Below are positions 1 through 26,193 of a stretch of 26,193 nucleotides of DNA, piece after piece. How positions within the stretch are numbered: the stretch's first letter is position 1; each line of letters opens with the position of its first letter. The position numbers and the translations under genes are program-made. The notes under the pieces are model-generated. The model did no database searches and was not told the DNA's origin. It saw nothing but the letters and a program-made list of their open reading frames with translations. The stretch lies in the IMG/VR virus record IMGVR_UViG_3300010233_000238, positions 1-26,193 of that record. One strand, 5' to 3'. The stretch comes from a virus.

Positions 1-2
1 AA

Positions 3-404
3 GAAGGCTTTACACTTGAAAATTCAGTGCATGCAGATTTTGCAGGCCTGTTTACTAAGGTTCCTGAAAATGTAACCGCTGGAAGCACTGTCGATAGCAA
101 GGGGAAATGGACTATGTATGTTCCAGAGCCTGCTGCTGCCCCGAAGGTTGCACACCCCGTGGTCACTCCCGCCACTTTTCGCAATCTGTTCACTCCCGCT
201 GAAGAGAGGGCAATTAAAAAGATTGCGTCTGATGAGCCTGATGGCGATATTGCAATCTGGTGGTCACGCTTGTTTGATAGCACCAGCCTGCGTGATGTTG
301 ATTTGAATCTCGCGTCAGTGCAAGGCGCACTGCGAGGTCTGGTCGAGATTGGTGCAATTGAATCGGAACGGGTGCCTGAAATCCTTACAGGAGTGGTTAA
401 GTAA
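3..404 (+). CDS. C-terminal part of a tail-fibre-region protein (5' truncated by window edge)
   Basis: The reading frame is open to the first bases of the window. The GTG at 27 is only an internal valine, so the gene begins upstream of the window. About 133 codons are visible. The middle is rich in proline and alanine (PEPAAAPK) and looks like a linker. The last ~80 residues are mostly helical and charged (TPAEERAIKK, then IWWSRLFD), a pattern common in small proteins coded near phage tail fibres. The stop codon overlaps the ATG of the next gene (TAATG), so the two are probably translationally coupled. I cannot assign a specific function; a tail-fibre or fibre-chaperone role is inferred from position only. 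Confidence 0.6.
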   Translation, partial: EGFTLENSVHADFAGLFTKVPENVTAGSTVDSKGKWTMYVPEPAAAPKVAHPVVTPATFRNLFTPAEERAIKKIASDEPDGDIAIWWSRLFDSTSLRDVDLNLASVQGALRGLVEIGAIESERVPEILTGVVK

Positions 405-811
405 TGGCTAGATATGCACAAATAGATAACGGTCTGGTTATCTGGTTCTATGAAACAGACGGCGATATTACAGAAATGTTTCCAGCAGCACTAACCTTTG
501 TAAATTGTGATAACTGGCCTGCAATTGAGCTAGGCTGGATTGGTGAAAAAATCAATGGTGTTTGGAACTTTCGTCCTTGGACAATTAGTTCCGAAGAGAT
601 TTTGCGTATTAACACCATTAACAAAGCTTACAAGCGATCACTGGCTCTTGAGCCTATGGCTATGTCCTTGATTGGTGCTAAGTTGTGCTACTACGTTGAG
701 ACAGGTAACACTGTCTTAGCTAAACAATGGCAAGACTGGTATGCTGCTTGGGATGCTGTTGATTTGACTATTGAGAACACCGTCTGGCCCACCCCTCCTA
801 ACGCTGTGTAA
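404..811 (+). CDS. Hypothetical phage protein, possibly tail-fibre accessory
   Basis: A 135-residue protein starting MARYAQIDNGLVIWFYETDG. That opening resembles the short N-terminal stretch seen in many small tail-fibre assembly or accessory proteins (xYAxIxxGxVxxxx). It has no signal peptide, membrane segment or recognisable catalytic motif. The C-terminal half is helical and rich in tryptophan (QWQDWYAAWDAVD). The ATG overlaps the previous stop by one base, and the next gene begins five bases after this stop, so it is in the same operon as the lysis genes. A fibre chaperone is plausible, but I do not recognise the family with certainty. Confidence 0.6.
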   Translation: MARYAQIDNGLVIWFYETDGDITEMFPAALTFVNCDNWPAIELGWIGEKINGVWNFRPWTISSEEILRINTINKAYKRSLALEPMAMSLIGAKLCYYVETGNTVLAKQWQDWYAAWDAVDLTIENTVWPTPPNAV

Positions 812-815
812 TCCC

Positions 816-1202
816 ATGAATACTTTCCTCTCTACTCTTAAAACAGAGCAAATTGGAAAATGGACTCACATTCTTCTGAATGATCTTATCTTTGAAGATG
901 AAAAGCTAGGCACTATTACAGTGCCTAGTGGGTTTACTACTGACTTTGCTAGTATTAAAGTGCTGCATAACGCATTCCTATTCATTTTCTTTGCTCTTGT
1001 AAGTGGATATGGGAATTATGCAGCTGTTATCCATGACTACCTATACACCACACACTCTGTTAACAACATTGCAGTAACACGTAAGGATGCTGATGATGCT
1101 CTTTATAAGGCACTTCGGGCAGAAGGTGTTGCTAGATGGCGAGCTTGGTTATTCTGGGCGGGTGTTAGGCTTGGTGGTAGGAAAGCTTATGAAGGTGAAT
1201 AA
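816..1202 (+). CDS. DUF1353-family phage protein
   Basis: A 128-residue protein starting at the ATG at 816, chosen because a start at 771 would overlap the previous gene by 41 bases. The motif VPSGFTTDFASI, followed by a hydrophobic stretch and AAVIHDYLY, is the hallmark of the DUF1353 family found in many phages close to lysis or tail genes. A later R-x-A-D-D-A-L-Y-KAL motif with a basic tryptophan-containing C-terminus also fits. The biochemical function of DUF1353 is not established; the His-Asp pair in VIHDY has suggested a metal-binding or peptidase-like role, but that is speculation. It directly precedes the endolysin gene, with two bases between them. Confidence 0.8.
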   Translation: MNTFLSTLKTEQIGKWTHILLNDLIFEDEKLGTITVPSGFTTDFASIKVLHNAFLFIFFALVSGYGNYAAVIHDYLYTTHSVNNIAVTRKDADDALYKALRAEGVARWRAWLFWAGVRLGGRKAYEGE

Positions 1203-1204
1203 AT

Positions 1205-1714
1205 ATGGCAGACACTAAATCAACACTTACTAAAAAACTTTTAGCTTATGGGTTCACTGCTGCTGTAGCGCTTAGCGGCGGCTACCTGATTGCACCAAAC
1301 GAAGGCAAGGTTAACGCAACCTATATCGACCCTGTTGGCATCGTCACTGGATGCTATGGTCACACAGGCCCTGAGCTTAAACTTGGGCAGAAATTTACAG
1401 ACGATCAATGTCTTGATCAGTTAGCTAAAGACCTATCCTCACACGATAAACAGATGATGAGTCTAGTTCGTGTACCTTTGACAGATTACCAGCATGCAGC
1501 TTTCTTAAGCTTCACATACAATGTTGGAGTTGGTAATTTTAAATCCTCTACAATGCTTCGTAAGCTCAACTCTAAAGACTATGAAGGTGCCTGCGAGGAA
1601 TTATCCAAGTGGGTGTATGCTAAAAAACAGAAGCTGAATGGGCTAGTAACAAGGCGTCAGCAAGAGAAGGATATGTGCCTTGGAAAAACTAAAGTTGAAA
1701 TTGTCCCTAGTTGA
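1205..1714 (+). CDS. SAR endolysin, glycoside hydrolase family 24 (T4-lysozyme-like muramidase)
   Basis: A 169-residue lysozyme that cleaves the beta-1,4 bond between MurNAc and GlcNAc in peptidoglycan. The triad of this family is visible with canonical spacing: Glu33, Asp42, Thr48 (E-8-D-5-T, within NEGKVNATYIDPVGIVTG). Residues 12-31 form a weakly hydrophobic segment rich in Ala and Gly after Lys10-Lys11. This is typical of a signal-anchor-release domain, which tethers the enzyme to the inner membrane until the holin depolarises it. Cysteines at about 50 and 69 and two nearer the C-terminus could take part in disulphide-controlled activation, as in other SAR lysozymes; I infer this and cannot show it. 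The 3' end overlaps the next gene by 35 bases. Confidence 0.92.
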   Translation: MADTKSTLTKKLLAYGFTAAVALSGGYLIAPNEGKVNATYIDPVGIVTGCYGHTGPELKLGQKFTDDQCLDQLAKDLSSHDKQMMSLVRVPLTDYQHAAFLSFTYNVGVGNFKSSTMLRKLNSKDYEGACEELSKWVYAKKQKLNGLVTRRQQEKDMCLGKTKVEIVPS

Positions 1715-1943
1715 TGGCTGGAAGAAGTTGTGGAAGAGCTATTCAGTAATCTTCAGTCTAGCTAACATCCTCCAAGCGATGTCTGTCACTGGCTTATCTG
1801 TGCTTGGTGTAATCAACGTATACTTTGCATTCAAGCTTGTTATCGGTATGGCTGTATTGTTTGGGTTTCTAGGACTTGTTGGTAGATTGATTAGTCAACC
1901 TGTATTGGTTAAAGATCCCAGTGTGGAGAATACAGATGTTTAA
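1680..1943 (+). CDS. Candidate holin (two-membrane-segment protein)
   Basis: An 87-residue protein with a basic, amphipathic N-terminus followed by two hydrophobic segments (about residues 22-45 and 48-68) and a short polar C-terminus. The arrangement resembles phage holins next to SAR endolysins, including those with the KSYSVIFSLANILQA-type opening found in many proteobacterial phages. The start is a TTG at 1680, inside the lysozyme gene. It is supported by an AAGGA eight bases upstream and by the lack of a better start before the first membrane segment. Its place between endolysin and Rz fits the usual order of a lysis cassette. Holin function is inferred from context and topology. Confidence 0.7.
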   Translation: MEKLKLKLSLVDGWKKLWKSYSVIFSLANILQAMSVTGLSVLGVINVYFAFKLVIGMAVLFGFLGLVGRLISQPVLVKDPSVENTDV

Positions 1944-2394
1944 TAGCATTTGGTTCTATATTATTCTTGGTCTGTCATTATCCACAGTAAGTTTAGGCTG
2001 GCTTTCTCTGCATAATTACACAGGTAGAGTTGAAGCCGAGTCATCATTAGTCGCAGCCATCAACGCCAATACAGACCTGCAAAAGTCCCTTAACTTAAAG
2101 GATTTGTCTTGTAAAATTGATGATAAGTCTGTTGTTGAACTCCAAGCAATCAATGTCACAACACAAGAAGTGGTAGATGATATTTCTACACAACTTCAGT
2201 CTCACGCTTCTGTCAAGAAGCCTCCTGTAAATGCTGTGCAGTCATCTGTGCAACTTCCTTCCAAAGAGAAATCAAATAATGAAATTACTTATTTGCCTGA
2301 CGATGGCTTGCTCAGTCCTACTATTACAGGGTTGCTCCACAAGTCCTTCTGTAATGCAGAGCCAACAGACGCAACTTGTATATCCACCAGATAG
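1936..2394 (+). CDS. Rz: Rz-like i-spanin
   Basis: A 152-residue protein with one N-terminal membrane segment (about residues 5-22) followed by a periplasmic, mostly helical region. This is the topology of inner-membrane spanin subunits, which join the o-spanin to fuse inner and outer membranes in the last step of lysis. I use the ATG at 1936, which has GGAG just upstream, rather than the GTG at 1921. It overlaps the end of the holin candidate by 8 bases. The Rz1 gene begins inside it in another frame, which is itself strong evidence for spanins. Sequence conservation among Rz proteins is low, so identification rests on topology and architecture. Confidence 0.82.
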   Translation: MFNSIWFYIILGLSLSTVSLGWLSLHNYTGRVEAESSLVAAINANTDLQKSLNLKDLSCKIDDKSVVELQAINVTTQEVVDDISTQLQSHASVKKPPVNAVQSSVQLPSKEKSNNEITYLPDDGLLSPTITGLLHKSFCNAEPTDATCISTR

Positions 2395-2563
2395 TTTGCT
2401 AATTGATCCTTGTAAGGCTGTTCCTGCCGGGGAAAGCTTGATTGAATTGGCTATGAGCTATAACAAGAATACAGGCTGCATCACAAAATATAAGAATCAG
2501 ATGAAAGCTCTGAGAGATAACAAAGCAAATCAAACGGAGCTTTACAAGAATGCCAAACCCTAG
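2279..2563 (+). CDS. Rz1: Rz1-like o-spanin lipoprotein
   Basis: A 94-residue protein beginning at the ATG at 2279, inside the Rz gene but in another frame, and extending past the Rz stop. It opens with a classic lipoprotein signal peptide and lipobox (VLLLQGC) with the acylated Cys at residue 19. The mature part is polar, with several prolines near its beginning, then helical. O-spanins sit in the outer membrane and bind the i-spanin across the periplasm. A longer reading from 2231 would put 16 polar residues before the signal peptide, so the internal ATG is the better start. At 94 residues it is longer than lambda Rz1 (60 residues) but within the range of embedded or overlapping o-spanins. 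Confidence 0.88.
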   Translation: MKLLICLTMACSVLLLQGCSTSPSVMQSQQTQLVYPPDSLLIDPCKAVPAGESLIELAMSYNKNTGCITKYKNQMKALRDNKANQTELYKNAKP

Positions 2564-2876
2564 TCCAGTTCCAGATGCTAATAGTAGAATCAATGCTTTG
2601 TGGGAGCGGATCACACTAGGTCTGTTGAGTTTTATTGTTGCATGTTTGTTTGTATTCTATCAAGGAATGAAGCAAGATTATAAAGAGATGCAAGCAACTG
2701 TCACTCAACTTCAAATGATTAAAGTCAATCGGGAAGATTTGAGAGAGGTTGAGAATAGACTAAACACAAAGATTGAAGCCCTAGGTGCAACTCTTTCAGC
2801 TAACTCTGTTGCAAATAAAGCTGACATTCTTGGTAGACTTGATTTGTACTTCGGAAGTTTAAAAGCCAAGAAATAG
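2550..2876 (+). CDS. Membrane-anchored coiled-coil protein of the lysis cassette
   Basis: A 108-residue protein with a short polar N-terminus, one membrane segment (about residues 22-40, ITLGLLSFIVACLFVFYQ) and a charged helical region with heptad-like spacing through about residue 85. The start has GGAG upstream and overlaps the end of Rz1 by 14 bases. Its place directly after Rz1 suggests a role in timing or control of lysis, such as an antiholin or second holin, but no family signature is visible to me. It shares size and plan with the next gene, and the pair could be distant duplicates. Function unknown. Confidence 0.65.
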   Translation: MPNPSPVPDANSRINALWERITLGLLSFIVACLFVFYQGMKQDYKEMQATVTQLQMIKVNREDLREVENRLNTKIEALGATLSANSVANKADILGRLDLYFGSLKAKK

Positions 2877-2886
2877 GGGCTAAGTA

Positions 2887-3246
2887 ATGTTATGGAGTAT
2901 TATTGATAGGACCGTTACACTCCTAACTCTAGTTATGCTTGTGGTGATGGTGTCAGTCATCTTCAGTAATAATAAAAGTTCGGAAGACTTCTCAGAACTT
3001 GAGAAGATGCTTACTGAATATAAGATTGAAAATCAAACAGTAAGATCAAAGAATATTGCTTACCTTGAGACACGTCTTAATAGAACACAAGAAACACAAG
3101 ATACTTATCAAGTTTTAACTGACCGTAGATTTATGACACTTGATGCACAAGTGAAGTTGTTGATGGAAGCTAACAAAGCTAATCAAAGAGTTATTAATAC
3201 GAATATTAACACTGTTGGTAATCTCACTACAACAACTTCTAAGTAA
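2887..3246 (+). CDS. Second membrane-anchored coiled-coil protein of the lysis cassette
   Basis: A 119-residue protein with a membrane segment near its N-terminus (about residues 8-27, rich in Leu, Val and Met) and a long charged, probably coiled-coil domain (about residues 33-95), ending in a Thr/Asn-rich tail. An AGGGG sits eight bases before the ATG. It is the last gene of the plus-strand operon; a strong terminator lies 65 bases downstream. It has the same plan as the preceding gene. I recognise no family; a lysis-related or superinfection-related membrane role is a guess from position. Confidence 0.6.
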   Translation: MLWSIIDRTVTLLTLVMLVVMVSVIFSNNKSSEDFSELEKMLTEYKIENQTVRSKNIAYLETRLNRTQETQDTYQVLTDRRFMTLDAQVKLLMEANKANQRVINTNINTVGNLTTTTSK

Positions 3247-3310
3247 CAACAATAAGAACTGCCCTAGCAGACCTAGGCTACGCCATAGTCTTTCTCAAAA
3301 GATGTAATTA

Positions 3311-3335
3311 AGCCCCGCATTGCGGGGCTATTTTT
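3311..3335 (+). terminator. Rho-independent terminator of the lysis operon
   Basis: A perfect 8-bp stem, AGCCCCGC/GCGGGGCT (3311-3318 and 3322-3329), with a 3-nt loop is followed by a T-run at 3331-3335. It is oriented for plus-strand transcription and lies between the converging lysis and structural operons. On the minus strand the stem is followed only by TTAATTAC, so it would be a weaker terminator for the structural operon. Confidence 0.9.
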
Positions 3336-3373
3336 ATGCCTGTAGAAATAGCTGAGCAGTTGGCCTTCAAACG

Positions 3374-4216
3374 TTATTTATACTTATTAACAAACCAACA
3401 TAGTTGATCGTCAAGAAACACTTTACCATCTTCCGATGCCTTAATCAGTGCCTTCACTGCAACGTAAGCATCCTTATGTCTGTTATAAGTCCACATATCA
3501 AGCAAGACACATTCATCATCTGTTAGAACATCGGACAACACTTTAGACCAAGTATCAAACATTGGAATTTTAGCAATGACATATTTCTCTGGTGTCTTGT
3601 CTAGTTTAGCATTAAGTTTATTCCACCAATTACCGTTTGTAACGTGTTTAGCATAGTACAAAGCAATACCTTTATCTCTAATATCAGCGCCAGATGTATA
3701 AGTTATTGTGTTAGTGATACCAAGACGTGTGTATGTCAAAGTATATGCGGTAGAATCAGCTACAATTACTGTGCTAACTGTTACCCCTGATACTGCCTCT
3801 GCTGAGAGCGTAACGTCTGAAACAATAGCAAATTGCGCACTAGTTGTAGGGGAAGATACTACATTACCAGCAGCAATCAACGTACCTGTATCACCACCAA
3901 GCAACACTTGGGATGTAGTGTAAGTGTTCTCAAATCTTGCTGGAATACCGCTCAGCAAGATCATATTGTCAAGAGAAATGCCTGTTGCAGAGTTTGCATC
4001 AAAGGCTGAGTAGACTTCTTGGGCTGCTTCCCATAGGTCAGCTTCAGCAGGTGCTTTGAGGGCAACTAGACGACCAATAACAGAGCTGTCATCTGTGTTT
4101 ACTGTATCGCCCGGAGTCACAAGGTCTTGGAATACTACTACTGCTTCAGCCTTACCATCACTAACTACTTCAGGAAGCCTCTTAGTTGTAAAGCCAGTGG
4201 AACTTAAACCTGCCAT
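3374..4216 (-). CDS. Baseplate J-like protein with atypical C-terminus
   Basis: A 280-residue protein. The first ~177 residues match the baseplate J / Mu gp47 / T4 gp6 type of wedge protein: an opening of the form STGFTTKRL, then a D-x-x-G-x-L-VALKAPAEADLWEAAQEVY region, SLDNMILLSGIPAR, and a beta-rich segment ending ITYTSGAD. These proteins form the ring around the hub that triggers sheath contraction. After TYTSGAD the sequence changes character, to a Trp- and Lys-rich stretch of about 100 residues that I cannot match to the usual J C-terminal domain. It is the last minus-strand gene before the convergent lysis operon. P2 gpJ is of similar length, so the protein may still be complete. Confidence 0.8.
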   Translation of the reverse strand: MAGLSSTGFTTKRLPEVVSDGKAEAVVVFQDLVTPGDTVNTDDSSVIGRLVALKAPAEADLWEAAQEVYSAFDANSATGISLDNMILLSGIPARFENTYTTSQVLLGGDTGTLIAAGNVVSSPTTSAQFAIVSDVTLSAEAVSGVTVSTVIVADSTAYTLTYTRLGITNTITYTSGADIRDKGIALYYAKHVTNGNWWNKLNAKLDKTPEKYVIAKIPMFDTWSKVLSDVLTDDECVLLDMWTYNRHKDAYVAVKALIKASEDGKVFLDDQLCWFVNKYK

Positions 4217-4225
4217 AGGGCTTCC

Positions 4226-4597
4226 TTAGTTTATTGGATTAATTACTATAGGTTGTGTGGTAGTTCCATCAACAACCTTAACTTGAAAAGTGAGAGAATA
4301 TTGTCTGTTAACAAGAGTGGATCTGAAGGTTACAATTTGTTTGACACCGGGTTCTGAGAGGATTTTCTGCTGGAAGATTAAATCAACAGCAGCCTTAGAA
4401 CTTTTACGACCCAGAATTTTATTCCAGTAATCCACGCCGTAAGTGGTGTCGTAGAACCATTCACCCATGAAGGTTCGCAACAAGATAAGAAGCCTTTGTG
4501 CAACATTCTCAGTGTAAGGGTGTGTGATTCCAGCGTCTGTCATTGGGCCATTTTCCCAAATGCAATCTCTTGTCACTTCATTGAGCTTAATGTCCAT
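4226..4597 (-). CDS. T4 gp25 / Mu gp46-like baseplate wedge protein
   Basis: A 123-residue protein starting at the ATG at 4597, preferred over a TTG 33 bases upstream. The central RLLILLRTFMGEWFYDTTYG, followed by Y-W-N-KILGR and L-SEPGVKQI, is the typical signature of gp25-like wedge proteins. These sit in the baseplate core and nucleate sheath polymerisation. It lies just upstream of the J-like gene, as in most contractile-tail operons. Its 5' side is occupied by an oppositely oriented HNH gene and that gene's promoter, so it is separated from the spike gene, with which it would normally be adjacent. Confidence 0.9.
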   Translation of the reverse strand: MDIKLNEVTRDCIWENGPMTDAGITHPYTENVAQRLLILLRTFMGEWFYDTTYGVDYWNKILGRKSSKAAVDLIFQQKILSEPGVKQIVTFRSTLVNRQYSLTFQVKVVDGTTTQPIVINPIN

Positions 4598-4623
4598 CTT
4601 TCTTTTTATTCCTAAAATATTTA

Positions 4624-4652
4624 TTGACAAGTGGGTTGTAGTTTGTCATAAT
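4624..4652 (+). promoter_or_regulatory. Sigma70-type promoter for the plus-strand HNH gene
   Basis: TTGACA at 4624-4629 and CATAAT at 4647-4652, separated by exactly 17 bp. That is a 6/6 match at -35 and 5/6 at -10. It points toward the HNH gene starting at 4685 and lies inside the intergenic space next to the gp25-like gene. This gene, opposite in strand to all its neighbours, thus appears to carry its own promoter. Confidence 0.7.
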
Positions 4653-4684
4653 TCCCCAGCATATTAATCTGATAGGAGTTTTAA

Positions 4685-5236
4685 ATGATTTTTGATCTGA
4701 ATTTTATAGAAGAGTGTTTTAACTTTAATTTTTCTACTGGTGTACTATCTTGGAAAGATTCAAGACCTTTAAATCATTTTGCAACGTGGAGGGGCTGGGT
4801 TAATTGGCACAACAAGAATCCCGGAAAGATCGCTGGCCATGTCGATACAAATAACTACAAAGCAGTCAAGTTAACTACAGAAGGAAAAGAATTTAATTAT
4901 AAACAACACCGATTAATTTATGCGCTCTATCATGAGGATACTGACCCTCCAGTAATTGATCACTTTGACGGAAATACAACCAATAACTCAATATCTAATT
5001 TACGACCAGCAGACAAAGAAATTAATGCCAAGAATAGGATTAAATCTGTAAGAAATAAATCTGGAATAACAGGTATTTGTCGTATTAAAGATCGACCTAA
5101 CTTGTGGCGAGCATCAATTAAATACAATGGAGAAGTTTTAACTAAAACAACTGGAGATTTCTTTGAAGCTTGTTGTTTTAGAAAATCCCTTGAAATTAAA
5201 GCTGGTTATACTAATCGGCATGGCAAGGATATTTAA
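4685..5236 (+). CDS. Free-standing HNH homing endonuclease
   Basis: A 183-residue protein of the HNH_3/AP2-linked phage endonuclease type. The core reads KQHRLIYALYH, then IDHFDGNTTNNSISNLR, with the paired His and Asn residues that bind a divalent metal and cut DNA. The C-terminal third (SGITGICRIKDRPNLWRASI and onward) is the AP2-like DNA-binding repeat common in these enzymes. The SD AGGAG is seven bases from the ATG. It is inserted on the opposite strand between the gp25-like and spike genes. Its last 4 bases overlap the spike gene's 3' end. It is a clear paralogue of the HNH protein at 24620-25201, sharing RP-x-x-HF-x-x-WRG, NNSISNL and a final HGK-acid-I. Confidence 0.92.
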   Translation: MIFDLNFIEECFNFNFSTGVLSWKDSRPLNHFATWRGWVNWHNKNPGKIAGHVDTNNYKAVKLTTEGKEFNYKQHRLIYALYHEDTDPPVIDHFDGNTTNNSISNLRPADKEINAKNRIKSVRNKSGITGICRIKDRPNLWRASIKYNGEVLTKTTGDFFEACCFRKSLEIKAGYTNRHGKDI

Positions 5237-6024
5237 ATCATAGGTCCTGTACTAGATGGACCAGACATAACTCCCGGATGGGTATGAATATTTACATTTA
5301 CCGAATTAAGTGTATAAATACCCGTCTGGGTCCAATCTCCGGTTTGAACACCATTACCAATCAATGTGATATTTCCTGTCCAGTTTGTATTCTGAACATC
5401 AACATTCATCGTTGGTGCAGAGATATTAACTTCTTCCGTAGCATTCACATTCGCTGTCTTACAATTGATAGTGACATCTTTGTTAGAAGTGGTGATGACA
5501 ATATCACCATCAGCTTTAATTCTAACTTCAGCTTCAGCACCACCAACATTACCAAACATAACGACATCATCTGTACTATGGGATAAAACACGCTTGCTTG
5601 GGTTGTTAATAGCTGTACCGGGGGGTTGTATACCCGGATAGAATACAGCGTCCGAGGCGGACATTTTTCCCGCTGTTTGGGGGGTAGATGGCCTCCCATT
5701 ACCGGTCTTCCAAGCTGCCATATCTCTCATAGAGAATACAGCCATTCCTGTAGTGCCAGCCTTGATAGGGAACGTCATTCCACCTTCAGACGAAATAGGG
5801 AAGCTAATTGGAACTCCGTAAATGGGAGGCCGTTCCTTAATACTGCCATCTTGGTTCTTCTGGTTAATAGTTGGTTGGATATCTACCAACACACCAGTAT
5901 CGCCTCCCTGTCTTACGCCAATAACAATGCAAGGGATAGATGTGTTTAAACTCTCAGACTTATAATCAAATGCAGAGTTAATTGTATCTTGAAGGGCTGC
6001 AACAAGTGCTGTATCAACTGGCAT
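5233..6024 (-). CDS. Baseplate spike (gpV / gp138-type) with metal-binding apex
   Basis: A 263-residue membrane-piercing spike at the tip of the tail. The N-terminal ~100 residues form an OB-fold-like domain (VDIQPTINQK, GVPISFPISSEGGMTFPI, GTTGMAVFSMRDMAAW), as in the gp138 N-terminal family. The middle is a repeating beta-helix region (ADGDIVITTSNKDVTINCKT). The end contains NIHTHPGVMSG; the H-x-H pair is the known iron-binding motif at the apex of P2 gpV-like spikes. Its start lies 11 bases inside the end of the hub gene, and its stop overlaps the convergent HNH gene by four bases. Confidence 0.93.
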   Translation of the reverse strand: MPVDTALVAALQDTINSAFDYKSESLNTSIPCIVIGVRQGGDTGVLVDIQPTINQKNQDGSIKERPPIYGVPISFPISSEGGMTFPIKAGTTGMAVFSMRDMAAWKTGNGRPSTPQTAGKMSASDAVFYPGIQPPGTAINNPSKRVLSHSTDDVVMFGNVGGAEAEVRIKADGDIVITTSNKDVTINCKTANVNATEEVNISAPTMNVDVQNTNWTGNITLIGNGVQTGDWTQTGIYTLNSVNVNIHTHPGVMSGPSSTGPMI

Positions 6025-6916
6025 CTTTATCTACCTTCTCAAGATATGAAGCTTTAATCTCTGTCACCCACTCACGACTCCTATATCCACCACGGTGTCG
6101 TAGACTATCTACACGAAACCATCCAGTGATGTAGGTATCTTCAAGTCTGATAATATCCCCAGCGTTGATATCAGGATTCAATAGAATCTTCATTTGAATA
6201 CCGGGCTTCTTAGCCTTGTCTTTCTTGGATCTTTTACGATCACCACTTACACGATAAGCATTTTCAAGAAGTCCTGTATATGCCGAGATAACATAAGCTT
6301 CATTGAAATTCTCATTATTAGCTCTATCGTTATTCTTCACATAAAGAACATCATCATCTACTTGCCAATCAAGAGCATACTTATCAGCTAACTCATCAAG
6401 CATTTCTTTAGGACTTCCCATCAAAGGGTAACCATAAAGGATTTCATTGTTTAGATTTGTTCCATTGTAAACACCACGACTAACTCCCGGAAGGGCTTTA
6501 CGAAGTGTTTCAGCAACCTCTTTCACTGTACTGCCCGGAGGAACGATATCATTCAACGTCTCGTCATTCAACTCTGTGTAACCAGAACCAAGTTGAAGTT
6601 GAGTTACAAGATCAGTACCGTTTTTACGGGTTGAGACATGGGTAACTTGACCGCCAAAGATTCTTTTGAAAGTACCCGTATCTCTATACCCAACGCTTAG
6701 GGCTGCTGCTGTGTAGTCAGTGTCCAGCAATTTTAGCTGATCGGGGTTTAGATTTGTAATCTCAATAGCAGCAGAGTTTGTACGCTTCTTGTTGTCAGTA
6801 GATTTAGAGATATCGAATTGTACTTGAAGATCATTCTGTATTTCAAAGGCGTCATCAGACCGACTGTCACCAACGATTAATTGATACACTCTGTTGGTTT
6901 GGTAGTCGCTAATCAT
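6014..6916 (-). CDS. Baseplate hub protein (gpD / Mu gp44-like)
   Basis: A 300-residue protein with the plan of myophage hub proteins. An N-terminal beta domain contains the typical AAIEITNLNPDQ-x-KLL pattern and GYRDTG-x-x-KRIFGGQVTHVSTRK. A middle region opens with GSTVKEVAETL and includes LDELADKYALDWQVDDDVLYVK. A C-terminal domain ends with an LNPDINAGDIIRLED-type turn and GWFRVDSLRHRGGYRSREW. Trimeric hubs connect the tail tube to the spike. The gene sits directly upstream of the spike and overlaps it by 11 bases, as expected for partners made in stoichiometric amounts. Confidence 0.9.
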   Translation of the reverse strand: MISDYQTNRVYQLIVGDSRSDDAFEIQNDLQVQFDISKSTDNKKRTNSAAIEITNLNPDQLKLLDTDYTAAALSVGYRDTGTFKRIFGGQVTHVSTRKNGTDLVTQLQLGSGYTELNDETLNDIVPPGSTVKEVAETLRKALPGVSRGVYNGTNLNNEILYGYPLMGSPKEMLDELADKYALDWQVDDDVLYVKNNDRANNENFNEAYVISAYTGLLENAYRVSGDRKRSKKDKAKKPGIQMKILLNPDINAGDIIRLEDTYITGWFRVDSLRHRGGYRSREWVTEIKASYLEKVDKDAS

Positions 6917-6918
6917 GG

Positions 6919-7254
6919 TTAGTCCTCTGTGGAATAGCGATAATAGAAATTGTAATACTGATTAATATCTTCAGGGTATGCTTTGTAAGGTTCGGAGATG
7001 ATGTTAGCTTTCTCCTCTAGCCAGAAATAACCTGTCAATAGGTTCAGTGCATAGTCAGAAATCACTGGGTAACTTGGCACCAGAGCTACACTCTCAACTA
7101 ACGGAAGATTCTCTGCTGTGTATAGAGACAATAGGTACAACTTCATTCTGGAATTATACTGGAAGTCTAGTACATAAGACTGCCCTTGCAGATTTACTGC
7201 ATAGTTGTATTTATCATCAGAGTACAGTGGGAGTTTAACGTAGTGATTTATCAT
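6919..7254 (-). CDS. Small baseplate protein (hub plug-like)
   Basis: A 111-residue protein that begins MINHYVKLPLYSDDKYNY and has a small beta-rich core (GQSYVLDFQYNSRMKLYLL), followed by a Tyr-rich C-terminus. Proteins with this plan are common between the Dit-like and hub genes in contractile phages and have been called baseplate plug-type proteins; I make this link from layout and general resemblance. The ATG overlaps the end of the upstream gene by four bases (7251-7254), and the hub gene starts two bases after its stop. Confidence 0.65.
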   Translation of the reverse strand: MINHYVKLPLYSDDKYNYAVNLQGQSYVLDFQYNSRMKLYLLSLYTAENLPLVESVALVPSYPVISDYALNLLTGYFWLEEKANIISEPYKAYPEDINQYYNFYYRYSTED

Positions 7255-8033
7255 TGGTTATCATTAGCTCCCGCTTGTCTCGATGGATCAACATCCACAG
7301 CTTTAGGGGGTTCACCTGAATCTGGCGTACTAGGTGCTTTACCTTTTTCAGACTTAGGTGCGGCTTTCTTCTTGAGTTTATCAGTGATATCTTTCGGGAT
7401 GGTTGCTTTCTTCAGAAAAGCAAAAGTAACTTGTTCCAAAGTCATATCAAAATAAAGTGCATAACCAGTATTTGCATCTTCTTTAAAAGTGATACTAGTG
7501 ATTACAAGGCTGTTTGTAATCTTCTTTAGAAGAGTTCCATCATATTCATACAATTCAACAAGCTGGATATTAGGATCAAACTGACCTGTTATATCATTGA
7601 AGATAACACCACTCATAAGAGATTCTAAAGCATCTTGAATCTGTGACAGCAAGTCTTCTCTTGCACTATCAACTACAACTTCAGGAGTGCTATCAGACAA
7701 GAATTGACCAATACTATCTGGGATGAATTTCTTCAAAACACTTTGATCTGTACTGTTCACAGATACTGGAGTAGGGGCCTCAAAACTGTTATAAGGAGAA
7801 TTCCCATCCAAGTCTTGAATCAAATAAGTGTTGGTTGAAATATCGGCACCAGAGATTACAGCAGACAGACTAATCTCATCATTAGATTTGATGTAGTGGT
7901 CTGTGATACTAGAACCAAGAGAAATAGGGTGTTTAGTGACTTCGCCTTTCTTTCTCTTGGTAGTGTTAGTGACAGCATCCATAAAAATCAGACCACCACT
8001 GTAAGCATCTCCCCACTTAATTGCAAATGACAT
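7251..8033 (-). CDS. Dit-like / tail-tube-proximal baseplate protein
   Basis: A 260-residue protein starting at the ATG at 8033, which has AGGAG ten bases upstream. The segment around KHPISLGSSITDHYIKSN, then ISLSAVISG, fits the N-terminal pattern of Dit-like phage tail proteins (tehPve-x-g-x-x-itDH). These link tail tube to baseplate hub. The C-terminal ~40 residues are Lys-, Pro- and Ala-rich and probably disordered. The upstream endonuclease gene runs 17 bases into this gene, and its coding sequence contains this gene's ribosome-binding site. Confidence 0.75.
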   Translation of the reverse strand: MSFAIKWGDAYSGGLIFMDAVTNTTKRKKGEVTKHPISLGSSITDHYIKSNDEISLSAVISGADISTNTYLIQDLDGNSPYNSFEAPTPVSVNSTDQSVLKKFIPDSIGQFLSDSTPEVVVDSAREDLLSQIQDALESLMSGVIFNDITGQFDPNIQLVELYEYDGTLLKKITNSLVITSITFKEDANTGYALYFDMTLEQVTFAFLKKATIPKDITDKLKKKAAPKSEKGKAPSTPDSGEPPKAVDVDPSRQAGANDNQ

Positions 8034-9036
8034 AGCTAAACTCCTCTGAAATTTCTCCGCCAAAGCTTTTGTATATGTCAATAATATCTTGTAATTTATT
8101 TACATAAGTAGTTTCAGTATAACCATCTGGCATTTCTTGCTTGTTTATAACACTTGTTGGAAGCCTTTCAAGACAAACCTTTTCAGCCTTTCTGCAAGAA
8201 ACCTTATCTGGAAAATTCCAATAAGAATGATTTTTTATATCAAAAATACAGTTCCTATGTTTTCTTTTATCAGCAGTGTTGGCAATACCAAATTTTATAG
8301 CGATAGGAAGCCCACTATCTTCTAATATTTTTATATAACCTTGAGTTGGGCTGTGTCTAGAACAATCACAACCCAAACTTCCGTTAATAATATTTGAAGC
8401 AAGTGCTTCTGCTGTTACTTCACACTTAGTACAGAAGTAACTCCAATACTCTTTTCTACCCCTTGTAGATATTCTGCCTGATCTTTTGAAATCTATACAA
8501 TAATAATGAGACTTCAGACCAATAAACATATTTATGAAATACTCGTCCGGGAGTATGTTGTGATTAGTCAAAATCTCACTCCTAGTTCTGTTTGAACAAC
8601 AAGGGCAGGATTGGCCCATGAAAAAATTATTGGCCGCCATTTTTGTCCAAACTCCATGTTCGGGGCACTCCAAGATAAGTTTGGTCGTGGCTTTATTATA
8701 AGGCTCAGAGAATCCTAAAAATCTATACCCTCTTTTAATCGCCTCCCTGTCCACCCTTATCATAAGCTGCGCTTCTGTCCAAACAGGTTTCTTTGAACAC
8801 CCACAAGGTATCTGTCCTGCCGATATAGCACTCTTAGTGCAAGAAAATACAGCATTTCCAAAAAGTTCAGGATCTTGTGCACAAATTTTACAGTGTGACA
8901 AATATAGTTTCTTACCCTTACCTCTATGGTCATACTGTTTACCACTCCAACCAAACACTTCTAGCTGATTTTCAGGGCCATAAACATAGCCTACATAATC
9001 GTCTGTATGCAACTCCGCTAAATTCTCTAATTTCAT
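8017..9036 (-). CDS. Zinc-ribbon-rich GIY-YIG-like putative homing endonuclease
   Basis: A 339-residue protein. The first ~230 residues carry three groups of Cys pairs: C49/C52/C66/C78-C80; C124/C144/C146-C147; and C202/C205/C223-C225. These look like repeated zinc-binding DNA-recognition modules, CapR-homology-like as far as I can tell. They are followed by QGYIKILEDSGLPIAIKFGI (about residues 232-251) with Arg258 and Glu285 or Glu290 (KAEKVCLERL). This corresponds to the GIY, YIG, Arg and Glu landmarks of a divergent GIY-YIG nuclease. The gene lies between the tape measure and Dit-like genes, where an endonuclease is not part of tail assembly. Start at 9036 has AAGG upstream. A degenerate or regulatory protein is the alternative. 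Confidence 0.75.
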   Translation of the reverse strand: MKLENLAELHTDDYVGYVYGPENQLEVFGWSGKQYDHRGKGKKLYLSHCKICAQDPELFGNAVFSCTKSAISAGQIPCGCSKKPVWTEAQLMIRVDREAIKRGYRFLGFSEPYNKATTKLILECPEHGVWTKMAANNFFMGQSCPCCSNRTRSEILTNHNILPDEYFINMFIGLKSHYYCIDFKRSGRISTRGRKEYWSYFCTKCEVTAEALASNIINGSLGCDCSRHSPTQGYIKILEDSGLPIAIKFGIANTADKRKHRNCIFDIKNHSYWNFPDKVSCRKAEKVCLERLPTSVINKQEMPDGYTETTYVNKLQDIIDIYKSFGGEISEEFSYVICN

Positions 9037-9099
9037 CAGTCTTACCTTTATAAAATAATCAGCTAGACTAACATAAAACTATTTAGATATCAAGCTCTA

Positions 9100-11337
9100 T
9101 TAACGGGTTGGATATTGAGCCTGAACCTGCTCAAGAGCGCCAGTAACAGCATTACTTGCAGCCTCTCCCATAGCTCTTGCTTGCTGTTCCACAGTTTCAC
9201 CGGCAAGAGTTGCATCTACCGTTAAACTAATATCAAAATTATTAGTAATTGTCTGCTGAGCGGCTGCTGTATCTGCTTGAGACATTGCTAGGGTTTTATT
9301 ATAATCTGCAATTTCTTCAGGAGTCTGAGGGTTATATCTGGACAAGTCTTGGAAAGGCTGCCCAGAAGGAGTTAGCTCAGGAGGACTTTCAAAACCACTG
9401 AATACATTTTGAACAGGCTGACGAAGGAATAGTGATCCGGGATTATAACTGGGTGAACTTATAAGCTCTGGTAGATATTTTTCGAGCCTAGCATTCTCAG
9501 CATCTTTCTTAAATTGAAGTTCAGAATCAATACCGTCAAATTGTAAATTTGAGAGATTAGCGTTAGGGTTAGTTCCAGCTTTAAGGTCAGCATCGTACTT
9601 TTCTGGATTCTGGTAATAAGGAGAATTTACGTCCTCATATACTGCCCTACCACGAGTTTTAGCAGCTTCTAAACCATCACCAACACCACCAAAAAACCTG
9701 CCCAAACCTTGATATGTTGCTGTGATTGGCTGAGTAGCAAAACTTGCTTCAGGGGCACCATTCTTAGGAGCATCACGCAGAGTCTTTAGAAATTGTGCAA
9801 ACTCAGCCCCTTGTCTAAGTACAGCAGCTAATTCTTTGGACGTAGCTTCCAGCGTAGGAAGCCAGCTAGGTGTTGGTCCGCTAGTTAACTGATCCCAGAT
9901 AGTCTTAATTTGATTCCAATCTTTAATTAACTGTTGAGTCTTGTCAACTCCAAGAAAGTCAGCTACAAGACTATCCTTGCCTTCAAGAGCACGGGTGAAT
10001 GACTGTGGAAACAGCAATAGGTCATCTGCAAACTTGGTGGCATCATTGAAGCCCTCGGCAAGTCTTTTTACAAGGCTATCAGACTCGCCCAAACCAGCAT
10101 TCAATGTACGGAAAATACGAGCAAAACCTTCCTCAACCCCAGCATCAGATGCAACAACAGCAAGGTCACTTACAGCATTTTGATATCTTTGTTGTTCGGC
10201 CTGAGAGGCGGTCTTCGCTGAATCAAAGGCTCCGCCCGCATTAGCCCTTTGTGAAGCAGCAGCCCCAGCATATGTAAGGATATCGCTTGAAACAATACCT
10301 TTCTTAGTTCCTGCAAGAAGAGCTTGAATTGCAGCTTGACCTGTTAAGTCACCTTTACCTTTACCGGTTGCCTTAAGTTGATCCTGATAGGCTTGTGCAA
10401 AGAGTGCAGTACCTCCGGGCAGGGCCTCGGCTATCTGGCCAGTTAATTCTTCTGCCTGCAACTTACCCTTACCAGCTACTTGAGACAAAGCTCTGAACAA
10501 ACGATTCTGAGTACTCTTATCAAGTTTGTTAACACGAGCAAGCTCAGCAAAACCAGAGAATACTTTCTGACTTTCACCAACACTGACACCAGAACCTGTC
10601 AGGCCGGAAATCAATTTATTGTAATCACCGGAAGCCTCTAGATAATTGAAGCCAATCCTGTCAGCTTCTTTGCGAAGGTACTGGAACGATGCTTGCCCTT
10701 GTTCAGCGGTGCCCCCTGCTTGTTGGACTACAGCCTGAGACTGGAGCTGAGCAGATACAACTTGTTGATTACGCTGATTAAGCTCAGAAAGGCCATAACC
10801 CCCTAATCCTAGTGCTAAAGCTGGGGCATAAACACGAGATAAACCTCCTGCAATACCTCCGGCAGCGGCTGCATGGCGTGCTCTAACACCCCCTTCATTT
10901 ATGCCACCTACTGGGTTTGTTCTCACATTAGGGCGAAGAGTAGCAGCCCTTGAAGCAACTAGAGCAGCCTCTCTCATGGCTGTGATCAATGCTGCGTTCA
11001 GATGACCCTGATCAATATGGAATCGGGAGATTTGAAAAGTGTTCCGTGTAGAGGCAATATCCAAAGCTGTACCAAGGGCTAAATTCATGGCACCTTGATG
11101 CACATCAAACTTGGAGATGTTGAAGGTAAGTTTAGCGCTTGCTATTTCTAACCCTTTCAACAAAGCAGAGTCAAGTTTCTCTTGTCTTACAAAGAACTTG
11201 GATAACCTGAATCCTTTACTACCATCACCCAAGCCACTCAATCTTGACTCTAGTTTAGCTAATTCTTTATCTGCTTTTGCAAAAGAACCCTTATCAATCT
11301 TAACGGAGAACCCCGCAAAATAATCAGCCACTTTCAT
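9100..11337 (-). CDS. Tail tape measure protein
   Basis: A 745-residue protein, the longest of the region, following the chaperone genes as tape measures do. It sets tail length and is later ejected. The region around residues 170-340 is the conserved tape-measure core: a GLGGYGLSELNQRNQQ turn, then QLQSQAVVQQAGG, RKEADRIGFNYLEASGDY, and LSQVAGKGKLQAEELTGQI. N-terminal and C-terminal parts are Ala/Gln-rich and helical, including three similar repeats of about 35 residues around 45-135 (FNISKFDVHQGAMNLALGTA, FQISRFHIDQGHLNAALITA and a first copy). The length suggests a short-to-medium contractile tail, if the usual rule of roughly 1.5 angstrom per residue holds. Confidence 0.93.
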   Translation of the reverse strand: MKVADYFAGFSVKIDKGSFAKADKELAKLESRLSGLGDGSKGFRLSKFFVRQEKLDSALLKGLEIASAKLTFNISKFDVHQGAMNLALGTALDIASTRNTFQISRFHIDQGHLNAALITAMREAALVASRAATLRPNVRTNPVGGINEGGVRARHAAAAGGIAGGLSRVYAPALALGLGGYGLSELNQRNQQVVSAQLQSQAVVQQAGGTAEQGQASFQYLRKEADRIGFNYLEASGDYNKLISGLTGSGVSVGESQKVFSGFAELARVNKLDKSTQNRLFRALSQVAGKGKLQAEELTGQIAEALPGGTALFAQAYQDQLKATGKGKGDLTGQAAIQALLAGTKKGIVSSDILTYAGAAASQRANAGGAFDSAKTASQAEQQRYQNAVSDLAVVASDAGVEEGFARIFRTLNAGLGESDSLVKRLAEGFNDATKFADDLLLFPQSFTRALEGKDSLVADFLGVDKTQQLIKDWNQIKTIWDQLTSGPTPSWLPTLEATSKELAAVLRQGAEFAQFLKTLRDAPKNGAPEASFATQPITATYQGLGRFFGGVGDGLEAAKTRGRAVYEDVNSPYYQNPEKYDADLKAGTNPNANLSNLQFDGIDSELQFKKDAENARLEKYLPELISSPSYNPGSLFLRQPVQNVFSGFESPPELTPSGQPFQDLSRYNPQTPEEIADYNKTLAMSQADTAAAQQTITNNFDISLTVDATLAGETVEQQARAMGEAASNAVTGALEQVQAQYPTR

Positions 11338-11353
11338 AAATTATCTTGCTCCA

Positions 11354-11907
11354 TTATTTTTGTTTAGTATTCTTTTGTCTGTCTTCAGCTTGCTTCTTTA
11401 AAGCATCGTACACATCAAGCATTTCAAGTGTATTGAAGAGTGTACGAATACTTAATTGATCAGTCATAAATTTCGTAGCCAAGTCAAGACCACCTTGGGG
11501 ATGGGACATTATACGAAATATTTGCCAACTTCCAGAGAATTTCTCTTGCACTTCTTTATCTAGACTTGTACTAGCCGGTGAAGTAGCCTTATTGGTTACT
11601 CTTCTGTACCGGGTTGCTCGAAAAAATCAGGGAAGTTATATTTAATCACTTCGCTATAGAGCTTAGACAAATGCTTATACTTACGAGAGAACACAACGTC
11701 AAATCGTTTATCTGTGATCATCTGATTGTCTTTACTGACAAAGTTGCAGATCACTTGTTTACGCATTGCAAGATTGTCTTTGCCGCTGTCCATCTCTTCT
11801 TGGTATTGCTCCATAAATTGGAGACCACGAGTTGTAGGCATCGCACTAACCAAATAGTCTACATCATCAACCGTAATAGTTGTTTGTTCCAATACTTCAA
11901 GCGCCAT
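11354..11907 (-). CDS. Tail assembly chaperone, -1 frameshifted fusion product
   Basis: A -1 shift at 11620-11626 moves ribosomes past the first stop and into the frame that continues to 11354. This gives a fusion of about 184 residues: 96 from the first frame, 23 bridging residues beginning RATRYRRVTNKA, then the 65-codon downstream frame (QEKFSGSW through KKQAEDRQKNTK). The downstream frame has only an unconvincing GTG as start of its own and remains open with no stop back through the slippery site. That pattern is the expected signature of the G/G-T type fusion. The fusion product recruits tape measure and tube subunits in other phages. The tape measure gene follows after 16 bases. Confidence 0.87.
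11596..11907 (-). CDS. Tail assembly chaperone, short (unshifted) product
   Basis: A 103-residue protein in the position of lambda gpG or P2 gpE, upstream of the tape measure. It binds tape measure during tail assembly. The sequence is acidic and helical, with a small beta start (ALEVLEQTTITVDDVDYLVS). Near the end, residues 95-96 (Phe-Phe) are encoded by TTT TTC, part of a T TTT TTC slippery heptamer. Without a shift, translation ends after GTEE at 11596. It begins 36 bases after the stop of the tube-like protein. Confidence 0.87.
   Translation of the reverse strand: MALEVLEQTTITVDDVDYLVSAMPTTRGLQFMEQYQEEMDSGKDNLAMRKQVICNFVSKDNQMITDKRFDVVFSRKYKHLSKLYSEVIKYNFPDFFEQPGTEE
11620..11626 (-). promoter_or_regulatory. 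Programmed -1 ribosomal frameshift site (T TTT TTC)
   Basis: The minus strand reads T TTT TTC in the zero frame, an exact X XXY YYZ heptamer. It lies 8 codons before the zero-frame stop. The -1 frame is open on both sides of it and continues into the second chaperone domain. Position between tube and tape-measure genes matches the conserved frameshift of long-tailed phages. Confidence 0.9.
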
Positions 11908-11943
11908 TATTTTATCTCAAGTTAATTTGTATTTAAAGAAAAC

Positions 11944-12438
11944 CTAGAATATATCACTTACAAAATTAGATGCATCATCTAGGATACCATCGAGTAGGTT
12001 TGTCGAGGGTCGTTGGTTGCCAGCAACAATGAAACTTTTCGTACTCTGTAAGAAAACTTCCCAAGGTCGATTTTCAAACTGACCAGAGAAGGTAACCCTT
12101 GGGTAAGAAAGAATATACCCTTCATCAGAAGAAATTACAGTCTTTCCTGAATTGTCTTTTAACGTTAGAGCAATCCTGCCAGTGCCTTGATCAAGATCCA
12201 ATTCGTGGATATAAGAAAGGACTTCGTTTGCTTGTGTACTCTGTATAACATTAAAACTTAGTGTTGCAGATGTATCCTTACTAATTACACGGGTGTGCTT
12301 CCCCCCGATACCTTTAATTGGGGTAATTCCTCTTCCCCGTGTAACTGAGATTTCCTGCCAACCGGTAATTTGATACCCCCCGATAGTGAGGATTACATCC
12401 TTCGGACTGTAACTGAATACTGAGAAAGAGTTAGCCAT
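11944..12438 (-). CDS. Tail tube-like protein, copy 3 (DUF3277-like)
   Basis: A 164-residue protein, third of a tandem trio. It shares with its two neighbours a SYSP-like start, a beta strand with ILTIGGYQITGW (others: IVLSKGDFVHTISGF; GIPIEGFVDG), a P-x-x-x-x-x-G-x-x-x-R turn, a strand such as ATLSFNVIQSTQANEVLSYI, a D-x-SG turn and an E-x-R-x-W-x-V/E-x-F strand near the end. This plan is that of tail tube proteins (DUF3277), which stack as hexamers in the tube. The ATG overlaps the previous stop (TAATG). Which of the three copies makes the main tube cannot be told from the sequence. Confidence 0.78.
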   Translation of the reverse strand: MANSFSVFSYSPKDVILTIGGYQITGWQEISVTRGRGITPIKGIGGKHTRVISKDTSATLSFNVIQSTQANEVLSYIHELDLDQGTGRIALTLKDNSGKTVISSDEGYILSYPRVTFSGQFENRPWEVFLQSTKSFIVAGNQRPSTNLLDGILDDASNFVSDIF

Positions 12439-12938
12439 TACAAAACTCCTTCAAGGATTGGCAGTGCAGATGTAGCTAGATTCAGGAGATCCCCAAGAAT
12501 AGACGATGCATCTCCGTTGCCGCCAATGTTGATGACAGCAGACGAGGACTTAAACACCCAAGTCCTAGGTTCAAAAGAATTACTCTTAATGATTGAAGCT
12601 GGAGATTCAATCCAAGTTGTTGCAGAAAAGAATAAGTCTGAACCACTAGAATCTTTGATAAAGACAGGAAATTTACCACGTTGGGTAATCTCATCTAGTT
12701 GCCAGAGCTTAGTCAGAACATCATTTGAATCACTACCACTGTAAAGTGTTAGTGTGATTGTGTAAGTTTGGTCACTATTATAAAGTCTTGCAACAGTACC
12801 GTCTGGAGTCTTTACTGTAGTGAAAGGTCTTTCATCTTTGCTGATAGAGATAAATGTTCCATCAACAAAACCCTCAATTGGGATACCAAATGCAAGAAAC
12901 GTACAAGCTTCAGGTATGTATGTAGCTAATTTAGTCAT
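12438..12938 (-). CDS. Tail tube-like protein, copy 2 (DUF3277-like)
   Basis: A 166-residue protein starting at the ATG at 12938, with AGGTG six bases upstream; a GTG two codons earlier is less well placed. It shows the same beta pattern as its neighbours: YIPEACTFLAFGIPIEGF, a turn ending GTVARLYNSDQ, YTITLTLYSGSDSNDVL, FPVFIKDSSG, and FEPRTWVFKSSSAVINIGG. Its C-terminal 25 residues are hydrophobic and helical (ILGDLLNLATSALPILEGVL), unlike the other two copies. A GC-rich hairpin lies just upstream, between this gene and the first copy, and may alter relative expression. Confidence 0.78.
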   Translation of the reverse strand: MTKLATYIPEACTFLAFGIPIEGFVDGTFISISKDERPFTTVKTPDGTVARLYNSDQTYTITLTLYSGSDSNDVLTKLWQLDEITQRGKFPVFIKDSSGSDLFFSATTWIESPASIIKSNSFEPRTWVFKSSSAVINIGGNGDASSILGDLLNLATSALPILEGVL

Positions 12939-12957
12939 GTCCACACCTTATAGAATA

Positions 12958-12973
12958 GGGGCATTTCTGCCCC
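12958..12973 (-). other. RNA hairpin GGGGCA-GAAA-TGCCCC between tube-like genes
   Basis: A perfect 6-bp stem with a GAAA tetraloop on the transcribed strand lies between the first and second tube-like genes. It is followed by TATTCTATAAGG rather than a T-run, so it is more likely an mRNA-stabilising or processing element than an efficient terminator. It would allow the first tube gene to be expressed more than the second. Confidence 0.6.
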
Positions 12974-12982
12974 ATTTGCAAG

Positions 12983-13510
12983 TTACGTCAACTGCCAGCG
13001 GGGATCAACATCAGCACCAAGTGCTTGCATTGCAGCAACTTCAGCAGCATCAAATAGGGTGTTAGAGCCAATGTTTGCGCTAAGGCTTACTGCACTAATT
13101 ACCCAAGCACGAGTTTCAGCTTCTGTGCCAAAAGGTGCATCTGGCACTGTGGAAATGAAAGCTTGACCAGAAGACCACGTACCAGTACCCGACAGGTCGC
13201 GAATTGTGATAGAGAACACATATTCATTACCCAAATCATCTTCTTCATCTGCACGTTGCAATGCTTGCAATACAGCGTTTGAGGTTGCAAATTGGTGTAG
13301 TGTAATTGTAATATCTGTAGCTTTATTACGACGCTTAACCCGACCAGTGGTCAAATCCCCGCCTACATATAGGATTGAGGCTGGTGTCAAACGGGAGAAG
13401 TTTAGAAAACTGCCATCCGAAAAACCACTAATAGTGTGAACAAAGTCACCTTTGCTTAAAACAATAACCATACTTTCGGGACTGTATGAACCTAAAAGCG
13501 AATCCGCCAT
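12983..13510 (-). CDS. Tail tube-like protein, copy 1 (DUF3277-like)
   Basis: A 175-residue protein, the most standard DUF3277-like member of the trio: SYSPESMVIVLSKGDFVHTI, SGFSDGSFLNFSRLTP, TDITITLHQFATSNAVLQAL, FSITIRDLSGTG and AETRAWVISAVSLSANIGSN. It comes first after the sheath in the operon, although a GIY-YIG gene has been inserted between them. That place is usual for the major tube protein. An SD AAGG lies 12 bases from the ATG. A stable hairpin follows its stop. Confidence 0.85.
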   Translation of the reverse strand: MADSLLGSYSPESMVIVLSKGDFVHTISGFSDGSFLNFSRLTPASILYVGGDLTTGRVKRRNKATDITITLHQFATSNAVLQALQRADEEDDLGNEYVFSITIRDLSGTGTWSSGQAFISTVPDAPFGTEAETRAWVISAVSLSANIGSNTLFDAAEVAAMQALGADVDPRWQLT

Positions 13511-13525
13511 GTTGAATTTACCTTC

Positions 13526-14419
13526 TTATATTGGAACTTCAAGTTCCTTGATTGTATTGTTTGGACGTAAACCATGAACACTTTCATAGCAGTCATCATA
13601 TGCAGCTAGGGCATCTTCTAGATTTCTATATGTCCTATCAAAAATCTTTTCTTTCTGATGTCTAAAAACAGCACGATAGTTACCATTTTCTCTTTTGTTT
13701 ACACCAAAATGTATACCTTGAGGCTTAAGTCTAATCTTACTACCGATTGTTCCTAAGTCTTCTTCGAAAAGATTCTTATTGAGTATCATCAGCAAGAAAT
13801 TTTTATCTTTGTTTAATATAACAGAGGCATCAATTAAGCTATTAAACCACAACCCAAGTACGTATACGGACTGGTGAGACTTAGAATTTATAGCGGGGTG
13901 GCAAACTTCACCAAGAGTTCCGTCAGACCTCCATTTATAAAAACTTTTCTGGTTCATCTGAAGAGCTTTTAGAGCCACTCTTTTTGTTGGGAACCAAAAT
14001 CCAGTTATGTAATAAGGATTAAGATCCCTTTTGGAGAGTCTTTCAGCCCCCAGATTCTTACATACATTATTCTTGTAATACTCAAAAAGAGCTTCAGAAA
14101 TTCTTAATCTAGATTCTTCTGAATGTACAGTCCCATTTTTATTAGGATGACCATCCATTAAGTTGTAGCCGTTGTTTATAGAATCATAAACTTTAATGGC
14201 CTTACTTTCTAAATCAATAATGTAATCTTCAGTTCCTTCACAAAGAATAGTCATGATAAAATTATCTTTACCGTACTTATTAATTGCTTTGGATAGTTTG
14301 GAGCAAGAAGAGCTTTTTGAGAAGTGCTCCTTCAGCCTCTGTTTAGGGCGTGCGGTTATTCCAAAATAAACTTTTTCATTTACAAGGTTAGTAATTTTAT
14401 ACAGATAAAACGATTTCAT
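13526..14419 (-). CDS. GIY-YIG homing endonuclease
   Basis: A 297-residue protein starting at the ATG at 14419, which has AGGAG eight bases upstream. The N-terminal ~90 residues are a GIY-YIG nuclease: FYLYKITN, then VYFGIT about ten residues on, an Arg/His-containing RPKQRLKEHF, SKLSKAINKYGKDNF, and the catalytic Glu71 in LESKAIKVYDSINNGYNL. A NUMOD3-like motif follows (VHSEESRLRISEAL), then DNA-binding segments, with an AP2-like end (GVNKRENGNYRAVFRHQ). This is the layout of SegB/I-TevI-type enzymes. It is placed between the sheath and first tube genes on the same strand as both, and its stop is 15 bases before the tube gene. Confidence 0.93.
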   Translation of the reverse strand: MKSFYLYKITNLVNEKVYFGITARPKQRLKEHFSKSSSCSKLSKAINKYGKDNFIMTILCEGTEDYIIDLESKAIKVYDSINNGYNLMDGHPNKNGTVHSEESRLRISEALFEYYKNNVCKNLGAERLSKRDLNPYYITGFWFPTKRVALKALQMNQKSFYKWRSDGTLGEVCHPAINSKSHQSVYVLGLWFNSLIDASVILNKDKNFLLMILNKNLFEEDLGTIGSKIRLKPQGIHFGVNKRENGNYRAVFRHQKEKIFDRTYRNLEDALAAYDDCYESVHGLRPNNTIKELEVPI

Positions 14420-14489
14420 CCCCAAGCTCCTAATAGTGAATTGACAACTGTACCATAGAAAGAATGAGAATGAAAGCTTTAATTAAAGT

Positions 14490-15773
14490 TTAAACGCTAA
14501 GGAATCCGTTTACGATGACTTTACGAATCGACCCGGTAAGGCGAGCACGGAACTGGAAGACGCCAGCGGTACGGGCTGTTCGAAGGGTGACGGGTACATC
14601 GCTAATATCTGGAGTGAAAACCGACCATCCACGAGCAATCAAACCATTGGCTTCGGCTTGAGAGAGTACAGAACGGATTTCATTCTCAATAATAACCAAG
14701 CCTGGGTTTGTCATTGGAATCTTCAGGGTGTTGACCAGACGGAAATAAATCTGCTCCTGAAGGCGGGCATAAAGCCAGTCCGTACCAATGATTTCATCAA
14801 TCGGAGTGCCATCAAACATGTTGCCGTCTTGCATTACATTGAGGCCACCAACAGCAGTGTACATGTTCATGTTTTTAGCACGAAGATTTACACGGGCAGT
14901 ATCACTCAAGGAACTGACAGTTACGCCAGAGAGACGTTTGAAGTCCCAGTCATTGCTTCCCGGAGTGTAGGGAAGTTGAGCACCCATCCAAGCAGCTTCT
15001 GGATATTCAGTGTCTGCTGTAGGCAAGTACACACCGTAGGTACGGGAAGCACTTTTTGCACTAAGAACAGCTGCCACGTCGGTAGTGCCAGTGGTGATTA
15101 CAGTAGGATCTTGGCTAGAAGTACCGAAGATTTTACGACGGGAAGCTACAGCATCACTCAGGGCAACTACTTCAGCTTGAATATGCGTATCTGCAACCAC
15201 AGCGTACCAGACGCTATTGACAGCAGAGATTGCATCCAGAGCATCAGCCATAGTTTCAGTAGATGCTAGATTAACTGCTGTCAAGTTGTTGCTAGCCGAT
15301 ACACTCCAAGCTGAGCCGGGAGCAGTAGGGGCAATAGTTAGAGTTGCTGTACCAGTCAGAGTAATACCAGTTGGGGTGCCGATTGCAGCTTTAAGTGCTG
15401 TAACGATTGATGTGGCTGTAGCACCAGTACCAGAAGTGACAGTATAAGGGGTACCATTTACAGTAACAGTGTAATCAGTTGCATCAGATACAACAGGAGT
15501 AAATGTGGTGCTATCTACTTGACGGCGGCCAATCACAACACTCGGTGGAGTTGCACCAACAGCACTTTGACCAAACTCTTTCTGAGCAAGAATGTAGGCT
15601 TTATCGGTACTATTAAAATCTTCACCGACAGCATCAATATCTGTATAAGTGCGGGCACGCTCAGAGAAGTTCGTAAAGGATGCAAGAATCAAGGGGATAT
15701 TGAACGAGGCGGTTGCTACGGCTGCCGACTCTCGACTAATCGTAATCTGGATGATGTTATCAATTTCGGCCAT
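14490..15773 (-). CDS. Contractile tail sheath protein (DUF3383-like)
   Basis: A 427-residue sheath protein of the DUF3383 type. The start IDNIIQITISRESAAVATAS and the FNIPLILASF strand are typical, followed by a threonine- and alanine-rich inserted domain (about residues 110-185) that is probably surface-exposed. The conserved C-terminal part includes DWLYARLQEQIYFRLVNT and GVFQFRARLTGSIRKVIVNG, the beta strands that interlock with neighbouring subunits. The sheath polymerises around the tube and contracts during infection. Its presence alone makes this a myovirus. The gene lies after the terminator-like protein and before the tube genes, as usual. Confidence 0.92.
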   Translation of the reverse strand: MAEIDNIIQITISRESAAVATASFNIPLILASFTNFSERARTYTDIDAVGEDFNSTDKAYILAQKEFGQSAVGATPPSVVIGRRQVDSTTFTPVVSDATDYTVTVNGTPYTVTSGTGATATSIVTALKAAIGTPTGITLTGTATLTIAPTAPGSAWSVSASNNLTAVNLASTETMADALDAISAVNSVWYAVVADTHIQAEVVALSDAVASRRKIFGTSSQDPTVITTGTTDVAAVLSAKSASRTYGVYLPTADTEYPEAAWMGAQLPYTPGSNDWDFKRLSGVTVSSLSDTARVNLRAKNMNMYTAVGGLNVMQDGNMFDGTPIDEIIGTDWLYARLQEQIYFRLVNTLKIPMTNPGLVIIENEIRSVLSQAEANGLIARGWSVFTPDISDVPVTLRTARTAGVFQFRARLTGSIRKVIVNGFLSV

Positions 15774-15796
15774 TAGGCTTTATTCCTTTGTTATGT

Positions 15797-16339
15797 TTAT
15801 ACTGGGATTGGGCCTTCCGGCACTCTGAAAATTGTATTTGCTGTGACATCTTCAACCACAACGGCTTCAATAAGATCAACAACATCTTGTGTTACTGCTA
15901 TATAAGAAAAGGTTACATCCATGTTGTGGTATTCAACCCACTTAGTATCTCTTTTCTGTGGTGCTCTACGAACATTACTCTTACGCATGATGCCAAGTTT
16001 ATTTAACTTAAGACTCTCAAACACAAGGTAATTGTTATTAATTCTTTGATTAAAGCTGTGTGACATGTCACCAGACTGACTACCAATAAATGAAAATTGA
16101 CACATAACCTCATAGGCAACTTGTACAGCCTGTCTATTCTGACTGTCTAACTTACTTGAAGTGTTATGCTGCCCAATCTGTCTGACTTCTAAAATGTTAA
16201 TCACTACATAACTTTCAGCAGGCTCAGTTCCATTTGAATTTGAAAAGATTAAGACATTAGAGATAGTTGGATATTCTGAAAGGGCAGTGATAGCAACTTT
16301 ACGAATGTTAGCTCTAAGTTGAGTAAATAAACTTCCCAT
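15797..16339 (-). CDS. Putative tail terminator / neck protein
   Basis: A 180-residue protein starting at the ATG at 16339, which overlaps the previous stop (TGATG). It has an alpha-beta beginning (LFTQLRANIRKVAITALSEY) and strands such as VVINILEVRQIG and VAYEVMCQFSFIG, ending with YHNMDVTFSYIAVTQDVVD. This resembles the phage neck or tail-terminator proteins placed directly before the sheath gene. Terminators cap the head-proximal end of tube and sheath. The assignment rests on position and fold-like pattern, not on a decisive motif. Confidence 0.65.
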   Translation of the reverse strand: MGSLFTQLRANIRKVAITALSEYPTISNVLIFSNSNGTEPAESYVVINILEVRQIGQHNTSSKLDSQNRQAVQVAYEVMCQFSFIGSQSGDMSHSFNQRINNNYLVFESLKLNKLGIMRKSNVRRAPQKRDTKWVEYHNMDVTFSYIAVTQDVVDLIEAVVVEDVTANTIFRVPEGPIPV

Positions 16340-16794
16340 CAAACACTCCCCACTCTGTACTCAACAGAATTCAACATCGTATCAGAATCCCTGAGTGGAT
16401 CGTTATATCCTTTAGCCTCAATAGTCTTAGGACTGTTAGGAGGACTGTCCCAATCTATAATCTGTTGTCTCATTTCATTGACAAAGACAGGGCCGAGAAT
16501 CTTCAGAGATTGCATAGGAGCCTCCCCTTCAGCAATCCTTTTAATTGCATTGGCAATGTTTTTATCAAGCTTCCCTGCACGAAGTACACCGCCAAAGCCG
16601 ACACGCATGAAAGGGCGTGGAGGGTTGTCAGAACTCCCTTCCTCGTTCCATTGAGCGACAGTAGCCACTGGTAGGTTATCGTTCTCAGGACCGTATGAGG
16701 AGTTTGAGAAGAAACCAGTGTTTAGTTCGGGGATATTCTTGAGGAGATTGGCTTTGAGCTTATCCCACTGAGCAGTATTTTTTGTAAACTTCAT
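16339..16794 (-). CDS. Tail completion / virion morphogenesis protein (HK97 gp10-like)
   Basis: A 151-residue protein starting at the ATG at 16794, with AGGAG six bases upstream; a longer reading adds 14 residues across the previous gene's stop and is not supported. The motif VATVAQWNEEGSSDNPPRPF, followed by MRVGFG, is very typical of gp10-like and Mu gpG-like tail completion proteins (E-x-GT-x-x-x-PPRPF-x-R). These act at the head-tail joint. It lies between the connector and terminator genes and overlaps the next gene by one base. Confidence 0.8.
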   Translation of the reverse strand: MKFTKNTAQWDKLKANLLKNIPELNTGFFSNSSYGPENDNLPVATVAQWNEEGSSDNPPRPFMRVGFGGVLRAGKLDKNIANAIKRIAEGEAPMQSLKILGPVFVNEMRQQIIDWDSPPNSPKTIEAKGYNDPLRDSDTMLNSVEYRVGSV

Positions 16795-16802
16795 AGCTGC
16801 TC

Positions 16803-17177
16803 CTAGTTTGGTGTACGCTCGACACGAACACACCAACTCTTCGTATGCTCAAGAATTGACATTCCTTGTGACCAATCATCCACTCGCATTACTTTGTAAG
16901 TGTCATCCTTCCATTGGAAAGTATCTGCTGACCAGCCATCTACCCCTTCCCTTAAAGTTCTCAATACATCTGCTGAATAAACTTTCCACCAAGAACGTGT
17001 TCTGTCTGACTCAGGCATCATAAGAATTTCATAAGGTTTCGCAGGTTGGATATTTATCATTGCTGTGAAGGTTGTTGTAGTACCCGGTACGGGGTCACCA
17101 TCAACATAGCCACCGGCACTTGTTCTAGTAATCTCTACAGGAATCTTATGCGTCAAAAGGAATTGTGGTTTTAACAT
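16803..17177 (-). CDS. Head-tail connector / stopper protein
   Basis: A 124-residue, beta-rich protein: PVEITRTSAGGYVDGDPV, then an FTAMINIQPAKPYE strand pair, WWKVYSADVLRT and W-KDDTYKVMRVDDW. This resembles the small beta-barrel joining proteins that close the portal after packaging. SD AGGAG precedes the ATG. It sits between the adaptor and the tail completion gene, in the normal order. Classification is based on position and secondary-structure pattern. Confidence 0.65.
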   Translation of the reverse strand: MLKPQFLLTHKIPVEITRTSAGGYVDGDPVPGTTTTFTAMINIQPAKPYEILMMPESDRTRSWWKVYSADVLRTLREGVDGWSADTFQWKDDTYKVMRVDDWSQGMSILEHTKSWCVRVERTPN

Positions 17178-17185
17178 CTCAGCTC

Positions 17186-17620
17186 CTAGTAAACAAAGGT
17201 TTCACCATGGGGATGACAATCATCACACCCACACCCTGTCTCACAACAAGTTGCTTCTCTGCAATTATCTCCATCACACACTTCAATAGACATGAGCTTA
17301 CTTGGACACTTGTTAGCAGACCAAGGCATCAGTCCCATTGGAATAAGTGTTATAGGACTATTAATGAAGTTACCAAGAGCCGATAAATAGTTCTTAGCAT
17401 AGTCATTCCACACTAAAATATCACCTGTTTGCTCACGGGTATTATATCCCGAAATAGTAAACGAAGCAGATATTGCAGCCATCCTTGCTGCTGCATAAAC
17501 ATTTTGATTATTTAAATCTAGAAACTGTTGTATTTCTTCTGGGGAAAATATCGGATAAAAAGGATTACCCGGCGTGTTCCCGATGAGCAAATTTACCTGT
17601 TCTACAGGAGTTAGCGCCAT
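17186..17620 (-). CDS. Head-tail adaptor with a cysteine-rich C-terminal tail
   Basis: A 144-residue protein. The N-terminal ~100 residues are helical and resemble adaptor proteins that bind the portal: ALTPVEQVNLLIG, FSPEEIQQFLDLN, then a long Ala-rich helix. The last 40 residues contain eight cysteines (105, 115, 120, 125, 126, 130, 132, 135) and two histidines (136, 138), a metal-site-like cluster that is unusual for this family. Its SD (AAGGA) lies inside the last codons of the upstream HNH gene. Adaptor function is inferred from position after the capsid genes and before the stopper-like gene. Confidence 0.7.
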   Translation of the reverse strand: MALTPVEQVNLLIGNTPGNPFYPIFSPEEIQQFLDLNNQNVYAAARMAAISASFTISGYNTREQTGDILVWNDYAKNYLSALGNFINSPITLIPMGLMPWSANKCPSKLMSIEVCDGDNCREATCCETGCGCDDCHPHGETFVY

Positions 17621-17622
17621 AA

Positions 17623-18096
17623 CTATTCCTTTATGTAACCATAATATTCTAGTTCGGCTTCCTGTCTTACTTTGATAGCTTCTTCTAAAGAATCATAACG
17701 GCCAAGTTTAATTAGCTTTTTATTCTTAGAGATATAAACTTCCCATTCACTTCTCTCTTTATTCCAACTTACACCAGTCTTACCTGATGTATTATGGGAT
17801 TTAAGAGTTTGGTTAAAGTTTTGCTCAGAGTAAGTTGTCCACCTACAATTGTCTAAAGAATAGTCCCCATTAACATCAATTCGATCTAATGTGGTTCCTT
17901 CAGGACGTTCACCCATATCTTCGAAGAAGTTTAATACTCCGTTGCTCGGGTCAAGCCAACGTTCACAAATCTTAATTCCTCTTCCACCACTATGCTCAAA
18001 AGTCTTATGGTTTTCATCAGTGACTCGTTGAATCATTGCTCTGTAAGAGGCATAAGTTTTTGTTTTGTATTTACCATGTTTCTCGTTGTGGTGCAT
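17623..18096 (-). CDS. HNH homing endonuclease (phage HNH plus AP2-like type)
   Basis: A 157-residue protein with the familiar phage HNH signature: TYASYRAMIQRV, HSGGRGIKICERW, DMGERPEGTTLDRID, then NGDYSLDNCRW, with the His, Asp and Asn of the beta-beta-alpha metal fold. The C-terminal third (SGKTGVSWNKERSEWEVYIS and so on) is an AP2-like DNA-binding unit. It is inserted between the small head gene and the adaptor gene. Its final codons carry the SD of the adaptor gene, whose ATG starts two bases after this stop. A 10-bp hairpin covers its own start codon and part of its SD, which suggests translation is held back on read-through mRNA. Confidence 0.93.
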   Translation of the reverse strand: MHHNEKHGKYKTKTYASYRAMIQRVTDENHKTFEHSGGRGIKICERWLDPSNGVLNFFEDMGERPEGTTLDRIDVNGDYSLDNCRWTTYSEQNFNQTLKSHNTSGKTGVSWNKERSEWEVYISKNKKLIKLGRYDSLEEAIKVRQEAELEYYGYIKE

Positions 18097-18130
18097 TTTA
18101 GATCTCCTTTTAATTAATTTGATCTAAAAT
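18095..18130 (-). promoter_or_regulatory. Stem-loop sequestering the start of the HNH gene
   Basis: ATTTTAGATC (18095-18104) and GATCTAAAAT (18121-18130) are perfect 10-bp inverted repeats around a 16-nt loop. On the transcribed strand the stem contains the A and U of the AUG (18096-18095) and part of the AGGAGA Shine-Dalgarno (18108-18103). On longer transcripts this would hide the ribosome-binding site. A TAAAAT that could serve as a -10 element overlaps the upstream arm (18129-18134); a transcript starting about 7 bases downstream would lack most of that arm. Confidence 0.75.
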
Positions 18131-18179
18131 TTTAACACATAATTCTTGTAACTACAAGGGCTTTTACACACTTATAATC

Positions 18180-18407
18180 TTACGCAGCAGGCATAATACC
18201 GGCAGCAATCAATTTAGTGAGCAATGCATTATAAGCTACAGTTACAGCGGCCAAGGTAGCAAAGTCTGGGGATTGTTGTGCAGTGAAAGTAATTTGTTTA
18301 ACTTTACCAGCAACAGTGGTACTTGCAGCAGGAACAGTAGCGCCTACAATCTGACCATCAAGCTCACGCACAGCAAAGATCCAACCATTTTTAGTTGTTA
18401 CAGCCAT
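18180..18407 (-). CDS. Small head-associated protein
   Basis: A 75-residue protein. The first half is beta-like (MAVTTKNGWIFAVRELDGQI, then GKVKQITFTAQ) and the second half is one Ala/Leu-rich helix (DFATLAAVTVAYNALLTKLI). Genes of this kind directly after the major capsid gene often code small decoration or head-fibre proteins; I infer that from position and do not recognise a family for certain. It is separated from the capsid gene by a hairpin that may reduce its transcription. SD GGAG is seen upstream of the ATG. Confidence 0.6.
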   Translation of the reverse strand: MAVTTKNGWIFAVRELDGQIVGATVPAASTTVAGKVKQITFTAQQSPDFATLAAVTVAYNALLTKLIAAGIMPAA

Positions 18408-18425
18408 ATTCTTTTACTCCAATAA

Positions 18426-18447
18426 AGGGGCTATATTTCAAGCCCCT
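18426..18447 (-). terminator. Terminator-like hairpin after the major capsid gene
   Basis: On the transcribed strand, GGGGCT (18432-18427 complement arm) and AGCCCC flank an 8-nt loop, with an A-T pair extending the stem to 7 bp. This is followed by TTTATT. It lies in the gap between the capsid stop and the next start. The short T-tract suggests partial termination or mRNA 3'-end protection, giving capsid mRNA in excess over downstream genes. Confidence 0.6.
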
Positions 18448-18454
18448 AAAGTAT

Positions 18455-19525
18455 TTAAACGTCGAGGAACAAGCGAACAACAGCGGCAGGATTGAGCAGA
18501 GCGTTCAAGAAGTTCTGTTCGGTCATGATTTCGATGATGTCATCTTTCTCATTCAGGTATTCGTACCAGTAGCTACCCTGAGCACGACGGTTGATAGTCC
18601 CAAAACGGTTAGCCGGAGCGTAGTAAGTTTTGAACAAATCACGAACACCAACAGGCATCATGTAAGCATCGCCTTCTGGAATGAATGGTACGAAAGTACC
18701 AGCAGCGTTCTCATAGCCAGCAGCGCCAGCATTGATGAAGGTGCAACCGAACAAAGACATTTGTTCAAAACGAGCGTCTAGACCCGGAACATCAGCACCA
18801 CCACGGCCCAGCAAGATGCTGAGGGCTTGGCCTTGGTCAACATATTTGAATGCGTCAGTTACGAAAGCATTCTGTTGTAGAGCCATGTAGAACGAATCGG
18901 AGCACAGAACTACGAACGAACGAACAGTACCGGCTTGACCATCGCGCAGGCCATTACGAACAGCTTTTTTAGCATCGTTGATAGTTGGACGTGGGTCAGT
19001 TGCTGCCGAGAAGTCAACACCAGTTTCAACACGGGTTACACCAAACTCAGTGTAGAAGTTGGTAACTACAGTGCCACGAGGGGCATAAGCAGTACCACTA
19101 ACAATCATCTGCATACGAGCAGCTTCAAGAGTCAGGGAATGCGCTTCACGCATATCAATCATCTTATCAGCACGAACCGAAGCTACAGTTTCCAGCTCAG
19201 CGAACTCTGCCAGCGAACCAGCCTGAACAATACCATCGATATCGTTAGGAGTGATTGCATCGTCCAGAGGGAAGTGAGGGATTTTCAGCAGCAGCGAATC
19301 ATGTTCACGACCAGCAATAGTCTGGTTACGTTCATCCCAGTTACGGTCTTCCAGAATGTGGCTACGTTTGGTAGAACGAACAATCTCAATGTTTTTCTGA
19401 CTGCGATAGTCGTCTTGGAACAGGCCCAGAGCATTGGTGATACCAACGGTATTAGGGATAACAATCAGGGATTCAGTGCGGTCTACAACCTTACCCGGTT
19501 TGCTGCGATCAAGTACAATTGCCAT
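18455..19525 (-). CDS. Major capsid protein (lambda gpE family)
   Basis: A 356-residue protein of the usual size for the phage major capsid protein E family. Family-like features include the opening with TESLIVIPNTVGITNALGLF, the DDAITPNDIDGIVQ segment, the long helix around VRADKMIDMREAHSLTLEA, and the C-terminal RAQGSYWYEYLNEKDDIIEI region with FLNALLNPAAVVRLF at the very end. It builds the icosahedral shell on the scaffold encoded upstream. AAGGAA precedes the ATG. Codon use is more regular here than in the endonuclease genes, as expected for a highly expressed protein. Confidence 0.93.
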   Translation of the reverse strand: MAIVLDRSKPGKVVDRTESLIVIPNTVGITNALGLFQDDYRSQKNIEIVRSTKRSHILEDRNWDERNQTIAGREHDSLLLKIPHFPLDDAITPNDIDGIVQAGSLAEFAELETVASVRADKMIDMREAHSLTLEAARMQMIVSGTAYAPRGTVVTNFYTEFGVTRVETGVDFSAATDPRPTINDAKKAVRNGLRDGQAGTVRSFVVLCSDSFYMALQQNAFVTDAFKYVDQGQALSILLGRGGADVPGLDARFEQMSLFGCTFINAGAAGYENAAGTFVPFIPEGDAYMMPVGVRDLFKTYYAPANRFGTINRRAQGSYWYEYLNEKDDIIEIMTEQNFLNALLNPAAVVRLFLDV

Positions 19526-19572
19526 AGTATTTATAATTCCTTAAAAAGTAAGCTGTAATTAAACAGGTAGAC

Positions 19573-20037
19573 TTAAACAGTCTTGAGAACTTGGATGCCT
19601 TGTTGTTCAAGCAGACCCTTCAGGGTTTCAACTTGAGCATCAGTCAGGTCAGCACCACCAGTAACGGCAGTCGATTTAGCAACTTGTTTGATGTAGTATT
19701 CTTTCAGTTGCAGAGCACCCGAAGTACCAACAAAGCCAACAGCGTTATAACGGTTAGCGGCAATTGCACGGGGAACGAACGAAGGATTGAACGAGAAATG
19801 ATCGCCATAAACAACAGCGAATTCGTTAGTCAGAACCAGAGGAGTAGCAGAGGCCAGTACGGTCCAAGCAGCAGTCAGGTCAGCAGACTTTGCACGATAA
19901 ACAACAGTACCCAGACGGATAGCGGGAGTGATTGGGGTGATGTTGAGGTCACGACGGCTATAACCAACAGATGGGTCAAGCTCATGCACAACTAGATCAG
20001 AGAAGCGTTGTACGAAAGTTTCAGCAACGAAAGGCAT
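19573..20037 (-). CDS. Head decoration protein (lambda gpD-like position)
   Basis: A 154-residue protein between the scaffold/protease gene and the major capsid gene, where head stabilisation proteins of the gpD type are coded. The sequence has beta segments such as VGYSRRDLNITPITPAIRLG, TVVYRAKSADLTAAW and LTNEFAVVYGDHFSF, and ends with a helix (DLTDAQVETLKGLLEQQGI). The C-terminal helix might bind the shell or trimerise. GGAAAC lies upstream of the ATG. Decoration function is inferred from gene order and size. Confidence 0.75.
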   Translation of the reverse strand: MPFVAETFVQRFSDLVVHELDPSVGYSRRDLNITPITPAIRLGTVVYRAKSADLTAAWTVLASATPLVLTNEFAVVYGDHFSFNPSFVPRAIAANRYNAVGFVGTSGALQLKEYYIKQVAKSTAVTGGADLTDAQVETLKGLLEQQGIQVLKTV

Positions 20038-20080
20038 ATTTGTTTCCTTTATAAAAGAGTAGTGTGTAAAGTCTTTAGAC

Positions 20081-20530
20081 TTATACTAGACCGAGTTTTT
20101 GTTTGATTTGATCTTCGGTAGAAGTTTTAGCTTTCGAGGTAGTCTCTACAACAGCTTCAGTACCTTGGTCGCCAATCTCTGTAAACATATCGGATGCTTC
20201 AAGAGCTTGTTTCTGTGCAGCAAAACCACTCAGAACAGTTTCAAATGCCGAGTCGTCAAGGCTGGACAAGGAGGTCGAAACAGCTTCAACTTTGTCAGCA
20301 GACATTACAGCGGCGAGTTTGGACTTACGAGCGCCCAATTTCATGCCTTCTTTCTCAGCCATCAATTGAGCAACTTGCTCTTGGGCTTGAGTCAGGAGGG
20401 TTTCTTTTTCGGAGAGCAACAGGGCAGCAGCTTCGAATTTGGAAGTAACATCAGAAACACTCAATTGAGCGGCCTGAAGTTGTTCATGAGCTTGGGTAAG
20501 CTCGCCTTGCAGTTCGGCAAGTTGAGTCAT
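20081..20530 (-). CDS. Nested scaffold protein (internal in-frame start, Nu3-like)
   Basis: Within the protease gene and in the same frame, the ATG at 20530 (MTQLAELQGEL) is preceded by GAGGAA nine bases upstream. It would give a 149-residue helical scaffold protein. A second candidate is the ATG at 20584 (MLKTKLF), with AAGGTGG just upstream, giving 167 residues. Both fall exactly at the border between peptidase and helical domain, as for lambda Nu3 inside C. The scaffold fills the prohead and is removed before packaging. Which start is used cannot be settled from sequence. Confidence 0.7.
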   Translation of the reverse strand: MTQLAELQGELTQAHEQLQAAQLSVSDVTSKFEAAALLLSEKETLLTQAQEQVAQLMAEKEGMKLGARKSKLAAVMSADKVEAVSTSLSSLDDSAFETVLSGFAAQKQALEASDMFTEIGDQGTEAVVETTSKAKTSTEDQIKQKLGLV

Positions 20531-21445
20531 TTCTAGAGTTTCCTCGGTTTTATTAAATTGGGTAAACAGTTTGGTTTTTAACATACCACCTTCTTGTTTT
20601 TGAGCTGTATCAGCCAAATGTGTGTAAAACTCTTCAAGAGTCATAACACGGTCAGCTAGTCCAAGCTCAATAGCTTCTTTTGGCAAGAAGGTACGCGCCT
20701 GTGTGGACTTCACTGCTTCTACTGACAAGTTGCGATGTTCTGCAACGAACCCAGTAAACTCTTCGTAAAGTGTGTCAACTTTACCTTGAATATCTTCCAA
20801 GAACTCTTTACGGAAACTACCGTCAGCGTCAAATGGAATCTTGTCATCACCAGCAGAGATAAAGGTACGTTCATAACCTTCTTTCTCAAGTGCTTTGGAA
20901 TCATTCATGAGTCGCACCAAAACTCCGACGCTGCCCACCTCACTAGAGGGTGCCATGATCAATTCATCGGCAATTACAGACAAACCGTAGGCTGCTGAAG
21001 CTGACAGACCATCTACATAGGTGATGATACGAACGTCGTTTTCAGTAGCCAATTTACGCATGTAATTAGCAGTTGGCATCATCTGGAAGGCTTCACCACC
21101 ACCACTAGAAACACTGAATGCAATAGTCTTTGCACCGCTGTCTACAAGGTAGGTAAAGTCTTCTTTAATCTGCTGGTAAGAAGCACCACCACAATCAAAG
21201 CCCATCATTGTGACTGGCTTGTAACTAAGTGGACCGTCAATGTTCAGAACAGCAACGCCGATATCTTTATTGAAAGAGTACCGGGAGTTACTTTCACGAT
21301 TATCTTCAACTGCTGCATCCAGTTTGAAGTCTTCGTTATTTCGTTCGTTAAGATATTGAATAACAATTTCAAACGATGCTGGGTGCATCAGATGAGGAGT
21401 ATTACAAATCTTTTCTTTCAGTCGTAAAAGTTGGTGTCCACTCAT
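20081..21445 (-). CDS. Prohead protease (S49/SppA-like) fused to scaffold domain
   Basis: A 454-residue protein with the same plan as lambda gpC. The start is the ATG at 21445, which overlaps the portal stop (TGATG) and has GGAG upstream. Residues ~55-280 are a ClpP-fold S49 peptidase: GVAVLNIDGPL, FSVSSGGGEA, VDGLSASAAYGL with the probable nucleophile Ser150, EVGSVGVLV, and a candidate catalytic Lys202 in SAGDDKIPF. Residues ~290-454 form a Gln/Glu/Ala-rich helical scaffold region (LQGELTQAHEQLQAAQLS). The enzyme would clear the scaffold from the prohead. Internal starts for a separate scaffold product are present. Confidence 0.9.
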   Translation of the reverse strand: MSGHQLLRLKEKICNTPHLMHPASFEIVIQYLNERNNEDFKLDAAVEDNRESNSRYSFNKDIGVAVLNIDGPLSYKPVTMMGFDCGGASYQQIKEDFTYLVDSGAKTIAFSVSSGGGEAFQMMPTANYMRKLATENDVRIITYVDGLSASAAYGLSVIADELIMAPSSEVGSVGVLVRLMNDSKALEKEGYERTFISAGDDKIPFDADGSFRKEFLEDIQGKVDTLYEEFTGFVAEHRNLSVEAVKSTQARTFLPKEAIELGLADRVMTLEEFYTHLADTAQKQEGGMLKTKLFTQFNKTEETLEMTQLAELQGELTQAHEQLQAAQLSVSDVTSKFEAAALLLSEKETLLTQAQEQVAQLMAEKEGMKLGARKSKLAAVMSADKVEAVSTSLSSLDDSAFETVLSGFAAQKQALEASDMFTEIGDQGTEAVVETTSKAKTSTEDQIKQKLGLV

Positions 21446-22935
21446 CAAGTGTTCTCCGTATTTGATGTTGAGCTATCCCCGGAGGAACCGTTTGAGCTAC
21501 CTGTGCCGTTTGGCATTCCCTCAGTCATACCAGCACCTGAGTTAGATGTTTCAGGAGTCAGTTGCTTGGAGAGCTCTTCAGGACTCAAGTCTTCATCTAC
21601 TTTATAAGGGATGTTAGCTTGGTCCATAATCCAGTTAACCACTTTTGGTGCTTTAGGGATTAGACCAACTGCTGCGGTACGTTGAATAAACTTAGAGATT
21701 TCATCAAGACTGACTTTACCAATTTCACCATAAGTCCATTCTGGCATTACGTCTGTTGACCAGCCGTTTAGCGCAAAAATTTGTTTAGCGAGGTCAAAGT
21801 TAAGCTGAGTTTTGATCTCATCAAGCTTGGATTGAATAGCCATCTCAACAACACTGATTTTACTTTCAGCAAGAGAGAAGCTCCCTGATCCATTACTACC
21901 GAGAGTCAAGAAGTCTGCAAACAAAGCAGTTAGAATCTCTGCTGTGTAGCGTTGGATGATTGCGTTGATATCGTAAGACTTTTGTCCAGTTACAGACTTG
22001 ATTTCAAACTCAAAAAGCTTATTACCTTTCTCATCAAGGATCAGCGGAAGGATTAGACCAGATTCTTTAGCCTGATGCATATTTTTAATTACAGTTTTGT
22101 AATGTTCAAATACTGCCTTGTCTTCTTCTGTCGCGGTTTCAGTCATGTACTGCGGTGGTAGATAAAGAACTTTAAAGCCGTTCGAATCTTGAGCTACTGA
22201 GATGGCCTCCGACTCTTGATAAGCTGTCTTGTATTTCCAAGCTGTCCAGCAACCAACCAAAGGAGATTGTCCTTCAGGATTATTTTTTATTGGGTTTGAC
22301 CGGAAAAGCATGAACTTTTTACGAGGAATAAATTTAATATTACTCTCGTAGTTAGACTCAACTTCAATACTGTTACCGGTTGCTCTGTTGCTTGGGATAT
22401 TTACGCATTGGTAAAGTCCAGCCAAATCTCGGCCTTTATTAACAAATTTCCAACTATCGATTGAGTCTTGTGAGCGGAGGGCAAGTTTACGAATCCCAAT
22501 AAGCCCATCATTGTACTGAGAGCCTTTATCCCGATATCTTTGCCTATATATTTTCTCTACAGGCGCGAAACCGTAACGGTTGAAGCTTACGGCTTGCTTG
22601 ATAAAGGATTTAAAGTCATGCTCCATATCATTCATAACTTGATGCATGAATATGGCTTTATCTTTCAACTCCTCCTCATAACCTTCTGGAATCTTTACAG
22701 TCCAGTCGACACGAGAAATCATCATTTCCACGTATGCAAGAGCTGGGGCAATAGCGCCATCCTTTTCCATACGTTTAAAGGTTTTAATAGCTTGCGGCCA
22801 ACGTAATTCGCTTGCGCATTCTTCTAGGATTTCTCCACCAAGAACCCGGAGGCCATTATAGCCAGCTTCACCAAGAGCAAGAGTTGGAATATCATTTTCC
22901 CCAGCCTCTAGGGAGATTTCAGCATCATCAGCCAT
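21445..22935 (-). CDS. Portal protein (DUF935 / Mu gp29-like)
   Basis: A 496-residue portal, the dodecameric ring through which DNA enters and leaves the head. Typical features are LRWPQAIKTFKRMEKDGAIA, VEMMISRVDWTVKIPEG, FKSFIKQAVSFNRYGFAPVE, FIPRKKFMLFRSN and NPEGQSPLVGCWTAWKYK. These are followed by the long stem-helix region and a low-complexity Ser/Asn/Gly C-terminus (GSSNGSSGDSSTSN). It starts directly after the terminase stop (TAAATG) with AGGAG upstream, so the motor and portal are co-translated. Its stop overlaps the protease start by one base. Confidence 0.92.
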   Translation of the reverse strand: MADDAEISLEAGENDIPTLALGEAGYNGLRVLGGEILEECASELRWPQAIKTFKRMEKDGAIAPALAYVEMMISRVDWTVKIPEGYEEELKDKAIFMHQVMNDMEHDFKSFIKQAVSFNRYGFAPVEKIYRQRYRDKGSQYNDGLIGIRKLALRSQDSIDSWKFVNKGRDLAGLYQCVNIPSNRATGNSIEVESNYESNIKFIPRKKFMLFRSNPIKNNPEGQSPLVGCWTAWKYKTAYQESEAISVAQDSNGFKVLYLPPQYMTETATEEDKAVFEHYKTVIKNMHQAKESGLILPLILDEKGNKLFEFEIKSVTGQKSYDINAIIQRYTAEILTALFADFLTLGSNGSGSFSLAESKISVVEMAIQSKLDEIKTQLNFDLAKQIFALNGWSTDVMPEWTYGEIGKVSLDEISKFIQRTAAVGLIPKAPKVVNWIMDQANIPYKVDEDLSPEELSKQLTPETSNSGAGMTEGMPNGTGSSNGSSGDSSTSNTENT

Positions 22936-24623
22936 TTAAGCTCCTGCATTAAGGAAGGGGTTAGATTGAGTTAGGTTTGCGGATTGAAGGCCAGATAAGA
23001 AGTTGGGGATGATTTGTTTTTGGGCTAAAGTTATGAAGCTGTCCGCCACGGCATCCACTTGGTCATCCTTCCGGGCGCGGCTGCCATCAAAAGCCTCACA
23101 TTCTGCGATAAATACGTCATTCCACTCGCCATGAACGTACCTTACCAGACCAGCTTCGGATGCTGATGCGAATGGCATAAATCTCAAAACTTTTGATTTA
23201 TTTGTTGCTCTCATCCGTGCATAAAGACCCTCACTGAGGAATTCTTTAATCATCATTTGTCCCGCTGCTTTCCCAGCCTGCCCGGGCTCTTGTGGAATTA
23301 TGATTTGCGTACCTTCAGGATCTTCTTTGGCAACTTCAATCATGCGTTGTATGACTTCGCCAAATCTTGCTCGAAACCTAACAACGTCCATAATAATATA
23401 TAAACCAGACTTTGTTTTCCCCAGAAGAACACCCGCAGTCCAGTCAGGGTTAGGAAGTGCTTCTGATGGCAATGAGCCAGCAATATCCCATGCTCGGCAA
23501 TATTGCACGATATCCAAATCAAATGGATTGACAGGTTCACCCATCCAGTCTGCCTTCCAAAATCCGCTGGAATCCTCGCGGATGTCCCAATTCCCAAAAA
23601 GGTCGCGTTCTTTTTTTACACGTTTAAGACCTTGAAGGTTTGCAAGATATCCGGGGTTGGCTTTAATTAGCGGCGGGTTGTCATAGATCGTGGCAGAAAT
23701 AAACTGCAAAGATAGGGGAAGAACGTCTTGACCATAAGTCTCAAGAAGTTCTTCTCTACTATCTCCCCAAATCATTTCGTTGTTTTGACGAATAAACCAA
23801 CGAACTTTACCATCTCGTTCTGGGTTAGGACGGCCAGCGTTCTCTTCCCCTTTAGGGATAATCCACCAATCAATCCAACGTCTTAAAAATGAGTCCGGCG
23901 AGGGGTTACAAGTTAGAAATAAGTTAGGTTTCATCTTCGCTTTAGTACGAAGACGAGAAAGAACAACTAGTGTATGGTCCTCAGATATCTGAGTGGCCTC
24001 ATCTAGCATAGCCCCGGAAATTTGTAACCCACGATATTTTTCAGCATCATCGTCTGTATCAAGGTGAGACATAGAAATCTCAGCGCCTGATTCGAACGTG
24101 AACTTCATTTCCTTAACATTAACTTTTACTTTTGGATCATAAGCTCTGTAAAGCTGGCGGGCCTCATCGAATAGGCCACCGCTTTTTGTAAGAGTATTAG
24201 AATTTTTCCGGATTATGAAACCGCGATATTGAGGGTCATGTACCCAGCGGAGATGGCGAAGTAAGCCACAATATGACTTACCTCCGCCCATAGCCTTTCT
24301 GTTATAAAGCTCGCTAAGCTTTTCTTAAGTTTCCCTAAGTGTCGGACCAACTCTTAATTCTAAGAATTCTCTCTGTTTCGGAATCGCTTGATTCCTACTC
24401 TACTCACTTCCACATTACTGTGTGTTTTCGATGGCCTCTACGCACTGTCTTTAAACATTGGCACGGGATTGGCATAGACCTAAGTCCTTAGCTTTCCCCG
24501 TTTAAGAGAGTTTTAAATGGAGGCGCTAAGTTCACCACCATATACAATTATGTCACTCTCGGCCGACAAGAACCAACTTTGCTTCAAACTTGCCGGTGAG
24601 AATGAATACTCAAAATCTGTCAT
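22936..24623 (-). CDS. terL: Terminase large subunit, split by a group I intron (two exons)
   Basis: The packaging motor ATPase and nuclease, about 482 residues after splicing. Exon 1 is 24623-24534 (30 codons, MTDFEYSFSPASL through IIVYGG). Exon 2 is 24294-22936, beginning AMGGGKSYCGLL. Joined, they give the usual YGGAMGGGKS Walker A. Exon 2 also has Walker B (ISGAMLDEAT), motif III (LFLTCNPSP), and nuclease acidic residues in YCRAWDIAG, YIIMDVV and RKDDQVDAVADSF. Counting from the Met in exon 2, these are D269, D302 and D410/D413. An ATG in exon 2 at 24291 could mislead gene callers into a start at the Walker A. The exon 1 ATG overlaps the upstream HNH stop (ATGA). Confidence 0.95.
24295..24533 (-). 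ncRNA. Group I intron, ORF-less, in the terminase gene (td-like)
   Basis: 239 nt between exon 1 ending ATGGTGGT and exon 2 starting GCTATGGGC; the last intron base is G. Visible structure (intron numbering): P1, exon AUGGUGGU with GCCUCCAU at 10-17, giving the required U.G pair at the splice site; P3, CUCUCU 24-29 with AGAGAG 160-165; P4, ACGGG 33-37 with CCCGU 67-71; P8, AAUUC 166-170 with GAAUU 174-178; P9, CUUAGG-GAAA-CUUAAG 195-210; a further 6-bp stem, AAAGCU/AGCUUU, at 212-228. The UAAACGGGGAA and CAAUCCCGUGC core words and the CGAAAC before P3' match the T4 td intron. P7 is only tentatively placed. Confidence 0.93.
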
Positions 24624-25201
24624 CTTGAAATTTCTTTCCCGTGATTTTCAGAATAACCGTACTCTACTTCCCATGCTTTTCGAGCATTAGCAGCATCTTC
24701 CAACTCTTTAAAGATACCTAGATAATGTCTGACACGCTTTCCGTCAATGACTTCTTGACCTTCGGCTTGCCATTTACCTGTTCTTTTGTGGAAGGATACA
24801 CCTACAACGCCGGAAGAGTTGTTTGTATATTTAGCACGATTTCTGTGGTTTAATTTATCAACACTAAGCTGTAAATTAGATATTGAATTATTTTGAGTAT
24901 TCAAATCAATATGGTCAATATCCTCAGAAGGCCACTCACCATTTACATATAGCCAAGCAAGTCTATGAGCCTTATACAACTTTCCACACAGCCCAATTAC
25001 AACGTAAGGGGATGGATTCCTTTTTGTTGCTGGACTCAAATAGCCAGCTTCAAGTGTAGGACTTATATTACTGAAGAAGCCATTTTTACCTCTCCAATCT
25101 TTGAAGTGGTAATCTGGTCTATCTAACTTCCAAATAAACTTTCCAGTTTCTGGATTGTAGTCTAGAGCTTCTTTTAGATATTCTTGCGTAACTTCATTCA
25201 T
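24620..25201 (-). CDS. HNH homing endonuclease next to the intron-bearing terminase gene
   Basis: A 193-residue protein of the same subfamily as the HNH gene at 4685-5236. It has FIWKLDRPDYHFKDWRG, then KAHRLAWLYVNGEWP, IDHIDLNTQNNSISNLQ, and an AP2-like end (SGVVGVSFHKRTGKWQAEG), finishing HGKEISR. The stop TGA overlaps the terminase ATG (ATGA). The intron begins only 90 bases beyond, and the HNH gene itself is outside the intron. This adjacency suggests the enzyme cuts intronless terminase genes, so that intron and endonuclease gene move together (collaborative homing); that is inference. AAGGAA lies ten bases upstream of the ATG. Confidence 0.92.
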   Translation of the reverse strand: MNEVTQEYLKEALDYNPETGKFIWKLDRPDYHFKDWRGKNGFFSNISPTLEAGYLSPATKRNPSPYVVIGLCGKLYKAHRLAWLYVNGEWPSEDIDHIDLNTQNNSISNLQLSVDKLNHRNRAKYTNNSSGVVGVSFHKRTGKWQAEGQEVIDGKRVRHYLGIFKELEDAANARKAWEVEYGYSENHGKEISR

Positions 25202-25256
25202 GCTTTAGTTCCTTAATTTCAAGGTAACTGCGTGTCTCCCGACAAGGCATGATTAT

Positions 25257-25472
25257 TTATTCAGGCTTAATGATTGCGTAGACAGCTTCAGTGACCCACT
25301 CAGGGATGAAGTCGAAATCTACATGTTCTTCAGTGTCACCAACGATCTTTACACAAAAGCCGGGAGTATCAACTAGATAACAATAAGTTTCTTCTTCACC
25401 GTCTGGTTGTACCAAAGACACAATAAGTTGTCTTGAGTTTGCAATCATTTCTTCTACATCAACTTCTTTCAT
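25257..25472 (-). CDS. Small acidic hypothetical protein
   Basis: A 71-residue, strongly acidic protein beginning MKEVDVEEMIANSRQLIVSL and ending AVYAIIKPE. It has alternating beta-like hydrophobic residues and no membrane segment, signal peptide or motif that I know. The start is well supported by AGGAG six bases upstream. It is the second gene of the packaging operon, between an unknown 115-residue gene and the HNH/terminase pair. Small terminase subunits often sit here, but this protein lacks the expected helix-turn-helix and is short, so I do not name it. Confidence 0.65.
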   Translation of the reverse strand: MKEVDVEEMIANSRQLIVSLVQPDGEEETYCYLVDTPGFCVKIVGDTEEHVDFDFIPEWVTEAVYAIIKPE

Positions 25473-25499
25473 TTGAATCTCCTATCAGATTGGTTCTGA

Positions 25500-25562
25500 G
25501 CGTCATCGCGACGAGTCGGAGTTCTTTGTAACTAAATTAGGTGAGGGCGTCATCCCGACGAG
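25500..25562. repeat. Two direct copies of a 16-bp element with inner dyad
   Basis: GCGTCATCGCGACGAG (25500-25515) and GCGTCATCCCGACGAG (25547-25562) differ at one base and are 47 bp apart, in the space between two genes of the packaging operon. Each contains CGTC...GACG and could form a small hairpin in the mRNA or a protein-binding dyad. The copy nearer the upstream gene is extended by GAGG/CCTC on the transcribed strand. Confidence 0.75.
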
Positions 25563-25587
25563 CCTCGATACAACTCTTTATAAATCT

Positions 25588-25935
25588 TTATTCTACTTGA
25601 CCAGAAGCCTTCAAGTATTGAACTGTGATAAGCCCACGATCACGACCACTAATCCCATACTTCTTCTTAACAGTAGCCTTCAAAGTATCCCATTCCATAT
25701 CATCAAGTTGATCTTTAGTAAAGATCTCTTGCATAATCTGAAACTGGAAACCCGGCTTGTTAACCATAAGCTCATCAGTTTTAAGATACATCCAGCAGCT
25801 ATATGGGAAGCTCATAGCTGGGACTTTCTTATCTTCAAGTACAGCACCGAGATTAGCCAACTCAATAACATTTTTCATGAAGCTGTAACCAATGCCATCT
25901 TGACCTGTAACTAGTACTTTATATTCATTTGTCAT
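25588..25935 (-). CDS. Hypothetical protein, first gene of the packaging/structural operon
   Basis: A 115-residue protein. It begins with a beta-like strand (EYKVLVTGQDGIGYSFMKNV) and has an aromatic middle (FPYSCWMYLKTDEL). The end is helical and basic (MEWDTLKATVKKKYGISGRD, then RGLITVQYLKASG), with GISGRDR possibly forming a DNA-binding turn. It follows a sigma70-like promoter and has AGGAG ten bases from the ATG. The place suggests a packaging or early head role, such as a small terminase subunit, but no decisive feature supports that. Function unknown. Confidence 0.65.
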   Translation of the reverse strand: MTNEYKVLVTGQDGIGYSFMKNVIELANLGAVLEDKKVPAMSFPYSCWMYLKTDELMVNKPGFQFQIMQEIFTKDQLDDMEWDTLKATVKKKYGISGRDRGLITVQYLKASGQVE

Positions 25936-25972
25936 TTAAATTCTCTCCTGTTGTGTTCAATTCATAAAAGAG

Positions 25973-26002
25973 AGTATGAACTATAGCCGACTTGTTTGTC
26001 AA
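25973..26002 (-). promoter_or_regulatory. Sigma70-type promoter of the packaging/structural operon
   Basis: On the minus strand, TTGACA (26002-25997) and CATACT (25978-25973) are separated by 18 bp. The -35 is perfect and the -10 matches 4 of 6. It lies downstream of a terminator for the preceding gene and 38 bases before the first ATG of the operon. The -35 is the same as that of the plus-strand HNH promoter at 4624. Confidence 0.62.
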
Positions 26003-26037
26003 GTAAATCGAAAAATAAATATAAAATAATTTATTAA

Positions 26038-26061
26038 GTTGCCCTATATCTAAAAGGCAAC
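26038..26061 (-). terminator. Rho-independent terminator of the upstream structural gene
   Basis: A 6-bp stem, GTTGCC/GGCAAC (26038-26043 and 26056-26061), encloses a 12-nt loop. It is followed on the minus strand by a very T-rich tract (TTAATAAATTATTTTATATT). It lies 11 bases after the stop codon of the partial gene at the window's right edge. Confidence 0.72.
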
Positions 26062-26072
26062 TGGTAAATCAT

Positions 26073-26193
26073 CTAATACAACTCATACCACCGCTCAGTA
26101 AGTGCGTTAGTAGAACCGCCAACAGACGCGAGTGTGTACGACCACCCAGCAGGTACAACAATAGTCATGGAGTCCGCATAGCTAATGCCAGTA
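26073..26193 (-). CDS. C-terminal end of an upstream protein (partial)
   Basis: An open minus-strand frame enters from the right edge and ends at TAG (26075-26073). It gives 39 residues, beginning TGISYADSMTIVVPAGWSYT and ending TERWYELY. The short beta-rich stretch with PAGWSYTL and a final aromatic WYELY looks like the end of a fibre-like or other structural phage protein. Being short, it cannot be named. A terminator follows immediately, so it belongs to a separate transcription unit upstream of the packaging operon. Confidence 0.65.
   Translation of the reverse strand, partial: TGISYADSMTIVVPAGWSYTLASVGGSTNALTERWYELY

What the first reader, a model, noticed from the sequence alone, without database searches (positions are those of the whole stretch)
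24295..24533. Cryptic ORF-less group I intron splits the terminase gene right before the Walker A loop
The terminase frame seen by simple ORF calling starts at MGGGKS, inside the ATP-binding loop. A 30-codon first exon (24534-24623) ending IIVYGG lies 239 nt upstream. Joining the two gives YGGAMGGGKS in phase 0. The intervening RNA shows a P1 with the U.G splice-site pair, P3, P4, P8, a GAAA-capped P9 and core words like those of T4 td. Insertion at the most conserved codons of an essential gene is typical for homing introns. Standard annotation would give a terminase lacking its N-terminus and no intron.
Basis: partly seen in the sequence, partly recalled or inferred. Interest (0 to 1): 0.88.

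Follow-up and report, generated by a model that had tools for sequence, protein, structure and literature searches.

The report
Self-splicing intron in phage terminase gene
A phage's DNA-packaging motor gene is interrupted, at the codons of its ATP-binding loop, by a small RNA that almost certainly splices itself out, next to a free-standing DNA-cutting gene that probably helps it spread; the same layout is already proven in the cholera phage ICP1, so this is a new member rather than a new kind.

Summary
The finding holds at the stated coordinates. Window 24533-24295 (minus, 239 nt, no long ORF) is a group I intron between terminase codons 30 and 31 (YGG|AMGGGKS). Evidence: RF00028 match (39.4 bits, E 1.2e-8, below the 50-bit cut-off); a 97%-identical terminase reading straight through the junction (L001); the same intron family at the same terminase site in 15 other contigs; and strong covariation over 15 sequences (98% of cells paired, 21 pairs with two-sided changes, 0/500 shuffles as good), including P7 and the intron-exon helix P10.

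Beyond the finding: an HNH endonuclease gene (24620-25201) ends on the terminase start codon. In most intron-bearing relatives this slot holds an endonuclease, often of another family. HNH gene and intron look co-transferred between the window phage and L002. Best reading: a collaborative-homing pair.

Precedent: Vibrio phage ICP1 has the same layout, its terL splicing shown by RNA-seq and RT-PCR (PMC10448857); its intron lies 3 nt away. So: new member of a known kind. Splicing in this phage and HNH cleavage at the P-loop are inferred, not shown.

The parts
24534..24623 (-). terminase exon 1 (30 codons, ends ...IIVYGG)
   Evidence: conserved and fused to exon 2 in intron-free L001
24295..24533 (-). 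ORF-less group I intron, 239 nt
   Evidence: RF00028 24543-24323; family alignment and covariation
22936..24294 (-). terminase exon 2 (AMGGGKS... to stop)
   Evidence: Terminase_6N and Terminase_6C; phrog_979 terminase large subunit
24517..24541 (-). P1: exon 1 24541-24534 with guide 24524-24517; U24534.G24524 at the 5' splice site
24525..24528 (-). P10 intron strand UAGC, pairs with exon 2 GCUA at 24294-24291
   Evidence: two of four pairs change on both sides across relatives
24505..24510 (-). P3 5' strand (3' strand 24374-24369)
24463..24501 (-). P4-P5 region (P4 24501-24496 with 24468-24463)
   Evidence: P4 is invariant, so not tested by covariation
24432..24436 (-). P7 5' strand GGCCA (3' strand UGGUC 24349-24345), guanosine-binding helix
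   Evidence: all 15 paired; one two-sided change, to GACUA/UAGUC in L113
24380..24422 (-). P7.1 and P7.2 stems between P7 and P3
   Evidence: 7 of 9 pairs change on both sides
24306..24368 (-). P8, P9 and P9.1
   Evidence: 9 of 16 pairs change on both sides
24620..25201 (-). free-standing HNH endonuclease ORF, 193 aa; its TGA overlaps the terminase ATG (ATGA)
   Evidence: HNH_3 E 4e-15 and AP2; phrog_99; dN/dS 0.05-0.09

Best explanation
24533-24295 is an ORF-less self-splicing group I intron in the terminase large subunit gene, inserted after the second glycine codon of the Walker A loop. The transcript should splice by the usual guanosine-started two-step reaction, with P1 and its U.G pair marking the 5' site and P10 plus the terminal G marking the 3' site, to give a 482-residue terminase. 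The neighbouring free-standing HNH gene most likely drives spread by collaborative homing: it would cut intron-free P-loop alleles of a co-infecting phage, and repair from the intron-bearing genome would copy HNH gene, exon 1 and intron together. Shown here: identity and boundaries of the intron, intron-free sister alleles, a recurrent endonuclease slot, a co-transfer signature. Inferred: splicing in this phage (about 0.95), HNH cleavage at the P-loop and active homing (about 0.6).
For: RF00028 E 1.2e-8, none in intron-free L001; 97%-identical uninterrupted terminase in L001; same intron family at the same terminase site in 15 other contigs; covariation including P7, P1 and P10; GGTGGT before the splice site in 18/18 site-1 introns against 5/37 intron-free sequences; HNH gene under purifying selection; between window and L002, intron 2/239 differences and HNH 12% of third positions against 30% in the rest of exon 2 and 38% in the portal gene; endonuclease-family ORF in the same slot in 18/24 intron-bearing loci against 8 of about 43 intron-free ones; the same layout with proven splicing in ICP1.
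Against: Score below Rfam's cut-off; no RNA data for this phage; no cleavage data. Association of HNH and intron is not strict: L026 has a 62%-identical HNH beside an intron-free site, L023-L025 have the same HNH with a different intron body, L003, L012, L013, L018 and L105 have an intron but no adjacent endonuclease. The association count is by hand and not corrected for relatedness.
Confidence: 0.88

Rival explanations
1. The intron is real but the HNH gene has nothing to do with it: it is an independent free-standing homing gene using the terminase start as a safe site, with a target elsewhere.
For: Endonuclease ORFs occur in the slot of intron-free terminases too (L001, L026, L043, L044, L047, L053, L108); other endonuclease genes are scattered in the window, one ending beside another gene's start.
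Against: Synonymous divergence shows the HNH gene and intron sharing a more recent history than the flanking genes; endonucleases are commoner beside intron-bearing terminases; ICP1 shows the same pairing.
Confidence: 0.3
2. The HNH protein is a packaging component of the HK97 gp74 kind that works with the terminase, not a homing enzyme.
For: HNH proteins beside terminases can act in packaging; PMC10448857 discusses HK97 in this light and PMC12724721 describes a conserved packaging HNH in Skunavirus.
Against: The slot is filled by different endonuclease families or empty among phages with near-identical terminases (L001, L002, L003); the domain set HNH_3+AP2 is that of homing enzymes (the typing is general knowledge).
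Confidence: 0.07
3. There is no intron: exon 2 alone, from Met 24291, is the terminase, and exon 1 is a small unrelated ORF.
For: ORF callers give a 451-aa terminase from MGGGKS; a purine stretch AGAAAGG lies upstream of that ATG, though only 2 nt away.
Against: Exon 1 protein sequence is conserved and fused to exon 2 in L001 and other intron-free relatives; RNA covariation spans both splice junctions; the start lies inside the Walker A loop.
Confidence: 0.02

Closest known systems
Vibrio phage ICP1 terL intron with adjacent T5orf172 endonuclease gp131 (NC_015157; PMC10448857)
   Same: ORF-less group I intron in the terL P-loop behind a short first exon; free-standing endonuclease gene overlapping the first exon's start by 4 nt; similar RF00028 score (42.1 bits); splicing proven by RNA-seq and RT-PCR
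   Different: Insertion 3 nt downstream (YGGA|AGGGKS) with its own guide sequence; endonuclease is T5orf172, not HNH_3/AP2
Rheinheimera phage Barba19A terL intron (MK719730, not annotated)
   Same: Recognisable intron sequence similarity (73% over 152 nt), in the terL P-loop, RF00028 48.9 bits
   Different: Site 6 nt downstream (FGGGA|GGGKT); no endonuclease ORF found directly upstream
Jug phage terL introns (PMC12363816)
   Same: Group I introns splitting terL, splicing seen in metatranscriptomes
   Different: Different phage clade; insertion points not compared here
Collaborative homing in cyanophage psbA and T7-like phages (reviewed in PMC3984707)
   Same: ORF-less intron plus free-standing endonuclease beside it
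   Different: There the endonuclease was shown to cut the intron insertion site; here that is untested
T4 td intron
   Same: Core organisation with P7.1/P7.2 between P7 and P3 (comparison from general knowledge)
   Different: td carries the I-TevI gene inside the intron; this one has no long ORF

Membership tests
Group I intron | Match to the family covariance model | tested here: met
   RF00028, full model length, E 1.2e-8; bit score 39.4 is below the curated 50, as is the proven ICP1 intron at 42.1
Group I intron | Conserved core P3, P4, P7, P8 with the P3/P7 pseudoknot | tested here: met
   All present; P8 and P7 have two-sided changes, P3 only one-sided, P4 invariant
Group I intron | P1 with U.G at the 5' splice site, terminal G, P10 with exon 2 | tested here: met
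   U.G in 13 of 15 rows as aligned; L010/L015 also have it once the three-base loop gap is placed correctly; last base G in all; P10 co-varies
Group I intron | Absent from closely related alleles, leaving an intact frame | tested here: met
   L001, 97% identical, uninterrupted
Group I intron | Self-splicing activity | not testable with these tools
   needs RT-PCR or in-vitro splicing
Collaborative-homing pair (free-standing endonuclease plus ORF-less intron) | Endonuclease gene directly beside an intron without its own ORF | tested here: met
   24620-25201 overlaps the terminase start; intron has no long ORF
Collaborative-homing pair (free-standing endonuclease plus ORF-less intron) | Endonuclease gene and intron move together | tested here: inconclusive
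   Shared low divergence between window and L002 supports it; L023-L026 show the two can part
Collaborative-homing pair (free-standing endonuclease plus ORF-less intron) | Endonuclease cuts the intron insertion site of intron-free alleles | not testable with these tools
   needs a cleavage assay
HK97 gp74-type packaging HNH protein | Conserved partner gene of the terminase in the lineage | tested here: not met
   Absent or replaced by other endonuclease families beside near-identical terminases L001 and L003

The most novel reading that the evidence does not exclude
The terminase P-loop is a shared landing site: group I introns with clearly different bodies sit there in three registers (0, +3, +6 nt) and are spread by an exchangeable set of free-standing endonucleases (several HNH families and T5orf172) that replace one another in a single slot abutting the terminase start, so that endonuclease turnover, not one-to-one co-evolution, keeps the introns mobile.
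Probability: 0.4. Interest if true: 0.6.

Novelty: new member of a known kind. Interest (0 to 1): 0.45.

Why it matters
It is a cryptic intron that standard ORF calling and Rfam thresholds miss, so such terminases are annotated without their N-terminus and half of Walker A. The wider set around it (one insertion region, exchangeable endonucleases, intron-free sister alleles 97% identical) makes testable a question that PMC10448857 leaves open: whether pairs of an ORF-less intron and a free-standing endonuclease arise by convergence on one target or by turnover of the endonuclease.

Tried and rejected
Single-sequence folding energy is not distinctive (z -1.48). Two RNAalifold stems (columns 103-105/129-131 and 199-205/215-221 of A3) were rejected because they occupy the P7 strands; P7 and P8 were redefined by comparison with L113 and L111 and then counted. 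Rfam's own alignment appears to put the P7 5' strand on an earlier AAAGAC. A shuffle test of P1 alone says nothing for the window type (shuffles do as well in 0.5-0.7 of cases). Four of five genome contigs pattern hits (L115-L118) are chance; L114 is a terminase intron in a contig binned as Bacteroidota. HNH relatives L027-L032 have no terminase of this kind nearby. Silent changes at the splice site in endonuclease-bearing intron-free alleles were considered as cleavage resistance, but intron-free alleles vary there anyway.

Full report
OBSERVATION. On the minus strand exon 1 (24623-24534) encodes MTDFEYSFSPASLKQSWFLSAESDIIVYGG. A 239-nt segment (24533-24295) with stops in all three frames follows, and exon 2 (24294-22936) opens AMGGGKSYCG. 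Joined, they give a 482-residue terminase with Terminase_6N over 28-281 and Terminase_6C over 298-447. The joined protein aligns from residue 10 to 477, at about 45% identity, with continuous terminases of KPP10-like Pseudomonas phages. The phage is distant from isolates: its capsid-region protein is at most 40% identical to any held phage record.

IDENTITY OF THE INSERT. In a 521-nt slice Rfam gives RF00028 over 24543-24323, 39.4 bits, E 1.2e-8, full model length. The curated cut-off is 50 bits, and whole-window scans at the gathering score or at E<=1 return no intron. The equal-sized slice of intron-free L001 gives nothing. ICP1's experimentally proven terL intron scores 42.1 bits in the same kind of search, so a sub-threshold score is no argument against this type.

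INTRON-FREE ALLELE. L001 has a terminase 97% identical to the window's that reads ...SDIIVYGGAMGGGKS... without interruption. L002 and L003 have the intron at the same site.

FAMILY AND COVARIATION. A 26-nt pattern inside the intron found 13 viral contigs, the contigs of L002 and L003 among them; L012 and L021 agree over the whole stretch printed around the intron. All 13 interrupt a terminase at the same point, the terminases being 41-98% identical to the window's. A second pattern added L113 and L114 in terminases, and L111/L112, where a similar intron interrupts what looks by motif like a family A DNA polymerase gene; that gene was not tested. On a 15-sequence alignment the structure P1, P3, P4, P5, P7, P7.1, P7.2, P8, P9, P9.1, P10 has 98.0% of cells paired and 21 pairs with two-sided changes (shuffle mean 7.8). 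None of 500 shuffles reaches any of the five measures, and sliding the partners by 1-3 columns drops pairing to 33-48%. P10 joins the intron to exon 2 and changes with it (GCU with AGC in window and L002, GCA with UGC in most others). It is broken in L003, whose exon 1 and P1 loop come from another lineage while the rest of its intron is nearly identical to the window's. P1 changes with the exon in L010/L015. P7.1 and P7.2 between P7 and P3 suggest subgroup IA, the T4 td type; this classing is from general knowledge and was not tested.

EXON CONSTRAINT. The six bases before the 5' splice site are GGTGGT in 18 of 18 site-1 introns but in 5 of 37 distinct intron-free sequences, where these glycine codons vary silently. 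This fits the pairing need of P1, or an endonuclease target, or both.

THE NEIGHBOUR. The ORF at 24620-25201 (193 aa) is an HNH_3+AP2 protein (phrog_99) whose TGA overlaps the terminase ATG as ATGA. Its dN/dS against relatives is 0.05-0.09, so it is kept as a protein. The same slot holds an endonuclease-family ORF in 18 of 24 intron-bearing loci and in 8 of about 43 intron-free loci (Fisher p about 1e-5). That tally was made by hand from those outputs, it is not corrected for relatedness, and in L113 and L114 the ORF was recognised by its open frame and C-terminus only. The families differ: phrog_99 (window, L002, L023-L025), phrog_374 (L009-L011, L015), phrog_2081 (L014, L019, L058, L063), phrog_953 (L020), phrog_655 (L046), phrog_681/T5orf172 (L049, L001, ICP1) (L002, L010, L015, L019, L023-L025, L063 by sequence likeness to scanned ones).

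CO-TRANSFER. Between window and L002 the intron differs at 2 of 239 sites and the HNH gene at 12% of third codon positions. The rest of exon 2 differs at 30% of third positions, the portal gene at 38% and the gene upstream of the HNH at 26% (HNH against exon 2, p 1e-6). RNA constraint could explain the intron, but not the third positions of the HNH gene. Co-conversion of HNH gene, exon 1 and intron would leave this pattern. L023-L025 carry the HNH at 85-86% identity and nearly the same P1, but a different intron body scoring 71.5 bits. L026 carries a 62%-identical HNH beside an empty site. So the pair is not obligate.

OTHER SITES. Group I introns hit the same P-loop in other registers: +3 nt in ICP1 (YGGA|AGGGKS) and +6 nt in Barba19A (FGGGA|GGGKT) and in L046, L049, L058, L063 (FGGAA|GSGKS). 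Second introns lie in the nuclease motif KDD|QVDA of L014 (with an ORF inside), L019, L058 and L063, and near Walker B in L113 (those of L014 and L019 were placed by P1/P10 and frame only, not scanned with Rfam).

KNOWN WORK. PMC10448857 reports RNA-seq and RT-PCR proof of terL splicing in ICP1, with a T5orf172 endonuclease beside the N-terminal exon, and offers collaborative homing or endonuclease turnover as explanations. In the ICP1 record the endonuclease gp131 overlaps the first exon by 4 nt. PMC12363816 reports terL introns in Jug phages with metatranscriptome support. PMC3984707 reviews collaborative homing and names terminases among intron targets.

VERDICT. The intron is real with high confidence; self-splicing is strongly expected but not shown. 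The mobility model is likely (about 0.6) and untested. New member of a known kind.

Noticed in passing
window 8017-9036 (-), 13526-14425 (-), 17623-18096 (-), 4685-5236 (+): Four more endonuclease-type ORFs: CapR/phrog_681, GIY-YIG, phrog_374 HNH with AP2, and HNH_3. 8017-9036 overlaps the start of the next gene (7251-8081), like the one beside the terminase. The whole-window Rfam scan showed no intron there, but it also missed the proven-by-family one, so introns are not excluded.
   Followed up: partly
L014, L019, L058, L063 (3' part of terL); L113 4492-4723: Second group I introns in the same terminase genes, in the nuclease motif KDD|QVDA and near Walker B; the one in L014 is 766 nt and contains an ORF.
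   Followed up: partly
L023, L024, L025 about 4660-4900: Same HNH gene and P1 as the window but a different intron body at the same site, as if the intron core had been exchanged.
   Followed up: partly
L003 about 4790-5120: Intron body and exon 2 like the window, exon 1 and upstream genes from another lineage, P10 broken: a likely recombination junction near the intron's 5' end (a chimeric assembly is not excluded).
   Followed up: partly
L005 (MK719730 about 52990-53270): Rheinheimera phage Barba19A terL intron is not annotated; GenBank's gp103 starts after the intron and gp102 holds the first exon.
   Followed up: yes
L109 about 3570; L052 977-1987: Possible intein at the terminase P-loop (FISGN|SGKS) and a LAGLIDADG_3-bearing ORF just upstream of an intron-free terminase.
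   Followed up: no
L111, L112: A similar intron with another guide sequence in what looks by motif like a family A DNA polymerase gene.
   Followed up: no

What the first reader, a model, noticed from the sequence alone, without database searches (positions are those of the whole stretch)
24295..25201. Free-standing HNH gene coupled to an intron-bearing terminase: candidate collaborative homing unit
The intron has no ORF of its own. An HNH gene lies outside it, 87 bp from the intron's first base, and overlaps the terminase start by ATGA. Established examples (an HNH gene next to psbA introns in cyanophages, and free-standing enzymes beside T7-like polymerase introns) show that such an enzyme can cut the intronless exon junction and spread both elements. 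The placement here, upstream of exon 1 and translationally coupled to an essential packaging gene, would be a compact version of this.
Basis: inference. Interest (0 to 1): 0.82.

Follow-up and report, generated by a model that had tools for sequence, protein, structure and literature searches.

The report
HNH gene beside mobile terminase intron
In this phage a self-splicing intron without its own gene sits in the ATP-binding loop of the DNA-packaging enzyme gene, with a separate DNA-cutting homing gene directly in front; relatives show that the intron jumps between phages and that such cutting genes are swapped at this spot, an arrangement already described in the cholera phage ICP1.

Summary
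On the minus strand, a 193-aa HNH_3–AP2 homing-type endonuclease gene (25201–24620) overlaps terL exon 1 by ATGA; exon 1 (90 nt) is followed by an ORF-less 239-nt group I intron (24533–24295) that splits the Walker A codons (YGG^AMGGGKS). For it: between the window and its closest relative (L002), HNH, exon 1 and intron are much younger (dS about 0.2; intron 99%) than terL exon 2 (dS 0.70), so the pair travelled together. The intron is clearly mobile (97% identical in terminases only 50% alike). Against a private pairing: the same intron occurs with at least four other HNH families in the same slot (12 of 16 intron-bearing haplotypes have some homing gene there) or with none. The same HNH occurs with a different intron subtype, and a 62% relative sits beside an intact, intronless junction. 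The association of a slot gene with the intron is not significant (p = 0.12), although the slot is a hot spot (12/16 upstream of terL against 2/16 downstream, p = 0.001). ICP1 gp130–gp129–gp128 has the same architecture (Barth 2023). New member of a known kind; cleavage of the junction remains untested.

The parts
24620..25201 (-). free-standing HNH_3-AP2 homing-type endonuclease gene, 193 aa
   Evidence: Pfam HNH_3 E 4e-15 and AP2; PHROG 99 HNH endonuclease E 6e-57; conserved D96/H97/N105/N109/N118; profile match to I-HmuI 1u3e E 2e-6; AlphaFold model with a C-terminal three-strand-plus-helix AP2-like unit
24534..24623 (-). terL exon 1, 30 codons, starts in the ATGA overlap with the HNH stop
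   Evidence: sequence; restores the TerL N-terminus when joined; homologous to intronless L004 and L052
24295..24533 (-). ORF-less group I intron, 239 nt, ending in G, inserted in phase 0 in the Walker A codons
   Evidence: Rfam RF00028 E 1.2e-8; covariation in 16 relatives; boundaries from intronless relatives and P1/P10 pairing
22936..24294 (-). terL exon 2
   Evidence: Pfam Terminase_6N and Terminase_6C
25257..25472 (-). small gene upstream of the homing-gene slot, conserved in some relatives (flank marker, not part of the unit)
   Evidence: tblastn matches in L002, L013 and L014

Best explanation
The HNH gene is a free-standing homing endonuclease gene that occupies a hot spot directly in front of terL. 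The ORF-less group I intron in the terL P-loop depends on endonucleases of this slot for its spread. The HNH enzyme most likely cuts terL of a competing intronless phage at or near the P-loop junction. Repair from the donor copies HNH, exon 1 and intron together, and the intron hides the site from self-cleavage (collaborative homing). The partnership is loose: over time the intron is served by different HNH families that replace one another in the slot. Shown here: the anatomy, the intron's mobility, turnover in the slot and one joint transfer block. Inferred: cleavage at the junction, protection by the intron, and co-infection as the setting.
For: Window against L002: HNH dS 0.225, exon 1 dS 0.197, intron 237/239 identical, exon 2 dS 0.70; fourfold-site differences 9/75 against 76/199, p = 1.7e-5. 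Intron 97% identical to that of L029 although the TerLs are 50% identical; L028 and L031 introns 94% with TerLs 35%. All 13 viral contigs found by the intron core motif, and one MAG contig, have the intron at the same P-loop site. Five HNH families (PHROG 99, 59, 374, 2081, 953) occupy the slot in 12 of 16 intron-bearing haplotypes, against 2/16 in the terL-portal slot, p = 0.001. Slot gene 374 is 67% identical between L012 and L028 although their TerLs are 40% identical, both with the intron.
Against: No cleavage data. The intron is present without any slot gene in L003, L010, L031 and L036. A 62% HNH relative (L020) sits beside an intronless junction that is identical over the 12 nt 5' of the insertion site, which predicts self-cleavage unless its specificity has drifted. 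Slot genes also precede intronless terL (L004, L056, L061, Salmonella phages IME207 and INT55). Slot gene against intron presence: p = 0.12. The window-L002 block could be ordinary recombination, and its left edge is not sharp: the upstream gene has few fourfold differences (4/28) although its dS is 0.62.
Confidence: 0.6

Rival explanations
1. Hot spot without collaboration: the region in front of terL collects homing genes that cut elsewhere in terL or in the upstream gene, and the intron moves independently or merely hitch-hikes.
For: Homing genes precede intronless terL too; slot gene and intron are not significantly associated; Barth 2023 calls the region upstream of terminases a hot spot for different HEG classes.
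Against: The intron has no endonuclease of its own yet moves between distant phages at one site, so some enzyme in trans is likely; HNH, exon 1 and intron form one young block in the window and L002.
Confidence: 0.27
2. HEG turnover: the intron once carried its own endonuclease, lost it, and free-standing genes later settled next door without being needed for intron mobility.
For: Proposed for ICP1 by Barth 2023; in L014 a second terL intron has an internal HNH gene, and in L013 the matching intron is empty.
Against: None of the 16 aligned P-loop introns is long enough to hold an endonuclease ORF; their lengths are 220-248 nt; recent movement of ORF-less copies needs a current driver.
Confidence: 0.15
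3. The intron spreads by reverse splicing into the GGUGGU P-loop sequence, without DNA cleavage.
For: Window and L029 share only about 13 contiguous nt around the junction, enough for the guide sequence, although their introns are 97% identical.
Against: The intron was found only at this one site in every contig with its core motif; exon 1 is co-transferred in the window and L002, which fits DNA repair.
Confidence: 0.1
4. The HNH protein is a structural partner of the packaging motor, like HK97 gp74.
For: It lies next to terL and overlaps it by ATGA; HK97 has an HNH gene by its terminase that helps cos cleavage (discussed in PMC10448857).
Against: It is absent or replaced in most relatives with 70-98% identical TerL; it has homing-type HNH_3-AP2 architecture.
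Confidence: 0.03

Closest known systems
Vibrio phage ICP1 gp130 (T5orf172 HEG) - gp129/gp128 (split terL)
   Same: The HEG overlaps terL exon 1 by 4 nt; short exon 1, ORF-less intron in the terL P-loop, long exon 2; splicing proven by RNA-seq and RT-PCR and discussed as collaborative homing (PMC10448857)
   Different: The HEG is of the T5orf172 class, not HNH_3-AP2; the inferred intron site is 3 nt downstream (YGGA^AGGGKS against YGG^AMGGGKS)
Cyanophage S-PM2 F-CphI / psbA intron (collaborative homing)
   Same: Free-standing enzyme beside a group I intron in a conserved gene
   Different: F-CphI is of Endo VII type, and its cleavage of the intronless allele and protection by the intron are proven (PMC6083498); neither is shown here
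T7-like phage introns with free-standing enzymes
   Same: Same logic of an enzyme in trans
   Different: Different gene and enzymes; known here only through other papers
I-HmuI-type HNH homing endonucleases (PDB 1u3e)
   Same: HNH_3 catalytic region, profile E 2e-6
   Different: I-HmuI is intron-encoded (from memory); here the gene is free-standing and has an AP2-like DNA-binding part

Membership tests
Group I intron | conserved core secondary structure, P1 with U-G at the 5' splice site, terminal G | tested here: met
   Rfam RF00028 E 1.2e-8, orthologues above the gathering score, 28 covarying pairs, P1/P10
Group I intron | self-splicing of the transcript | not testable with these tools
   needs RT-PCR or in vitro splicing; the ICP1 analogue was shown to splice
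HNH_3-AP2 free-standing homing endonuclease | HNH_3 catalytic motif with AP2-like DNA-binding domain, optional gene between conserved genes | tested here: met
   presence/absence in relatives
HNH_3-AP2 free-standing homing endonuclease | site-specific DNA cleavage | not testable with these tools
   needs purified protein
Collaborative homing pair | ORF-less intron and free-standing HEG next to each other | tested here: met
Collaborative homing pair | enzyme cuts the intronless allele at the intron site, intron blocks cutting | not testable with these tools
   L020 keeps an HNH relative beside an intact 5' junction without intron, a hint against or a sign of drifted specificity
Collaborative homing pair | HEG and intron are inherited together | tested here: inconclusive
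   one young joint block (window/L002, p = 1.7e-5), but no overall association of slot gene and intron (p = 0.12)
HK97 gp74-like packaging HNH | conserved component of the packaging module | tested here: not met
   absent or replaced in close relatives

The most novel reading that the evidence does not exclude
One ORF-less P-loop intron is served in trans by several unrelated, mutually replaceable HNH families, so the partnership is with the target site and not with one enzyme: a many-enzymes, one-intron form of collaborative homing that would explain how such pairs arise and persist.
Probability: 0.35. Interest if true: 0.7.

Novelty: new member of a known kind. Interest (0 to 1): 0.48.

Why it matters
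How an endonuclease and an intron that live apart come to cooperate is an open question: Barth 2023 states that it is not clear how such loci arise. This phage group offers a natural series at one site: same intron with different enzymes, same enzyme with different introns, enzyme alone, intron alone, and neither. Testing a handful of enzymes on one short target would decide between convergence on the site and chance neighbourhood.

Tried and rejected
The packaging-partner reading of HNH was rejected because the gene is optional. Chance adjacency was considered: the window has four more homing-type genes, so one beside terL is not rare by itself; the terL-portal control slot (2/16) argues for a real hot spot. 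I first thought most Barba phages lack a terL intron; the sequence shows that Barba1S has a different one at the P-loop, so that contrast was dropped. ICP1's blast match lay in the tape measure region and had to be replaced by a direct look at its terL. Rfam gave no match for the ICP1 and Barba1S terL introns, so their boundaries rest on reading the sequence. Two of three genome contigs pattern matches (L206, L207) were chance. No fold search was run; the HNH model (mean pLDDT 75) was used only for secondary structure. Divergence of HNH between window and L006 did not differ clearly from that of terL (27/55 against 94/151 fourfold sites), so no recent transfer is claimed there.

Full report
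Observation. The window's terL is on the minus strand. Its annotatable ORF (22936–24291) starts at MGGGKSY, inside the Walker A motif, and lacks the N-terminus. Upstream, a 90-nt exon 1 (24623–24534) reads MTDFEYSFSPASLKQSWFLSAESDIIVYGG. Between them lies a 239-nt group I intron (24533–24295). Rfam RF00028 matches it over its full length at E 1.2e-8, though at 39.4 bits, under the gathering score of 50; orthologous introns at the same site in L006 and L005 exceed the gathering score. Joining the exons gives YGG^AMGGGKSY in frame. The HNH gene (25201–24620) ends in the ATGA that starts terL.

The intron. A 16-member alignment supports the fold: 48 consensus pairs, 28 with changes on both sides. 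P1 pairs UGGUGGU of exon 1 with the guide GCCUCCA. P10 pairs UAGC with exon 2 GCUA in the window, L002 and L006, and UUGC/UUGU with GCAA in L010, L012, L013, L014 and L038, a covariation with the exon. L003 has the UUGC type next to a GCUA exon, as if freshly acquired from a GCAA donor. A scan of 2.9 million viral contigs for an 18-nt core motif found 13 contigs, all with the intron at this terL site, although the TerLs are as little as 34–50% identical. Window and L029 introns are 97% identical while their TerLs are 50% identical. The intron is thus mobile, and no aligned copy is long enough to hold an endonuclease ORF (220–248 nt).

The HNH gene. It has HNH_3 and AP2-like parts, belongs to PHROG 99, keeps the catalytic-type D-H-N residues and matches I-HmuI at profile level (E 2e-6). 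A model shows AP2-like three strands and a helix at the C-terminus.

Comparison of relatives. TerL relatives give all combinations. Intron and the same HNH: window, L002, L006–L008. Intron and another HNH family in the same slot: L005 (PHROG 59), L012, L028, L033 and L029 (374; L033 by identity to L028), L013 and L014 (2081), L038 (953), and by inspection L205. Intron and no slot gene: L003, L010–L011, L031, L036. Slot gene and no intron: L004 (T5orf172-like; recoded junction TACGGCGGG instead of TATGGTGGT) and L020 (62% HNH relative with the same 12 nt 5' of the site). Neither: L009, L052–L053. Two intron subtypes sit at this one site, 52–58% identical to each other; the HNH occurs with both (window and L002 with one, L006–L008 with the other). 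Counting near-identical contigs once (by hand), 12 of 16 intron-bearing haplotypes have a homing gene directly upstream of terL and 2 of 16 directly downstream (L005, L036), p = 0.001. Among intronless haplotypes the slot is filled in 2 of 4 close ones and, with distant ones added (one of them intein-like, L055), in 5 of 12; the difference from intron-bearing ones is not significant (p = 0.12).

Joint transfer. Between the window and L002, exon 2 has dS 0.70 and the portal gene 63/162 fourfold differences, while HNH has dS 0.225, exon 1 0.197 and the intron two differences in 239 nt. The contrast in fourfold sites is 9/75 against 76/199, p = 1.7e-5. The high-identity stretch runs to about 80 nt inside exon 2 (24214), where identity falls from 93% to 78%. 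This is what co-conversion around a cut near the junction would leave. The upstream gene is ambiguous (dS 0.62 but 4/28 fourfold differences), so the left edge is uncertain. Between the window and L003 the intron alone is young (98% over aligned bases against 85–89% in exon 2) with an unrelated exon 1 and no HNH, so the intron also moves without this gene.

Known precedent. In ICP1 a T5orf172 HEG (gp130) overlaps the short terL exon gp129 by 4 nt, followed by an ORF-less intron in the P-loop and exon gp128. Barth and colleagues proved splicing, named collaborative homing as the reading, offered HEG turnover as the alternative, and described the region upstream of terminases as a hot spot for HEGs. 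The present case is therefore a new member with another enzyme class. The added value is the comparative series, which shows exchange of partners at one site.

Conclusion. That this is a mobile intron beside a homing gene is near certain. That the HNH enzyme cuts the joined exons and drags the intron along is the best explanation of the block in L002 and of the recurrence of HNH genes in the slot, at about 0.6. The main doubt is that the slot is a hot spot in intronless phages too and that L020 carries an HNH relative beside an intact site.

Noticed in passing
window 4685-5236 (+), 8017-9036 (-), 13526-14425 (-), 17623-18096 (-): Four further homing-type genes: HNH (PHROG 99, on the opposite strand to its late-gene neighbours), CapR/T5orf172-like (PHROG 681), GIY-YIG, and HNH/AP2 (PHROG 374).
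   Followed up: partly
L013 6230-6496, L014 6164-6931: A second intron-like insertion in terL near residue 441 (Rfam group I match in L014); L014 has an HNH gene inside it, L013 does not.
   Followed up: partly
L060 236-2677, L075 1414-3573: Intein-like insertions at the terL P-loop, a third kind of element at the same site.
   Followed up: no
L199 about 2915-3147 (Barba19A), L208 about 2485-2730 (Barba1S): Rheinheimera Barba phages carry unannotated introns in the terL P-loop, of two different kinds; the annotated terL is exon 2 only.
   Followed up: partly
L004 2848-2940: Intronless close relative with many synonymous changes in exon 1 and at the junction, next to a T5orf172-like gene; it may be a resistant allele.
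   Followed up: partly
L199 2590-2760, L036 (reverse complement) 909-1049: Short helix-turn-helix-like ORF pieces just upstream of exon 1 that look like remnants of homing genes.
   Followed up: no
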